From the NCBI RefSeq assembly GCF_005116675.2, contig NZ_CP050699.1, positions 5,017,001 to 5,081,000 on the forward strand: a DNA stretch of 64,000 nucleotides. Direction: 5' to 3'. Position numbers and translations under genes: made by a program. This document shows positions 1-64,000 of the stretch, piece by piece. Below the pieces are notes generated by a model. The model worked only from the letters and a program-made list of their open reading frames with translations, was not told where the DNA came from and did no database searches. The stretch's first letter is position 1. Every line of letters starts with the position of its first letter. Origin of the DNA: Desulfosediminicola ganghwensis (lineage in GTDB: Bacteria > Desulfobacterota > Desulfobulbia > Desulfobulbales > Desulfocapsaceae).

Positions 1-549
1 TGGTTTCTGGTTCGATGACTGTGGCCAAAGCTCTTGATTTTCTGCTGTATCCGCCATTGTAACACCTGTCCCATCAACAACAATTACCTGGCGATCATTT
101 AATGAATGAGATGCACGTCGTGCTCCGGACCATTTAGCAGTATGTTGAAACACCTCAACAAGCAGATTTTCATCTAATTTCTTACGTGCACAGCAATATG
201 AAGCGGTAGATGATGATGGAAGCCGAAGGCCGTGGTTAGATGCATATGATTGCAACTTTTTTACAGCTTCTCTACATCCACCGTCTGCATCAAGGACTTG
301 GCCTAAGAAGGACCAAAAAGTGTTTTCCTTGGTAAACAAACGTCGTCTGCTCATCTTTCCCGAAGGATCCTGTTTGAGCAATTTCGTGGGAATGAATTGC
401 CCAAAAATCTCTCCTATCTGTTTAAAAGAGTTCTGTCTGAGGGAAGTGATTTTTCGAGCAAATTTTTGTTGTTGGCTATGAGGTTTTCTACCTCGTTTGG
501 GAAGGTGAAAACCGGGCAACATTGGCATGATTTGGTGTTGGTTTCGCAT
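1..549 (-). CDS. IS4-family transposase, N-terminal part (runs off left edge)
   Basis: The minus-strand frame is open from an ATG at 549 to base 1 with no stop, giving 183 codons of a longer protein. The residues VVDGTGVTMAD near codon 170 match the first catalytic Asp region of IS4-type DDE transposases, which cut and paste their own element. Upstream is a basic N-terminal segment typical of the DNA-binding part. The gene points left, out of the window, and its 5' side abuts the broken integrase at 649. I infer that insertion of this IS may have removed the 5' end of that integrase. I could not find a convincing terminal inverted repeat between 550 and 648. Confidence 0.8.
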   Translation of the reverse strand, partial: MRNQHQIMPMLPGFHLPKRGRKPHSQQQKFARKITSLRQNSFKQIGEIFGQFIPTKLLKQDPSGKMSRRRLFTKENTFWSFLGQVLDADGGCREAVKKLQSYASNHGLRLPSSSTASYCCARKKLDENLLVEVFQHTAKWSGARRASHSLNDRQVIVVDGTGVTMADTAENQELWPQSSNQKP

Positions 550-648
550 AGCAAATTATACCAATTTTTGCCAATATATTCAGTTGCTTTTCACCTATAA
601 AACACGCTTAAACTAGCGCCATTCTGGTCTGTCCCCGATTGATTCTAC

Positions 649-1472
649 ATGGACACAGTTTACCATGCAAGGCGATGGGCGAAAAGATGGTCAGGTTTAA
701 CTTGCACTGAGATAACTATTGAACTAATAACAGAATTGAGGGACGAACGAAGCAAAATATCCAATCAAACTGCTAACAAAGAGTTAAGACACCTTCGTTC
801 TCTCTTTAACTGGGGAATCAAGAAAGGCTATGTTCAACATAACCCCGCCTCAGTTGTTGACATGATGAGAGTAGAAAAACGAAAAGTTTATGTACCATCT
901 CAGCATGATATCGATAAGGTGTTCGCTGTAGCCAGCGCGGAACAACTCGATTACTTGTGGTGCTTGCGTGATACACTTGCCCGATCACGTGAGATTAACC
1001 GATTGAAGTGGGAGGACATCGACTTTGAAAACAACACTATTACTCTCCATACTCGCAAGAAAAAGCACGGCACCAAAACTCCTCGTCTCATACCTATGAC
1101 CCAAAAACTCTGTGAGGTACTTACTCGTAGATGTGATATGCGAAGCCAAGCAATACCATGGGTATTTTGGCACAGGTATTATTCTCGAAATGAAGGTAAA
1201 GTTGTAACTGGACCATATAAAGATCGTAAAAGATTCATGCGCTCTCTGTGTGAAAAGGCAGGTGTTAAATACTTTCGGTTTCACCCTCTACGGCATGCAG
1301 GTGCTAGCCTGATGGAAAACATCAATATACCCGTCACTCATATCCAAGAAATTCTTGGACATGAAAACAGGAAAACAGGAAAACTACAGAAACATATATC
1401 CATGCTATCAACAAGGCCAAGCATGAAGTTATAAGACAATTTGAGGCGGCCAGAATAGATATCAGCCAATAA
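649..1472 (+). pseudogene. Tyrosine recombinase/integrase, 5'-truncated and frameshifted
   Basis: The frame from ATG 649 encodes most of a phage-type integrase: part of the core-binding domain (NKELRHLRSLFNWG), then the catalytic domain with the first Arg (TLARSREINRLKW), the HPLRH box and LGHEN. The N-terminal arm-binding domain is absent and an in-frame TGA lies at 640-642, so the 5' end is lost. After HENRK the frame runs into unrelated residues and stops at 1434. Removing one copy of an 8-bp tandem repeat at 1364-1379 restores HENRKTTETYIH, with the catalytic Tyr, and an open frame to TAA at 1470-1472. The gene is therefore a recent pseudogene. It probably mobilised the element carrying the ATPase/PIN pair at 1573-3469. 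Confidence 0.85.
1364..1379. repeat. 8-bp tandem duplication that breaks the integrase
   Basis: Two adjacent copies of AAAACAGG occupy 1364-1371 and 1372-1379 and are followed by AAAACTAC. One copy restores the conserved integrase C-terminus with its nucleophilic tyrosine. The pattern fits replication slippage. Confidence 0.85.
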
Positions 1473-1572
1473 AATGTTAATCAACTAAAGATACTCCAGT
1501 CGTTTTTTTAAAAAATCAATACATCAATCACATATCCCCGCATCCAAAATCAATGCCAGTGAGAAAGAAGCT

Positions 1573-2934
1573 ATGATAACGAGAATTAATCTAAGAAATT
1601 TCAAAGCCTTTGAAAGATCATCACTACGATTAAAACCAATTACAATTTTACTGGGGCCTAATAATTCCGGAAAATCATCAGTTCTTGCATCGTTGAGAAT
1701 GTTGTCGCAAACACTGGAAAGTTATGACACTAACGTACCATTGCTCTTAAATGGTAACATGGGTGATTTTGGTACCTACAAGGATGTAGTATTCAACAAT
1801 AATACTAGAAGGCATTTTGAAATAACACTATCGCTTAAGTCTTCTGGAGGTAGAGCTGCTACAGGAGTACGAAGATTTGCACGTAAAGGTGATCGAATCA
1901 GGGTTAACTTAAAGTACAAATACAGATCGTCAATTAGAGAAGTTATACTTAAAGAAATTAAATTTTTTAGAAATGGAATAGAAATATTTCATTCTCACTA
2001 TTCTGATGATTCAGAAAAGCATATTATTCAAAAAATAAAGAAGACTGAAATCCCAATTAACATCAGATCTTTTTTATCAAATAATTTAAGATTATTTCAT
2101 TTTTTGCCTCGAGCTTTGTTTGTTCCAACGCCAACAGAAGATGACAATTCTCTTCGAGCATCTATCATTAGAGATACCAGATCCACATTGCGCAACCTCC
2201 CATACTATCTTGATGAAGTAAATCACATACTAACTGGAATGGAATATATTGGTGCAATGAGAGTCCCTCCTTCCAGATCTTATATGTTTTCTGGAGAAAG
2301 GAATAGGCGTGTTGGATCTAATGGCGAAAACGCACCAAATATCCTTATGATGGATGCACTCCGAAAGGGTTCAAAAAGTAGAGACATTAAAAATCAAGTA
2401 GTCGAATGGTTAAATAGGGCTGGCATTGCTTCTGACATTAAAATCGTCAATATTTCAGACAGATATTATGAATTACATATCCAAAACCCTGTCACACGAG
2501 AATACCAAAACTTTTCGGATGTCGGCTACGGCAACAGCCAAATTATCCCGATCCTGGTCGCAGGCTTCAATTTAGACCCCAACTCAGTCCTAATGGTAGA
2601 AGAGCCAGAAATACATCTACACCCTAAAGCACAAGCTGAACTTGGCAATTTCTTCCTCTCATTATATTCACAAAATATTCAGTCTATTATCGAAACACAC
2701 AGTGAACACTTAATCGTAAGAATTCAACAACATATAGCAGAAGGGCTTATATCTCCAGAGGATATAGCAATACACTATGTATATCCTAAAAATAATGCGA
2801 AATTTATTAAAACTATTCCGATAGATGAAAATGGCATTTTCACTGAAGAGTGGCCAGAGGGTTTTTTTCCTATTAGACTGGAGGAAGCTAAAAAACTAGC
2901 TAAAATCAGACATTTCAGACAAACCACAAACTAA
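1573..2934 (+). CDS. AAA/OLD-like ATPase with DUF3696 C-terminus
   Basis: This 453-residue protein is an SMC/OLD-type ATPase. Residues 1-15 form the usual N-terminal strand (MITRINLRNFKAF), Walker A is at about 28-35 (GPNNSGKS), a YGNSQ signature-like stretch lies before Walker B at about 338-347 (SVLMVEEPEIHLHP), and an ETHSEH switch follows at about 374. The end (EWPEGFF) is typical of DUF3696 proteins. No TOPRIM nuclease domain is visible, so an effector would have to come from elsewhere; the next gene, 13 bp downstream and co-oriented, encodes a PIN-like protein. A GAGAAAG ribosome site precedes the ATG. ATPase-nuclease pairs of this sort often act in phage or plasmid defence; that role is inferred here. 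The base composition is clearly more A+T rich than the core genes. Confidence 0.85.
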   Translation: MITRINLRNFKAFERSSLRLKPITILLGPNNSGKSSVLASLRMLSQTLESYDTNVPLLLNGNMGDFGTYKDVVFNNNTRRHFEITLSLKSSGGRAATGVRRFARKGDRIRVNLKYKYRSSIREVILKEIKFFRNGIEIFHSHYSDDSEKHIIQKIKKTEIPINIRSFLSNNLRLFHFLPRALFVPTPTEDDNSLRASIIRDTRSTLRNLPYYLDEVNHILTGMEYIGAMRVPPSRSYMFSGERNRRVGSNGENAPNILMMDALRKGSKSRDIKNQVVEWLNRAGIASDIKIVNISDRYYELHIQNPVTREYQNFSDVGYGNSQIIPILVAGFNLDPNSVLMVEEPEIHLHPKAQAELGNFFLSLYSQNIQSIIETHSEHLIVRIQQHIAEGLISPEDIAIHYVYPKNNAKFIKTIPIDENGIFTEEWPEGFFPIRLEEAKKLAKIRHFRQTTN

Positions 2935-2947
2935 CTTGGTCCCCCAA

Positions 2948-3469
2948 ATGCCGCGAATTACAATTGATGCTAACATTTTCAAGAACTATTACGAAGAGGC
3001 AGTACTCGAAGGCCCTTGCTGTCTCACTAAATCAAGCAAACCAATTTTTGAAGATACCTCATTAAGGCACATACTAATACTTGATGATGGCGGGATAATT
3101 GAACATGAATGGAAGGAACCTATCTGTTCAGAGTGGTTTGATGCTTGGATTATAGAGAGGATGACTAATGGGCACATTGAACTTGTGCCAACCAACAACC
3201 ACCCAGATCTGTCCAAATCACTGTATAATCTTGGATTCCCAAAAGGAGAGCGCGATATTTGGTATATAAGAGTAGCCAAAACGTGCGCAGAAAGAACAGG
3301 GAGTGGTTACGTAATTACTGAAGATATAGATTTTTTTGCACCAAAACAAAAGAAGACTGCTAAAGCAGAAGGTCGTATAAAATTAATGCGATCAAAAAGT
3401 GCACCTATAAAAAAATATCTTCGGAAGAATGAACATATAGAAATTCTCTGTGTAAAAGACTATCTCTGA
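2948..3469 (+). CDS. Small PIN-like protein, partner of DUF3696 ATPase
   Basis: This is a 173-residue protein starting at ATG 2948; a TTG at 2936 is possible but less likely. I do not recognise it as a named family. The order of acidic residues matches a PIN nuclease: Asp7 in TIDANIF, Glu52/Glu54 in GIIEHEW, Asp103 in GERDIWY and Asp126/Asp128 in VITEDIDFF, each next to a predicted beta strand. PIN domains are Mg-dependent RNases, commonly toxins or defence effectors. It follows the ATPase gene directly on the same strand, suggesting a two-component operon in which the ATPase controls the nuclease. The PIN reading is a motif-based inference, not a database match. Confidence 0.6.
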   Translation: MPRITIDANIFKNYYEEAVLEGPCCLTKSSKPIFEDTSLRHILILDDGGIIEHEWKEPICSEWFDAWIIERMTNGHIELVPTNNHPDLSKSLYNLGFPKGERDIWYIRVAKTCAERTGSGYVITEDIDFFAPKQKKTAKAEGRIKLMRSKSAPIKKYLRKNEHIEILCVKDYL

Positions 3470-3540
3470 TCACTACTGCTTTTTATCACATGATTTCACA
3501 CACAACTGCAGAAAAAAATTAGTCTCATGAATTTCAAATG

Positions 3541-3585
3541 CAAACAAAAAAGGACCAACAAGCTGAAATCACTTGCTAGTCCTTT
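3541..3585 (-). terminator. Rho-independent terminator beyond the tRNA-Arg remnant
   Basis: On the minus strand a stem (AAAGGAC pairing with GTCCTTT, plus an inner AGCAAG/CTTG stem) is followed by a run of T. It lies just past the 3' end of the tRNA-Arg fragment, where the terminator of the original tRNA gene would be expected. Confidence 0.6.
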
Positions 3586-3592
3586 CAATATA

Positions 3593-3639
3593 TATGGTGA
3601 CCCCGGCAGGATTCGAACCTGCGACACCAGGATTAGGAA
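3593..3639. repeat. attL-type copy of the tRNA-Arg 3' end
   Basis: The 47 bp are identical to 13226-13272. They cover the 3' half of tRNA-Arg from the anticodon loop to the CCA end, plus two bases beyond it, in minus orientation. The 5' half of the tRNA is absent, so this copy is an attachment-site duplicate and not a second tRNA gene. Confidence 0.92.
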
Positions 3640-3767
3640 GATTCAATGCTGTTATTCTAAAAAAAGCATTTTTCTGCTTAATTAATCGATATTTCAATAA
3701 AATAATCATTTACTATTTCCCAATAAGTCATCAGTATTCTGACAAATTCTTTTGTTTTTTGCGCACA

Positions 3768-3789
3768 ATTACACAGGAATTACACAAGA
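3768..3789. repeat. Tandem arm-type repeats, left end of element
   Basis: ATTACACAGGA is followed directly by ATTACACAAGA. The same tandem pair, with one base different, occurs at 13160-13181 near the other end of the element, in the same orientation. Position and spacing suit arm-type binding sites for the element's integrase; this is an inference. Confidence 0.6.
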
Positions 3790-3952
3790 TCTTTCACAAG
3801 GCGATAATTGAGCAAGAGCACGTTATTATAACCAAGTACGTTGATTACCCGACATGGTTCTGAGCCTACGTTACACAAATTAGGTAACATAAATATTCAG
3901 AAGGACTATACAATGTCGACTACGCAGGATTTCGCTGTAATACTAAGTAGGT

Positions 3953-5216
3953 CACTGCTGTCTCATAGTTAATTCCACAATGCAAGTTGTGGCGAAAATT
4001 GTGTTTTTCCTGGTTTGTCAGGCGGCTTTAACAAGTCAGCCAACGGTCTTCTTTCAAAAATGTTCAATTGCAATAGCCTGAGCAGTTGCGTGAGCGATCC
4101 TTTGAATTTGGCCATGAATTTAAAATACGACAGCATTAGATAGACACAGAGGGCAATCCATAGCTGTGTAAGTACTGCGTTTTCAGATGTTCCAAGAAAC
4201 GTCTTCACTTTTAGTTGTTGCTTGATCCACTTAAAGAACAGTTCGATTTGCCAGCGTTCTTTATAAATTGCAGCAACCTCTGATGCTTTGAGTTTCCTCG
4301 AATTTGTCACAAACTGATACTCAATGCCCGTTTCTGGATCAACATAGATAATCCGTCGAAAAGTGAACTGATATCCTGGAATTTTTATCTTTTGGTCTTC
4401 AAGAACATCAGGAGAATCGGGTTTACGTCGGTTGCCGTAGCGATAGACTTTTGCATTACTTTTAAGCCGTGTTACGAACGTTATTTTGCGTTTGTCGAGG
4501 GTCTCGTACCAAGTGTAATCGGTGAACCCTCGGTCAAAAACTACACAAGAACCGGCAGGCAGGTTAAGAGATCGTGCCCATTCGATTTCATGTTTTTTGC
4601 CCTCCGTCATATCCATGAAGACTGGAAGATAGCCACTTGCATCAAGGCCAAAATGCAATTTCATGGCACCCTTGGTTTTGCGGTAGTTAGCCCACGGAAA
4701 CACTGAGAGACAGAGATTGACCATCGTTGCATCGAGTAAATAAATTTTACCCTTGAACTTGAACCTATGCTTCGGAGCATTCGCCTGGCACTTATGCAAA
4801 AGCTGAAAGAACATGGCTTTGAAAGTCTCATAAGGCTGTTGCTCATTGACACGAGCCAAGGTGGCCCGACTAGTTGGCCTCATACCCAAATGATACAAAC
4901 GAGACTTTTGAACGGCCAGGTTGCTGACTAAGTCACGAAGGCTCTTTCTGGAAGTGAGTTGGGCTATAGTCATGGCGAGAAACTGGCTCCATCTGTTGAA
5001 GGAGCGAAACTTTTGTCCATGATGATGCTTTCTTGCCAGTTTCTCAAAATCATGTCTTGGGAAAAAGGAAGCAATCTGATTTAGGATTGTGCTAGAATGA
5101 GCCATGGCTCGGATCTCCTTGTTATTATATTGTTTTTCGCAAATTCACTATAACACAAGAAGCTCTCCGAGCCTTTATTTATCCGTAATCACGTTATTAT
5201 TTGTGAGACAGCAGTG
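3953..5216 (-). mobile_element. Complete IS4-family insertion sequence with 9-bp target duplication
   Basis: The element is 1264 bp. The left end begins CACTGCTGTCTCA at 3953 and the right end is its exact inverse, ending at 5216. Flanking direct repeats TAAGTAGGT occupy 3944-3952 and 5217-5225, a 9-bp target duplication. A single intact transposase gene fills it. Matching ends and duplications indicate recent transposition into the tRNA-Arg element. Fusing the flanks restores a short open frame of 18 codons (MSTTQDFAVILSRYKKTV) behind an AGAAGGA ribosome site. Confidence 0.93.
3969..5105 (-). CDS. IS4-family transposase (DUF4372 type)
   Basis: This intact 378-residue DDE transposase moves the IS that surrounds it. 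The N-terminus (LNQIASFFPRHDFEKL) resembles the DUF4372 domain found at the start of this IS4 subgroup. Catalytic acidic residues are seen at IYLLDATMVNL, CVVFDRGFTDY and, in the C-terminal YREK-type box, YKERWQIELFFKWIKQ. The length is normal for the group and there is no internal stop. The gene lies 16 bp inside the left terminal repeat and about 110 bp inside the right one, where its promoter must be. Confidence 0.92.
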   Translation of the reverse strand: MAHSSTILNQIASFFPRHDFEKLARKHHHGQKFRSFNRWSQFLAMTIAQLTSRKSLRDLVSNLAVQKSRLYHLGMRPTSRATLARVNEQQPYETFKAMFFQLLHKCQANAPKHRFKFKGKIYLLDATMVNLCLSVFPWANYRKTKGAMKLHFGLDASGYLPVFMDMTEGKKHEIEWARSLNLPAGSCVVFDRGFTDYTWYETLDKRKITFVTRLKSNAKVYRYGNRRKPDSPDVLEDQKIKIPGYQFTFRRIIYVDPETGIEYQFVTNSRKLKASEVAAIYKERWQIELFFKWIKQQLKVKTFLGTSENAVLTQLWIALCVYLMLSYFKFMAKFKGSLTQLLRLLQLNIFERRPLADLLKPPDKPGKTQFSPQLALWN

Positions 5217-5270
5217 TAAGTAGGTACAAGAAGACCGTTTAGTGACAACACACAAACACCTAACACACGC

Positions 5271-5300
5271 TTGACACCTCGCTAGTCTTTCACTTATGAT
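5271..5300 (+). promoter_or_regulatory. Orphan sigma70-type promoter
   Basis: TTGACA at 5271-5276 and TATGAT at 5295-5300 are separated by 18 bp. It points right, into the IS1595 remnant that lies on the other strand, so its original gene seems to have been lost. Downstream there is only a 15-codon open frame from ATG 5352. Confidence 0.45.
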
Positions 5301-5366
5301 GATACCAAACCTGTTACAATGCAGTGAGAGAAGCCACGGATCTGGAACAATATGGCAGAAATGCAT

Positions 5367-6054
5367 TTAATGAGGTGGTTTTGCTTTCTCACGTTCTGAT
5401 GATTCCTCATTATCAACAAATATTAAATAACGCTGAGATATTAGCATAGTAACTGCGGAATATAGAAAAAATGAGCCGATCATACCACCCATATAAAGGC
5501 GGTTACTGAAACGAAAACAGAGTTCAGCCAAATACCTCGGCAAATGCTTTGTACTCGCAGCCTGATATGTACCATATATGGCTCTTCTGGCCTCGCTGAT
5601 CATGATGCAGATCCAATGGAAAATCTTGTTGTCAGGATAGGGATAAATCTCACTTGTATTGACAACGTCGCGGAAAGCAAAGTTGTCAGCAACTCCCCAC
5701 AACGGCCTAGCTCACCTCAAATTACAACGCTTTCGTGGTAAATATGCTTCAACGACCACTTGCTAAGTACTCTAGAGAAAAAAGAACTCACGTTGATCAT
5801 TCTCATATGAACCGGACGACCTTTTTCATTGAGGACTACGGAAGCAAGAAATGGGGTCTTGGGGGTGCCCTCTGACCACGCTTACCACCGAATCTTTTAC
5901 CACCCCATTAAGCGCCATGACCTTCCGCTAAACCCTTGAGAGCAAGACTGTCATCGGAGACTTTCATGTCGTGCCTCAGTTTATGCTTCATGTTCATAGC
6001 AGCGTTGACTGAAACGCCCTGCAATTGTCGCATAATGAGCGCTGGCCTACCCTC
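5367..6054 (-). pseudogene. IS1595-family transposase remnant
   Basis: Reading the minus strand in three frames recovers an IS1595-type (ISXO2-like) transposase. The pieces are ALIMRQLQGVSVNAAMNMKHKL near 6030, KGLAEGHGA then a stop where the first acidic motif should be, GGKRFGGKRG, LNEKGRPVHMRM near 5815, then after further shifts FRDVVNTSEIYP, ARRAIYGTYQAAS and YLAELCFRFSNR to the stop at 5367. Stops and shifts at several points, and the missing N-terminus, show long decay. It cannot be active. No terminal repeats were found. Confidence 0.75.
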
Positions 6055-6382
6055 TTAAAAATTGGTCGGTTGTAAGTGAGCAATTGTATAGATAGTTACG
6101 AAACTGAAAAAAATTTCGGATTGAAACCAGGCAATGTTTGGCATGACCGCATCTTGCGGCACCTTCAGTTAGCAAGCCAACGCGCTTTGAAAACCTTTAT
6201 CGGTAATGCTCTATTTTACCATATTTTCTGACGTTAAACTTTGTTCCTAACCATGTCGTTTCTCCTAGTATGGTCATCAATGATGATTATGACCTGCCTA
6301 GGATATCAAACTGTGACCAACTCTAAATATTATTTACTTGTTGAGATTTAGGGGGATCCGATAAAAAATAGGGAGGGATATC

Positions 6383-7867
6383 ATGAAGACATCTCGTGTC
6401 AAAGCTTTAATTCGATTTTGTGTTATTATTGGTCTTGTTTTGGTTAACTGCGCGGCACATGCAACAGATGTGGCAGGTGTTATTGATACTGATACCACTT
6501 GGGATTTAGCAGGAAGCCCTTATATTGTTACCGGGGGAATATTGGTAAACCCTGGCACCACATTAACAATTGAAGCAGGTGTCCAAGTACGTTTCAATGG
6601 ATTATACATACTTACTGTTCAAGGAAATATTCGAACTTTGGGTACTCAGGGTAATGAAATAATATTTACTTCAAACTTTATCCCGCAACAAAAAGATGAT
6701 TGGGTCGGGATCAGGCTTCTCGACAACATTGGCTCTGAAATTAATGGAACCATTATAGAGTATTCAAAAAAAGCTATCAGCCTGGAAGGAGGATCGGATA
6801 ATAGGTTCTATAACAATGTATTCAGAAATTGTTCTGAAGCAATAGGGTCTTGGGATGCTAATAATACAATTGCTAATAACAATTATTTTTACAATATTTC
6901 TGGTGCTGCTTTCGCAATAGGCAGGAACCATTCAATTGTGATTTCAAATAATACGATAGAAAATGTTGAATATGGAGTATATATTAACGAATATTCAACT
7001 ATAACAATAAACAATACCAACATGCTTAATGTATATGGATACTCTGTCAAATATACCGGATTCCAAGATAGTCAAGACATTGTGATCGATGGTCGATACA
7101 ATTATTGGGATATGGAAACTACAGCCGAAATGGATTTGAAAGGTGCTACTGCAAATATTGATAATATATGGGACTTCTACGACAATCCTCTAGTAGGAAG
7201 AGTTGATTATTCCGAATGGTTACATGCACCAAATCCCAATGCTTATCCCTGGTTGGGGGTGATTCCGGTCAATCAGTCACCTATAGCAAAAGCAGGGGCT
7301 GATCAAGTTGTCTTTGACACTGTCACACTTGATGGTAGTGCCTCATATGACCCTGATGGATCTGTAGTTTCACATTATTGGGAACTCGTATATAGAGGTG
7401 ATGCTGCTCACGATATGACCACTAACGGCGTAAACCCAACAATCACAGATTTGTACCCTGGTTTTTATGATGCATATCTCACCGTGACCGATGATGAAGG
7501 GGCTACAAGTACTGACACCTCGGTTGTTGCCGCTGCTGGTCCGTCAATCTGCACCGCTAGTACAATTCATGTTGGATCTATTACCGCTTCAACTCTTAAA
7601 GGAAGCCAAGGGCGAAGTTACGGTGAAGTGACAGTCACCCTTTTTGACGATTATTTCAAACCCGTTGCTGGTGCTACTGTTACCGGAACATTTGCTGGTG
7701 ACTTCAATGAGACGTTAAGCGGGGTATCTGACAATAATGGAGTTGTAGTGATACGTACTACTGAGCAGGTAAAGAAGCCTTTGTATGGATTTTGCGTGAA
7801 TAGCGTAGATAAGGAATCATTGCTATATGTCCCTGAGGATAACATAGAAACATGCACGGTGAAGTAA
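6383..7867 (+). CDS. Secreted beta-helix protein with PKD domain
   Basis: This 494-residue cargo protein has a clear signal peptide (residues 1-27: basic start, hydrophobic core, AHA cleavage), so it is exported. Residues about 50-240 are rich in Asn, Ile and Gly with repeated ...NNTIENVEYG... turns, the pattern of a right-handed parallel beta-helix. Residues about 290-385 form a PKD domain (SPIAKAGADQ, DGSASYDPDGS, LTVTDDEGA). The last 100 residues look like an Ig-like strand repeat. No catalytic motif or sortase or lipobox signal is visible, so binding or adhesion is only a guess. A GGGAGG ribosome site precedes the ATG. It stands alone and is A+T rich, as expected for acquired cargo. Confidence 0.8.
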   Translation: MKTSRVKALIRFCVIIGLVLVNCAAHATDVAGVIDTDTTWDLAGSPYIVTGGILVNPGTTLTIEAGVQVRFNGLYILTVQGNIRTLGTQGNEIIFTSNFIPQQKDDWVGIRLLDNIGSEINGTIIEYSKKAISLEGGSDNRFYNNVFRNCSEAIGSWDANNTIANNNYFYNISGAAFAIGRNHSIVISNNTIENVEYGVYINEYSTITINNTNMLNVYGYSVKYTGFQDSQDIVIDGRYNYWDMETTAEMDLKGATANIDNIWDFYDNPLVGRVDYSEWLHAPNPNAYPWLGVIPVNQSPIAKAGADQVVFDTVTLDGSASYDPDGSVVSHYWELVYRGDAAHDMTTNGVNPTITDLYPGFYDAYLTVTDDEGATSTDTSVVAAAGPSICTASTIHVGSITASTLKGSQGRSYGEVTVTLFDDYFKPVAGATVTGTFAGDFNETLSGVSDNNGVVVIRTTEQVKKPLYGFCVNSVDKESLLYVPEDNIETCTVK

Positions 7868-8822
7868 TATAGCGGTATGTTTTTTATTGCAAAGGCAGGG
7901 ACAAGTTGTTGGGTTCCTGCCTTATTGAGTTAATATCGTCGACAGTTTTGTTTATGCAACACCAGTAACCACCCCAGAATCGATCGTAGTAACTGGCTGT
8001 TTCCACAATATCTTCCCAAGTGCTCCTCGGTTAGGTATTTAGAAACTACGAGCCCCAGCTACTGTTTGGAATAAAATACAAAAAACGCATCCTTTAAAAC
8101 CACGTTAGCTGTGTACGTTCATGTAATATACAGCGGCCGGAGCGCTTTACAGAACAGACTCGGAGCATGATTAATGCAGAGTCTGCCAGATTAATTGCTC
8201 ATTTCATTTGGTGGATGCCAGATCGGGTCTCCAGTTCTGCAAGGAACTATCCCCCATCTATTCATGTTAGAGCACTGATCGTTTTCCTGAGATAGTCAAA
8301 GCGATATATCATGAACCTAAATATAGACATCCCCCCTTTTTCCTCCCCTCCCCCACATCCGTGAATTTCCAGGAGTCCCATTCATCAGCCTCAATGCCGT
8401 TTGAGACATCCATATTGGCCCATGCCCTTTTCCAACAATCAATTGATTTCACTAGATAAACTCTGCAATATTTAACTATAGCCATGCGGTGCTACTGCGC
8501 TGGTCGGCGTGAAAAGACAGGCTCTCAGACCATTTGGGCGTTGCAGGATCCTCCTTGAATTTAAGTAGTGCCTTAAGTACATTTATGCTCACCATCTTGC
8601 CGCAGGATGACGCTTTTCACGCTTCCCTCGGTAGCCTTCTTGATTAGCTTGATAAGGCAGAGTGTTTGCCAGTGCGACTTGACGATTCTTTCGGCTAGAT
8701 GCTTTTTTTCTGGGGGAGGAAGTATCCTGGTTCTTTACACTACAGGATGGAAAGTTTGGCGCCCTCTAGTGGTCACAAAGTCTTTCGGCAATAGATGATC
8801 CGCCCCATAGTCCGGCCTATAT
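7868..8822. other. 955-bp stretch without a recognisable gene
   Basis: Apart from the hairpin at 7892-7923 I see no coding region, RNA gene or IS end here. Open frames are short and lack ribosome sites. It may hold decayed sequence between the cargo gene and the small minus-strand genes of the element. Confidence 0.5.
7892..7923 (+). terminator. Hairpin after the beta-helix gene
   Basis: AAGGCAGG and CCTGCCTT form an 8-bp stem 24 bp after the stop codon. The T tract after it is weak, so termination is probable but not certain. Confidence 0.4.
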
Positions 8823-9200
8823 TTAGCTGCGGCTAAGTTCCTCGCACTTCTCGAATATCTTGTACTTCGGCATCTCGGGATAGTCTTCCAGCGGGTCGTT
8901 GACACGGACAATCTCATCACCGAGCCGAAGCCGTTCGCACTTAACCGAGTACGCTAGTTTCCACTTGCCATACTCATCCGACCTCGAATAGTCCACTATT
9001 GGACCTTTCACCTCGACCACTTGACCGCGCTTGATTTTATCGGCTCGATAGGCTTGTCGACCGCAGGCCAATACACCGAAAAACATATCGTCAGCTTTGA
9101 CAATCAGGACCACTTCTGCTTCGTCACCGACCGCTTTGTATTTGCTTACGACTGTACCACCGATTTCCAACATGGTTTGATGGATGATTTTTTTGGTCAT
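8823..9200 (-). CDS. Small OB-like protein of the integrated element, unknown function
   Basis: I do not recognise the family. Starting at the ATG at 9200 gives about 125 residues; the frame stays open to 9335, but that upstream part overlaps a repeat and reads poorly. The middle alternates hydrophobic strands (VVLIVKADDMFFGVL, GQVVEVKGPIVD, YGKWKLAYSVKCERLRL), which would suit an OB fold such as a small single-strand DNA-binding protein. It is the last of three co-oriented small genes that begin near 10270, so a role in element replication or control is possible. There is no strong ribosome site. Confidence 0.45.
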   Translation of the reverse strand: MTKKIIHQTMLEIGGTVVSKYKAVGDEAEVVLIVKADDMFFGVLACGRQAYRADKIKRGQVVEVKGPIVDYSRSDEYGKWKLAYSVKCERLRLGDEIVRVNDPLEDYPEMPKYKIFEKCEELSRS

Positions 9201-9243
9201 GAGTCCCATTAATGTGTTGTAGTATGGCTTACATGAAGAGCAC

Positions 9244-9343
9244 GTAGGCTCGCGGGGGTAAGCTGATTTTGCGAATTCTGACGTAAACCATTTACCGACC
9301 TGGGATCGCGCCGTTTTCAAGGTAGGTAGGTTCACGGGGGTAA
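9244..9343. repeat. Two 18-bp direct repeats, 82 bp apart
   Basis: GTAGGCTCGCGGGGGTAA at 9244-9261 and GTAGGTTCACGGGGGTAA at 9326-9343 differ at two positions. They lie just upstream of the OB-like gene and beside the palindrome at 9366-9383. Iterated sites next to putative replication genes could be an origin or operator. Confidence 0.55.
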
Positions 9344-9365
9344 AAAGGGGAAGTCTGCGTGTTAG

Positions 9366-9383
9366 ACACGTGAGTCCACGTGT
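9366..9383. promoter_or_regulatory. Palindrome in the gap between two element genes
   Basis: ACACGTG and CACGTGT flank a 4-base centre (AGTC). It lies between the winged-helix gene and the OB-like gene, next to the direct repeats, and would suit a dimeric regulator or an origin-binding protein. Confidence 0.45.
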
Positions 9384-9412
9384 GACTTGACACGTAATCT
9401 CGCCCCCCTCTT

Positions 9413-9913
9413 CTATTTTGACTTTTTGGTGTAATACTTCCCTGATCCTGGCTGGCAGAAGCCTTTGCTAAAGGCCATCGGGTCCTTTTCAAAGCAGGGG
9501 GGATCGCCCTTTTTCCACGTTCGCCACTCGTTTTCATAGCCGTAGAGGTTCTGGTCTTCCGGCCCGTTCCCCCCTTGGTACTTCAGGCTTATAAACCCTA
9601 CCGCCATGAGCTTTACAAAAGCCTTACGAATCGTGTCGTGATGAGGTGGAGCAGACTTCATCCCATAAAAACTGCCATCGAAAAACTCCTTGATCCCAAT
9701 CACCGGAGCCTTGAACTTGTTTTTGTTGATCGGGTTCCAATAATCCCGCTTTCGGCCTTTAGGAAATTGCCGGAGCGTCAGCAGGTACAAAAGAATTTCC
9801 TTTTCGGTACTGGTCAGGACTCGAAACGCGTCTGAGCGGATCATCTCCGTGGCAATCCAGGTCCCTCTCTGTTTTTTGCTCCACTCAAGGTTTTGTTTAT
9901 TACCTTTTCTCAC
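9413..9913 (-). CDS. Winged-helix-like protein of the integrated element
   Basis: This is a 166-residue protein from a GTG start at 9913 with a GGGGGAG ribosome site. Residues about 20-55 (IATEMIRSDAFRVLTSTEKEILLYLL) and about 95-120 (HDTIRKAFVKLMAVGFISLKY) have the helix-helix-wing pattern of winged-helix DNA-binding domains common in plasmid and phage replication initiators. The C-terminus is basic and aromatic. It follows the Cys-rich gene on the same strand and precedes the repeats at 9244-9383, so it could bind them. I do not recognise a named family, and a simple regulator is equally possible. Confidence 0.55.
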   Translation of the reverse strand: MRKGNKQNLEWSKKQRGTWIATEMIRSDAFRVLTSTEKEILLYLLTLRQFPKGRKRDYWNPINKNKFKAPVIGIKEFFDGSFYGMKSAPPHHDTIRKAFVKLMAVGFISLKYQGGNGPEDQNLYGYENEWRTWKKGDPPCFEKDPMAFSKGFCQPGSGKYYTKKSK

Positions 9914-10036
9914 ACCGTTGCTCCCCCATTGCTATAACCGTCACAACAGGTACTCCATATGGGAAGGGCGTGGAACATCTGCCTTGGGGTCCCAGATTTG
10001 TGCCTGCCGCGCGGTCTACGGCCATGTTTTCAGATA

Positions 10037-10270
10037 TTATTGGAACGGCCTGTGGTCGTACAGGGGACAACCAGGGTCCGTGCAGGTGCGGATGACACCC
10101 CGCCATCCTGGGTCGGGCATTTCATTTTCGGTGCCACCGTGACAGTGGAAGCAGTAAGCGTAGATAGCCGCTTTCCTGCTAGTGGGATTCCGTTTTGCCT
10201 TCTGCATGAGATTGAGTTCATACTCCCGCTTACTCCCCTTTCTTGTCTTTGTGTTATTTTTTGTCTCCAC
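10037..10270 (-). CDS. Small Cys-rich, probable zinc-binding protein
   Basis: This 77-residue protein starts at GTG 10270, decided by AAGGAG four bases upstream. The first 35 residues are basic. Then come CFHC, a Gly-rich turn and CTDPGCPLY, the pattern of a family of short proteins seen in phages and integrative elements, where two CxxC-like pairs probably bind zinc (typical form C-x2-C ... C-x4-C-P-L-Y). The biochemical role of that family is unknown to me. Here it seems to head the minus-strand set of small element genes. Confidence 0.6.
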   Translation of the reverse strand: METKNNTKTRKGSKREYELNLMQKAKRNPTSRKAAIYAYCFHCHGGTENEMPDPGWRGVIRTCTDPGCPLYDHRPFQ

Positions 10271-10655
10271 TTATCTCCTTTTAGGTCTGAAATCATTCGG
10301 AAATCACTTTTTCCGAGGGTTAAATTTTAACGATCCGAAAAATTACGCTACCAGACACACGTTGAAAGGGAATGACGAATCCTACGTACGAATTCACGTT
10401 TTTTTCATTCAGTGCTGAATCGAGAGGGCCGGAAAACACAAATTTTATCTCCCAACTTGGTTGTCTGGCTTTTTTAGCAACCCCCCTGTTTCGCAGCCCA
10501 TAGCCCCAACCCAATGTCAGGCCAGAGCAGCAGACATGATCTGTCAGTTTCTTTTCGTTTGCATTTTCAGAGCAGATGCCCTTCCAGGGGAACAATGAAC
10601 ACCTTGCTACAGACTCTCTAGCCAGTACCTACCAAGATTGGAATTTCATTTGGAC
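10271..10655. other. 385-bp stretch between two element genes, no gene seen
   Basis: One open frame (10320-10595, minus) spans part of it, but it lacks a ribosome site and protein-like composition. The region probably holds the promoter for the Cys-rich gene. Confidence 0.4.
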
Positions 10656-10910
10656 TCATGTCTGCTGCTTCAACACTCGCATTTGCGCTGTGCTGCTCGC
10701 CTTCTTCGCCTCCCGGATCCAAGCGTCCAGGTCCTTCTTGTAATAGTAAATCCGACCAGGTTTGATATAGCGTGGACCAGTTCCGTAACTCCGCTTCATG
10801 GCCAAGGTCTTTTCTTCAAGGCCAAGATAGAGAGCCGCATTTTTAGTGTCCATCCTGCCATCTGGATACATCTTCACAAATGGCGTTTCAATCGTGTGTT
10901 CCTCTTGCAT
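10656..10910 (-). CDS. AlpA/excisionase-like helix-turn-helix regulator
   Basis: This 84-residue protein has a MerR/excisionase-type winged helix at about residues 19-66: GRMDTKNAALYLGLEEKTL for the helix-turn-helix, GTGPRYIKPGRIYYY for the wing and KKDLDAWI for the closing helix. Such proteins control integrase expression or direct excision in P4-like elements. It is transcribed away from the ribbon-helix-helix gene at 11059, and the 148-bp gap between them holds a palindromic operator, so mutual regulation is likely. A TTGACA-like box could not be placed with certainty. The family call is firm; its role as recombination directionality factor is inferred. Confidence 0.75.
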   Translation of the reverse strand: MQEEHTIETPFVKMYPDGRMDTKNAALYLGLEEKTLAMKRSYGTGPRYIKPGRIYYYKKDLDAWIREAKKASSTAQMRVLKQQT

Positions 10911-11007
10911 TTACATACCTCCATAGTTAAAATCGAAAAAATGTAATAACATACAATACACGCAATAATAGTTTTAACTTTACACCTGTATCCTGTCAAC
11001 AAGATAG

Positions 11008-11026
11008 TGTATTGTATTACAATACA
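11008..11026. promoter_or_regulatory. Palindromic operator between divergent regulator genes
   Basis: TGTATTGTA-T-TACAATACA is a perfect 9+1+9 palindrome, 32 bp before the start of the ribbon-helix-helix gene. A partial copy (ACATACAATACA) lies at about 10950-10961. It is a good candidate site for the adjacent ribbon-helix-helix protein or the AlpA-like protein. Confidence 0.65.
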
Positions 11027-11058
11027 GAACTATTCAGAACTTTTCCAAAGAGGGAGAA

Positions 11059-11715
11059 ATGATGGCCAAGAAAAAAGGAGGTGGCAAGCTGTCACGCTCA
11101 GAAGTTGTAACCGTCCGGCTGGATCCGAAGTTGAGATTTGCGGCTGAGCTTGCAGCTCGGAAGCAGCGCCGTACTCTGTCCAGTTTTATAGAATGCGCGA
11201 TCGAACAAGCTGTTGAAAATATGGAATTAAACCAAAGCGATAACGAGAATCACTATCTTGTTGATGCTCTTAAAGACGTTTGGGATGTCGAAGAGGCCGA
11301 CCGTCTGGTGAAACTTGCGGTACATATCCCTGAACTACTGACATTTGACGAAGAACGGACTTGGAAATTGATCAAAGAGCAATCACTTTTTTGGAATACA
11401 GATCGAGATAGCAACTTCGGGGATGCGTTTCACAAGAGGTTGATTGATAATTATTCACGTGAAAACTGGGACACCACCCACAAAATCACCTATGGGGAAG
11501 CTGAGATTGAAGATAATACTACTCAGGAAGATGCCCCAGACCAATCACCAACATTTAAAAACATTGATATTTCTTTACTTAATTTCAAATTATTACGTGA
11601 AAACTGGGACACCGTCCGTAAAATCACCGACGGGGAAGCTGGAATTGAAGATCTTACAACACAGGAAGATGTCTCTGACCAATCACCAGCAATTAGTGAC
11701 GACATCTCACTCTAG
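11059..11715 (+). CDS. Ribbon-helix-helix regulator with duplicated C-terminal segment
   Basis: This is a 218-residue protein; GGGAG precedes ATG 11059. Residues about 15-50 (VVTVRLDPKLRFAAELAARK then TLSSFIECAIEQAV) form a ribbon-helix-helix DNA-binding domain. The C-terminal third contains the same unit twice, 46 codons apart: ENWDTTHKITYGEAEIED then ENWDTVRKITDGEAGIED, each followed by TTQED..DQSP. The DNA repeat starts near 11458 and 11596. The gene stops 11 bp before the integrase and probably shares its transcript, so it may repress both from the palindrome at 11008. The function of the repeated segment is unknown; the duplication looks recent because the DNA copies are still close. Confidence 0.7.
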   Translation: MMAKKKGGGKLSRSEVVTVRLDPKLRFAAELAARKQRRTLSSFIECAIEQAVENMELNQSDNENHYLVDALKDVWDVEEADRLVKLAVHIPELLTFDEERTWKLIKEQSLFWNTDRDSNFGDAFHKRLIDNYSRENWDTTHKITYGEAEIEDNTTQEDAPDQSPTFKNIDISLLNFKLLRENWDTVRKITDGEAGIEDLTTQEDVSDQSPAISDDISL

Positions 11716-11726
11716 GAGGTTGCAAC

Positions 11727-12869
11727 ATGGCCCTCAAATTTGAAAAACTCACCCGTGCCTGTATCCGCAAAACACAACCCGGCAACAAACTTTATGAGCA
11801 CGGCATAACATTTGAGCGGCTGTCCAATGGTGATGGCAGGTATACGGTCAATATCATGGTCGATGGTGTACGGATTCATCGCGTAATAGGAAAGGAGTCT
11901 GAAGGTGTAACCAGAAAGCAAGCAGAGGATTTTATCGAGCAGGCTAGAACAGAGGCCCGGAAAGGGCGGCTAAAACTACCAAAGGGCAGAAAGGTCGTAC
12001 TGGGTCTTCGGGAGGCGGCAAAAAAGTACCTTACTAAACTGGCAAGTGAAGGCGGCAAGGATTTGTATATGAAGAAGTTTCGTTTTGAAGGCCATCTGCA
12101 ACCATTCTTCAAAGACAAGCCCATTGCTAAAATCACCGCATATGATATCGAACGCTATAAGAAGTACCGCCAAGATGAAGGCGCAAAACCAGGAACAATT
12201 AATAGAGAACTCTCGGCCCTTTCCCATCTATACACGATGGCAATAGAGTGGAACTGGATTGCTCACAAGCCGTTTGCCATAAAGAAATTCAAGGAAGACA
12301 GGGGACGGATTGTCTACCTAACTCTAGAGCAAATCGAAAGACTTCTGGAAGCCGCCAAGCAGGATCAGAACGAACACATTCACCCCTTCATTGTCATCGG
12401 CTTAGCAACCTCTATGCGGAAAATGGAAATCCTATCAATCAGGCTGGAACACATCGACGTATCCCGAAGAGTGATTTACATACCTCAGGCCAAAACTGGG
12501 GCCAGAGAACAGCCTATGACAAAAAGGCTAGCCAATCTCCTTAAAGGCCTCATTAAAGCTGCCGCAACTGATCAGGAGTGGCTTTTCCCTTCACTAGCTT
12601 CCCGTACTGGGCACACGGTATCAATAGAAAAACCTTTTCGCCGGGTAGTAAAAAAAGCCGGATTGAATGAAAGAGAGGTTGTCCGGCATACCCTGCGCCA
12701 CACAGCCATTACCCACCTTGTCCAAGCCGGGGTTGACCTGCCTACTGTGCAAAGGATATCAGGCCATAAATCGTTTGACATGGTTGTTAAATACAGCCAC
12801 CAGAACGGCAAACACATCGATTCAGCAATGGACAAGCTGGAAAAACGTTATGAGATATCAAACGCATAA
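11727..12869 (+). CDS. Tyrosine recombinase, integrase of the tRNA-Arg element
   Basis: This is an intact 380-residue integrase with a strong AGGAGG ribosome site. An arm-binding N-terminal domain is followed by a core-binding domain (about 90-180: AAKKYLTKLA, INRELSALSHLYTMAIEW) and the catalytic domain. It has the first Arg in TSMRKMEIL, the HTLRH box at about 321-325, GH at 346-347 and the nucleophile Tyr356 in MVVKYSHQ. It sits about 360 bp from tRNA-Arg, the usual place for an integrase that uses the tRNA 3' end as attB, and the 47-bp repeats fit that. No frameshift is seen, so the element may still be mobile. Likely arm sites are at 3768-3789 and 13160-13181. Confidence 0.93.
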   Translation: MALKFEKLTRACIRKTQPGNKLYEHGITFERLSNGDGRYTVNIMVDGVRIHRVIGKESEGVTRKQAEDFIEQARTEARKGRLKLPKGRKVVLGLREAAKKYLTKLASEGGKDLYMKKFRFEGHLQPFFKDKPIAKITAYDIERYKKYRQDEGAKPGTINRELSALSHLYTMAIEWNWIAHKPFAIKKFKEDRGRIVYLTLEQIERLLEAAKQDQNEHIHPFIVIGLATSMRKMEILSIRLEHIDVSRRVIYIPQAKTGAREQPMTKRLANLLKGLIKAAATDQEWLFPSLASRTGHTVSIEKPFRRVVKKAGLNEREVVRHTLRHTAITHLVQAGVDLPTVQRISGHKSFDMVVKYSHQNGKHIDSAMDKLEKRYEISNA

Positions 12870-12880
12870 GGGGCCATCCT

Positions 12881-13138
12881 ATGAGCGAAAAAGCTATCTC
12901 TGTTTTTTCAGCCAAACAGATTGCTACTGCAAAAGTCAGACGTGATCATGTAGAATTGGAGCTTATCGAAAGTCCAAATATTGAAGGCATTTTGGCATAT
13001 GCCCTCAATGGGAGAGATCCTGCTGATATTTATTTTTTCCACGTAATATCAAACCGATTTGCATTTGGTGCAAGCCGAATTATCGGTATCTCGAAGTCAG
13101 ACGGAAAAGTAGTTTTCGATGATTATGTGGGTGAGTAG
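12881..13138 (+). CDS. Small protein downstream of the integrase, unknown function
   Basis: I do not recognise this 85-residue protein. It starts 11 bp after the integrase stop, at ATG 12881, with only a weak ribosome site. The composition is protein-like, with alternating hydrophobic strands (GILAYALNGRDPADIYFFHVI, ASRIIGISKSDGKVVFDDYV) and no membrane segment. It lies between the integrase and the attachment site, a position where excision factors or small anti-restriction or toxin-antitoxin proteins are found, but no motif supports a choice. Confidence 0.55.
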   Translation: MSEKAISVFSAKQIATAKVRRDHVELELIESPNIEGILAYALNGRDPADIYFFHVISNRFAFGASRIIGISKSDGKVVFDDYVGE

Positions 13139-13159
13139 AAACTTGAACTTCTTGGCACG

Positions 13160-13181
13160 ATTACACAGGAATTACACAGGA
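13160..13181. repeat. Tandem arm-type repeats, right end of element
   Basis: Two exact adjacent copies of ATTACACAGGA lie 45 bp inside the right attachment site. They match 3768-3789 near the left end, in the same orientation, and are candidate arm-type integrase sites. Confidence 0.6.
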
Positions 13182-13186
13182 ACGAC

Positions 13187-13218
13187 AAAAAAGCCTCAGG
13201 TGAGAACCTGTAAGCCTT
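13187..13218 (-). terminator. Terminator downstream of tRNA-Arg
   Basis: On the minus strand an imperfect stem (CAGGT with ACCTG, then CTT/AGG and AAG/CTT around two bulges) is followed by TTTTTT. It begins 10 bp after the CCA end of the tRNA. Confidence 0.55.
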
Positions 13219-13225
13219 TAATATC

Positions 13226-13272
13226 TATGGTGACCCCGGCAGGATTCGAACCTGCGACACCAGGATTAGGAA
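13226..13272. repeat. attR copy inside tRNA-Arg
   Basis: These 47 bp are identical to 3593-3639. The repeat runs from two bases past the tRNA 3' end to the anticodon loop, so insertion leaves a complete tRNA on this side. Confidence 0.92.
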
Positions 13273-13303
13273 TCCTGTGCTCTATCCCCTGAGCTACGGG
13301 GCC
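13228..13303 (-). tRNA. tRNA-Arg(CCU)
   Basis: The 76-nt gene includes an encoded CCA. The acceptor stem pairs GGCCCCG with CGGGGTC (one G-U), the anticodon loop is UUCCUAA giving anticodon CCU for AGG codons, and the T-loop is TTCGAAT. It is the integration target of the adjacent element and keeps both halves intact. Confidence 0.97.
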
Positions 13304-13327
13304 AACATTTGCAATTTTCGGTGAGCA

Positions 13328-13355
13328 ATATTACCCGAGTTTGTGATTTTCGCAA
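13328..13355 (-). promoter_or_regulatory. Promoter of tRNA-Arg
   Basis: On the minus strand TTGCGA (13355-13350) and TAATAT (13333-13328) are separated by 16 bp. The -10 ends 24 bp before the tRNA 5' end. Confidence 0.6.
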
Positions 13356-13532
13356 TATCTTTTCAAGGCTCCGTTCAGTTCCTCAAATACTTTCTCGTCC
13401 AGTACCACGTGACATCGACATGTCAGCCATCTCAGCTCGTTCTATGCAATAGATATCATATTCTAGTTTCGGATGATTGGCAGGGATACATAAGCTCCCG
13501 CAGTTGATGCTGCAAGACCAATAGAAAAGCCT

Positions 13533-14819
13533 CTACTTCACTGTACCATCCTGCAACAGAGTCTCACCATCGTTCAACCCCGAAGCTGGAAATTTATCAC
13601 CGGTAGTGAAACCATGTACCGCACAGTTTCTACCGATGGTTATTCCTGATGGTATAGTTACACGTTTGCCGATAACAGTAATCCCGGTATAGAGATGATC
13701 GGGCGAGGCACAGTTTACAACATCATGACCATCGCCATAGCCAACCACCGCTCTTTCGCTCACTTCCACATATTTGTCGACAATGGCCAGATCCACAACT
13801 CCGTCTTTCCGTACCGTGCAGCCTTCAAAAAGGATGGAGTCCTGTACCATAGCGCCCTTTTCCACCGTCACACCCGGTGCCAGTATCGAGTTAACCACAG
13901 TACCTTCTATCCGGCAGCCTGCTGCTATCATGCTATTATGCAGTTCGGCCTTATAGCCGTATCTTGCCGGAGGCCAGTCATATATCCTGTGGCTGGACTC
14001 TACATTGGTTATGATCCCCCACTGCTCGGGGAGCAGGCCACTGTCCGGGTTCAGGATATCCATATTGGCCTGCCAATATGCCTGGATAGTCCCCACATCC
14101 CGCCAGTAGCCATAGAAGGGATAGGCGAAGACATTATCATTTTCTATGGCCCAGGGCAGCAGGTGCATGCCGAAATCCAACTCATCTTTATTGCGGGCAA
14201 GCGCCTCCAGCAGGTAATTGCGATCAAAGACGTAAATGCCCATGGAAGCGAGATTACTGCGAGGCTTCTCAGGCTTTTCCTCCCAGTCAATGATGCGGTT
14301 TTTATCGTCGATTATACCGGCACCATAGTGGCGAATCTGACTTTTGGGCACAACCATCATGGACACGGTCACATCCGCCTTTTTGGAGCGGTGATATTCG
14401 AGCATTACCTCGAAATCCATATGGTAAATATGATCGCCGGAGAGGATGAGCACCTCTTCTGAGGGGTTGGCTTCGATAAAGTCTATATTTCTGCGCACTG
14501 CGTCTGCTGTTCCTTTATACCAGTCAGAATCCTTTGCCCCGGTGCGCGGCGGCAGTATTTTCACCCCACGGGTTCTGCCGGTGAGATCCCACGCTTCACC
14601 CGCTCCAAGATGATTCATGAGGGAGAGCGGCTTATACTGGGTGAGTACACCAACCTTCTGCAGCCTTGAGTTGGTGACATTGGAGAGGCTGAAATCAATA
14701 ATACGGTAGATGCCGCCGAAAGGCACCGCAGGCTTGGCCCGCTGCTCGACCAGAATATTAAGGCGGCTGCCGACTCCGCCCGCCAGCAGCAAAACCAGAG
14801 CTTGTCTGGTGTTCCTCAT
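13533..14819 (-). CDS. glgC: Glucose-1-phosphate adenylyltransferase
   Basis: It makes ADP-glucose from glucose-1-phosphate and ATP, the committed step of glycogen synthesis. From ATG 14819 the protein has 428 residues. The nucleotide loop LAGGVGSRL, the RAKPAVPFGG substrate motif, the SGDHIYHMD metal-binding Asp and the PFYGYWRDVGT segment are all present, and a left-handed beta-helix fills the C-terminal third. GGGGAGG lies 7 bases before this start; the longer frame to 14858 overlaps the upstream gene and is unlikely. The start overlaps the stop of the upstream paralogue (ATGA), so the two are translationally coupled and may form a mixed oligomer. Confidence 0.92.
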   Translation of the reverse strand: MRNTRQALVLLLAGGVGSRLNILVEQRAKPAVPFGGIYRIIDFSLSNVTNSRLQKVGVLTQYKPLSLMNHLGAGEAWDLTGRTRGVKILPPRTGAKDSDWYKGTADAVRRNIDFIEANPSEEVLILSGDHIYHMDFEVMLEYHRSKKADVTVSMMVVPKSQIRHYGAGIIDDKNRIIDWEEKPEKPRSNLASMGIYVFDRNYLLEALARNKDELDFGMHLLPWAIENDNVFAYPFYGYWRDVGTIQAYWQANMDILNPDSGLLPEQWGIITNVESSHRIYDWPPARYGYKAELHNSMIAAGCRIEGTVVNSILAPGVTVEKGAMVQDSILFEGCTVRKDGVVDLAIVDKYVEVSERAVVGYGDGHDVVNCASPDHLYTGITVIGKRVTIPSGITIGRNCAVHGFTTGDKFPASGLNDGETLLQDGTVK

Positions 14820-16063
14820 CGAAGCACCTCCCCAGCCTTCACCTTCTTTTTCCAGCATGCATCATTCAGCTCAGGCCAGATGGTGGCTCCGTGACCGATT
14901 GTAGTCTGATCGGGTACGTCGTTATTCCATCCAATGACTGTAACCCCGCTGGATTTTCCTCCTGCACCGATCTGTACATGATCACCGTAATAGGTGTTCA
15001 CATCCGCCACCACCTTGGTCAGGGTGCAGTTATGGCCAACCACATTGTTAAAGAACAATACCGAATCTTCTACCAGGGTATTGCGACCTATCTCCACGCC
15101 TGGAAAAAGAACGGAGTTTCGAACCGTGCCTTCTATGCGGCAGCCGTTGTAGATCAGACTGTTAGTTACTGTGCCGTAATCACCGACTATCGTCGGCTGA
15201 AAATCACGGATATCCCGATGATCGAGGTTAGTGCGAAATCCCCAGTTCTCGATATCGATCAAGGGCTTTTCTCCCAACAGATCCATGTTTGACTGCCAGT
15301 ATTCATTAACCGTGCGTGTATACCCCCAATAGCCGCAGAACTTGTAGCCATAGATTTTGTACCCTGCCCGCATCATATATGGAATGATGTCGCGACCAAA
15401 TTCGAACGACCTCTGCCCCTGATTAAATTGGAGCATCTGATACAATACCTGCGGTTTGAAGCAGAACACCGTCAGTGAAGCCCATTCCGCCTGGGAGCTC
15501 TCAGGCTTTTCCCAATACTCCAGCACCCGACCACCCCGGGCCCCATCCTCATCGGAAATTGTCGCAACCCCGAAACGGTGAGCCTCTTCCGGACTGATGT
15601 GAATCAATGCCATTGTCAGGTCTGCATCCCGCTCTTGATGGTAGCGGATCATATGATCGTAATCCATATGATAAATATGATCGCCGGAAAGAATGAGGAT
15701 GTGCTCGGGGTCGTGGAACTGTACGAAGTCGATGTTTTTATGCACCGCGTCGGCGGAACCCCGGTACCAATCCTTATGGGTGGAACCGATGAATGGCGGC
15801 AGAATGGAGATACCGCGGTGACGGCCAAGCATATCCCAGGCTGCGCCTGTGCCGATATGATTGATGAGGGAGTAACTGTGATATTGACTGAGGATGGCAA
15901 CCTGCTCAATTTCTGAGTTCATCAGGTTACTTAACGGGAAGTCTATAACCCTGCCGAACCCACCGAACGGCAGCGCGGATTTCGGCCGACCGTAGGTTAG
16001 GACGTCGAGTTCGTCGACCCTGCCTCCTGCAAGGATCATGGCCAGGGTGGTCGTTTTCAGCAT
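14816..16063 (-). CDS. GlgC-like nucleotidyltransferase with altered nucleotide loop
   Basis: This 415-residue paralogue of the next gene starts at ATG 16063, with GGGAG upstream. It keeps the overall GlgC layout: PFGGFGRVIDFPLSN, LSGDHIYHMDY, FCGYWGYTRT and a C-terminal beta-helix. The start reads LAGGRVDELDVLTYGRPKSAL instead of the usual GGxGxRL...KPAV, so the Arg of the nucleotide loop is Glu and the glycine before it is Val. This type occurs in other bacteria beside a normal GlgC. It may be a regulatory subunit, as GlgD is in Firmicutes, or use another substrate; sequence alone does not decide. It overlaps glgC by 4 bp and follows the hairpin at 16098-16150. Confidence 0.8.
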   Translation of the reverse strand: MLKTTTLAMILAGGRVDELDVLTYGRPKSALPFGGFGRVIDFPLSNLMNSEIEQVAILSQYHSYSLINHIGTGAAWDMLGRHRGISILPPFIGSTHKDWYRGSADAVHKNIDFVQFHDPEHILILSGDHIYHMDYDHMIRYHQERDADLTMALIHISPEEAHRFGVATISDEDGARGGRVLEYWEKPESSQAEWASLTVFCFKPQVLYQMLQFNQGQRSFEFGRDIIPYMMRAGYKIYGYKFCGYWGYTRTVNEYWQSNMDLLGEKPLIDIENWGFRTNLDHRDIRDFQPTIVGDYGTVTNSLIYNGCRIEGTVRNSVLFPGVEIGRNTLVEDSVLFFNNVVGHNCTLTKVVADVNTYYGDHVQIGAGGKSSGVTVIGWNNDVPDQTTIGHGATIWPELNDACWKKKVKAGEVLR

Positions 16064-16097
16064 CAATGGTCTCCCGATAGAGTGAGGACCGCAGGAA

Positions 16098-16150
16098 ATT
16101 GTATAGGTATTGACCGGCAGCATGTCCCTGCCGGTCAATACCTATACAAT
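16098..16150. repeat. Perfect 22-bp inverted repeat between two genes
   Basis: Arms at 16098-16119 and 16129-16150 are exact inverses around a 9-base loop. The repeat starts on the base after the TAG stop of the DHH gene and ends 34 bp before the GlgC-like start. There is no T run on either side, so it is not a standard terminator; it may protect the transcript 3' end or control the downstream gene. Confidence 0.85.
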
Positions 16151-17170
16151 CTATATATGACGCGTAATATATCTTTTCAAACTCGCAGAGGTAAACTCCT
16201 TGTCACCGAGATCGAGGTTCTTCAGCGGCACCTCTGCCCGGGCGGCCTCTTTGTGGCCACCTGCTGAACCAACTTCACCGAAAACCTTGCTGGCAAGTTT
16301 TCCCGCGGATTTTCGATAGCCGTCGCAACGGAAGATAACCACCAGCTTCTCGCCATGATAGCCTGAAACAAAAACCCAGTCGATCTCTCCAACGTGGTTG
16401 AGGAAATCGGCGATAATCACCAGCACATCAGGGCTGCGAACCTTACCGACATGCGAATAGTAACGTCGCTTGGAGTATTTCAAAGACTGAAGAGCTATAT
16501 TGAAATATTTCAGTTCTGACTTGCGCAGGTCGGTAAGCTCGAATTTTCGTACCAGGTTACGGTTAGCTATATCAAAAAGATATCGAAATGCATTGCCGTC
16601 CGCAAGCAGTGATTTCTTCTCAAAATTCTGGGTATCAACCTTTATTGCGTAAAACAAGGCAGTTGCTAGAGCAACCGATGGTTTCATACCGGCGGCACGG
16701 AGATATTCGACCATCATGGTAGCTGTTGCACCATACTCCGGACGAATGTCTATAATTGGCGCATCCCACTCACCACTTACCGGATGATGATCGATGATTA
16801 CATCAATCTGCATCTTCTCAAAACACGGCAGGTGACTTGGCTGAGAGTCGACCATTACAGTTTTATTGAAGTCTCCAATTTTGACATTGCCAAGGCGCTC
16901 AAGCGGAATTTTCAACCGCTCCACCATGGAGACATTATTCATACGCCGGATCTCATTGGGATGGGCGATCACGACGTTTTTCACCCGATACCTAAGCAAT
17001 CTTTTTATGGCCATGCCACTGGCCAGTGCATCGGGATCTGCATTTATGATAACCAGAACAGAATCATCTTTATCAAAAATGGCCCAGAATGCATCCAGTT
17101 TATCTTTTGCTGTGCCCCAACTGGCGAACCTGTCGGTACAGCCATTCCTCTTCTTGTGGTTTTTAGCCAT
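16151..17170 (-). CDS. DHH-family phosphoesterase, NrnA-like
   Basis: This 339-residue protein of the DHH/DHHA1 superfamily includes oligoribonuclease/pAp phosphatases (NrnA) that finish RNA degradation and recycle 3'-phosphoadenosine phosphate. Metal-binding motifs are NADPDALAS at about 43-51, MVDSQP at about 106, and DHHP at about 128. The substrate-binding GSAGGHKEAARAE lies at about 300 in the DHHA1 domain. A basic, Cys-containing leader of some 25 residues precedes the fold. The exact substrate cannot be set from sequence; cyclic-di-AMP or nanoRNA hydrolysis are also seen in the family. There is no strong ribosome site. It probably heads a transcript with the two GlgC-type genes. Confidence 0.78.
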   Translation of the reverse strand: MAKNHKKRNGCTDRFASWGTAKDKLDAFWAIFDKDDSVLVIINADPDALASGMAIKRLLRYRVKNVVIAHPNEIRRMNNVSMVERLKIPLERLGNVKIGDFNKTVMVDSQPSHLPCFEKMQIDVIIDHHPVSGEWDAPIIDIRPEYGATATMMVEYLRAAGMKPSVALATALFYAIKVDTQNFEKKSLLADGNAFRYLFDIANRNLVRKFELTDLRKSELKYFNIALQSLKYSKRRYYSHVGKVRSPDVLVIIADFLNHVGEIDWVFVSGYHGEKLVVIFRCDGYRKSAGKLASKVFGEVGSAGGHKEAARAEVPLKNLDLGDKEFTSASLKRYITRHI

Positions 17171-17730
17171 TTACACGGTAACAGTGGTCTTTAAGTTGTT
17201 AGTATGGGATCACACGTCAAATACGCGTCTGCAATTTGCTGGTAGCTCAAATTACACTTTCAACTCTTAACAGAGTTGTCCCTGATCTTTTTTCCTGTAT
17301 GTGCCGTTCAAAAAAACGCAAAAAGGCACCACGCTCACACAGGAATACACAACCCGTATGCCAGCCACCTCCAGTAAAATTCAGCCCTCCAGCCAATCCG
17401 AAAGCTTCTCGCTGAGAGCAGTAAAATATTGGCAATTAAATAATAATTTCAGTCACTTTCAGAGAAACCAATATCACGTAAACTCCTCAATATATCACAA
17501 CAATTGAAAAAAAATCAAGTCTACGGAACCATAACCCGTACTCCGGAGTCTGATTAAAGGAGCTTGTGGAATGTACCAACCGCTCTCCGAATGCTCTCTT
17601 AAGTAACCGTAACCTTTCACAACTTGACCTGCAATGGCAATGATGGTAAGGGATTACAAGTTATCATAACTGCCCGCACAGTGTATATGTCCGCTCTCCC
17701 TATAACTTTTTCCATGATACGATATTGGCA
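17171..17730. other. 560-bp intergenic region before crcB
   Basis: It separates divergent genes (DHH phosphoesterase to the left, crcB to the right), so it must hold promoters for both. I see no RNA gene, no repeat and no sequence matching the fluoride riboswitch core. The short open frames in it are not convincing. Confidence 0.5.
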
Positions 17731-18108
17731 ATGAAAAACATACTCGCAATTGCTCTCGGCGGCTCAATAGGTTCAATTGGGCGGTACTTTATTGCTTTAG
17801 CGGCTGCCCGAGTTGGTGGTAACTTCCCCTTAGGAACCTTCGTGGCCAACGTATGCGGTTGCCTGTTCATAGGTTTTTTCTGGAGCTGGTTTGACAGAGT
17901 TGAGATCAGTCACGAATTCCGACTGTTTCTCTTTACCGGTTTTCTCGGCGGATTCACTACCTTTTCAACCTATGCTCGTGAGAGTGTTCAATTCTTCCGT
18001 GCAGGTGAATCAGCACATGCCATAGCCTATCTTATCGCCAGCAATATCGTCGGACTGGCCTTCGTATTTGCCGGATTCCTGTTGGCTGAAAAATACATCC
18101 GACTCTAA
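17731..18108 (+). CDS. crcB: Fluoride ion channel CrcB/Fluc
   Basis: This 125-residue inner-membrane protein has four hydrophobic helices. It works as an inverted dimer to expel fluoride. The family signatures GGSIGSIGRYF near the start, PLGTFVANVCGCLFIG and the GFLGGFTTFSTYARE motif that lines the pore and the central sodium site are intact. The start is taken at ATG 17731; a TTG two codons earlier is open. It stands alone on the plus strand, and no fluoride riboswitch was found upstream. Confidence 0.93.
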   Translation: MKNILAIALGGSIGSIGRYFIALAAARVGGNFPLGTFVANVCGCLFIGFFWSWFDRVEISHEFRLFLFTGFLGGFTTFSTYARESVQFFRAGESAHAIAYLIASNIVGLAFVFAGFLLAEKYIRL

Positions 18109-18450
18109 CTGCTCCGGCATCAAACAGCTCTAGCTACCATTTATCATTCGTCTCCTCAATGAGTAGCAGGTGACCCCGAAAATATTCATTCATTCAGCGA
18201 CAGTATTAGCTGGCTTGAGTTTTATTTTGGCCAATTACGGTATATAGTTGGGTAATAACAGGCAAGCTATTTGCCAGATTCGATTTTATACTTTACATAA
18301 TACGCACGAAGCTAATATATGCTCACTTTCGATGAGCTTCGTTACCCAGGCTGTGCTTGAGAATTATTCGTGTGTTACGATGGCTCATCCTCAACCAGAC
18401 AGCACAAACAGACTCAACCCGGGGCTCTCGGAATGGGCCAGTGAAATTAC
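18109..18450. other. 342-bp stretch before lptG, with one doubtful small frame
   Basis: A 68-codon open frame from TTG 18248 ends at TGA 18452-18454, overlapping the GTG of lptG (GTGA). That overlap would suit translational coupling, but the frame has no ribosome site and no recognisable protein pattern. The last bases hold a tandem 10-bp repeat, GTGAAATTAC twice at 18441-18460. Confidence 0.35.
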
Positions 18451-19539
18451 GTGAAATTACTCGACAAATACCTCCTTAAACAGTTCAGCAAATACTTCCT
18501 TACAGTTACCTCCGGCTTTGTTGCGCTCTATCTGCTCGTAGACTTTATTGAAAAGTTCGACCGATTCACCAGTGCAGGCAAATCACTTGGTCTAGCCCTT
18601 AAGTTCTTTTTGCTGAATATTCCTTTTATCATCGATCAACTTGGTCCTATTCTGATTCTTCTCTCGGGAATTATCAGCCTTGGAATTCTTAATCACACCA
18701 ACGAGCTTACAGCTCTGAAAGCCGGCGGCATCCCTCTTCGTAAAATTATTAAGCCACTTATTTTGGGCGGGCTTGGGATTACAGGCCTGCTACTCGCCTC
18801 TGCGCAGTGGCTGCTGCCCTATACCATTTCTACCACGAACGAGATCTGGCACGAACAGGTTGGCGGCAAGGTACCTCTTGGTATCTACCGCAACGGCCGC
18901 TATTATTATCGAGGTGTGGAAGGTTTCTACTCTTTCGAGTGGCCCAATTCACAGAAACTGGTTTTTCGCCACTTTTCCTATTCCCGTTGGAATTCTGAAT
19001 ATAACGTCGAGGCACTGATTACCGCCAAGTACGCCAAGTGGCATCCCCAAAAAGACAAGTGGATACTCGATGTAGTCCAGGTTCAGGAGATTAATGACAA
19101 AGGCAAATATGTGATTCAAAATATGAATCACTGGGAAGTTCACTTACCTGAAGACCCGCATGACTTCCTGGTACCTGAATATGAGTCGGCCGAACAATCA
19201 TTGACGCAGCTCTATCATGCGACAACCACCCAGGACACAGCCGATCTCACAAACCGCGCCAGGACCGATTTTTTCAGCCGTATCTCCTATATCCTGCTTG
19301 GGATGCCATTGTTGCTGCTGGGTATGCCCATGCTGCTCGCCTCCTACCAGAAATGGGGCCGTGATCTCTCAGTGGCGATCCCTGCCAGTTGCGGTATGGC
19401 CTTTTTTGTCTGGGGCATCTGGGGCGCGCTGCAGTCCCTGGCCGGTGCAGGCTATATCCCACCAATCTTTGCCGCTTCGACCATCCATCTGATATTTGTC
19501 AGTATAGGAATTTTCCTGCTCTACCGGCAAAATCAGTAA
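18451..19539 (+). CDS. lptG: LPS export permease, LptG-like
   Basis: This 362-residue LptF/LptG-family inner-membrane protein is the membrane half of the LptB2FG transporter that extracts lipopolysaccharide and feeds it to LptC. Three helices come first (starting KLLDKYLLKQFSKYFL, then about 45-75 and 100-120), then a periplasmic beta-jellyroll at about 125-265, then three helices to the end. The coupling-helix region ELTALKAGGI is present. The start is GTG 18451, in a tandem repeat of GTGAAATTAC. LptF normally lies next to LptG; it is not here, so it must be elsewhere or this copy serves both roles. Assignment to LptG rather than LptF is by overall resemblance. Confidence 0.8.
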   Translation: MKLLDKYLLKQFSKYFLTVTSGFVALYLLVDFIEKFDRFTSAGKSLGLALKFFLLNIPFIIDQLGPILILLSGIISLGILNHTNELTALKAGGIPLRKIIKPLILGGLGITGLLLASAQWLLPYTISTTNEIWHEQVGGKVPLGIYRNGRYYYRGVEGFYSFEWPNSQKLVFRHFSYSRWNSEYNVEALITAKYAKWHPQKDKWILDVVQVQEINDKGKYVIQNMNHWEVHLPEDPHDFLVPEYESAEQSLTQLYHATTTQDTADLTNRARTDFFSRISYILLGMPLLLLGMPMLLASYQKWGRDLSVAIPASCGMAFFVWGIWGALQSLAGAGYIPPIFAASTIHLIFVSIGIFLLYRQNQ

Positions 19540-19577
19540 GCCGTATGTCAGTCTGAGCATTTTTTCAGGTATTTTTC

Positions 19578-20423
19578 ATGTATTCTGTTCGCAACACCAT
19601 TTGCAATAGAGTGTACTCAACAGCTATTGCCAGAGACCACGGGAACGTGCAGCGCAGTGTCGACAGGCTGCTTGCCGAAACCGATCTGGCTGACAGGCTA
19701 AAGGCTGTTACCACAGTTCTTATTAAACCCAACCTGGTCGAGGCACTCGAGCCACCTATCACTACGCCGGTTGCACTGATTGAAGCTCTGGTGTGTCATC
19801 TGAGAGCCATTTCACCTCACCTCGAAATTATGGTTGGTGAAGGTACCGGCTCTACTGATTACGACACGTACCATTGTTTCGAGACCCTCGGCTACACCGG
19901 GATGGCCGCCAAGCAAGGGATAGAGCTTGTTGACCTCAACCCTCTCCCTTCAACCAGACTCGCCGATAAGCGCTGCCGTCGGTGGCCTGAAATGTACCTG
20001 CCCAAACTGCTTGATGATATCTTTCTGTTATCTGTTCCGGTGCTCAAGGCTCACTCTCTTGCCGGGGTCACCCTGACCATGAAAAACATGATGGGATGCG
20101 CTCCACCTGAGCATTATCAGCAAGGCGGACATTGGGGAAAGTCATCATTCCATGAACGCATGCAGGAATCCGTTTTTGACCTTAACTGCTACCGCACACC
20201 GGACTTCACCCTCATGGACGCAACTGTCGGCATGAGCCAGGCCCATCTCTGGGGCCCCCATTGCGACCCACCTGTTGGCAGAATTGTCGCATCTGCTGAT
20301 CCTGTTTCTATTGATATGTATGGTTGTCAACTGCTGGGGAAAGACTGGCGACAAATCGATCATATCGCCATGGCGCATGTATTACGGGACAGCCAGGAAG
20401 AGTATGAATTAGTGGAAGTATAA
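19578..20423 (+). CDS. DUF362 domain protein
   Basis: This is a 281-residue protein of the DUF362 family, whose members are common in anaerobes and often fused to ferredoxin domains; the biochemical role is not established. Family patterns seen here are TTVLIKPNLVEAL near 50, EIMVGEGTGS near 88, LSVPVLKAHSLAGVTLTMKNMMGC near 155 and the late ADPVSIDMYGCQLLG. No iron-sulfur cysteine cluster is attached. It follows lptG by 38 bp on the same strand and may share its transcript, which the strong hairpin at 20435-20490 would end. There are no membrane segments. Confidence 0.82.
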   Translation: MYSVRNTICNRVYSTAIARDHGNVQRSVDRLLAETDLADRLKAVTTVLIKPNLVEALEPPITTPVALIEALVCHLRAISPHLEIMVGEGTGSTDYDTYHCFETLGYTGMAAKQGIELVDLNPLPSTRLADKRCRRWPEMYLPKLLDDIFLLSVPVLKAHSLAGVTLTMKNMMGCAPPEHYQQGGHWGKSSFHERMQESVFDLNCYRTPDFTLMDATVGMSQAHLWGPHCDPPVGRIVASADPVSIDMYGCQLLGKDWRQIDHIAMAHVLRDSQEEYELVEV

Positions 20424-20434
20424 AATACGATTGC

Positions 20435-20490
20435 ACTATAAACAAAAAGGCCTCTGGAACGTTAGTTCCAGAGGCCTTTTTGTTTATAGT
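20435..20490. terminator. Strong bidirectional terminator
   Basis: Perfect 26-bp arms (20435-20460 and 20465-20490) flank a 4-base loop. A GGCCTCTGGAAC stem is bordered by A5 and T5 tracts, so it can end the lptG/DUF362 transcript and any leftward transcript that reads past the FKBP gene. Confidence 0.9.
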
Positions 20491-20506
20491 AACTACTGCC
20501 CTGAAT

Positions 20507-20613
20507 ACTCATCAGCCAGGTAGCGTCAGATTCGAAGTTTTTGACAGTTAACTATAGATTGCGATGTGAACTGTCAAAACACTGAAGAACATGGCATTAC
20601 ATGGCTGATGAGT
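20507..20613. repeat. Nested inverted repeats between two convergent genes
   Basis: Outer arms ACTCATCAGCCA (20507-20518) and its inverse (20602-20613) enclose inner arms TTTTGACAGTT (20539-20549) and its inverse (20569-20579). Both pairs are exact. The structure sits between the terminator at 20435 and the stop of the FKBP gene, with no T tract, and could be a small RNA, a miniature element remnant or a 3' processing signal. Confidence 0.7.
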
Positions 20614-20621
20614 GAAACAAG

Positions 20622-21377
20622 TTAGCTGGCAGGCAACTGCTCCGGCACCGCCTCAACGGGAACTTCCTCGACCATAGGCTCGATAGAAAGCAACTCAACC
20701 TCAAATACCAGCACGGAGTTTGGCTCGATTCTTGGCATCACACCCTGCTCACCATAGGCAAGCTCGGAAGGAATAACAAGGCGCACCTTGGAGCCAACCG
20801 GGATCAGCTGCATCGCCTCTTTCCAACCAGGAATTACCTGGTTTACAGCAAACACGATTGGTTCACCGTGGGCAATGGAGCTATCAAACTCGGTACCATC
20901 AATGAGACTGCCCACGTAATCTACCTTGACCTGGTCGGCAAGCTTGGGCATAGGTCCATCACCTTTGGTGATAAACTGGTACTGGAGGCCGGAATCAGTT
21001 ACGACCACACCATCGTTCTTTTTATTCTCCTCGAGATAGGCTTGACCACTCTCCAGGTTTTTCTGTTTCATTGCCTCGAGTTCAGCCATTTGCTTGGCCT
21101 GCAGCCTGGCACCGAACTCTTTTTGAACTGTAACAATTTCTTCGGGATTCATGGCAAGTTCGGCATCGGAAAAACCGTCAGTGATACCGCGAACCAGACT
21201 TTCAAAGTCGATATCATCCCCGAGATTATTAAAATAGCGACCTACATCACTACCCATGGCATAGCTTAATTTTTGAGAAAAAGTCTCGAGTTTCGGCTTT
21301 TCTGCTGCCTCCTGGGCAAACAGCATCACCGGAACTGATACGACACAGGCGGCAAAAAGCGCGATTATTCGTTTCAT
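20622..21377 (-). CDS. Exported FKBP-type peptidyl-prolyl isomerase
   Basis: This 251-residue folding helper is for proteins of the periplasm or outer membrane. A signal peptide (about 1-21) is followed by the helical dimerisation domain of Mip/FkpA proteins (about 32-120, LSYAMGSDVGRYF, then a long charged helix). The FKBP domain at about 125-232 includes VKVDYVGSLIDGTEFDSS, the active-site WKEAMQLIPVGSK and ELAYGEQG. The C-terminal tail is acidic and Pro-rich (EVPVEAVPEQLP), which is unusual for FkpA. AAAGGAG lies 6 bases before the ATG. It is monocistronic by position. Confidence 0.92.
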   Translation of the reverse strand: MKRIIALFAACVVSVPVMLFAQEAAEKPKLETFSQKLSYAMGSDVGRYFNNLGDDIDFESLVRGITDGFSDAELAMNPEEIVTVQKEFGARLQAKQMAELEAMKQKNLESGQAYLEENKKNDGVVVTDSGLQYQFITKGDGPMPKLADQVKVDYVGSLIDGTEFDSSIAHGEPIVFAVNQVIPGWKEAMQLIPVGSKVRLVIPSELAYGEQGVMPRIEPNSVLVFEVELLSIEPMVEEVPVEAVPEQLPAS

Positions 21378-21747
21378 TCAATGCTCCTTTCAGTTTGTGC
21401 TCATCGCACATGGTTGATCACAAACGCTGGCTATAGAGATATCCGCCAGGGTTGTGCGTATTACTTCTCTTCTCCACCTTATGGGGTCAGGTATGCCTCT
21501 ATACTGCATTCCTGGCTAAAAAGCATCCGCTCTAAATTGGAAATTTACTCCGGCCGGAAAAGCTCGGTCATAAAAAGAGTTATCGAAAATCGTTGATTCC
21601 CTCTCCTGCTGAAAAAACTCTGCTGAAAGCATATCAGAATCTCACCTGACAAGACAAGGGTGTTCGGGTAATCCTTTCCCTCCGATTCCCTCATTCAATC
21701 ACCTTACGCACTTTCAAGAAACTGTAACCGGAACAGAGCGTTTAGCT
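21378..21747. other. 370-bp intergenic stretch
   Basis: It holds the promoter region of the FKBP gene on its left side. I see no gene, RNA or repeat; a 71-codon plus-strand frame starting at 21381 is not protein-like. Confidence 0.45.
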
Positions 21748-22197
21748 TTATATTATAATCACGGTTATACCCTGATTCCTGCGGTTAAGGTTCTTGTTCA
21801 ACCTCAGTTGCGGGTAACGGTTGAGCAGGTCTTTTACCACTCCGTTATTTTTATGAAAATCCTCTCCGGAAACATAACTGCTGAGCTGACCGTGGCTACA
21901 CATATAATCGAGAGTTTTGCGACATTCCCGGCGAATGGCCCCGCCCTTGCCGGAAGAGCCGTAACCATGGATGACCGTCAGCGCCTGTATTTCACCATTT
22001 CTCGCCTCTCGTATGGCCACCTGCAACTGACGTAGAGCACTCTCCACGAAGGGCATTCCCTGCTCTAAATTAATTGTACGATGAAGAAATGTTTTGGCTT
22101 TGCTGCGAGGTTCGGAACCTGCCTGCTTTGACCCGCAGAATGGGCAGAAGCTTTTATCATTATCAATCTCGTTTCCGCAAATCAGACAAATATCCAT
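21748..22197 (-). CDS. Zinc-ribbon plus Smr domain protein
   Basis: This is a 149-residue protein. Residues 4-22 form a zinc ribbon (CLICGNEI...CPFCGS). From about residue 40 a stand-alone Smr domain follows, with a HRTINLEQG start, the loop TVIHGYGSSGKGGAIRRECR near 94-113 and LSSYVSGEDFHKNNGVVKD near its end. Smr domains bind branched or structured nucleic acid and some cleave RNA at stalled ribosomes; this loop reads HGYGSSGKG where the classical form is HGxGxGxL. It ends 10 bp after the rel-type gene start region on the same strand and may be its last cotranscribed gene. The substrate is unknown. Confidence 0.75.
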   Translation of the reverse strand: MDICLICGNEIDNDKSFCPFCGSKQAGSEPRSKAKTFLHRTINLEQGMPFVESALRQLQVAIREARNGEIQALTVIHGYGSSGKGGAIRRECRKTLDYMCSHGQLSSYVSGEDFHKNNGVVKDLLNRYPQLRLNKNLNRRNQGITVIII

Positions 22198-22207
22198 ACC
22201 ACCGTTA

Positions 22208-24391
22208 CTATATACGCCTCGCGGATATTACGTGTTCCATCTGCCTGATATGCTGCATAATAGTCTTAAGATGCTCGAGATCTTTTACTTCCAGAGTGAT
22301 GTGCAGATCAGCGGTTTCCTCTACGGTAGTGCGACCTGAAATATCTGCGATATTAGCGTTGTCTGCACTGATAACCGCACTGATCTCAGCAAAAATGCCA
22401 CGGCGGTTCTCCGCCTTGATATGGATGGCGACATTGTAATACTTTTCTTCCATACCGGCCCATGAGACATCAATCCAGCGAAGCGGGTCGGTGGATGTCA
22501 GATTGACGCAATCCTGCTTGTGGATCGAGACACCGCGTCCCTGGGTGATAAAACCGACGATAGGGTCGCCCGGCAAGGGGGAGCAGCAGCGACTGATTTT
22601 GGCCAGCATGCCATCTACACCTTCAATGCTCACGCCAGACTTGTCCCGATTGGCTGATACAGTGCTCTGCGGCACAGCTGCCTCGGTCAGTTCTTCCTGC
22701 GACAATTCTGCGGTTTGAGCCACATGCTCGCCTGCACTCTCGGCAGGCAACAGTGCCCGGATGAGAGACTGCAACGTTATTTGACCATTGCCGACCTTGA
22801 TCAGCATGTCGTCAAGGGAATTGCAACGCAACGCTTTGAGCAGCTGACGTATATGACCGCCCTTGATCATCCTCTTGAGGGTCATATCGTGCTTTTTCAG
22901 CTCACGCTCGCAGATCTCCCGGCCAAGCTTGAGTGCCTTCTCCTTTTCTTCACGACGCAACCATGAACGAATCCTGGCCTTTGCTCTGCTGGTCTTGACC
23001 AGATCAAGCCACCCTCTTCGCGGCGTCTGGGTAGGTGAGGTAATAATCTCGATAATATCGCCGTTCTGCAGCTTGTACTTCAGCTGTACCAACCGCCCGT
23101 TCACCTTGGCACCTACACAGTGATCGCCCACCTCAGAATGAATTGAGTACGCAAAATCAATAGGACAGCTGCCATTGGGGAACTCTTTTACCTGACCGGC
23201 AGGAGTGAGGGCATAAACATCGGGATCATAGAGCTCACCACGTACTGAATCAAGGAATTCCCGTGGATCTTCGACCTCTTGAAGAGACTTGACCAGCTTT
23301 TTCAGGTCACGAAAGAGACGTGCATCCTTATCTGTGGCCTTTTGTCCCTCTTTATACGCCCAATGTGCTGCGACACCTTCCTGGGCCACCCTGTCCATAT
23401 CCTCTGTACGGATCTGGATCTCGATGAAATGGTCTCTTGGGCCAACGACCGTGGTGTGCATGGACTGGTAGTTATTGGACTTGGGGACAGAGATGAAATC
23501 CTTGATTCTGCCTGGCACCGGAGACCACTCTGCGTGAACCACACCGAGGGTTTCGTAACAATCTTTGACCGATTCGACAATAACCCTGAAGGCAACCTTG
23601 TCGTATACCCGCTCCAGTGGAATATTCTGGGCAATAAGCTTCTTGTAGATAGAATAAATATGCTTGGGTCTGCCGATGATACGAGTTGGCTCAATATCAT
23701 TTTCGGCAAGCTTCTGGTGGAGTATGGCTATTACCTCGTCAACATACTCCTGTCTCTCTTCAAGAGAACTCTCCAGCTTTTCCGTCAGGTCTTTATAATC
23801 TTCGGGATAAAGATATTTGAATGAGTAGTCCTCAAGTTCACGCTTCAGCCAGTCAATACCAAGCCTTGAAGCAAGAGGAGCATAGAGATCCATGGTCTCC
23901 CGGGCAATTTCCAACTGGGTTTCCCGGTCAACATGGTCAAGAAGGAACAGGTCCTGCAGGCGGTCGATAAGTTTCAGCAGCAGTACACGAATATCTGCAG
24001 CTATGGCGAGCAGCATCCGGCGCACATTCTCTGCGTGGCTCACCAGCTTGCTGTTATATTGGACCTTGTTGATCTTGGTGGCACCAGCCACAATGGCCGC
24101 AACATCGGGACCGAAATCCTTTTCCAGTTCCTCGATGGTTACCCCCTCGTGCGGGACACCATGAAGCAGGCCGGCCAGAACGGTATCCAGATCCAGATGC
24201 ATTGATGCCAGGGTCGAAGAGACCTCCAGCAAATGGATCAGATAGGGTTCGCCGGAGAGATGGAGTTTCCCGCTGTGAACACGGGTGACGACCTCCCACG
24301 CCTTATCTATGGGTGAGAGGTCGACACCATGCAGGTAATTTGAAGCTAGAATTTTCAACCCTTTCGGGTTTAACATCGATGAGTAGGGCAT
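22208..24391 (-). CDS. RelA/SpoT homologue, synthetase-type with degenerate hydrolase
   Basis: This 727-residue long RSH protein controls the alarmone (p)ppGpp in the stringent response. Domain order is HD hydrolase (about 30-190), synthetase (about 235-350), TGS (about 385-450), helical and zinc/CC region (RCCSPLPGD near 610) and ACT at the end. The synthetase keeps YDKVAFRVIV, the RIKD motif that marks bifunctional enzymes, and NNYQSMHT. The hydrolase has lost key residues: LLHDTVEDT became LLHGVPHEG and KLADRLHN became KLIDRLQD. It probably makes but cannot break (p)ppGpp, so a separate hydrolase should exist. The start is uncertain, with no clear ribosome site before ATG 24391. Confidence 0.9.
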   Translation of the reverse strand: MPYSSMLNPKGLKILASNYLHGVDLSPIDKAWEVVTRVHSGKLHLSGEPYLIHLLEVSSTLASMHLDLDTVLAGLLHGVPHEGVTIEELEKDFGPDVAAIVAGATKINKVQYNSKLVSHAENVRRMLLAIAADIRVLLLKLIDRLQDLFLLDHVDRETQLEIARETMDLYAPLASRLGIDWLKRELEDYSFKYLYPEDYKDLTEKLESSLEERQEYVDEVIAILHQKLAENDIEPTRIIGRPKHIYSIYKKLIAQNIPLERVYDKVAFRVIVESVKDCYETLGVVHAEWSPVPGRIKDFISVPKSNNYQSMHTTVVGPRDHFIEIQIRTEDMDRVAQEGVAAHWAYKEGQKATDKDARLFRDLKKLVKSLQEVEDPREFLDSVRGELYDPDVYALTPAGQVKEFPNGSCPIDFAYSIHSEVGDHCVGAKVNGRLVQLKYKLQNGDIIEIITSPTQTPRRGWLDLVKTSRAKARIRSWLRREEKEKALKLGREICERELKKHDMTLKRMIKGGHIRQLLKALRCNSLDDMLIKVGNGQITLQSLIRALLPAESAGEHVAQTAELSQEELTEAAVPQSTVSANRDKSGVSIEGVDGMLAKISRCCSPLPGDPIVGFITQGRGVSIHKQDCVNLTSTDPLRWIDVSWAGMEEKYYNVAIHIKAENRRGIFAEISAVISADNANIADISGRTTVEETADLHITLEVKDLEHLKTIMQHIRQMEHVISARRI

Positions 24392-24432
24392 AGCACTGCG
24401 TAACGCAAACTCTTGGCGGATATCCGCTCAGG

Positions 24433-26145
24433 TCAGTGTTCCATATCTTTTTTGATTCTCTCCAGCAGAGATTCAACTATCTGCTCTGGAGCAATTTCTT
24501 CAGTATATCCATCACTGCGACGGCGCACCTCGAGAACTCCGTTTTTAGTCAGGGACTTGCCAACAGTCACCCGGTACGGAATTCCCAACAGATCAGCATC
24601 TTTAAACTTGGAGCCCGGACGTTCATCGCGGTCATCGAAAAGTACTTCGATACCAGCTTGCTGCAGATCGCTATACAATTTCTCGGCCGCCGCATTAATA
24701 CTCTCATCCTTCAACCCAAGATTCAAGATAATAACTTGATATGGTGCCAGGGGTACCGGAAAAATAATGCCGTTTTCATCATGATTCTGCTCGATAGCAG
24801 CGGCAACGACCCGGCTTACACCGATACCGTAGCACCCCATAACGAAAGGCTTCTCCTGGCCGTCTGCATCCTGGAACATAGCCTCCATCGACTCTGAGTA
24901 GGAGGTCCCAAGCTTGAAGATATGTCCTACCTCGATACCCTCGGTGAGATCGATCTCTCCACCACAGGCAGGACATGGATCTTCGATAGTCACCTGGCGC
25001 AGATCAGCTATGCCGCTCACCTCGAAATCACGACCGAGGTTCACGTTACGCATATGGTAATTCTTCTCGTTGGCTCCAACGACGAAGTTTGCCATAGCGG
25101 CAACCTCCTGATCGGCAACCAGCTTGATTTTGCTGTTGACCGGTCCGAGATAGCCTGTCGGGGCCCCTGTGGCATCAAAAGCAGCTTTGTCGTCAGCAAG
25201 TTCAACGTCAATGGCCCCAAGGAAATTCTTGAGTTTCACCTCTTCAACTTCACGATCGCCGCGTACCAGTACTGCCACCGGGGTACCATCAGCAATATAG
25301 ACCATTGTTTTTACGAGCTGATCGGGGGTAATATCCATGAACTCACAGACCGCGTTCACCTTGCGCTTACCTGGAGTCTCAACTTTTTCAAGATCAAGCA
25401 GCGGCTCATCGTTTTTCGCTTCGGCCGGCTTAACCTCAGCCTTTTCCATATTTGCCGCATACTCGCACGACTTACAGACCACGATGGTATCCTCGCCAGT
25501 ATCGGCCAGTACCATAAATTCATGGGAGAAACTGCCGCCAATGGCACCTGAGTCCGCCTGCACTGCACGGAATTCGAGACCGCAACGGGTAAAAATACGT
25601 TTATACGCCTCGTACATTTTACCGTACGCGACCTCTGCGCCAGCGTCATCGACATCGAAGGAGTACGCGTCCTTCATGATAAACTCACGACCGCGCATCA
25701 GGCCGAAACGGGGACGTATCTCATCGCGGAACTTGGTCTGGATCTGGTAGAGATTAATCGGCAGATCCCGGTAGGAATGAAGGTCCCGGCGAATAATATC
25801 TGTGATAACCTCTTCATGGGTAGGTCCGAGGCAGGACTCACGCTCGTGACGGTCATGAAAACGCAGCAATTCCGGTCCATACTTCTCATATCGTCCGGTT
25901 TCACGCCAAAGATCCGCAGGCTGTACCATCGGCATCATCAGTTCCTGGGCGCCGGCCCGGTTCATCTCTTCCCTCACAATCGCCTCAACCCTGCGAATTG
26001 CCGCCAGACCATAGGGCAGATAGGTATAAACTCCAGAGGTGAGTTTTCGCATAAAACCCGCTCGCAGCATGAGTCTGTGACTAATGACTTCAGCCTCGGC
26101 AGGTGTCTCCTTGAGTGTAGGCAAAAGTGATTGAGAGTAACGCAT
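24433..26145 (-). CDS. proS: Prolyl-tRNA synthetase
   Basis: This 570-residue class II synthetase of the bacterial type charges tRNA-Pro. It has motif 1 near the start (MLRAGFMRKLTSGVYTYLPYG), motif 2 FRDEIRPRFGLMRGREF, the inserted editing domain at about 225-390 that removes mischarged alanine, motif 3 CYGIGVSR and an anticodon-binding domain at the end (VLFDDRDERPGSKFKDADLLGIP). The length is normal for the family. It lies 41 bp upstream of the rel-type gene on the same strand. The ribosome site is weak. Confidence 0.97.
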   Translation of the reverse strand: MRYSQSLLPTLKETPAEAEVISHRLMLRAGFMRKLTSGVYTYLPYGLAAIRRVEAIVREEMNRAGAQELMMPMVQPADLWRETGRYEKYGPELLRFHDRHERESCLGPTHEEVITDIIRRDLHSYRDLPINLYQIQTKFRDEIRPRFGLMRGREFIMKDAYSFDVDDAGAEVAYGKMYEAYKRIFTRCGLEFRAVQADSGAIGGSFSHEFMVLADTGEDTIVVCKSCEYAANMEKAEVKPAEAKNDEPLLDLEKVETPGKRKVNAVCEFMDITPDQLVKTMVYIADGTPVAVLVRGDREVEEVKLKNFLGAIDVELADDKAAFDATGAPTGYLGPVNSKIKLVADQEVAAMANFVVGANEKNYHMRNVNLGRDFEVSGIADLRQVTIEDPCPACGGEIDLTEGIEVGHIFKLGTSYSESMEAMFQDADGQEKPFVMGCYGIGVSRVVAAAIEQNHDENGIIFPVPLAPYQVIILNLGLKDESINAAAEKLYSDLQQAGIEVLFDDRDERPGSKFKDADLLGIPYRVTVGKSLTKNGVLEVRRRSDGYTEEIAPEQIVESLLERIKKDMEH

Positions 26146-26252
26146 AGATGTTCCGTAAGTAAAATTATCTTAGTTGAACCGCCCCGGCTGGAGCGGCATC
26201 CCCCGCTGTCGCGGGTTGGGAATTTGTAATACGAAGAGAATTTAGCAGATTT

Positions 26253-27335
26253 TCAGGATTTTCGCCCTTCCTCTTCCATTTTTTTCAATTCAGCGAGAAA
26301 TGTTTCCAACAGAACATCTTCTGAAACCTTTTTGAATATCGCACCTTTTTTAAAGATGATACCGACTCCGTTACCGCCGGTTACACCAATATCAGCCTCT
26401 TTGGCCTCACCTGGCCCATTGACCACACAACCCATGACCGCAACTTTAATTTGAGTTTCCATGGTCTGAACATAACGTTCCACTTCTTCAGCCAATTCAA
26501 AAAGATTGATCTGGGTTCTTCCACAGGTTGGGCAGGAAATCAACTCAGGGCCGCGCTCCCGGATCTTGAGCGAACGAAGCAGCTCAAAACCTACCCTGAT
26601 CTCTTCTTCCGGATCTCTGGTAAGTGAAATTCTGAACGTATCGCCAATCCCCTGACTGAGAAGAATGCCGAGGGCCACACTTGATTTCACTGTACCTGCG
26701 ATCAGGCCACCAGCTTCGGTAACCCCAAGATGCAGAGGATAATCGGTGAGCTTTGAGAGCTGCTGATAACCGCTGACAGTGGTCATCACGTCAGAGGACT
26801 TGATGGAAATCTTCATCTCCTCATAGCCGTGTTTTTCCACCAGACGCACATTTCTCATAGCGCTCTCAATCAGAGATGATGGATTCTCAGGGGTGGGATA
26901 ACCGTGCTTTTCCAAGAGGTCTTTTTCTATGGACCCGCTGTTTACGCCAACTCTTATCGGTACCTTATGCATCCTGGCGGCGGCCACCACCGCGGCGAGC
27001 TTCTCCTCACCACCGAGGTTGCCGGGATTGATGCGTATACCCTGGGCACCGTTTTCCATGGCACTGATGGCCAGCCGGTGATCGAAATGAATGTCGGCAA
27101 TCAGTGGAATCTGGATACCATCTCTGATGGTACGGAGCGCCTCTGCCGCCTCCTGATCGAGTACCGCACAGCGGATAATCTCGCACCCTGCCTGCTCGAG
27201 CCTTTTAATCTGCTCGATGGTCGCTTTGGTATCACGAGTGTCCGTATTGGTCATGGACTGTACGGAAATCGGGCTACTGCCGCCAATCTGCAGATCGCCG
27301 AGTTGGATGGTTCGTGTCTGACGTCGGATAATCAT
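26253..27335 (-). CDS. ispG: 4-hydroxy-3-methylbut-2-enyl diphosphate synthase
   Basis: This 360-residue iron-sulfur enzyme of the MEP isoprenoid pathway reduces methylerythritol cyclodiphosphate to HMBPP. The TIM-barrel part begins VQSMTNTDTRDT and continues PLIADIHFDHRLA and GIRINPGN. The C-terminal reductase part carries the three cluster cysteines in SCPTCGRT and VMGCVVNGPGE. The dxr gene of the same pathway lies 2 kb upstream on the same strand, so two steps share this cluster. proS follows after a 107-bp gap containing small GC-rich hairpins. Confidence 0.97.
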   Translation of the reverse strand: MIIRRQTRTIQLGDLQIGGSSPISVQSMTNTDTRDTKATIEQIKRLEQAGCEIIRCAVLDQEAAEALRTIRDGIQIPLIADIHFDHRLAISAMENGAQGIRINPGNLGGEEKLAAVVAAARMHKVPIRVGVNSGSIEKDLLEKHGYPTPENPSSLIESAMRNVRLVEKHGYEEMKISIKSSDVMTTVSGYQQLSKLTDYPLHLGVTEAGGLIAGTVKSSVALGILLSQGIGDTFRISLTRDPEEEIRVGFELLRSLKIRERGPELISCPTCGRTQINLFELAEEVERYVQTMETQIKVAVMGCVVNGPGEAKEADIGVTGGNGVGIIFKKGAIFKKVSEDVLLETFLAELKKMEEEGRKS

Positions 27336-27461
27336 GGAAAAAACACTGCGGTTAAAAATTGGATTGCCTGAGTACTTCGACTATGAACATACAACCGGAC
27401 GGTTACCACAAAATCTAAAAATCCCGATCCGGACTAACTCTAATCTCCTGCAGGTAAAAGA

Positions 27462-28199
27462 CTATTTAGTGCCTTTTTTTTTCATCTGCAGATTCAATTC
27501 AGCATCGGAGGCACGGACATACATGGGAATGGCGGAACCGATTTCAAGAACTTGCCCCTGTTCTGCCAATTCGCCAGCGATCAGCCCCAGACTTGATGCG
27601 GATGGCGACCAGAGTTGGGACGGTGCAATGCTGATAGTTTCGCCCAGTTTCTCCAGCCAAAAATCCCTGTACACTGCCAGACCGTCACCAACCATCAGGG
27701 TCGGTTCGTTTATTACTTCTGCAAGCGTTTCAGGTGAATAGGCCGCAATCTCCGTCACAGCCTCTGGCGTTGTATTATCCTTCATTCGGTAAAAGCGAGC
27801 GTAGACTTCTTTTTTCCTCGCATCGAGTACAGCGCAAATCTGGCGCGGGTCATGGCAATTCGCAGCAAGAATATCGAGGGTGGATACACCGTAAAGCGGT
27901 TTATCCGCTGCGGCGGCCAAACCCTTTACAGTGGCCATGCCGATACGCAGGCCTGTAAAACTGCCCGGCCCCAGACCAACAGCATAACCACTGATATCAT
28001 TTTTGCTGCAACCGGACTCACTCAGCAACCGGTCAATGGCACCAAGTAATCTCCTTGAATGGGTAACATTACTCGACAGGCTCACACTTCCGAGAACCCT
28101 GCCATTTGCCCTTGTGCCCAAAGTGAGCGCCACAGTCGAACATGAAGTGGCGGTATCAACTGCGAGGATACAGCCATCGCTTTCCACTACCTGTTTCAT
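27462..28199 (-). CDS. tsaB: tRNA threonylcarbamoyladenosine synthesis protein TsaB
   Basis: This 245-residue ASKHA-fold partner of TsaD works with TsaE in making t6A37 in tRNAs that read ANN codons. The N-terminal ILAVDTATSCSTVAL and the GLGPGSFTGLRIGMATVKGLA segment are characteristic; the metal-binding His residues of TsaD are absent, as expected for TsaB. Its ATG overlaps the stop of rseP by 4 bp (ATGA), so it is translated from the same message. A 126-bp gap separates it from ispG. Confidence 0.95.
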   Translation of the reverse strand: MKQVVESDGCILAVDTATSCSTVALTLGTRANGRVLGSVSLSSNVTHSRRLLGAIDRLLSESGCSKNDISGYAVGLGPGSFTGLRIGMATVKGLAAAADKPLYGVSTLDILAANCHDPRQICAVLDARKKEVYARFYRMKDNTTPEAVTEIAAYSPETLAEVINEPTLMVGDGLAVYRDFWLEKLGETISIAPSQLWSPSASSLGLIAGELAEQGQVLEIGSAIPMYVRASDAELNLQMKKKGTK

Positions 28200-29272
28200 T
28201 GGGTCAAAATCCGCACGATGTCGTTATAAAAGACGAAGATCATCAAGGTACCAAGCAGTGCCAACCCGATTTGCTGGGCAATGATCTGCGCCCGCTCTCC
28301 AAGTGGCTTTCTGCGGATCGCTTCAATGGTTAGAAACATCAGGTGCCCGCCATCAAGCACTGGAATAGGCAACAGGTTGAGGATACCGAGATTGACACTC
28401 AACAACCCCATGAAGTAGAGAAGGTTAACCCAGCCGGCTTCCATCTGCTGGCCAGCTATCTGGGCAATCAGGATCGGCCCCCCCAGCTCCGAGGCAGGCA
28501 CAACCTGTTGAAAGATCTTAACGATACTGGTTACAGTAAGGTCAACATAGCCCCAGGTTTGTTTGCAGGCATCGGTGAAAGCCCCGATCGGCCCTTTATG
28601 AACATAATTAAACTCGGCATAGGGCATAATACCTATGATGAAGCGAGGCTCCAGCTCTTCGCCGAACATGTTTTCAACACTTTCATATTTAGGCTGAATT
28701 TCGAGCTTCTTCTGGGCGTCTTCACGCAGCACAATCACATCAATTGGCTCACCGCGACTCCCCTGTACACCATGGAGTATATCGTCCCAACTGTCTGTCG
28801 GTTCGCCATTGATTGAAATGATAACATCGTTTTCAACCATTCCAGCCATAGCTGCCGGTGAACCCGGTGCGACATTACCGATTTTGGTAGTATCAATCCG
28901 CTCAGGTGTACCTGAGAAGAGAAAGAGCAGGAAAAACATCACTACGGGGAAAACGAAGTTGAACGCTGGTCCGGCAAATATTATACCGAAACGCTGACCG
29001 ACGCTCTTGTGGGCAAACGATATCTCCCGTTCTTCTTTGGGTACATCCTGTTCATCCGGATTTTCTCCGTACATTTTTACAAAACCGCCAAGGGGGATGG
29101 CCGAGACGACATATTCGGTGTCGCCCACGGTCTTGCCGAAGAGTTTCGGCCCAAAGCCAAGGGAGAACTTCAGCACCCTGACCCCGAAGAGCTTGGCGAA
29201 CAGAAAGTGGCCCAGCTCATGGACAAAAATGAGCAGGCCAAGGACGAGTATAAAGGAAAAGGCAGTTGTCAT
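28196..29272 (-). CDS. rseP: Site-2 intramembrane metalloprotease RseP
   Basis: This 358-residue M50 protease of the inner membrane cuts membrane-bound regulators such as anti-sigma factors and remnant signal peptides. The zinc site is HELGH near residue 18 in the first helix, plus LLPIPVLDGGHL near 305. One PDZ domain (about 120-200, IGNVAPGSPAAMAGMVENDVIISING) lies between; E. coli RseP has two. Helices occur near 1-20, 95-115, 285-305 and at the end. It is placed between dxr and tsaB and its stop overlaps tsaB. Its partner anti-sigma factor is not in the window. Confidence 0.95.
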   Translation of the reverse strand: MTTAFSFILVLGLLIFVHELGHFLFAKLFGVRVLKFSLGFGPKLFGKTVGDTEYVVSAIPLGGFVKMYGENPDEQDVPKEEREISFAHKSVGQRFGIIFAGPAFNFVFPVVMFFLLFLFSGTPERIDTTKIGNVAPGSPAAMAGMVENDVIISINGEPTDSWDDILHGVQGSRGEPIDVIVLREDAQKKLEIQPKYESVENMFGEELEPRFIIGIMPYAEFNYVHKGPIGAFTDACKQTWGYVDLTVTSIVKIFQQVVPASELGGPILIAQIAGQQMEAGWVNLLYFMGLLSVNLGILNLLPIPVLDGGHLMFLTIEAIRRKPLGERAQIIAQQIGLALLGTLMIFVFYNDIVRILTQ

Positions 29273-29349
29273 AACTTCACAATGGTTGGAGTAAACTGTT
29301 CCGGTTCAAATGATGTAGACCGCACTCCCGAAGCTGCAGTGCAGACTGG

Positions 29350-30510
29350 TCAGGCGAGGGCTGAAATTTTTTGTTCTGCTGAAACTCTGGCGGCTGCATC
29401 TGCTGCCAGGATATCTTCCAGTGATTCATCGCTCCCCTGATGAACTTCATTCAGAGTAAAAGCTACAGTTTCGGGTATCTGAGTAAAACCAATTCGCTCA
29501 GCTAAGAATGCTGCAACTGCGACCTCATTGGCTGCATTGAGCACAGCAGGGGCAACCCCCCCCGTCCGCAATGCCTCAAAAGCCATGCCAAGTGCCGGAA
29601 AAGAATCGTAATCCGGATCATGGAACTCAAGATTTGAACACTGGGACAGCTGCAGAGGTTTAAGCTTCAATGGCAACCGCCTGGGGTACGACAGGGCGTA
29701 AGCTATCGGAATACGCATATCAGGGATACCGAGATGGGCCATCACAGAGCCATCCTGATACTCTACCAGTGAATGCACAACCGATTGTGGATGAACCACA
29801 ACCTCTATATCATCTGCACCGATATCAAAAAGCCATCTGGCTTCGATCACCTCAAGACCTTTATTCATGAGTGTGGCAGAATCAATAGTTATTTTCTGCC
29901 CCATGTCCCAGTTTGGGTGATTCAGTGCCTGCTCCCGGGTTACCCTCTGTAACTCTTCACGGCTCTTGCCCCTGAATGGGCCGCCGGAAGCGGTGAGGAT
30001 AATTTTTGCGACATCCTTACGGTGCCCGGCTTCCAGCGCCTGAAAAATAGCGCTGTGCTCAGAGTCCACCGGTAGGAGCGGTACATTATGCTTTCTGGCC
30101 TCAGCCATCACAATCCTGCCAGCCATGACCAGAGTTTCCTTGTTGGCTAATCCGACAGGTTTTCCGGCACGGATAGCAGCAAGGGTGGGCAGCAGCCCAG
30201 CGGCCCCAACTATGGCAGAGACGGTGATATCGGCATCGCCGTGGGACGCAACCAGGCAGTTGCCTTCGGTGCCGCACACGACCCGCGTACGATACTTTGT
30301 CGGCAACATCGCCTGTATTTTCTCAGCATGCTTCTCATCGATTACGGAAACCACCTCAGGGTCGAACTCAAGCACCTGGGCCTTGAGTCGGTCCAGGTTT
30401 CGGCCTGCCGCAAGTCCTACAATAGAATAATCTTCGGGAAACTGCCGGACAACCTCAAGAACATTTACACCGATTGAACCGGTAGAACCCAGAAGTGCAA
30501 TACGTTTCAT
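29350..30510 (-). CDS. dxr: 1-deoxy-D-xylulose 5-phosphate reductoisomerase
   Basis: This 386-residue NADPH enzyme makes methylerythritol phosphate, the first committed step of the MEP pathway. The start [12 protein letters not shown] is the nucleotide loop. The metal and substrate residues fall in [21 protein letters not shown] and [20 protein letters not shown]. The length is typical. The ATG overlaps the cdsA stop by 4 bp (ATGA), placing it in the uppS-cdsA-dxr-rseP-tsaB operon. It is the target of fosmidomycin, and no change in the visible active-site motifs is seen. Confidence 0.97.
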
Positions 30511-31313
30511 TGAATCCCCATAAAAAAGTACAACAGGTAATACAAGACAGGCGCAGCAAGCAGGATTGAATCGATTCTATCGAGTATACCACCATGACCA
30601 GCCAGTAGTCTGCCTGAATCCTTGGTGCCGGTACCCCTCTTAATGATTGACTCTGCGAGATCCCCTAGAATTCCGACGCCTGTAAGGATTATTGCAGCAA
30701 ACAGAATAAACGGCAGATTAACTTTATCAAACAAGAGCACAGCGAGGACAAGGCCTGCCAGAATTGCACAGACAAGGCCGCCAACAGCACCCTCTATAGT
30801 CTTTTTAGGGCTGATTGCAGGGGAAAGCTTATGCTTTCCGAATTGTCGGCCTGAGTAATACGCTCCTGAATCTGAACCGGCGGTAATCGCTGTCAGCACC
30901 ACCAGCCATTCACCACCTTCTGGCAGATTACGGATCAGCGGCAGATAGGATACCAATACGCCGACATAGACCACGCCGAGGATAAGCCTGCTCAGGAACC
31001 GATACGGCTCATTCAGCCTGGAATAGCAACCTATGGTGTAAAGAAAGATAAAGAACGTGGCGGCAAACAGCCCGAACTGAATTCCAGCAGTATCGGCAAA
31101 GTACCAGCCACCCAGATAGGGCAGCAATAACGTGGCGATTGAGAGCACCCTGGTGGAGATAGACGGTGGACTTTCCAACGCCATATCCAGATACTCATTA
31201 ATGCCGATAGCGGTGACTATCAGCATCACCAGTTGAAAATAGAGAGGCGTTCCGGCAAGTAGTAGAACAACCCAGGCAATTGCCAATAAAATTCCGGGAA
31301 AAGTACGACTCAT
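30507..31313 (-). CDS. cdsA: Phosphatidate cytidylyltransferase
   Basis: This inner-membrane enzyme of about 268 residues makes CDP-diacylglycerol, precursor of all phospholipids. It is nearly all hydrophobic helices, ending with the family signature: [12 protein letters not shown] near 170 and [28 protein letters not shown] near 225. The start is ATG 31313; a GTG two codons earlier (31319) overlaps the uppS stop as GTGA and is an equal option. Its stop overlaps the dxr start. The order uppS-cdsA-dxr is common in bacteria. Confidence 0.95.
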
Positions 31314-31315
31314 AA

Positions 31316-32062
31316 TCACTCGGCTGAAACTTGGGCACTGGTTTTACCGTAACGGCGCTCTCTCATCTGAAAATCGCTGATCGCCTGCAGAAACTGCTCC
31401 CGGCGAAAATCAGGCCACATGATATCCGTAAAAAATATCTCTGAATAGGTAAGCTGCCAAGGCAGAAAATTGGAAAGGCGCGCCTCACCACCGGTTCTGA
31501 TCATGAGATCGGGGTCTGGTAGTCCGGTGGTGTAGAGGTTATCATTGATTAGCTCAGGGGTGATCGCAGCTGGTTCGAGATCACCTTTTACACAGCGCTC
31601 TGCAAGTATCCGTGCTGCCCGGGCCAGTTCATCCCTGCCGCCATAGCTGAGTGCCAGATTCAGCACCAGCTTATCATTTTGCCTGGTAGCCTCAATCACC
31701 TTGCTCAGTGCTTTTGCGGCACCTTCCGGCAGACGATCGAGGTCACCGATGCAGCGCAGCTGTATCCCGTTTTTCAATAACCTGGAAAGTTCAGCTGAAA
31801 GATATGTTTTCAGAATAGTCATCAGGCCGTTTACTTCCTGCTCAGGCCTGTTCCAATTCTCTGTGGAAAATGCGTATAAAGTAATTGCTTCAATGCCGAT
31901 TTCACGGGACGTCTCAACAATCGCCCGCACTGAATCCACACCTGCTTTATGACCAAACAGTCTGGGCTTACCCTGTTGCTGCGCCCACCTGCCGTTGCCA
32001 TCCATAATAAGTGCAATATGGCGCGGCAGACGTTTGGTGTCTATCGCCGGGTCAATGACCAT
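31316..32062 (-). CDS. uppS: Undecaprenyl diphosphate synthase
   Basis: This cis-prenyltransferase makes C55-PP, the lipid carrier for peptidoglycan and O-antigen. From ATG 32062 it has 248 residues; AGGGAG sits 4 bases before it. The longer frame to 32122 would run into the inverted repeat at 32118 and is rejected. Signatures are HIALIMDGNGRWA near 14-26, GHKAGVDSVRAIVE, YAFSTENWNRP and, near the C-terminus, DLMIRTGGEARLSNFLPWQ. It begins the tight overlap chain with cdsA and dxr. Confidence 0.96.
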   Translation of the reverse strand: MVIDPAIDTKRLPRHIALIMDGNGRWAQQQGKPRLFGHKAGVDSVRAIVETSREIGIEAITLYAFSTENWNRPEQEVNGLMTILKTYLSAELSRLLKNGIQLRCIGDLDRLPEGAAKALSKVIEATRQNDKLVLNLALSYGGRDELARAARILAERCVKGDLEPAAITPELINDNLYTTGLPDPDLMIRTGGEARLSNFLPWQLTYSEIFFTDIMWPDFRREQFLQAISDFQMRERRYGKTSAQVSAE

Positions 32063-32117
32063 GGTTCTCCCTGAAAAACATGATTTGTAGGTAGAACGAA
32101 ACCGAAAAAGAGAGTCT

Positions 32118-32202
32118 ACCATTATTTCTCATGGGGGTGGTTCACTAGAGATCTCCGCAATCATTGGAGAGTGCGTACCTAATCCTCATGAGAAATAATG
32201 GT
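32118..32202. repeat. Perfect 16-bp inverted repeat filling the frr-uppS gap
   Basis: Arms at 32118-32133 and 32187-32202 are exact inverses; the right arm starts inside the frr stop codon. The 53-bp interior contains a shorter TCTCC/GGAGA pair. There is no T tract. It lies in the leader of uppS and may act as a processing or regulatory structure. Confidence 0.75.
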
Positions 32203-32756
32203 TATACCTCCAGAACCTCTTTCTCTTTGGCAGCGCTTATCTCGTCAATCTGCTTAATATAGCTGTCGGTCTCACTCTGAGCATCATCCTGCAGCTTGAA
32301 CAAATCATCTTCAGAGATTTCCTTATCCTTCTTCTGCTTTTTGAGGATGTCGATGGCATCTCGGCGAGAGTTGCGAACGGCCACACGGAACTCCTCAGCA
32401 ATTTTCTTGACCTGCTTTACCAGACCTTTACGACGCTCCTCGGTCAACTGAGGAATATTCAAGCGTATAACTTTGCCGTCGCTTATAGGAGTAAGGCCAA
32501 TATCTGACTTTAAAATGGCCTTTTCAATGGCAGGAACCATTTGGACATCCCAGGGTTGAATGGCAATCATCCGACTCTCAGGGATCGTCAGTGTTCCAAC
32601 CTGGTTAACTGGCATTGCGCTGCCATAGGCATCAACCATAATTCCATCCAGGAGAGAAATTGAAGCGCGGCCTGTACGAATTTTCGACAGTTCGTTTTTG
32701 AACGTCTCAACGCTCTTCTCCATTTTCTCAGCCATATCCAGTATCACATCACTCAT
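32202..32756 (-). CDS. frr: Ribosome recycling factor
   Basis: This 184-residue protein splits post-termination ribosomes together with EF-G. The three-helix bundle and hinge are intact: FKNELSKIRTGRAS near 19-32, DAYGSAMPVNQVGT in the beta domain, MIAIQPWD, LIP..TEERRK and VRNSRRDAIDILKKQKKDKEISEDD near 130-155. It lies 43 bp downstream of pyrH on the same strand, in the standard rpsB-tsf-pyrH-frr order. Confidence 0.97.
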   Translation of the reverse strand: MSDVILDMAEKMEKSVETFKNELSKIRTGRASISLLDGIMVDAYGSAMPVNQVGTLTIPESRMIAIQPWDVQMVPAIEKAILKSDIGLTPISDGKVIRLNIPQLTEERRKGLVKQVKKIAEEFRVAVRNSRRDAIDILKKQKKDKEISEDDLFKLQDDAQSETDSYIKQIDEISAAKEKEVLEV

Positions 32757-32799
32757 GCTTTTACCTCTGCTCTCTGATGAATTATTTTCAATGGTCTTA

Positions 32800-33516
32800 T
32801 CAGGACGTTATCAGGGTACCAACGGTTTTTCCGCTTACAGCCTGGCGGATATTACCTGAAACACTCATATCAAGTACCATGATCGGTTTATTGTCTTCTT
32901 TGGCCAGAGCAATGCCAGCCGCATCCATAACCCGAAGTCCTTTTTGCAGAACCGTATCGTATGTCAATTCATCATACTTGACAGCATCAGGATAAACAAC
33001 AGGATCCTTATCATATACGCCATCTACCTTGGTGGCTTTAATCACCAGATCGGCATCAATCTCAAGTGCACGCAACACACCTGCAGAGTCGGTTGTAAAG
33101 TATGGATTACCGGTACCAGCGGCAAAGATTACAACCCTTCCTTTCTCAAGATGACGGGTAGCACGTCTTCTAATATATGGCTCACAAACCGACTGCATCG
33201 GAATTGCCGACATAACTCTGGTGATAACACCCTTTCTCTCAAGGGCATCCTGCATCGCCAGGCTGTTCATAACAGTGGCAAGCATGCCCATGTTATCGGC
33301 CGTCGCACGGTCCATGCCCCTGCTTGCGCCTGCAACACCACGAAAAATATTCCCTGCTCCGATAACGATACCCGGCTCTATACCCAGCCTTACGATTTCT
33401 TTTACTTCTTCTGCGACAAATTCCAACACATCCGTGTTAATTCCGTAAGAATCGTCGCCCATCAAGGCTTCGCCGCTCAATTTCAGAAGGATTCGCTTAT
33501 ACTTAATTGACTGCAT
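32800..33516 (-). CDS. pyrH: Uridylate kinase
   Basis: This 238-residue enzyme phosphorylates UMP to UDP; the bacterial form is a hexamer of the amino-acid-kinase fold. [10 protein letters not shown] at the start, [11 protein letters not shown] near 50, [15 protein letters not shown] near 132 and [12 protein letters not shown] near 163 are the expected loops. The gene stands between tsf and frr. A GC-rich hairpin at 33573-33602 precedes it and may attenuate expression relative to tsf. Confidence 0.97.
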
Positions 33517-33572
33517 CCCGCATTCCTCTCTGTTTGTTGTTTTCGTTATACTGACAGGTGCTCAAAACAAAT

Positions 33573-33602
33573 CCGGCCGGCTGTCTTGTGACGGCCGGCC
33601 GG
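33573..33602 (-). terminator. GC-rich hairpin between tsf and pyrH
   Basis: Arms of 13 bp (CCGGCCGGCTGTC with one G-U pair) surround a TTGT loop, followed on the minus strand by a broken T tract (TTTGTTTT). It could be a partial terminator or attenuator in the rpsB-tsf-pyrH-frr transcript. Confidence 0.5.
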
Positions 33603-33616
33603 TTAACAGGGGAACC

Positions 33617-34213
33617 TTACTCGGCACCTACCTGGAATCGGGCGAATTTCTTAATCGAAATATTTTCGCCCATGGTCGCAACCACCTCATTCAGTTTGTC
33701 CTGAATGGTGAGGTCCGGATCTTTGACGAATTTCTGCTCAAGTAGACAAATCTCGGCTACGAACTTGTCGAGTTTACCGGAAACTATCTTCTCTACGATT
33801 GCCTCTGGCTTACCGGAGTCAAGAGCCTGCTGTACGTAGATCTCTTTCTCACGTGCAATAACATCCGCTGGAATGTCCTCACGGGTGATACCAACCGGAT
33901 TGGCAGCAGCAATATGCATTGCAATGTCTTTTGCAAAATCTATAAAGCCATCGGTCTTGGCTACGAAGTCGGTCTCACAACCAAGCTCAACCATAACACC
34001 GAGTTTACCACCTGCATGAATGTAAGTACCGATGGTGCCTTCACTGGTAGCTTTGCCAGCGCGCTTGGCTGCAACGGCAAGTCCTTTCTGGCGAAGCAGG
34101 TCGACAGCTTTTTCCATGTCGCCCTCTGTCTCAGACAAGGCCTTTTTACAATCCATCATACCTGCTTGAGTTTTATCTCTCAGGTCTTTTACCATCTGAC
34201 TGGTAATTTTCAT
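33617..34213 (-). CDS. tsf: Elongation factor Ts
   Basis: This is the nucleotide-exchange factor for EF-Tu. The start at ATG 34213 is decided by GGAAGGAG upstream and by the conserved N-terminus MKITSQMVKDLRDKT; the frame extends to 34300 but that part is not EF-Ts-like. At 198 residues it is a short-form EF-Ts with the UBA-like N-terminal domain, the GMMDCKKALSE helix and the HAGGKLGVMVELGCETDFVAKT core, ending soon after the coiled segment. Short forms are usual in many non-enteric bacteria. Confidence 0.96.
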   Translation of the reverse strand: MKITSQMVKDLRDKTQAGMMDCKKALSETEGDMEKAVDLLRQKGLAVAAKRAGKATSEGTIGTYIHAGGKLGVMVELGCETDFVAKTDGFIDFAKDIAMHIAAANPVGITREDIPADVIAREKEIYVQQALDSGKPEAIVEKIVSGKLDKFVAEICLLEQKFVKDPDLTIQDKLNEVVATMGENISIKKFARFQVGAE

Positions 34214-34324
34214 GGCTAGTCTCCTTCCACGTAACGCTCTTCGGCGCAATTTATTACAAGTAGATACATGTTCTTCATTGCATGGACAATAATCTGACAT
34301 GCACTATTTAAGTGACAAGAGTGA

Positions 34325-34362
34325 ACACAATAAAAGGGGTAGTCCATAGACCAACCCCTTTT
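34325..34362 (-). terminator. Terminator-like hairpin between rpsB and tsf
   Basis: AAAAGGGGT pairs with ACCCCTTTT (inner GTC/GAC part with a bulge), followed by ATTGTG on the minus strand. Just before it, 34371-34392, is a second stem CCTGCGAGC/GCTCGCAGG. Together they may reduce tsf relative to rpsB or end some transcripts. Confidence 0.55.
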
Positions 34363-34404
34363 TGCAGACACCTGCGAGCGGAGGCTCGCAGGGATACGTC
34401 TATT

Positions 34405-35181
34405 TTACTCTTCGGTTCCGGCAGCTTCGTCAGCCATCTCTGCACCGGCGTCAGCCATAGCAGCAGCGATTGCTTCTTCCGAAGCATCATCACCATCTCG
34501 CTCAGCCTGACCTGCGAGGATGGACTCAGCAACCTGCTGACTGATCAGGCGAATGGATCTGATCGCGTCATCGTTACCAGGAATCACGAAGTCGATACCA
34601 TCAGGGTCACAGTTGGTATCGGTGATTGCTACTACAGGGATACCAAGTTTCTGCGCTTCACTTACTGCGATCGCTTCTTTCTTAGGATCTACAACAAACA
34701 TAACGGTAGGAATATTACGCATATCCTTAATACCGCCAACGTTTCTCTCAAGCTTAATACGCTCTTTTTCCATCAACAGAATCTCTTTCTTAGGGAACCT
34801 GTTGATAGAACCATCAGCCTGCATGGACTCGATGGCCTTGAGACGCTCAATCGATTTCTTGATGGTCTGGAAGTTGGTAAGCATTCCACCCAGCCAGCGA
34901 TGATCAACATAGTACATGCCACAACGCTTTGCTTCTTCGTTGATGATCATCTGAGCCTGACGCTTGGTTCCTACGAAAAGAACAGTACCGCCTTCCTTCA
35001 CTTCCTGGGAAATGAAATCACAAGCTTTATCAAAAAGCTTCTTGGTGCGATCAAGATTGATGATGTAAATACCGTTACGGGGACCGTAAATGTATTGTTT
35101 CATCTTAGGATTCCAGCGTCTGGTCTGATGACCAAAGTGAAGTCCTGCCTGCAGCATGTCTTTAACAGTTGCTTGAGCCAT
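34405..35181 (-). CDS. rpsB: 30S ribosomal protein S2
   Basis: This 258-residue small-subunit protein bridges the head and body of the 30S subunit and is needed for S1 binding. The start at ATG 35181 gives the standard [18 protein letters not shown]; the frame runs open to 35310 without S2 features. The conserved [38 protein letters not shown] and [25 protein letters not shown] are present; the C-terminus is a long acidic Ala/Glu tail. A TATAAT box at 35346-35351 (minus) is a candidate -10 for the rpsB-tsf transcript, with a leader of about 160 bases. Confidence 0.97.
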
Positions 35182-35396
35182 AATTACCCCTTTTCTGGTT
35201 TGGCCTCCATCTTCTCTAATCACACCCCGGTTTTCAATCAATCGGGAGATGTGACACCAGTGAGTTCGAAGATGTGTGTTATGTGTGAATGATGCCCCAC
35301 TATGGAGCACCTTAAAAAAAGAACAACATCATTATCTACCACGCCATTATATATTTTGCAAGCGCAGTAACTGCCATCAGGCCACAGTTTTGTTGA

Positions 35397-36161
35397 TTAT
35401 CTACGGATCAGTGAGGATTTGCCACCAAAAAGCATCTTCAGCCAATCAAAACCGAATTTAAGCAGCTCCTCATCGCTACTATTAATACTTCGCCTTCTGG
35501 ACTTGGGAAGTTTAAACTGATCGAACAGATTTCGTTCCTCAGCCATTCTCCTGAAACCATCGATATTATAACAAATCAAAAAAGCCAGCTGTTGCCCTGG
35601 ACCACCGGCGCCCTCTCCCTTCCATGGATTTTGCATAAAGAGGGTATCGATCTCAGCCCACAATCCGTTCATAGTATTATGTCGATCTAATTTCTGGCTT
35701 CGGATGTATTCCCTTGCTGTGAGTAATTGCTGCTCATCATGTCCTGCACAATAATCATGCTTTGCGAGAAAGTAATACTCTGCAACACCACCTTTTTCAG
35801 GATTGCGGTCAACCGCCCTTTCCAACGGGTAGGTTCTGCAATCCGTAGGCCTGTACTCATATACTGCGCAACCATCGTCAGTTAAAAAAGGACACTCTCC
35901 TCTGCCTTCCTCGGTCAATGCCAGCATTACGGTAGGGAAAAACGGATTGGATCCTTTTACCAGCGCAGTATATCTTTGTAAAAATTCCTCGGAATCAATT
36001 TGCAGTCTGTTCTTAAGGCATATGATGTCATAAGGGTACAAAACAAGATCTACTTTTTTACAACAGGTGGTAAAACAGGGTACGCCTGGGTGACAACTGA
36101 AATTGAACGGAGTTGTACCGAGCGGTTCCATACCTTCAGGGAAAACTTTTTGATAACTCAT
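35397..36161 (-). CDS. YkgJ-family cysteine-cluster protein
   Basis: This 254-residue protein of the CxxxCxxCC family probably binds zinc or an iron-sulfur cluster; its biochemical role is not established. The cysteine pattern is FSCHPGVPCFTTCCKK near 22-36, CPFLTDDGCAVYEYRPTDCRTYP near 89-112 and a further Cys near 137. The C-terminal half is helical and charged. It lies between the alpha-operon terminator at 36234 and rpsB, on the same strand, and looks monocistronic. Confidence 0.8.
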   Translation of the reverse strand: MSYQKVFPEGMEPLGTTPFNFSCHPGVPCFTTCCKKVDLVLYPYDIICLKNRLQIDSEEFLQRYTALVKGSNPFFPTVMLALTEEGRGECPFLTDDGCAVYEYRPTDCRTYPLERAVDRNPEKGGVAEYYFLAKHDYCAGHDEQQLLTAREYIRSQKLDRHNTMNGLWAEIDTLFMQNPWKGEGAGGPGQQLAFLICYNIDGFRRMAEERNLFDQFKLPKSRRRSINSSDEELLKFGFDWLKMLFGGKSSLIRR

Positions 36162-36233
36162 TGCTGACTATACGAATCGTTAATTAAAGTTCCGTTTAAG
36201 AACCAGAAAACACACTATTTCGATTTAAACAAA

Positions 36234-36273
36234 AAAAGGCTGGTGAGAGCAATTGCTCCTACCAGCCTTTTTA
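36234..36273. terminator. Terminator of the alpha operon (after rplQ)
   Basis: AAAAAGGCTGGT pairs exactly with ACCAGCCTTTTT, enclosing a second palindrome GAGCAATTGCTC. It has T tracts on both strands and lies 26 bp after the rplQ stop, ending the long ribosomal transcript. Confidence 0.92.
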
Positions 36274-36298
36274 TCAAACAACATCTGAGATAGAAGAA

Positions 36299-36688
36299 TT
36301 AATTCTCGTCAGAGACTTCTTCGATCTTCTCTTCATAACCAACCAGTTCAATGATAGCCATGGAAGCGCAATCACCGCGACGGGTACCGGTCTGAAGGAT
36401 ACGGGTGTAACCACCGTTACGATCAGCAAACTGATCTTTGATATCGCTGAAAAGCTTATGAACTACATCCTCACTTCGGATGTAAGACAAAGCCTGACGA
36501 CGAGCATGGAGATCACCGCGCTTAGCGAGGGTGATCATCTTCTCTGCGATAGGACGAAGCTCTTTCGCCTTCTCTTTGGTGGTAACAATACGCTCATGCT
36601 CAAAAAGTGAGGTAACCATGTTTCTGAACATAGCCTCACGATGTGAGCTTGTGCGGCCAAGTTTTCTGCCAGATTTAAGATGTCTCAT
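36299..36688 (-). CDS. rplQ: 50S ribosomal protein L17
   Basis: This 129-residue large-subunit protein lies near the exit tunnel. It starts [25 protein letters not shown], the family hallmark, with [24 protein letters not shown] following. The tail after residue 115 is acidic. It is the last gene of the alpha operon, 81 bp after rpoA. Confidence 0.98.
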
Positions 36689-36769
36689 GTGCCTATCCTC
36701 AACACACCCGGACGTGCCGCCGGGTTTGACTCATATTCTAAAATTTCAGTAAAGGCGCCAGCCCTACCC

Positions 36770-37807
36770 CTAATCTTCTTCTTTTTCGCGATCGCAAGGG
36801 CGAACCCAATTCTCGAACTTCATACCGAGAGTAAGATCCATCTCTGCGAGCAGGGCCTTGATCTCATTAAGGGACTTACGTCCAAAGTTCTTGGTCTTCA
36901 GCATTTCCTGATCAGTCTTCTGCGCAAGATCACCAATGTAGTGAATTTCCGCATTCTTCAGACAGTTAGCAGAGCGTACTGAGAGTTCAAGATCCTCAAC
37001 CGGTTTATCGAGGTATGGATTCAGCGGTTCGCTGTCAGATACATCTCCCTCATCCTTGGCAGGTTCAGCTTGCTCTTCATCGAAGTTGATGAAGATAGAC
37101 ATCTGATCCTTCAAGATTTTGGCAGCATATGCCAGACCATTTTCAGGTCTCACACTTCCATCTGTCTCAATTTCGATGGTCAGCTTATCGTAATCTGTCT
37201 GCTGACCAACACGAGCCTGTGCGATAAAATACTGGATCTTTTTGATCGGGGTGAAGATTGCGTCAATCGGAATCTGCCCAATGCTCAGATCGTCTTTGTT
37301 CTGTCTTTCTGCAGGTTGATATCCTTTACCCCATTCAACAGTGAATTCGGCTCGGAAATTTGTTTCTCCTGTCAGGGTACAGATTACCTGCTCCGGATTC
37401 ATTACCTCTACGAACGCATTTCCAGCGATGTCTGCAGCGGTAACCTGCCCGGGGCCGGTTTTATCAATAACCACGACCTGCGCATCTTCTGAATTCAATT
37501 TCAAACGTACCTGCTTGACGTTAAGGATGATTTCACTTACATCCTCCATCACGTCTTTCAGGGTGGTGAATTCGTGCAGAGCGCCTTCAATTTTAACAGT
37601 AGTGATCGCAGCGCCCTGGATGGATGACAGAAGTATTCTGCGCAATGAATTTCCGATCGTGGACGCGAATCCCCGCTCAAGCGGTTGACAAACAAACTTA
37701 CCATAAGACTCGGTATGCTTAGCCCTGTCTACCTCAATTTTCTCGGGTTTGATCAGCTCGCGCCAGTTACGGTAAAACGGTATTTTTTCTTCGGCAGCTT
37801 GCGTCAT
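36770..37807 (-). CDS. rpoA: RNA polymerase alpha subunit
   Basis: This 345-residue scaffold subunit dimerises to start polymerase assembly. The N-terminal domain ([30 protein letters not shown]) and the C-terminal domain that contacts UP elements and activators ([29 protein letters not shown], then [13 protein letters not shown]) are complete, joined by an acidic linker at about 235-260. It follows rpsD after a 173-bp gap with two hairpins and precedes rplQ. Confidence 0.98.
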
Positions 37808-37871
37808 ATGTTCCTTCTTTGCGTTTCTGTTAGCTGTTTTATTAAACTACCGTGAAGTCAAATAATTTCCA

Positions 37872-37887
37872 CAGGCTAAACAGCCTG
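37872..37887. repeat. Small hairpin in the rpsD-rpoA gap
   Basis: CAGGCT-AAAC-AGCCTG forms a 6-bp stem with a 4-base loop, 65 bp before the rpoA start codon. Confidence 0.5.
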
Positions 37888-37927
37888 AATCTCCACGGCA
37901 ATGCCTCCCTGAACGCTGACAATAATA

Positions 37928-37964
37928 AACAGATAACTCCCTCGTGCTGAAGGAGTAATCTGTT
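37928..37964. repeat. 13-bp inverted repeat in the rpsD-rpoA gap
   Basis: Arms AACAGATAACTCC and GGAGTAATCTGTT pair with one mismatch around an 11-base loop, 16 bp after the rpsD stop. A structure here could set the rpoA level or be a processing site. Confidence 0.6.
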
Positions 37965-37980
37965 AGACACGGCACTTCTA

Positions 37981-38610
<630 letters not shown>

Positions 38611-38658
38611 CTTAGGCCTCCATTTATATAATAAATTTTCGTATATCGCTCAACGTGG

Positions 38659-39057
38659 TTATACACGGCGGCGTTTCGGAGGTTTGCAGCCGTTATGAGG
38701 AATCGGTGTTACATCATAAATTCTGCTTACCTCAAAGCCGGTATTGACAAGTGCCCGCAGTGCAGCTTCACGACCAGGTCCTGGTCCTTTAACTTTCACT
38801 TCTACTTTGCGCATACCAAAATCCGCCGCCTTCTTGGCAGCATCTGCTAATGCGTTCTGGGCAGCAAAAGGAGTGGACTTACGGGATCCTTTGAACCCGA
38901 GAACACCAGCGCTACACCAGGAAACCACGTTACCCTGCTTATCAGAGATAGTTACAACAGTGTTATTGAACGTGGAGTAGATAAAAACAATGCCTTCAGG
39001 CACATTCTTTTTAACTCTCTTTTTGGATCGTGCCTCAGCACGCTTCGCTCCAGCCAT
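38659..39057 (-). CDS. rpsK: 30S ribosomal protein S11
   Basis: This 132-residue platform protein is near the E-site codon. [46 protein letters not shown] and the [13 protein letters not shown] and [15 protein letters not shown] ends are typical. A basic leader of about 20 residues precedes the fold. It is 29 bp after rpsM and 48 bp before rpsD. Confidence 0.98.
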
Positions 39058-39086
39058 ATCTTTTACCTGTTCGTTTAATCGATCGT

Positions 39087-39455
39087 TTATTTACGGCGTG
39101 CCGCTGCTCCACGACGCGGGCCCTTACGGGTTCGCGCGTTGGTCTTAGTTCTCTGCCCACGTAATGGAAGACCCATACGGTGACGACGACCACGGTAACA
39201 GCCAAGATCCGTAAGACGTTTGATGTCCATGGACACCTCGCGCCTGCGATCACCCTCTACTACATAATCAGCTTCAATAACCTGACGAAGTCTATTGACA
39301 TCCTCAGCGTTAACGTCATCGCTGTTCATGGTGTATGGAAGATCTACAGCATCGAGAATCTTCCTGGCCGAGGTGAGCCCGATACCGTGAATATAAGTTA
39401 ATGCTATGTCTAAATGCTTGTTTTTTGGGAGGTCAACTCCAGCTAATCGTGCCAA
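39087..39455 (-). CDS. rpsM: 30S ribosomal protein S13
   Basis: This 122-residue protein of the 30S head contacts 23S rRNA and P-site tRNA. The start is TTG 39455, with AAGGAG 7 bases before it and the conserved [25 protein letters not shown] following; no in-frame ATG fits. [29 protein letters not shown] is the C-terminal hallmark. It follows rpmJ in the alpha operon. Confidence 0.97.
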
Positions 39456-39501
39456 AACCTATCTCCTTAGAGGAAGTGAATATTTAGCGTAAAAAGTTTG
39501 A

Positions 39502-39615
39502 TTATCCCTGGCGCTGCTTATGCTTTTTCACCTTACAGGAGACACGCACAACACCGTTACGCTTAAACACTTTACAGTCACTGCATATTTTTTTTACCGA
39601 TGCACGCACTTTCAT
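39502..39615 (-). CDS. rpmJ: 50S ribosomal protein L36
   Basis: This is a 37-residue protein from ATG 39615. [15 protein letters not shown], then [11 protein letters not shown], with zinc ligands Cys11, Cys14, Cys27 and His32, make it the C+ form, which indicates zinc-based structure rather than the zinc-free paralogue. It lies 13 bp after infA and 46 bp before rpsM, the normal position. Confidence 0.97.
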
Positions 39616-39628
39616 AATAATCAAACTC

Positions 39629-39865
39629 TCATTTTCTCTTTTTGGCGTTTTTTGCCCTAAATGTAACTCTGCCCCTTGTCAAGTCGTATGGGGAGAGTTC
39701 TACTGTTACTCTATCACCAGGCAAAATTTTGATAAAATGCATTCGCATTTTTCCTGATATATGGGCTAGAACTTTATGTCCGTTATCGAGCTCCACGCGG
39801 AACATAGCGTTCGGCAGTGGCTCGATAATAGTACCTTCAACTTCAATAGCTTCTTCTTTTGCCAT
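39629..39865 (-). CDS. infA: Translation initiation factor IF-1
   Basis: This 78-residue OB-fold protein fills the A site during initiation. [32 protein letters not shown] and [25 protein letters not shown] match the family; the C-terminus is slightly longer and basic (AKNAKKRK). AGGAG lies 5 bases before the ATG. It is placed between map and rpmJ. Confidence 0.98.
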
Positions 39866-39949
39866 GGAGGCTCCTGAAAAAAGTAGATTTCAACTCAAAA
39901 GCGAGGAATATAATACATCTCGGGAAAAATGAGAAGTATTATTTGTTCT

Positions 39950-40741
39950 TCAAACGAAATTTTCACGAGAACTCAATATTAAAGGACCATTGTCGGTCAC
40001 AGCAACTGAGTGCTCAAAATGTGCTGAAGGCTTCTTGTCAGCTGTAATTACTGTCCAACCGTCACGCAACACCTTTACTTTGTAAGTCCCAAGGTTCACC
40101 ATCGGCTCGATGGCAAGTACCATACCAGAGATGAGTTTAGGTGAGCGCTCGCCTTGGAAAAAGTTAGGTATTTCCGGCCCTTCATGTAATGCAGTGCCAA
40201 TTCCATGCCCAACAAACTGACGAACTATGGAAAAGCCCTCTTTTTCAACATAACCTTGAACAGCTTTTGAAATATCGCTAATGCGATTTCCAGGAACAAC
40301 CTGTTCTATGGCTCTGTCGAGAGACTCCTTCGTCACATCCAAAAGCCGCTGCTTTGCAGAATCTATTTTTCCAATAGGGATGGTAACTGCGGAATCACCA
40401 TAGTACCCTTTAAACTTTACTCCGAAATCGACAGAAAGAATGTCGCCCTTTCTGAGCTTGCGTTTTCTGGACGGAATGCCGTGAACAACCTCCTCGTTTA
40501 CAGAAACACACAAACTTCCGGGAAAACCACGGTAGCCCTTGAAAGCCGGGACTGCATTTCTCTTGTGACAGAGAGCCTCAGCCATCTGATCAAGCTCCAG
40601 GGTGGTCATTCCCGGTTCAGCTGTTTTTAAAAGCATGCAGAGAGTCTCAGCGACAATCTGATTTGCTTCCTGCATAATTTTTATTTCATCGGGGCTCTTA
40701 ACCACGATTGATTTTCCGCAACTCGGATCAGCGCAACTCAC
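39950..40741 (-). CDS. map: Methionine aminopeptidase type I
   Basis: This 263-residue metalloenzyme removes the initiator Met from new proteins. Metal ligands are in VDFGVKFKGYYGDSAV (two Asp), GHGIGTALHEGPEIPN (His) and AIEPMVNLG (Glu), with the last Glu in HFEHSVAV. The start is GTG 40741, with AGGAAG 6 bases before it inside the secY end; the first nine residues (SCADPSCGK) carry two Cys and are longer than in E. coli. It follows secY by 3 bp, with no adk between. Confidence 0.95.
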   Translation of the reverse strand: MSCADPSCGKSIVVKSPDEIKIMQEANQIVAETLCMLLKTAEPGMTTLELDQMAEALCHKRNAVPAFKGYRGFPGSLCVSVNEEVVHGIPSRKRKLRKGDILSVDFGVKFKGYYGDSAVTIPIGKIDSAKQRLLDVTKESLDRAIEQVVPGNRISDISKAVQGYVEKEGFSIVRQFVGHGIGTALHEGPEIPNFFQGERSPKLISGMVLAIEPMVNLGTYKVKVLRDGWTVITADKKPSAHFEHSVAVTDNGPLILSSRENFV

Positions 40742-40744
40742 GTA

Positions 40745-42049
40745 TTACTTCCTACCCCGAATTTTACCCTGCTTCATGAAACCTTCGTAGTTTCGCATGT
40801 GCAGATGAGATTCAACCTGCGAAATGGTATCAATACAGACACCAACTACGATAAGCAGAGCTGTTCCCCCAAAGTAGAACGGAATGTTAAATTTGGAGAT
40901 CATAATCGTAGGCAGTACACATACGGCACTGAGATATATTGCTCCCACCACGGTAAGCCTTGTTAGAACCTTGTCAATAAACTCGGCTGTTTTCTTGCCT
41001 GGGCGAATACCCGGGATAAAGCCGCCATTCTTTTTGAGGTTCTCTGCTACATCATCCGGTTTGAAAGTGACTGCTGTATAAAAGAAACAGAAGAACACAA
41101 TCATGAATGTATAAATAATGTAGTAGTAAACGGTACCTGGATTCAAGGCTGCAGAGGCCTGTTGAACCCAATCAACCTGTATAAAGCTTCCTATGGTGGC
41201 AGGAAACATCATGATTGAAGATGCAAAAATCGGTGGAATAACACCAGATACATTTATCTTCAAAGGAAGATGTGAACTTTGTCCACCGTACACCCTGCGT
41301 CCGACAACACGCTTCGCGTATTGGATCGGGATTCTTCTCTGTGAAGTCTCGCAAAAAACGATGAGTCCGACAACACAAAACATGAATGCAAGCAGCAACG
41401 GAACGAAGAACATTCCTATTTCTCCGGCCTTCACCAACTGAAAAGAGTTGACGATTGCTGAAGGAATACCGGCCACAATACCAGCGAAGATTACCAGGGA
41501 GATACCGTTACCAATACCTCTTTCAGTAATTTGCTCGCCAAGCCACATTATAAACGCTGTACCTGAGGTAAGAGTTATAATGGTCATGAGGAGGAAAGGT
41601 AGACCCGGATTGAGAACAATGGGCTCTCCTCCAGGACCTGTCATTCCCTCAAGTCCCATGGCGATAAAAGTACCCTGGATAATTGAGAGTACTACTGTGC
41701 CGTAACGCGTATATTGCGTGATTTTCCTCTGCCCAGCCTGACCCTCTTTCTTGAGTTGCTCTAGCTGCGGAATAACCACGGTCAGAAGCTGGATGATAAT
41801 CGATGCACTAATATAAGGCATAATGCCAAGTGCAAAGATGGAGAAATTCTCAAGCGCTCCGCCGGAGAACATATTGAACATTCCAAATAAAGTTCCGGCG
41901 TTCTGATTAAAGAAACTTGCCAGTGCTTCGCTGTTAATCCCGGGTGTTGGGATCTGTACACCCATCCGGTAAACAGCCAGCATGATAATTACGAAGAATA
42001 TTCTCTTACGCAACTCTGGAATGTTAGCAGCATTCTGCAATCCACTCAT
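40745..42049 (-). CDS. secY: Preprotein translocase subunit SecY
   Basis: This 434-residue channel of the general secretion pathway has ten membrane helices. It begins IPELRKRIFFVIIMLAVYRMGVQIPTPGI; the plug region GMFNMFSGGALENFSIFALGIMPYISASII and the cytosolic ribosome/SecA-binding loops (QRRIPIQYAKRV near 257, RPGKKTAEFIDKVLTR near 350) are intact. It is in the spc operon between rplO and map. AGGG sits 7 bases before the ATG. Confidence 0.98.
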   Translation of the reverse strand: MSGLQNAANIPELRKRIFFVIIMLAVYRMGVQIPTPGINSEALASFFNQNAGTLFGMFNMFSGGALENFSIFALGIMPYISASIIIQLLTVVIPQLEQLKKEGQAGQRKITQYTRYGTVVLSIIQGTFIAMGLEGMTGPGGEPIVLNPGLPFLLMTIITLTSGTAFIMWLGEQITERGIGNGISLVIFAGIVAGIPSAIVNSFQLVKAGEIGMFFVPLLLAFMFCVVGLIVFCETSQRRIPIQYAKRVVGRRVYGGQSSHLPLKINVSGVIPPIFASSIMMFPATIGSFIQVDWVQQASAALNPGTVYYYIIYTFMIVFFCFFYTAVTFKPDDVAENLKKNGGFIPGIRPGKKTAEFIDKVLTRLTVVGAIYLSAVCVLPTIMISKFNIPFYFGGTALLIVVGVCIDTISQVESHLHMRNYEGFMKQGKIRGRK

Positions 42050-42108
42050 TGTAAATCCCTATGATCGATCCAAACTTGAAGAAACGCATCACCGGCCAAA
42101 GCCGTATC

Positions 42109-42564
42109 TTATTTAGATACGGCTTCTGCCTGAATTACCTCGCCGCCAGCAGCTTCAATAAGCTCCTTAGCTTTACCACTGATCTTCTCGACCTGGACTT
42201 TAACCGGCTTGGTTATAGCACCATTGGCGAGAATCTTAACGAGTTTGCCTGGTTTAACCATTCCAGCCTCAGCGAGAGCAGCACTGGTGATTACATCAGC
42301 ACCCTCGAAAGCTTCCAGCTGGTCCAGAGAAACAAGTGCGTATTCTTTTTTGAAGATGTTGGTAAAACCACGCTTCGGCAGACGACGCTGCAGAGGCATC
42401 TGACCACCTTCGAAACCTGGTTTGATACCGGAACCTGATCTGGACTTGAATCCTTTGTGACCACGACCAGCTGTCTTGCCGTGTCCGGATCCTGGGCCTC
42501 TTCCAAGGCGCTTCCTCTGTTTGGTTGCACCTTTCTGAGGAGACAGATTGCTTAAATCCAACAT
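42109..42564 (-). CDS. rplO: 50S ribosomal protein L15
   Basis: This 151-residue late assembly protein has a long basic N-terminal extension: LDLSNLSPQKGATKQRKRLGRGPGSGHGKTAGRGHKG, then GFEGGQMPLQRRLPKRGFTN. The globular part ends in an acidic tail. GAGGAGG, inside the end of rpmD, precedes the ATG; only one base separates the genes. Confidence 0.98.
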   Translation of the reverse strand: MLDLSNLSPQKGATKQRKRLGRGPGSGHGKTAGRGHKGFKSRSGSGIKPGFEGGQMPLQRRLPKRGFTNIFKKEYALVSLDQLEAFEGADVITSAALAEAGMVKPGKLVKILANGAITKPVKVQVEKISGKAKELIEAAGGEVIQAEAVSK

Positions 42565-42565
42565 G

Positions 42566-42748
42566 TTATACCTCCTCGATCTTTACCAGGTGATGCACCT
42601 TGGCGAGCATTCCTCGCAGCTCAGGTGTATCTTTTCTGGTAATAGTCTTATTCATTTTGGTAAGCCCAAGCCCGGTCAAAGTAGCGCGCACCTTTTGGGT
42701 GCTGCCGATTCCACTTTTGACCAGAGTGAATGTAATTGTCTCGGCCAT
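42566..42748 (-). CDS. rpmD: 50S ribosomal protein L30
   Basis: This 60-residue protein of the ferredoxin-like L30 fold reads ITFTLVKSGIGSTQKVRATLTGLGLTKMNKTI and ends LRGMLAKVHHLVKIEEV. The length is normal for bacteria. It lies 76 bp after rpsE and is coupled to rplO. Confidence 0.97.
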   Translation of the reverse strand: MAETITFTLVKSGIGSTQKVRATLTGLGLTKMNKTITRKDTPELRGMLAKVHHLVKIEEV

Positions 42749-42824
42749 TTGACTACCTTCTATTTGGAAATTTGAAAAAGCTCCAGGCGCATAAAATAGA
42801 ATCTGTGCACCTTAAGCTTAAAAA

Positions 42825-43337
42825 TTACGCTGTGATTTCTTCCACAGTTTTACCGCGCAGTTCAGCAATCTTCTGAGCACTACGCAAGCTGCGGAGTCCA
42901 TCGAGAGTTGCTTTAACCATGTTGTGCGGATTGTGAGAACCAAGGCACTTAGTCAGGATGTTTGAAACACCTGCAGCCTCAAGTACCGCACGAACAGGAC
43001 CACCGGCAATAAGTCCGGTACCTGCAGATGCCGGCTTGAGCAGAACACTGCCCGCACCGTACTGGCCGATAATCTCATGTGGAATGGAAACATCGGTCAG
43101 AGGAACTTGCTGCATATCGCGACGGGCTTTCTCTACACCTTTACGGATCGCCTCAGGAACCTGGTTTGCTTTGCCAAGACCGTAGCCGACTTTTCCTTTA
43201 CCATCTCCTACAACTACAATGGCACTGAAAGAGAAGCGTCTACCGCCTTTAACGACCTTAGCAACCCTGTTGATAAATACTATCTTTTCGATCAGTTCCT
43301 CAGTATTCTCAGCTTTGGAACGTTTGAAATCAGACAA
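42825..43337 (-). CDS. rpsE: 30S ribosomal protein S5
   Basis: This 170-residue protein is involved in decoding fidelity and mRNA unwinding. The start must be TTG 43337, because an in-frame TAA lies four codons upstream and no ATG intervenes; GGGGGTG precedes it. [38 protein letters not shown] is the RNA-binding motif region and [19 protein letters not shown] the C-terminal domain. It follows rplR by 27 bp. Confidence 0.97.
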
Positions 43338-43364
43338 GGGACACCCCCATTATTTTGTATGACA

Positions 43365-43730
43365 TTAAAATTTCAGACCGCCTTCACGGGCCCCTTCTGA
43401 AAGCGACTTAACCCGCCCGTGGTAGATGTAACCACCGCGATCGAAGATAACATCTTCAATGCCGGCTGCCTTTGCCCGCTCAGCGATTTTCATTCCAACA
43501 GCTTTTGCAGCTCCAGTTTTACTGGCATCCTCACCAACAGCGAATTCTTTATCGATGGTGGACATTGCTGCAAGAGTACGACCTGCTACGTCATCAATAA
43601 TCTGAGCGTAAATGTGCTTGTTGCTTTTAAATACTCTAAGACGTGGCCGCTCGCTTGTACCTGTGATCTTTTTTCGAATTCTACGGACACGCTTCGCTCT
43701 CGCGACTGTCCTGGGATTCGTCTTAGCCAT
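43365..43730 (-). CDS. rplR: 50S ribosomal protein L18
   Basis: This 121-residue 5S rRNA-binding protein has a basic start ([34 protein letters not shown]) and the conserved end [26 protein letters not shown]. It works with L5 on 5S rRNA. It sits between rplF and rpsE. Confidence 0.98.
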
Positions 43731-43780
43731 AGTTCTATTCCGTTATAAATTTTACCTGCAACGTAAAACGTTACGAGAAA

Positions 43781-44320
43781 TTATTTAGCACCAGCTTTAC
43801 CGACTTTACGTACGATATGTTCATCTTCGTAGCGAATACCTTTGCCCTTGTATGGCTCAGGTTTTCTGATCTGACGAATCTTGGCGGCGGTAAGGCCGAG
43901 GAGATTTTTATCAATAGATTCAAGTGTAATCTTGTTGGCGCCTTCAACGGTTGCCTGCACTTCTTTGGGAAGTGTAAAGTCAACTGGGTTGGAGAATCCT
44001 ACATTCAAGGTGAGATTGGAACCGGCAACATTTGCCTTGTAACCAACACCTTCGATAATCAAAGTTTTTTTGAAACCTTCGACAACACCAATGATCATGT
44101 TGTTTACGAGGCTACGGAACAGACCGCGGAACGCATTTGTTTTTCTGCTTTCGTCACGACCATTTACAATAATTTGATTGTCCTCGAGCTTAATTTCAAC
44201 TTCAGGACGCGCTTCAAGTTCCAGACTTCCTTTATTCCCGGTAACTGTGATTTGCTGACCCATGATGTCAACTTTCACTCCAGCGGGCACAGGAATTGGT
44301 TGCTTACCAATACGAGACAT
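43781..44320 (-). CDS. rplF: 50S ribosomal protein L6
   Basis: This 179-residue protein with two similar domains lies near the factor-binding site. SRIGKQPIPVPAGVKVDI starts it and the second domain ends RIRKPEPYKGKGIRYEDEHIVRKVGKAGAK, the family signature. AGGAGG-like sequence precedes the ATG, 22 bp after rpsH. Confidence 0.98.
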   Translation of the reverse strand: MSRIGKQPIPVPAGVKVDIMGQQITVTGNKGSLELEARPEVEIKLEDNQIIVNGRDESRKTNAFRGLFRSLVNNMIIGVVEGFKKTLIIEGVGYKANVAGSNLTLNVGFSNPVDFTLPKEVQATVEGANKITLESIDKNLLGLTAAKIRQIRKPEPYKGKGIRYEDEHIVRKVGKAGAK

Positions 44321-44342
44321 AATTACCTCCTTATTTGCGAAA

Positions 44343-44741
44343 TTACCAAATCTCGCAAATGATCTCCCCGCCAGTGTTCAGGGCCCTTGCTTGTTTATCA
44401 GTGATGATGCCTTTCGAAGTAGAAACAATTGCCACACCAAGTCCGGAAAGGACTGTGGGAATTGCGCTTGCTTTGGCATACTTTCGGAGACCAGGCTTAC
44501 TTACACGTTTAATGCCCCTGATCACAGCTTCACCATCCGGGCCATATTTCAAGGTAAGAGTAAGCGTTCCTTGAACTCCTTTGTCGGAAACTTGATAGTC
44601 GTTGATAAAGCCTTCATCTTTCAGAACCTTGGCGATATTCACCTTTACGTTCGATTTAGGCATGTCAACGGTATCAAATTTTACCATTACTGCGTTTCGG
44701 ATCCTGGTCAGCATATCTGCCAGGGGATCGCTCATTGACAT
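44343..44741 (-). CDS. rpsH: 30S ribosomal protein S8
   Basis: This primary 16S-binding protein of 132 residues is the spc operon repressor in E. coli. The start is ATG 44741, with AAGGAG 8 bases before it; an in-frame GTG at 44750 is less likely. [27 protein letters not shown] and the end [26 protein letters not shown] are conserved. It lies 61 bp after rpsN. Confidence 0.97.
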
Positions 44742-44802
44742 AGCGAACACTCCTTATTCTGTTTAAGTAATCTACTAATCAAACAAAGTTGGTTTTGCTG
44801 GT

Positions 44803-44988
44803 TTACCAACTCGATTTGGTAACACCAGTGATTTCACCACTGGACGCCAGCTTACGGAAACAAATTCTGCAGATACCGAACTTTCTGATGAAAGCTCTAG
44901 GACGTCCGCAGATTGGACATCTGTTGTACTTCCGCACACCAAACTTTGGTTTACTTTGTGCCTTAGCAATTATGGATTTCTTAGCCAA
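44803..44988 (-). CDS. rpsN: 30S ribosomal protein S14, zinc type
   Basis: This 61-residue short S14 has the zinc ribbon Cys24-Cys27 and Cys40-Cys43 (CPICGRPR ... CRICFRKL), the C+ form. The start is TTG 44988, with GGAGG five bases before it and the conserved [23 protein letters not shown] after; no ATG fits. It is in the spc operon between rplE and rpsH. Confidence 0.96.
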
Positions 44989-45039
44989 AACGACCTCCAG
45001 ATTTTCTCTTTAGTTATCCTCAGTACAAAAATACCGATT

Positions 45040-45579
45040 CTATTTTTTGAAGGGCATTCCCATCTTCTTCAGAAGGAAACAAGCTTCTTCGTCAGTATTT
45101 GCAGAGGTTACGATTGTGATGTTCAAGCCTTTGATCTTGTCGATCTTATCGTAATCAATCTCTGGGAAGATGATCTGCTCCTTAACACCCATGGAGAAGT
45201 TTCCTCTACCATCGAACGTCTTTGGAGAAAGTCCACGGAAGTCACGTACACGTGGCAAGGCGATGTTGACCAGCTTGGAGAAGAAATCTAACATCTTCTC
45301 ACCACGAAGGGTAACCCTACAACCAATCGGCATTCCCTCACGAAGCTTGAATGTCGCAATGGACTTCTTAGCCTTGGTTACAACTGCACGCTGACCAGCA
45401 ATTTTGGTCAACTCATCAGCCGCACCCTCAACGATTTTCGGGTTCTGTACAGCTTCACCCAATCCCATATTGAGAATGATCTTCTCAATCTTGGGAACCT
45501 GCATGGCATTTTTATAGCCAAATTCCTCTTTGAGAGCCGGAATGGCCTCATTTATATATAATTCTTTCAGCGCACCCAT
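45040..45579 (-). CDS. rplE: 50S ribosomal protein L5
   Basis: This 179-residue 5S rRNA and P-tRNA contact protein includes [57 protein letters not shown] and [29 protein letters not shown], all typical. It is 52 bp upstream of rpsN and 36 bp after rplX. Confidence 0.98.
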
Positions 45580-45614
45580 GTATATACTCCTAGCGTGTAA
45601 GCCTTATCGTTATA

Positions 45615-45947
45615 TTATTTGGACTCGATGGACTCGCCGCAGCTTTTGCAGTAACGAACCTTGGTGCCATCATCCAGTTCTTTCTTACCGATACGACCAG
45701 TCTTGGTGCACTCGGGACAGATAAGCTGGAGATTCGAAACATGGATCGGGGCCTCTTTCTCGACGATCTGGCCCTGCTGGCCCATCTCAGTCGGTTTGGT
45801 GTGGCGCTTGATCATGTTAATGCGTTCAACAACCGCCTTATTCTCAGCCGGCAGCACACGTAGGACTTTACCAACGCGGCCCTTATCTTTACCGGCGATC
45901 ACTTCAACCTGATCATCTTTTTTCAGGTATGTTCTACCCTGTCTCAT
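45615..45947 (-). CDS. rplX: 50S ribosomal protein L24
   Basis: This 110-residue assembly initiator protein has the KOW motif [22 protein letters not shown] near 11-32. The C-terminal part carries two Cys pairs ([11 protein letters not shown] ... YCKSCG), a zinc-ribbon-like tail found in some lineages. The start is ATG 45947; a TTG two codons earlier is in frame, but the ATG suits the AAAGG site. Confidence 0.96.
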
Positions 45948-46003
45948 TTTCAATACCTTTATTCAGTCAATGTATCTCAATGTCGAGAACGATTTGCAAT
46001 CGG

Positions 46004-46372
46004 TTAAAGTACTTCCGGGGCCAATGAAATAATTTTCATAAAACCCTGGTTTCTCAGCTCACGGGCAACCGGGCCGAAAATACGAGTACCGACCGGCTCA
46101 CCGGACCCTGAAAGAATGACTGCTGCGTTCTCGTCGAATTTAACCCAGGTTCCGTCCATGCGTTCCATCTCTTTGGCGGTACGAACGATAACGGCCTTCA
46201 TGACCTCACCCTTCTTAACCTTGGCGTGCGGAATAGCTTCCTTAACAGCAACCGTGATAACGTCACCAATTCCAGCATAGCGCCTTTTGGAGCCGCCAAG
46301 AACTTTGATACACATTACCTTCTTGGCACCGGAGTTATCGGCAACATTGAGTATTGTTTCTGTTTGAATCAT
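46004..46372 (-). CDS. rplN: 50S ribosomal protein L14
   Basis: This 122-residue protein at the subunit interface reads [58 protein letters not shown] and [13 protein letters not shown], all matching the family. It is the first gene of the spc group, 59 bp after rpsQ. Confidence 0.98.
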
Positions 46373-46431
46373 AATTTCACCTGATATCTTATCTGTAGCA
46401 GTTCAGGCGTTTTCCCCTGGGGAGAAAACGC

Positions 46432-46692
46432 TTATACAGCCTGCTGCAGTATGGTTTTAACACGCCACCGTTTTTTCTTACTCAGTGGACGACATTCCTC
46501 GATAAGAACAGTGTCACCAATGTTGCAACAGTTCTCAGGATCATCAGCCAGGTACTTGACGCTGGTTTTCACATATTTGCCATACAGTTTGTGACGAACC
46601 CTGCGCTCGACCCGGACGACAACACTCTTCTCCATTCTGTTGCTAACAACAGAACCGGTTCTTGTCTTTCTGGACTTTGTATTTTCACTCAT
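46432..46692 (-). CDS. rpsQ: 30S ribosomal protein S17
   Basis: This 86-residue OB-fold primary 16S-binding protein reads RKTRTGSVVSNRMEKSVVVRVERRVRHKLYGKYVKTSVKYLADDP and ends IEECRPLSKKKRWRV. It follows rpmC by 72 bp at the end of the S10 group. Confidence 0.98.
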   Translation of the reverse strand: MSENTKSRKTRTGSVVSNRMEKSVVVRVERRVRHKLYGKYVKTSVKYLADDPENCCNIGDTVLIEECRPLSKKKRWRVKTILQQAV

Positions 46693-46764
46693 AATTTAAT
46701 CAATTCGTGATGTAGTAGTGCGAGGATGTTACCATTTTTAAATTTATTTTGAGGAGCCACCTTA

Positions 46765-46953
46765 CTAAGCGGCTACCTCATTACGAACGGTCTGTATCCT
46801 AGCAATATCTTTTCTAATTTTTTTCAAACGCGAGGTATCTTCAAGAGGTCTGATTCTGTGCTGAAATGAAAGATTTCCAAGTTCTTCACACAATTCTTTC
46901 TCTTTCTTGATCAATTCTTCGTCGGACATTTTACGAATGTCTACTGCTTTCAT
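46765..46953 (-). CDS. rpmC: 50S ribosomal protein L29
   Basis: This 62-residue helical hairpin protein at the tunnel exit contributes to trigger factor and SRP docking. [11 protein letters not shown]-like start and [28 protein letters not shown] are conserved. Its ATG overlaps the stop of rplP (ATGA). Confidence 0.97.
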
Positions 46954-47366
46954 AAAGTGGTCCTCCTGGTGATCACTTTTGTTGGGAACGGCAATTTGTT
47001 GCCGGCCAGCGTAAGTGCCTTCACGGCAAGTGTCTCATCTACACCAGCAACCTCGTAGAGGATCTTGCCAGGTTTAATTGGTGCTACCCAGTACTCTGGA
47101 CTACCTTTACCTTTACCCATGCGAGTTTCCGCTGGCTTCTTGGTGATCGGCTTGTCCGGGAATACACGGATCCAAACTTTACCACCACGCTTCATAGTTC
47201 TGTTGATGGTAATACGTGCAGCTTCAATCTGCTGGGCGGTCATTTTGCCACAGCCTAAAGCTTTCAAGGCGAATTCACCGAAAGAGATGGAAGATCCGCG
47301 GTATGCGGTACCTCTCATTCTTCCTTTGAAGACCTTTCTATGCTTAACCTTTCTTGGACTTAACAT
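46950..47366 (-). CDS. rplP: 50S ribosomal protein L16
   Basis: This 138-residue protein organises the A-tRNA site. The start is set at the second of two adjacent ATGs (47366), with GGAG six bases before it, giving the usual [19 protein letters not shown]. The signatures [47 protein letters not shown] are intact. It is coupled to rpmC. Confidence 0.97.
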
Positions 47367-47417
47367 CATTTACTCCAGATAAAAATTTGGATGTGTGCTC
47401 TGATTGCTGATCCTGGC

Positions 47418-48065
47418 TTATGCAGCCGGTGCTTCTTTATCGCTCAGAACTTCGCCTTTAAATATCCAGACTTTTACACCGATAATACCATAAGTGGTAT
47501 TTGCTTCGGCAAGAGCGTAGTCAACATCCGCACGCAGTGTGTGCAGAGGTACACGGCCCTCACGAACCCATTCGCATCTGGACATCTCAGCACCACCGAG
47601 ACGACCGGAACAAGAGATCTTGATTCCCTGTACGCCAAAACGAAGTGCGGAGTTAACAGCTTTTTTCATGGCGCGTCTGAAAGCAACACGTCGCTCAAGC
47701 TGTGAAGCTATGGATTCTGCAACAAGCTGAGCATCAGCTTCAGGACGACGAACTTCCTGAATATCCAGAGTCACTTTGCGACTTACGAGTTTTTCGAGAT
47801 CTTTTTTCAGGATCTCAATCTCGGAGCCTTTCTTTCCAATTACGATACCCGGTCTTGCGGTAAAGAGCTTGGCGCGAACTTTCTCGCCGGTACGCTCGAT
47901 AACGACTTTAGCAAGACCTGCATGCTTAAGACGTTTTTTCAGGAACTTTTTAATTTTCTGGTCTTCGAGCAGATAAGACGAATACTCTTTATCTGCGTAC
48001 CAGATTGAGTCCCAGGTCCGGGTAATGTTCAGTCTGAGTCCTAGTGGATTTACCTTCTGGCCCAA
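47418..48065 (-). CDS. rpsC: 30S ribosomal protein S3
   Basis: This 215-residue protein is at the mRNA entry site. The start is TTG 48065, five bases after GGAGG, giving [13 protein letters not shown]; a second TTG four codons earlier would make an atypical N-terminus, and an in-frame TAG bars anything longer. The KH domain ([22 protein letters not shown] near 65-85) and the C-terminal [26 protein letters not shown] are complete. Confidence 0.97.
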
Positions 48066-48096
48066 AACAACCTCCAAAGAGTGCTTAGTCTAAAAT

Positions 48097-48432
48097 TTAT
48101 TCATTCTCATCAAGAATGACAGTGATATGACTGGTTCTCTTGATGATACCGGTTGCCCGTCCCATTGCCCGCGGACGAATCCTTTTCAGTGATGGGCCAC
48201 CGTCGATCATTATCGTCTTAACATACAGATTATCAACGTCGGCCTGATCGTCCTGAGTTGCGTTCGCTACTGCAGACTCGATTACCTTACGCAGAATACC
48301 CGCTCCCTTCTTAGGCATGAAGCGAAGGGTGGTTATGGCTTGATCTACGTTCATGCCTCTAACCACATCTGCTACCAATCGTGCCTTCTGTGGGGATATT
48401 CTAATATATTTCCCTACGGCTCGTGCTTCCAT
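48097..48432 (-). CDS. rplV: 50S ribosomal protein L22
   Basis: This 111-residue protein lines the exit tunnel with its beta hairpin (GPSLKRIRPRAMGRATGIIKRTSHI); the macrolide-relevant loop is of normal length. The start is ATG 48432, with GGGAG upstream. It is placed between rpsS and rpsC. Confidence 0.97.
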   Translation of the reverse strand: MEARAVGKYIRISPQKARLVADVVRGMNVDQAITTLRFMPKKGAGILRKVIESAVANATQDDQADVDNLYVKTIMIDGGPSLKRIRPRAMGRATGIIKRTSHITVILDENE

Positions 48433-48479
48433 AGTATGTACTCCCAATGAGTCGTACCAGAAACTGTGATGTTTCTATA

Positions 48480-48755
48480 TTATTTTTTACCTTTCTTGTC
48501 TGAAGCGTGTCCATAATAGGTTCTGGTCGGTGAAAACTCACCGAGTTTGTGACCTACCATGTTCTCAGAGACAAAAACTGGTATGAATTTTTTTCCATTG
48601 TGTACTGCAAAGGTCAGTCCAACCATCTCAGGACTAATGTCCGAGCGACGAGACCAGGTTTTGATAACTTTGCGAGAACCAGACTCTAAAGTCTGCTGGA
48701 CTTTCCTCATCAGGTGATCGTCAATGAATGGACCCTTCTTAATTGAACGGGACAT
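48480..48755 (-). CDS. rpsS: 30S ribosomal protein S19
   Basis: This 91-residue head protein reads [19 protein letters not shown] at the start and [53 protein letters not shown] after it; the family match is end to end. It lies 17 bp after rplB. Confidence 0.98.
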
Positions 48756-48772
48756 ACGTTACTCCTTGATTA

Positions 48773-49594
48773 TTATGATCTCTTCTTGACAATATACTTG
48801 TCTGAAGCCTTCTTCTTCCGGGTCTTGTATCCTTTTGTCGGATAACCCCAAGGAGTACAAGGATGACGTCCACCGGAACTCTTACCTTCACCACCACCCA
48901 TTGGATGATCAACAGGGTTCATGGCAACACCACGAACGTGTGGTCTATTGCCCTTCCATCTGTTACGACCGGCTTTACCGAGCTTGGCGCTGCCGTGCTC
49001 GCTGTTGCCTACAGAACCGATACAGGCGCGACAATTCTTGTGGAATTTTCGAACCTCACCGGAAGGCAGACGTACCAGTACGTATTCACCTTCTTTAGCC
49101 ATGAGCTGAGCTGAAGCACCAGCTGAACGCACGAGCTGTGCGCCTTTACCGATCTTCATCTCAAGGTTGTGAATAACAGTACCAAGCGGGATATTATTCA
49201 TCGGCAGGCAGTTGCCGGGCTGGATATCAACGTTATCCCCTGCAACTATTACATCGCCTACAGCAACTCCGTTTGGAGATAAAATGTAACGCTTTTCACC
49301 ATCCACGTAGCTGAGCAGTGCGATATTAGCAGATCTGTTCGGATCATATTCAATCGCTACCACTTTAGCGTCGATTTCAGTTTTGTCACGCTTGAAATCA
49401 ATTATACGATATTTACGTTTGTGTCCACCGCCAATGTGGCGTGAGGTAATACGTCCGTAATTGTTTCTTCCGCCGGTCTTTGACAGGCTTGTCACCAGAC
49501 TCTTTTCCGGGCGTTTGCTGGACAGGTCAGGATTCTTAATTGATACCTGGTGTCGCTTACCGGCTGATGTTGGTTTATATGTCTTAATAGCCAT
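48773..49594 (-). CDS. rplB: 50S ribosomal protein L2
   Basis: This 273-residue protein is near the peptidyl-transferase centre and subunit joining. [44 protein letters not shown] and the C-terminal [29 protein letters not shown], which contains the conserved His needed for activity, are present. It is in the S10 operon between rplW and rpsS. Confidence 0.98.
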
Positions 49595-49677
49595 GGTTTC
49601 CCAATCGCTCCATCATGATAAAATTAGATAGAATCATTCAATATGAGAGAGTTTACAGCACGTTGATCATTTGCTGA

Positions 49678-49965
49678 TTACAGTTCGTCAGCAAAGTTAA
49701 TCTCACCTTCAGCGAGGGTAACGTACGCTTTTTTCCAGTCATTGGTCATTCCAATTTTCTGGCCAACCCTCTTCTGCTTTCCGTGCATGTTAGCAGTTCT
49801 CACGTCCTTAACTTTAACGTTGAACATGGTCTCAACTGCTTTTTTGATTTCTATCTTGTTCGCCTTGGGATGTACCTTAAAGACGACCTTGCCGCCTTCT
49901 TCCTGTAACAAGGCGGCCTTCTCTGTGAGGCAGGGCCCCTTTAAAACGCCGTAGATATTTTTCAT
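49678..49965 (-). CDS. rplW: 50S ribosomal protein L23
   Basis: This 95-residue tunnel-exit protein is the main docking site for trigger factor and SRP. VLKGPCLTEKAALLQEEGGKVVFKVHPKANKIEIKKAVETMFNVKVKDVRTANMHGK is typical. Its ATG overlaps the rplD stop (ATGA). Confidence 0.98.
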   Translation of the reverse strand: MKNIYGVLKGPCLTEKAALLQEEGGKVVFKVHPKANKIEIKKAVETMFNVKVKDVRTANMHGKQKRVGQKIGMTNDWKKAYVTLAEGEINFADEL

Positions 49966-50585
49966 GCCATCAACCTCTTCTCAAGGCTTTCTATTACAGG
50001 TTTTACAAGGACCAGTTTTTTGTGCAGCAGCACATCGTATACATTGAGTCCTTCCGAAGGCATAACCTTAAAGCCATTTACATTTCTGGATGAAAGCTTC
50101 AGGTTATCGTTGTCTCCGTCGATTACGATCAGACCGTTCTCGATCTCAAGCGCCTTCATCACGCCCATGAAATCTTTGGTCTTGATATCTTCCATAGCGA
50201 AGTCTTCGAGCACAACCACGTTGTTTTCCTGAAGACGAGCGCTCATGGCCATCGCCAGTGCCTGCTTTTTAACTTTCTTGTTCAGCTTGAAACTGTAATC
50301 ACGTGGCTTGGGACCGAAAGTTACACCACCACCTCTCCAAATAGGAGAAGTACGGCTACCGGCGCGTGCGCGTCCAGTGCCTTTCTGACGCCATGGCTTG
50401 GCTCCACCACCGCTTACTTCAACGCGGGTTTTGGTACAGGCATTACCTGCACGACGGGCAGCGCGCTGCATCCGAACTACATCGTGGAGGATATACTCCT
50501 TCACCTCAAGATTGAAAACGTCATCGTTCAGTTCTACCTGACCGACGTTCTCATTCTTGGTGTTAACTACGTTTATAGTTGACAT
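49962..50585 (-). CDS. rplD: 50S ribosomal protein L4
   Basis: This 207-residue protein reaches the tunnel constriction and, in E. coli, represses the S10 operon. The extended loop ARRAGNACTKTRVEVSGGGAKPWRQKGTGRARAGSRTSPIWRGGGVTFGPKPRDY is intact. It lies between rplC and rplW and is coupled to rplW. Confidence 0.98.
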   Translation of the reverse strand: MSTINVVNTKNENVGQVELNDDVFNLEVKEYILHDVVRMQRAARRAGNACTKTRVEVSGGGAKPWRQKGTGRARAGSRTSPIWRGGGVTFGPKPRDYSFKLNKKVKKQALAMAMSARLQENNVVVLEDFAMEDIKTKDFMGVMKALEIENGLIVIDGDNDNLKLSSRNVNGFKVMPSEGLNVYDVLLHKKLVLVKPVIESLEKRLMA

Positions 50586-50622
50586 TATTATCTCCTCGAA
50601 CCTGATCTCGTTCCGACATCAA

Positions 50623-51252
50623 TTATTTGGAAAAAATTTTCAAAAGGCCATTTTTGGCCCCAGGAACAGGTCCCTTAAGCAGAACAACATTCTCATCTGC
50701 ACGAACATCCATAACAATAACGTTCTTTTTCAGAACGGTATCATTACCCATTCTACCGGGCATCTTCTTTCCCTTCATAACGCGACTCGGCCAGGCTGAG
50801 CAACCGATTGAACCTGGTGCTCTATGGAACATGGAGCCATGTGTTGAGCAACCACCTTTAAAGCCGTAGCGCTTGACAACACCCTGGAAACCGCGACCTT
50901 TGCTGGTTCCCTGAACGTCAACAACATCACCAACCTTGAAAAGCTCCTCAATGCTGACCTCCTGACCCACCTCGTAAGAAGCGTCCGCAGCTACTCTGAA
51001 CTCGCGGATGTGGTAGAAGCCATCTGAGTCAGATTTTTTCAAGTGGCCTGCAGTTGGTTTGTTAACCCTTTGCGCTTTCTGCTGGTCGAAACCAACCTGA
51101 ATTGCGCTGTACCCGTCATTCTCTACAGTTTTAATCTGGAGAATCTTGCAAGGTCCTGCTTCTACAACTGTAACTGGTACTGCCTGCCCCAGTTCGGTGT
51201 AGATGCGGGTCATTCCAACCTTTTTTCCTAAAATACCCATTGTCTTTGGCAT
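50623..51252 (-). CDS. rplC: 50S ribosomal protein L3
   Basis: This 209-residue protein is near the peptidyl-transferase centre. MGILGKKVGMTRIYTELGQAVPVTVVEAGPC starts it; the loop GVVKRYGFKGGCSTHGSMFHRAPGSIGCSAWPSRVMKGKKMPGRMGN, with the Gln/Met-containing finger, is conserved. It follows rpsJ by 45 bp. Confidence 0.98.
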   Translation of the reverse strand: MPKTMGILGKKVGMTRIYTELGQAVPVTVVEAGPCKILQIKTVENDGYSAIQVGFDQQKAQRVNKPTAGHLKKSDSDGFYHIREFRVAADASYEVGQEVSIEELFKVGDVVDVQGTSKGRGFQGVVKRYGFKGGCSTHGSMFHRAPGSIGCSAWPSRVMKGKKMPGRMGNDTVLKKNVIVMDVRADENVVLLKGPVPGAKNGLLKIFSK

Positions 51253-51297
51253 AATTGCACCCGATGCTTCAATTTACTTTGCAATATCGCCTGCCGG

Positions 51298-51612
51298 TTA
51301 AGGCAGCTTAATTTCAACATCGACGCCAGCGGAGAGCTCGAGTTTCATCAGCAGATCAATAGTCTGCTGGGTAGGCTCAAGGATATCCAGTAAACGACGA
51401 TGGGTTCTCATTTCAAACTGTTCTCTGGACTTTTTGTCTACATGCGGTGAACGGAGAACGCAGAACTTGTTCACAGTAGTCGGCAGAGGAATCGGACCCG
51501 CCACAGCAGAGCCGGTCCTTCTTGCTGTCTCTACAATCTCAGAAGTAGACTGGTCGAGCAGTTTATGATCGTAAGCTTTCAAACGAATACGAATTTTTTC
51601 TGTAGGTATCAT
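51298..51612 (-). CDS. rpsJ: 30S ribosomal protein S10
   Basis: This 104-residue head protein also acts with NusB in antitermination. [40 protein letters not shown] and [23 protein letters not shown] are conserved. It follows tuf by only 9 bp, so the S10 operon has no own promoter gap here and str and S10 are joined. Confidence 0.98.
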
Positions 51613-51621
51613 CGTACACCT

Positions 51622-52812
51622 TTATTTAATAATTTTGCTTACTACGCCGGCACCAACAGTTCTACCACCCTCACGGATAGCAAAACGAAGTCCCTCATCC
51701 ATAGCGATAGGAGTGATCAGCTCGGCAGTAATAGAAACATTGTCTCCGGGCATGACCATCTCGGTTCCCTCCGGAAGAGTTACTACTCCTGTAACGTCAG
51801 TTGTTCTGAAATAGAACTGCGGACGATACCCGTTAAAGAATGGAGTATGACGGCCTCCCTCGTCTTTTCCGAGGATGTAGCTTTCTGCTTCAAACTGGGT
51901 GTGCGGAGTAATTGAACCTGGCTTGGCAAGAACCTGACCACGCTCGATATCTTCGCGCTTAACACCGCGCAGCAGAGCACCGATGTTATCACCAGCCTGA
52001 CCTTCGTCGAGAAGTTTTCTGAACATCTCAACACCGGTACAGGTTGTTTTCTGGGTTTCTTTGATACCGACGATCTCGATTTCTTCACCAACCCTGATGA
52101 TACCACGCTCAACACGACCGGTTGCAACGGTACCACGACCGGAGATGGAGAAAACGTCCTCAATCGGCATCAGGAATGCCTGATCAACGTCTCGTACAGG
52201 CTCTGGGATATACGCATCTACCTGCTCCATGAGCTCCCAGATACATGCTGCTTTCTCAGGATCTTCAGGATTCTCGAGTGCAAGCAGAGCTGAACCCTGT
52301 ACAAACGGAATATCATCGCCCGGGAACTCGTATTTATCAAGCAGTTCACGAAGTTCCATCTCAACCAGCTCAATCAGTTCCTCATCATCGACCATGTCGC
52401 ATTTATTAAGGAACACAACGATTGCGGGTACACCAACCTGACGTGCAAGCAGGATATGCTCGCGGGTCTGAGGCATAGCACCATCGGTTGCAGCAACAAC
52501 CAGAATTGCACCGTCCATCTGTGCTGCACCAGTGATCATGTTCTTGATGTAGTCGGCATGGCCTGGACAATCCACGTGAGCATAGTGACGATTCTCAGTT
52601 TCGTACTCTACGTGGGCAGTGGCAATAGTGATTCCACGCTCTTTTTCTTCAGGCGCTTTATCAATATCACTGAAATCAGTGAACTTAGCCTGGCCTTTGG
52701 TTGCCAGTACACGAGTAATCGCGGCTGTCAATGTGGTCTTACCGTGATCAATGTGGCCAACAGTGCCGACATTGACATGCGGTTTAGTCCTTTCGAATTT
52801 TTCCTTAGCCAT
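51622..52812 (-). CDS. tuf: Elongation factor Tu
   Basis: This 396-residue GTPase carries aminoacyl-tRNA to the ribosome. G motifs: GHIDHGKT (P loop), DCPGHADY and NKCDMVDD, plus effector [13 protein letters not shown]. Domain 2 contains [33 protein letters not shown] and the end [11 protein letters not shown] is standard. Only this one copy is in the window. Its exchange factor tsf is at 33617. Confidence 0.99.
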
Positions 52813-52836
52813 AGTAATACCCCAATTTACTTGGAC

Positions 52837-54915
52837 TTAGATCCCTCTGATTTTTTTAATAATTGCCTCTGCCTTGGCAGCGGGTACTATATTATATTCC
52901 AGGAATTGCATTGTGAAATTTGCCCTTCCCTGTGTTGCCGACCTCAGTGATGTCGAATATCCGAACATTTCGGCCAACGGTACATGGGCCTTAACGTTCT
53001 GCAGATCACCTTCAGCCTCTACACCGACAATCTTGCCGCGCTTACTGTTTAAATCAGCAATCACGTCACCGATGTAATCTTCCGGGGTCAAAACAATCAA
53101 ATCCATAACCGGCTCTAACAGTGCCGGCTCAGCCTCCGCGGTTGCCCTGCGAATCGCCATGGAAGATGCTACCCCAAATGCCATATCCGAAGATTCGTCT
53201 TCATGATATGACCCGCCGCATAATCGTACTTTTATATCTGTAAGCGGGTAACCAATCAGTGGGCCGGAGTCAAGACTATCGCCAACTCCCTTTTCAATAG
53301 CTCCCAAAAATTCGGTCGGGATCTGTTCTTCGTCAACGGCGGACTCAAACACAAACCCTTCACCCTGGGCCAGCGGTTCAACTTCGAGAACCACATGACC
53401 ATACATACCTTTAGCACCAGTCTGTTGGTCAAACTTGCCTTCGGCCTGGCACGCCTTGGTAATGGTCTCCTTATAGGCAACCTGTGGTGTACCGACCTTT
53501 GCACCGACTTTGAACTCATGAAGCAGTCGGTGAACAATTATTTCCAGGTGAAGTTCCCCCATACCGGAAATAATTGTCTGACCCGTGTCACTATCTGTTG
53601 AGATAGTAAATGACGGATCTTCAAGGGCGATTCTTCGGAGAGACTCAGCCAGTTTTTTCTCTTCCGCCTTAGTGCTTGGTTCAATGGCAACCCCAATCAC
53701 CGGATCCGGGAAATCCATGCTCTCAAGCATGATGTAATCCCCCTTCTCACAAAGCGTATCACCGGTGGTTGTGAACTTCAAACCAACAATGGCGCAGATA
53801 TCACCAGCTACGACCTCTCGTACCTCTTCGCGTTTGTTTGCGTGCATCTTGAGAATCTTGCTGACCTTCTCCTGCTTTTTCTTAGCCGGATTGAAGACCT
53901 TATCCCCCACAGCCAGTTTACCGGAGTAAATTCTGACAAAGGCGAGATTCTCAACAAACGCATCGCTCATCAGCTTGAATACCAACCCGGCGAAAGCTTC
54001 ATTGGGGTCGGTTTTCCTGGTGACCTCTTCCCCGTCCTTATCTATTCCGTCAATAGCCGGAACATCAAGAGGTGAAGGAAGATAGTCGACCACTGCATCG
54101 AGCAGAGGCTGGACACCTTTATTCTTAAACGCACTCCCACACAACACTGGTACGAGATCCAAACCCAATGTTGCCTTTCTGAGAGCGTTATAGATCTCAG
54201 TCGCAGATACTTTCGTATCACTCAAGTATTTTTCCATGACATCCTCATCGAAGTCGGCCAACTTCTCGAGGAGTGCCATACGTGCGGCCGTGAAATCATT
54301 AGTGTATTCGGCAGGAATATCTTTCTCTACAACTTCCTGACCAAGAGTGTGCTCTGTAAAGGAGAGCATCTTCTCTTTAACGAGGTCTATCACCCCTTCA
54401 AACTCGGCTTCAGCGCCGACGGGGATCTGGATTGGAACCGCGTTGGCTCCAAGCCTGCCCTCTATCATCGAAACACAACGTTCGAAATTAGCCCCGACGC
54501 GGTCCATCTTGTTAACGAACGCTATTCTCGGGATATGGTACTTGTTGGCCTGCCGCCATACAGTCTCTGACTGCGGTTCGACACCGCCTACGGCACAAAA
54601 TACTGCGATCGCACCGTCAAGCACCCGCAGGGAACGTTCGACCTCAACTGTGAAGTCTACGTGACCCGGCGTATCGATGATGTTAATTTTTTTATCATGC
54701 CAGTAACAGGTCGTTGCTGCCGAGGTAATGGTAATACCTCTTTCCTGTTCCTGCTCCATCCAGTCCATAACGGCTGTGCCTTCATGAACTTCGCCTAACT
54801 TATGCGAACGACCTGTGTAATAGAGTATGCGCTCTGTGGTCGTTGTCTTACCAGCATCGATGTGCGCCATGATGCCGATATTACGGACGTCTGTCAGCTC
54901 AACCTGGGTTGCCAT
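52837..54915 (-). CDS. fusA: Elongation factor G
   Basis: This 692-residue GTPase drives translocation and, with RRF, recycling. The P loop [19 protein letters not shown], switch 1 [24 protein letters not shown] and [10 protein letters not shown] are present; domains II-V follow, with domain IV around [23 protein letters not shown]. The length matches the main bacterial EF-G. It is placed in the str operon between rpsG and tuf. Confidence 0.99.
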
Positions 54916-54990
54916 CGCCCTCCCTCAAATAAAGAAATTAAGTAAGTGCTGATGCCAACCCATAGCATCGCTCGATGTCGTCTATCTGCC

Positions 54991-55464
54991 CTACCAGCGG
55001 TAGTGGGCAAAAGCCTTGTTGGCTTCAGCCATACGATGCGTATCGTCACGCTTTTTAACAGCCGCGCCACGATTATTGTATGCATCGATGAACTCTGCAG
55101 CAAGCTTCTCAGACATAGACTTGCCTGAGCGAGACTTTGCGAAGCCGATAATCCAGCGGATTGCCAATGCGTTTCTACGGGTCTGGCGAACTTCCATCGG
55201 CACCTGGTAGGTAGCACCACCAACACGGCGGGACTTAACTTCTACCTTAGGCCGAACGTTCTCCATTGCTCCTTCGAAGACGTTGATAGCATCATCATCC
55301 TGCACTCTACTGTCAACGAGATCCATCGCATCGTAAAAGATACGCATTGCGAGGCTCTTCTTACCACGCTCCATCAGACCGTTGGTAAACTTACTCACCA
55401 GCACGCTGTTGAAACGAGGATCAGTGTCGATCGGACGCCGACTAATTACTTTTCTACGAGACAT
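54991..55464 (-). CDS. rpsG: 30S ribosomal protein S7
   Basis: This 157-residue primary head-assembly protein represses the str operon in E. coli. [62 protein letters not shown] and the end [15 protein letters not shown] are conserved. It is 32 bp after rpsL and 75 bp before fusA. Confidence 0.98.
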
Positions 55465-55496
55465 ATTAATTTTTCTCCATCAGGCCCCGCCCCCCA

Positions 55497-55868
55497 CTAG
55501 GAAGGACGCTTGGCTCCATACTTTGAACGACCCTGACGCCTATCGGAAACACCAAGGGAGTCGAGGGTACCACGTACGATGTGATAGCGAACACCAGGAA
55601 GATCTTTTACTCTACCGCCACGGATCAACACAACCGAGTGCTCCTGCAGATTGTGTCCGATACCCGGAATGTAGGATGTTACTTCAATACCGTTTGTAAG
55701 TCTTACCCTGGCAACTTTACGAAGCGCTGAGTTTGGCTTTTTCGGTGTAGTAGTGTAAACCCTTACACATACACCCCTTTTCTGCGGAGAACCTTTCAAG
55801 GCGGGAGTGTTTGTCTTCTTGACAATCTTCTTTCTGCCACGCCTAACGAGTTGGTTAATAGTTGGCAT
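55497..55868 (-). CDS. rpsL: 30S ribosomal protein S12
   Basis: This 123-residue decoding-centre protein reads [59 protein letters not shown]; the two lysines linked to streptomycin response (in TPKKPN and in GVRYHIVRG region neighbours) have the wild-type context. It is the first gene of the str group, behind the promoter at 55965-55993. Confidence 0.98.
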
Positions 55869-55964
55869 TGCGTCTACTGCTCCTGTTTGAATAACAGTTA
55901 ATATATAATTTCTGACAAACCAGTTACGGATCTCGCCACTAAAAATTTTGCACGAAAGAGATGA

Positions 55965-55993
55965 TATTTACCCTAACGCCATTGGAGTGTCAA
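55965..55993 (-). promoter_or_regulatory. Promoter in the rpoC-rpsL gap
   Basis: On the minus strand TTGACA (55993-55988) and TAAATA (55970-55965) are separated by 17 bp. This near-consensus sigma70-type promoter lies about 97 bp before the rpsL start, so the str/S10/spc/alpha chain can be transcribed independently of rpoBC. Confidence 0.75.
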
Positions 55994-56032
55994 GACCAAA
56001 TAGTACTTCAACCTAAATTTAACATGCTTTAG

Positions 56033-59000
56033 CTACCGACCGTCAAGACCAGTACCGGCAGAAATTAACCGGCCCATGATGACATTCTCCTTAAGTCCGG
56101 CAAGTTCGTCAACTTTTCCGGCCATAGCCGCATTGGTCAGAACTTTCGTGGTCTCCTGGAAGGATGCCGCCGAGATAAAACTCTCGGTTGACAGTGAAGC
56201 CTTTGTTACACCGAGGAGCAGAGGTTCCGCTACCGCAGGCATCAGTCCTTCGCTCATCAGCTTATCACGCTCTTCTTCAAACTTCCACCACTCGACCTGC
56301 TCACCTATCATGAACTTAGAGTCTCCTGCGGAAGTAATCATTACGCGCTTCAGCATCTGGCGTACAATGACCTCGATGTGCTTATCATTGATTTTAACAC
56401 CCTGCAGACGATATACTTCCTGAATCTCATTCACCAGGAATTTCGCCAGCTCTTTGACACCCAGTACGCTGAGGATGTCGTTGGGAACTACGGTACCCTC
56501 CATCAGGGGTTCACCAGCCTGCACATAATCACCTTCGTGCACGATGATATGCTTGGATTTCGGTACCAGGTACTCTTCGGACTCACCATATTCAGGGGTA
56601 ACTACAACCCTGCGCTTGCCTTTCAGTTCCTTACCGAAACTTACCCTGCCGTCAATCTTGGAGATAACCGCAGGCTCCTTTGGCTTACGAACCTCAAACA
56701 GCTCTGCAACCCTTGGCAGACCACCTGTAATATCCTTGGTTTTAGAAGATTCCCGTGGAATCTTACCAACAATAGTACCTGGCTGGATCTCGTCACCTTC
56801 GTTAACTGAGATAATAGAACCAACCGGCAGGCTGTAACGGGCATGCACTTCTGAATTCGGAAGCTTCAGGGTTTTGCCGCGTTCGTTCTTTACAGAAACA
56901 CGCGGGTTGAGTTGCGCGCTGCTGCTGGAGTGAGTGATAACCTTGGAGGACTTACCTGTTACAGGATCAACTTTCTCCTGCATGGAAATACCTTCAAGTA
57001 CATCACCGTAGCGGATAATACCACCGACCTCTGAAACGATCGGAATGGTATAGGCATCCCAGTCGGCCAGGATGGTACCCGGCTCAACCTCTGCTCCTTC
57101 AGCAACGAGAAGCTGCGCACCGTAATTCACTTTGAAACGCTCGCGGTCACGCTCAAGTTCGTCCACAACAACAATTTCTGCGTTACGGTTCATTACGATC
57201 TTGATGCCCTCGGCATTCACAACGGAGTGCAGATTCCTGAATTCTACCTTACCACCACGTTGAGTCTGAATCTCGGCCTGTTCAACAGAACGAGATGCAG
57301 TACCACCGATATGGAAGGTACGCATTGTCAGCTGTGTACCAGGTTCACCGATGGATTGTGCAGCGATAACACCAATCGCTTCGCCTCTGTTCACCATATG
57401 TCCACGGCCGAGGTCTCGACCATAGCACAGTGCACAGACACCGCGTTTGGAACGGCAGGTAAGCACCGAGCGAATCATGACACGGTCGATACCCGCTTCA
57501 TTGATTTCCTCGATTTTACTCTCGGTGATCTCTTCACCAGCTTCGACTATAGTGTCGTTGGTGTAAGGATCAACCACGTCCTCCAAGGCAACACGTCCGA
57601 GAATTCTGTCACCAAGTGGTACGATAACTTCACCGCCATCCAATAGCGGCTCGGCTTCGATACCATCCAGGGTGAGGCAATCGCTTTCGACGATGGTCAC
57701 TTCCTGGGCCACATCAACCAGGCGACGGGTCAAATAACCAGAGTTCGCAGTTTTAAGCGCGGTATCCGCAAGACCTTTACGGGCACCGTGAGTAGATGTG
57801 AAATACTCGAGTACGCCAAGCCCCTCACGGAAGTTCGCTTTAATCGGGGTCTCAATGATCGCACCGGAAGGTTTGGCCATCAGACCACGCATACCAGCCA
57901 GCTGCCTGATCTGGTCGCGGGACCCCCTTGCGCCGGAGTCGGCCATGATGAATACAGAGTTAAAGCTTGGTCCTTCCTCGATCTCGCCGTCTTTGTTGGT
58001 GAAAGATTCGACTTTAATCTCATCCATCATCTCGTTGGCGACATCTTCGGATGCCTTGGACCAGATATCAACAACCTTGTTATACTTCTCACCAGCAGTA
58101 ATCAGACCGTCATTGTATTGCTGTTCTACATCGAGTACATCACCTTCTGCCTGCTCAACGAGTTCCACTTTCTTTTCGGGAATTCTCATATCGTCGATGC
58201 AGATAGAGATACCGGCACGGGTTGCATACTCATAGCCAGTATCTTTTAGGCGATCGGCAAGGATAACTGTATCCTTGGTTCCGGCTTTACGATAGGTGTA
58301 ATCAATAAGGGCGGCAAGAGCCTTCTTACTCATCACTTTGTTCATCTCTACAAAGGGCACAGACTTCGGTACAAACTCCGCGAGCACGATCCTACCCATG
58401 GTAGTATCAATGATCTCGCCGTTCTTTCTGATCTTTACTCGCGCCTGCAGATCAATTTCGCCATAATCATAGGCGATACGAGCCTCGTCCTCATTAGAGA
58501 AGACCTTGCCCTCACCCTTGGCGTTGATACGTTCACGGGTCATATAATAAAGACCGAGAACAATATCCTGAGACGGAATAATGATCGGCTCGCCATTGGC
58601 TGGAGAGAGGATGTTGTTGGTGGACATCATCAGAACACGAGCTTCCACCTGGGCCTCAACAGACAGTGGTACGTGGACCGCCATCTGATCGCCATCAAAG
58701 TCAGCATTGAAGGCGGCACAGACCAGTGGATGAAGCTGAATAGCCTTACCCTCGATCAATACTGCCTCAAAGGCCTGCATACCAAGTCTATGCAGAGTAG
58801 GCGCGCGGTTGAGGATTACCGGGTATTCGGTAACAACCTCCTCCAGTACGTCCCATACCTCCTTAACCTCTTTCTCCACCATCTTTCTTGCACTTTTGAT
58901 GGTGGTAACGAAGCCTTTTCTCTCAAGCTTATTGTAAATAAACGGCTTGAACAGCTCCAATGCCATCTTCTTCGGAATACCGCACTGATGCAGACGCAGG

Positions 59001-60079
59001 TGAGGTCCAACAACAATTACTGAACGACCTGAATAATCTACACGTTTACCAAGAAGGTTCTGGCGGAAACGTCCCTGCTTACCCTTAAGCATATCGGCCA
59101 GGGATTTAAGCGGACGCTTGTTGGCACCTGTGATGACACGGCCTCTTCTACCATTATCGAAAAGGACATCCACAGCCTCCTGCAGCATACGCTTCTCGTT
59201 ACGGATAATGATATCAGGCGCATCGAGTTCAAGCAGTCGCTTAAGGCGGTTGTTACGGTTAATTACACGGCGGTACAGATCATTGAGATCTGAAGTCGCG
59301 AAACGACCACCCTCCAGAGGTACCAGCGGACGAAGATCCGGTGGAAGAACCGGGATAATTTCGAGAATCATCCACTCAGGCTGATTACCGGAATCGCGGA
59401 ATGCCTCAACCACGAAAAGGCGCTTACCCAACTTCTGACGCTTGGTCTGAGAGTTGGTGTTGGCCATCTCCTCGCGTAGCTGTGCGGCAAGCTCAACGAG
59501 ACGTGTAGCCGAAAGCAGTTCACGAATAGCTTCTGCGCCTATACCTACCCGAAACTGTGCTGGATACTCTTCACGGGCCTGACGGAATTTTTCTTCGGTA
59601 AGAAGAGAACCAACCGGAATAGCCTCGGTTTCGGACTCGACGACAGCATACTGCTCGAAGTAGAGAATCTTCTCGAGCTGCTTTAATGTCATGTCAAGAA
59701 CCGCACCGATCTTACTCGGCAGACTCTTTAAAAACCAGATATGTGCAACAGGTGCAGCGAGTTTGATATGGCCAAGACGTTCACGACGAACCTTGGACTG
59801 AATCACCTCAACGCCACATTTTTCACAAACGACACCGCGGTGCTTCATGCGCTTGTACTTACCGCAGTTACACTCGAAATCTTTGACCGGGCCAAAAATC
59901 TTGGCGCAAAAAAGACCGTCTCTTTCTGGCTTGAACGTTCTATAGTTAATGGTCTCCGGCTTCTTAACTTCACCGTGTGACCAATCCATTATTTTCTCTG
60001 GTGAGGCCAGCGAAATTCTAACGCTTTTAAATTTAGTAGGGGCTTTCGGTTTTTGAAAAAAATTGAATAATTCTTCCAC
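56033..60079 (-). CDS. rpoC: RNA polymerase beta' subunit
   Basis: This 1348-residue subunit carries the catalytic Mg-binding loop [12 protein letters not shown] near residue 455. The N-terminal zinc ribbon is [22 protein letters not shown] near 67-88, and the second zinc site C...[20 protein letters not shown] lies near 870. The bridge and trigger regions ([21 protein letters not shown] and [16 protein letters not shown]) are conserved. The start is GTG 60079, behind GAGAGGTG. It is 120 bp downstream of rpoB on one transcript. Confidence 0.99.
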
Positions 60080-60199
60080 GAAATCACCTCTCCCTCATAT
60101 TTTAGGATATGCCCGGCGACCAAGTCGCCGGACCTTGAAGAGATTTTCCTTCAAAACTGCTATGCAGTGTAGTCTTATGCCTGGGATCAATCAGTCAGT

Positions 60200-63100
60200 T
60201 CATTCTTCGATCAATTCCATATTCAGACACAACCCCTGCAATTCCTTCACCAGAACATGGAACGATTCAGGCAGACCTGTGGTGAGGAAGTTGTCACCTT
60301 TGACAATTCTCTCGTACATGGTGGTTCGCCCTTCCACGTCATCAGATTTTGCTGTGAGAAATTCTTTAAGTGTATAGGCAGCTCCATATGCTTCCATTGC
60401 CCATACCTCCATCTCACCAAGTCTCTGTCCACCAAACTGCGCCTTACCACCAAGCGGCTGCTGAGTGACCAGGGAGTAGGGCCCGGTGGAACGAGCGTGA
60501 ATTTTATTATCTACAAGGTGGTGCAATTTGATCATGTACATCGCACCAACAGTCACCTTATTGGCAAACGGTTCACCCGTGAGGCCATCATAAAGCTGTG
60601 CCTGTCCCACCTCGTCAACACCTGCCTCTACAAGTAGTTTTCTGATATGCTCTTCCCGGGCGCCATCAAATACCGGGGTAGCCATATGTAACCCCTCTCT
60701 GTGTGCCCAGGCCCAGGTGATAAGTTCCTGATCAGTACGGCCTTCGGTGATTGCCTTGTATTCTTTCTCGGAATAGACAGCTTTCAGTTTTTCCCGAATC
60801 AGTTCTACAGCCTGTTCCTTGACCATTTTCTCAAGCTGCGCCCCAAGCCTTTTAGCAGCAAAACCGAGGTGAACTTCAAGCACCTGGCCAACGTTCATAC
60901 GAGAAGGTACACCAAGCGGATTCAGGACTATATCCACGGTGGAACCGTCCTGGAAAAACGGCATATCCTCTTCGGGGAGAAGGCGCGAAACAACACCTTT
61001 ATTTCCGTGGCGGCCAGCCATCTTATCACCAACAGAAAGCTTACGTTTAGTCGCAACGTAGACTTTAACCATCTTGACCACGCCAGGAGGAAGATCGTCA
61101 CCTTTCTTCATCCTGTCGATAATGCCTTCATACCTGTCTGAAATAAGACGAGCCTGTTTTTCGTAACGTTCGTAGGCCTGCTCAACCAGATCTTCGTATT
61201 TCGCTCTCTCAGAGAACTCGATGTGGCGAAGCTGCTGAAAGCCGATGGCGACAGCCATATCCGCCTCAATCTTCTTGCCCAGTGCGACAACCAGCTCACC
61301 ATCTGCGTCGAAAATATCCTTCTTGGCGGTTCGGCCTTCGATAAGTAGCCCGATCTCACCACATACACCGCGTCTGAGACTGCTCAGTTCGTCGAGTTTA
61401 TCCTGGTTGAGTTTTTCAATCTCAAGATCCTCGATCATCAGGGACCGCTCATCCTTATCGACACCTTTACGTGAGAAAACCTTGGCGTCGATGACGACTC
61501 CGGTCACTCCTGGTGGCACACGCAGAGAGGAATCCTTCACATCCTGAGCTTTTTCCCCGAAGATTGCTCTCAGCAGCTTCTCTTCCGGTGAAAGTACGGT
61601 TTCACCTTTCGGGGTGACTTTACCCACCAGAGTGTCGCCGGCTTTCACTTCAGCTCCGATACGGACGATACCGGACTCATCGAGGTTTCTCAGAGTCTCT
61701 TCACTGACATTCGGGATATCGCGGGTGATTTCCTCTTTGCCAAGCTTGGTGTCCCGGGCCATGGTCTCAAAAACCTCGATATGTACCGAGGTAAAGGTAT
61801 CCTCCCGCAACAACCGTTCGTTGACAAGGATTGAATCCTCAAAGTTGAAACCGCGCCATGGCATGAAAGCGATGGTAACGTTTTTACCAAGCGCCAGTTC
61901 ACCAAGTTCACATGATGGACCATCCGCAAGCACTGTACCTTCGGTAACACGTTGTCCCGGCAGGGCCAGAGGTCTCTGGTTAAAGCAGGTATTCTGATTG
62001 GATTTCTTATATTTCTCGAGACGGTACACGGCAACACCGGTATCATAACCGTCCACACCAGGCTTATCGTAGCGTATCACGATACGGTTAGCATCCGACT
62101 CTTCTACCACACCTTCACCGGCTGCAAGCAGACATGCCCCGGAATCGCGGGCTACATAGCTCTCCATACCAGTACCGACCAGCGGTGAACGGGTTATGAG
62201 CAGAGGTACAGCCTGTCGCTGCATGTTCGAGCCCATCAAGGCACGGTTAGCATCATCGTTTTCCAGAAAGGGGATAAGCGATGTGGCGACGGAAACGAGC
62301 TGGTTTGGCGCGATATCCATGTAGGTGACGCTGTCGGCATTTGCGGTGACAACCTCACCTTCCTCCCGAACAACCAGATTTCCTTCGGCAATTTCCTTAT
62401 CACCACCTTCCTTCATCAAGGCCGGGGCGATAATCTGATTCTGCTCCTGCAGTGCACTCAGATATTTGATCTGGTCAGAAACGATTCTGTCATCAACCTT
62501 GCGATACGGAGTCTCAATGAAGCCGTATGGGTTAATGCGCGCATATGTTGCAAGCGAGACGATCAGTCCGATATTCGGCCCCTCAGGAGTCTCAACGGGA
62601 CATATACGTCCGTAGTGTGTCGGATGTACGTCACGAACTTCAAATCCTGCACGTTCGCGGGAAAGACCACCCGGTCCGAGCGCTGACAGACGGCGCTTAT
62701 GGGTCACCTCGGACAATGGGTTGGTCTGATCCATAAACTGGGACAGCTGGGAGGTTCCGAAGAACTCCTTGATGGCAGCAGAGATCGGCTTGGGATTGAC
62801 CAGGTCATGTGGCATCAACGTCTCGACATCCTGAAGAGTCATTCTCTCCTTGATGGCGCGCTCCATTCTGACCAGGCCCATGCGGTACTGGTTTTCAACC
62901 AGCTCACCTACCGTACGAACTCTTCTGTTACCGAGATGATCGATATCATCTACAGCACCCTGGCTGTCTTTAAGACGAACAAGATATTTAATCGATTGGA
63001 CAATATCTTCTTTGGTAAGAGCACGGTTTTCGATATCGATATCGAGACCAAGTCTGGCGTTGATCTTGTATCGACCTACTTCCGAGAGATCGTAGAGATC

Positions 63101-64000
63101 TGCGTTAAAGAAAAGATTGTCAAAAAATCCCTGAGCAACCTCAATGGTTGGAGGACTTGATGGACGAAGTCTTCTATAGATTTCGAGAAGTGCTTCCTCG
63201 CTTGAAGCGACCTTATCAACCGAGAGGGTCTTGGAGAACGATTCGGAGTACTTAACACCATCAATGAACAATGTCTTGAACGAGGTGATACCGGCTGCCA
63301 CGAGAGTCTGGAGAACTGTTTCCGTGATCTCGGTGTTACAAAGTGCAAGCGGTTCCCCATCCTCAGGGTTGAGGATAGTCTCAGCCAACACCTTACCGGT
63401 AACCGATTCGACGGAAATACGCAGTTTGCTGATTTCATCCGTAGCAATCCGCTTCGCCATGGCCTTACTGATCTTACGGCCCGTCTTGGCTATAATCTCG
63501 CCATCAGCAGGAGACACCAGATCGTACTCAAGCCGTTGGCCGAGCATGATCTCCGGATCAAAATCAATAAAGAATTCCTCTCCCTCGATGCTTACGTTGC
63601 TGATAGGGTAGAACTCACTCAGCAGGGATTCTGCATCGTAGCCGATCGCTTTCAAGAGAGTAGTAACCGGAAATTTACGACGCCTGTCGATACGAACGTG
63701 AAGAACGTCCTTAATATCGAATTCGAGATCAATCCAGGAACCACGTACAGGGATAATACGGGCAGAGTAGAGCAGCTTACCACTGGCGTGAGTTTTACCG
63801 TTATCGTGGGTATAAAACAGACCTGGTGAACGCTGCAACTGCGAGACGATAACTCGCTCTGTACCATTAACTACAAAAACACCATCGGCGGTCATCATAG
63901 GCAGTGAGCCGAGAAAGACCTCCTGCTCTTTGATATCGCGAATGGTTTGAACACCGGTCTCCTCGTCTACATCAAAAGTGATGAGACGAACGACAATTTT
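60200..64000 (-). CDS. rpoB: RNA polymerase beta subunit (5' end outside window)
   Basis: The frame is open to the right edge; 1266 residues are visible and roughly the first 90 are missing. [39 protein letters not shown] is near the visible start. The rifampicin pocket reads [32 protein letters not shown], the usual sensitive type. Later signatures are GYNFED-like [28 protein letters not shown] and the C-terminal [25 protein letters not shown]. It forms the active centre together with beta'. Confidence 0.99.

Follow-up and report, generated by a model that had tools for sequence, protein, structure and literature searches.

A resident Rel of Desulfobulbia predicted to act as a synthetase-only stringent factor beside a dedicated long hydrolase

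RelA and SpoT are the textbook example of a division between making and hydrolysing the alarmone. In the excerpted text of Tamman et al. 2022 (PMC9974481), subfunctionalisation of the long RSH proteins is counted 'at least twice', in the Gammaproteobacteria only. Excerpts of Atkinson et al. 2011 (PMC3153485) give the delta-proteobacteria typically as 'Rel[HS] often + SAS and/or SAH'. They also recognise RshD, a second long RSH in four organisms including Desulfotalea psychrophila and Syntrophobacter, which is labelled [HS], that is, bifunctional, and whose carriers are counted as delta-proteobacteria or Magnetococcus. The sections on long-RSH evolution in these excerpts make no mention of site loss in RshD or in the partner Rel. 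Going by its description, RshD probably includes the hydrolase-type copy of Desulfobulbia treated here. A literature search, with subscription journals and preprints outside its scope, found no paper on a split in Desulfobulbia.

The window analysed here is a stretch of 64,000 nucleotides from the genome of Desulfosediminicola ganghwensis (NZ_CP050699.1, positions 5,017,001 to 5,081,000). The open reading frame of its long RSH occupies exactly 22208-24391 on the minus strand, with no internal stops (Table 1). The architecture is complete by Pfam, with HD, synthetase, TGS, RIS and ACT domains, and is that of a long RSH. The closest named relatives are those of Desulfosediminicola flagellatus (Desulfobulbia, Desulfobulbales, Desulfocapsaceae) and Desulfopila aestuarii, each 81% identical. 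A small zinc-ribbon and Smr-like gene lies directly 3' of the RSH gene in 76 of the 76 named loci with enough flank.

Table 1. Coordinates of the RSH gene, its domains, motifs and neighbours in the window, and of the other RSH-domain proteins of the genome.
Feature	Position	Strand	Basis or detail
Long RSH, 727 aa, predicted (p)ppGpp synthetase with inactive hydrolase domain	22208..24391	-	TIGR00691, 710.4 bits against a cut-off of 499.2
HD_4 domain, residues 31-179, predicted to lack catalytic activity	23855..24301	-	PF13328, 153.9 bits
LLHGVPHEG, residues 75-83, against LLHDxxEDT; H77 kept; D78G, E81H, D82E	24143..24169	-	alignment
KLIDRLQD, residues 140-147, against KLADRLHN; D144 kept, N148D	23951..23974	-	alignment
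RelA_SpoT synthetase domain, residues 240-350, all scored residues kept	23342..23674	-	PF04607, 135.4 bits
RIKD (RxKD motif), residues 295-298	23498..23509	-	sequence
TGS domain	23039..23215	-	PF02824
RelA_AH_RIS region including conserved Cys pair	22496..23002	-	PF19296
ACT domain	22214..22444	-	PF13291
proS (prolyl-tRNA synthetase), upstream neighbour of the RSH, 41 nt gap	24433..26145	-	neighbour reading
Zinc-ribbon/Smr-like protein, downstream neighbour of the RSH, 10 nt gap	21748..22197	-	PF01713, 29.3 bits
Second long RSH, predicted hydrolase-only, outside the window, about 87 kb off	C1:5128752-5130854		HD intact, synthetase broken
206-aa HD_4 protein, possible small alarmone hydrolase	L007 1330-1950 (genome C1, about 899 kb)		H, HD, ED and D/N motifs kept
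363-aa protein, RelA_SpoT domain only	L009 6851-7942 (genome C1, about 946-947 kb)		synthetase residues look kept

Residues are numbered as in RelSeq, placed through the motifs of E. coli SpoT; for the synthetase site and part of the HD site we take the numbers to be those of the RelSeq scheme. The hydrolase site of the window protein is changed at five residues (R44H, D78G, E81H, D82E and N148D) and retains H53, H77 and D144, and it thus lacks the full set that marks the intact HD domain of a bifunctional Rel (H53, H77, D78, E81, D82, D144 and N148). All of the scored synthetase residues are present (R241, K243, D264, R295, K297, D298, Y308, H312, E323 and Q325). According to excerpts of PMC13299517, Mn2+ in the empty hydrolase site is held by His53, His77 and Asp144, and R44Q and D78A each abolish hydrolysis by RelSeq. 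The A. baumannii SpoT is reported to be inactivated by alanine at Y51, E82, D83 or N147 (PMC9974481, in excerpt), the last three of which correspond to RelSeq E81, D82 and N148. As H53, H77 and D144 are kept, metal binding by the HD domain of the window protein may survive. The structure model is modest overall (pLDDT 70.5, pTM 0.47); the pseudo-HD domain is folded in it (pLDDT about 85-95 over residues 11-110), and the modelled catalytic half matches Thermus Rel 6s2u with a TM of 0.80 by target length.

An earlier note on this sequence had quoted the motifs LLHGVPHEG, KLIDRLQD and RxKD, all of which are present, and had concluded that the metal-binding Asp and the catalytic acidic pair are gone. 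The Asp of KLIDRLQD, however, aligns with the metal ligand D144 and is retained; it is D78 that has been lost. The same note proposed a synthetase-only enzyme, and the residues point that way: substitutions lie at positions whose change is reported to kill the hydrolase, and nothing scored in the synthetase site is missing. It also took RxKD as the mark of bifunctional enzymes. RIKD is there, but as a strict mark RxKD fails in this phylum, as is seen below.

For comparison, 274 sequences were picked, and the merging of 30 duplicates left 244 aligned rows, including two E. coli references. The readable synthetase-type copies of the class number 114, with 58 from genomes placed in the same order as the window and 56 from a named collection; the latter are 61-81% identical and are counted as class members by similarity. 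Left out of the counts are L041 (HD unreadable), L154, L155, L156 and L243 (fragments or short sequences) and L011 (an extra bifunctional copy in genome G034). D78 and N148 are lost in all 114. D78 is replaced by Gly in 111 copies, by Ser in 2 and by Arg in 1, and N148 by Asp in 109, by Leu in 4 and by Phe in 1. E81 is lost in 112 (kept by 2), D82 in 106 (kept by 8) and R44 in 100. Residue 81 is Lys in 106 copies and His only in the window protein. H53 is kept in 114/114, H77 in 113/114 and D144 in 112/114. The ten tallied synthetase residues and the RxKD motif are retained throughout (114/114), and the alpha6-alpha7 loop spans 19 in 112 of the copies, as in Rel/SpoT.

Two or more TIGR00691 matches are found in 59 of the 60 genomes sampled from the family and, among the matches listed, in 86 of the 87 sampled from the class, where a few are fragments. 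Among the matches listed, G083 is the one class genome with a single long RSH. Another genome of Desulfobulbia, G034, has an additional, apparently bifunctional Rel (L011), which groups with actinobacterial Rel in a quick tree (100, starred branch) and would represent transfer or contamination.

Outside the class, 82 of 94 genomes of the phylum have one TIGR00691 match, 3 have none and 9 have two. Six of these nine have two long RSHs (G152, G185, G210, G172, G200 and G136); the remaining three (G138, G150 and G171) have fragments or a short extra copy. From outside the two-copy lineages 53 Rels were read, 52 of them from one-match genomes and the other from G171, which has a short copy besides; none of the 53 has lost any of the seven scored HD residues. 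Sequencing or frame error, or chance, can be ruled out for the changes in the window protein, with 114/114 relatives agreeing and 53/53 other phylum Rels intact in HD. The motif in these bifunctional-type Rels is RxKD in 34, KxKD in 12 and something else in 7. RxKD is therefore a poor guide to function in the phylum. Shorter extra RSH-like copies in G214 (L243) and G171 (L155) have intact synthetase residues, an unrecognisable HD site and SxDD or TxDD.

The genome to which the window belongs is a single contig of 5.65 Mb. Four of its proteins pass the Pfam cut-offs for RSH domains; besides the window protein these are a second long RSH, a RelA_SpoT protein of 363 aa and an HD_4 protein of 206 aa. 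A second RSH or a small alarmone hydrolase elsewhere in the genome had been put forward as a check in the earlier note, and the genome has both a second long RSH and, in the HD_4 protein, a possible small alarmone hydrolase. The former has an intact HD site (LLHDTVED, KLADRLHN) and a broken synthetase site (E323L, Q325K and D264T, with the Pfam model unmatched over its first 26 positions); no Pfam match to an ACT domain was found in it. The gene beside that of the 363-aa protein presumably encodes an IS110-type transposase. A lone synthetase without any hydrolase was also considered, and is rejected because the genome holds these further RSH and HD_4 proteins.

The intact HD site and broken synthetase site of a hydrolase-only long RSH are seen in P0004 and in 41 of 41 hydrolase-type copies. 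R44, H53, H77, D78, E81, D82, D144 and N148 are all kept in 41/41, while E323, R295 and Q325 (which becomes Lys) are lost in 41/41 and D264 in 40/41, being kept by L127. Both types of copy were read in 30 of the 30 genomes from which both were fetched.

Judging from the sequences, it is highly probable that in the window gene the Rel resident in Desulfobulbia has become a synthetase-only stringent factor, paired with a dedicated hydrolase long RSH. We infer both enzyme activities from residues. At starved ribosomes the window protein would make (p)ppGpp through its intact synthetase site. Its HD domain would be a folded, non-hydrolysing pseudo-domain, probably retained to control the synthetase; control by a dead HD domain has been demonstrated for E. 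coli RelA (excerpts of PMC8012599). The (p)ppGpp would be removed by the separate second long RSH, in which the HD site is preserved and neither the synthetase site nor a recognisable ACT domain remains. In the excerpts of PMC3153485, ExDD is tied to a preference for GDP and RxKD to a preference for GTP, so that the window protein should favour GTP.

Could the altered site of the HD domain still support hydrolysis, be it weak or of some other substrate? Nearly all copies keep the three Mn ligands, and 106 of the 114 have Lys81, which suggests that the pocket is not drifting freely. This reading is nevertheless unlikely: excerpts of PMC13299517 and PMC9974481 report R44, D78, E81/D82 and N148 to be necessary, each in its own right, a dedicated intact hydrolase stands alongside, and across the same 30 genomes the mean identity within the HD domain is lower for the synthetase-type copies than for their partners (0.54 against 0.64). 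For the synthetase domain the values are 0.69 and 0.55, respectively. It is very unlikely that the 206-aa HD_4 protein, for all that it keeps the catalytic motifs, is the working hydrolase in place of the second long RSH. HD-only short matches occur in only a few of the 60 family genomes, where the second long RSH is near-universal, and the long copy retains all of its HD residues in every case read.

With the HD columns left out, both from the tree and from the AU test against RelA, the class synthetase copies form one group (100/100), separated from RelA by a starred branch, and a clade uniting them with RelA fails that test (p 0.00065). By phylogeny the window protein is thus outside RelA, as the claim of a separate evolution had it. 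A third tree, again without the HD domain, has a starred branch (97/98) that unites the class synthetase copies with the bifunctional Rels of lineages f23, f54 and f61, and the synthetase copies of f43 and f76 fall outside it. A RelA acquired from Beta- or Gammaproteobacteria, or a true RelA orthologue, would have the same functional pattern of a lost HD site and an intact synthetase. Such an identity is extremely unlikely given the AU test and the starred branches, which place the window protein with the Rels of its phylum; the protein also has RxKD and not ExDD, lacks the extended loop and has other HD substitutions, several RelA rows being without even H77 or D144. The gene proS lies upstream in every one of the 74 named class loci whose flank is long enough, and also just upstream in 20 of the 53 phylum Rels, for which short flanks were read. 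Together with the trees, this indicates a resident Rel and not an import. On this sequence evidence, the window protein is a resident Rel of its phylum, derived by vertical descent and by prediction turned synthetase-only.

The hydrolase copies of Desulfobulbia group with those of f43 (100/99), on long branches, and E323L/Q325K is common to the hydrolase copies of Desulfobulbia, f43 and f76. A profile of this copy (E 1e-140) finds 15 of 197 phylum genomes, nine of them from the same order as the window, three from f43 and three from f76. A clade of the hydrolase copies with the synthetase copies of their own class (plus f43) is disfavoured (p 0.018), and simple duplication within the class is therefore not shown. 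A clade of the partner (with the f43 hydrolase copies) and SpoT, the latter represented by four ordinary SpoTs and not by that of Moraxellaceae, is also disfavoured (AU p 0.0166), weakly so because of the long branches.

In f43 and f76, the same type of hydrolase copy goes with synthetase copies that are differently changed. Those of f43 have HN or HDxxER/EK; those of f76 have HDxxDD or DG with N148D and keep D78, and loss of the hydrolase in these is less sure. In the lineages f51 and f27 the hydrolase copy bears a different signature (E323R or S, Q325Y) and the synthetase copy is changed in other ways again; rpoB places these lineages elsewhere in the phylum. Thus two other lineages of the phylum appear, from their residues, to have versions of a RelA/SpoT-type split. 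A single origin of all the split systems in the phylum is disfavoured, the p value for the synthetase copies of the four lineage sets as one clade being 0.032. With rpoB, under a model without mixture, p is 4.6e-7 for the host lineages as a clade including f51/f27 and 0.0007 for a clade of Desulfobulbia, f43 and f76; the rpoB tree fixes no branching order among Desulfobulbia, f43/f76 and f54/f61. There is no rejection of a clade that joins the synthetase copies of Desulfobulbia to those of f43 (p 0.275), nor of one with f76 added (p 0.0623), and p is 0.209 for grouping the hydrolase copies of f51/f27 with the synthetase copies of the same lineages. The p values for groupings of f43, f51, f27 and f76 are weaker than they look because the groups were named after first results.

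At least two, and probably three, separate losses of the hydrolase in the phylum fit best. A fuller account can be offered only tentatively, and is rather doubtful as a whole. The hydrolase-only long RSH may have arisen once and come to be present in at least two separate lineages of the phylum, Desulfobulbia and the f43/f76 group, either through transfer or because an old duplicate survived, after which the resident bifunctional Rel of each would have lost its hydrolase by different substitutions. The pseudo-HD domain of Desulfobulbia, with its conserved HGxxK and its metal ligands kept, may then be a non-hydrolysing alarmone-sensing pocket, and the third lineage, f51/f27, would have split likewise with other changes.

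An apparently complete split throughout a class, with relatives that still have one bifunctional Rel, is a natural replicate of RelA/SpoT, in which it can be asked why pseudo-domains persist and which half fails first. ExDD is not needed for the predicted synthetase-only enzyme here. Caution is due in annotation, as a bifunctional label taken from RxKD or from family models would mislead for these genes.

Among known systems, the window protein resembles the RelA[hS] of Beta- and Gammaproteobacteria in being, by prediction, a synthetase-only long RSH that retains an inactive HD domain and is accompanied by a second, hydrolysing long RSH. It differs in its motif (RIKD, against ExDD in 6 of 7 RelA references and QxDD in 1 of 7), in the span of the alpha6-alpha7 loop (19, against 25-31 in seven RelAs), in its other HD substitutions with H53, H77 and D144 kept, and in its separate position in the tree. 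The partner resembles the SpoT[Hs] of Moraxellaceae (A. baumannii), also a long RSH whose synthetase is broken and whose HD is intact, but different residues have been lost, those of the partner being E323L and Q325K. The bifunctional Rels of the phylum are closest to the window protein in the tree and have the same architecture; unlike it, they keep the whole scored HD site. The split of Desulfobulbia, as read from these residues, is thus apparently of the RelA/SpoT type, separate from that of E. coli and more complete.
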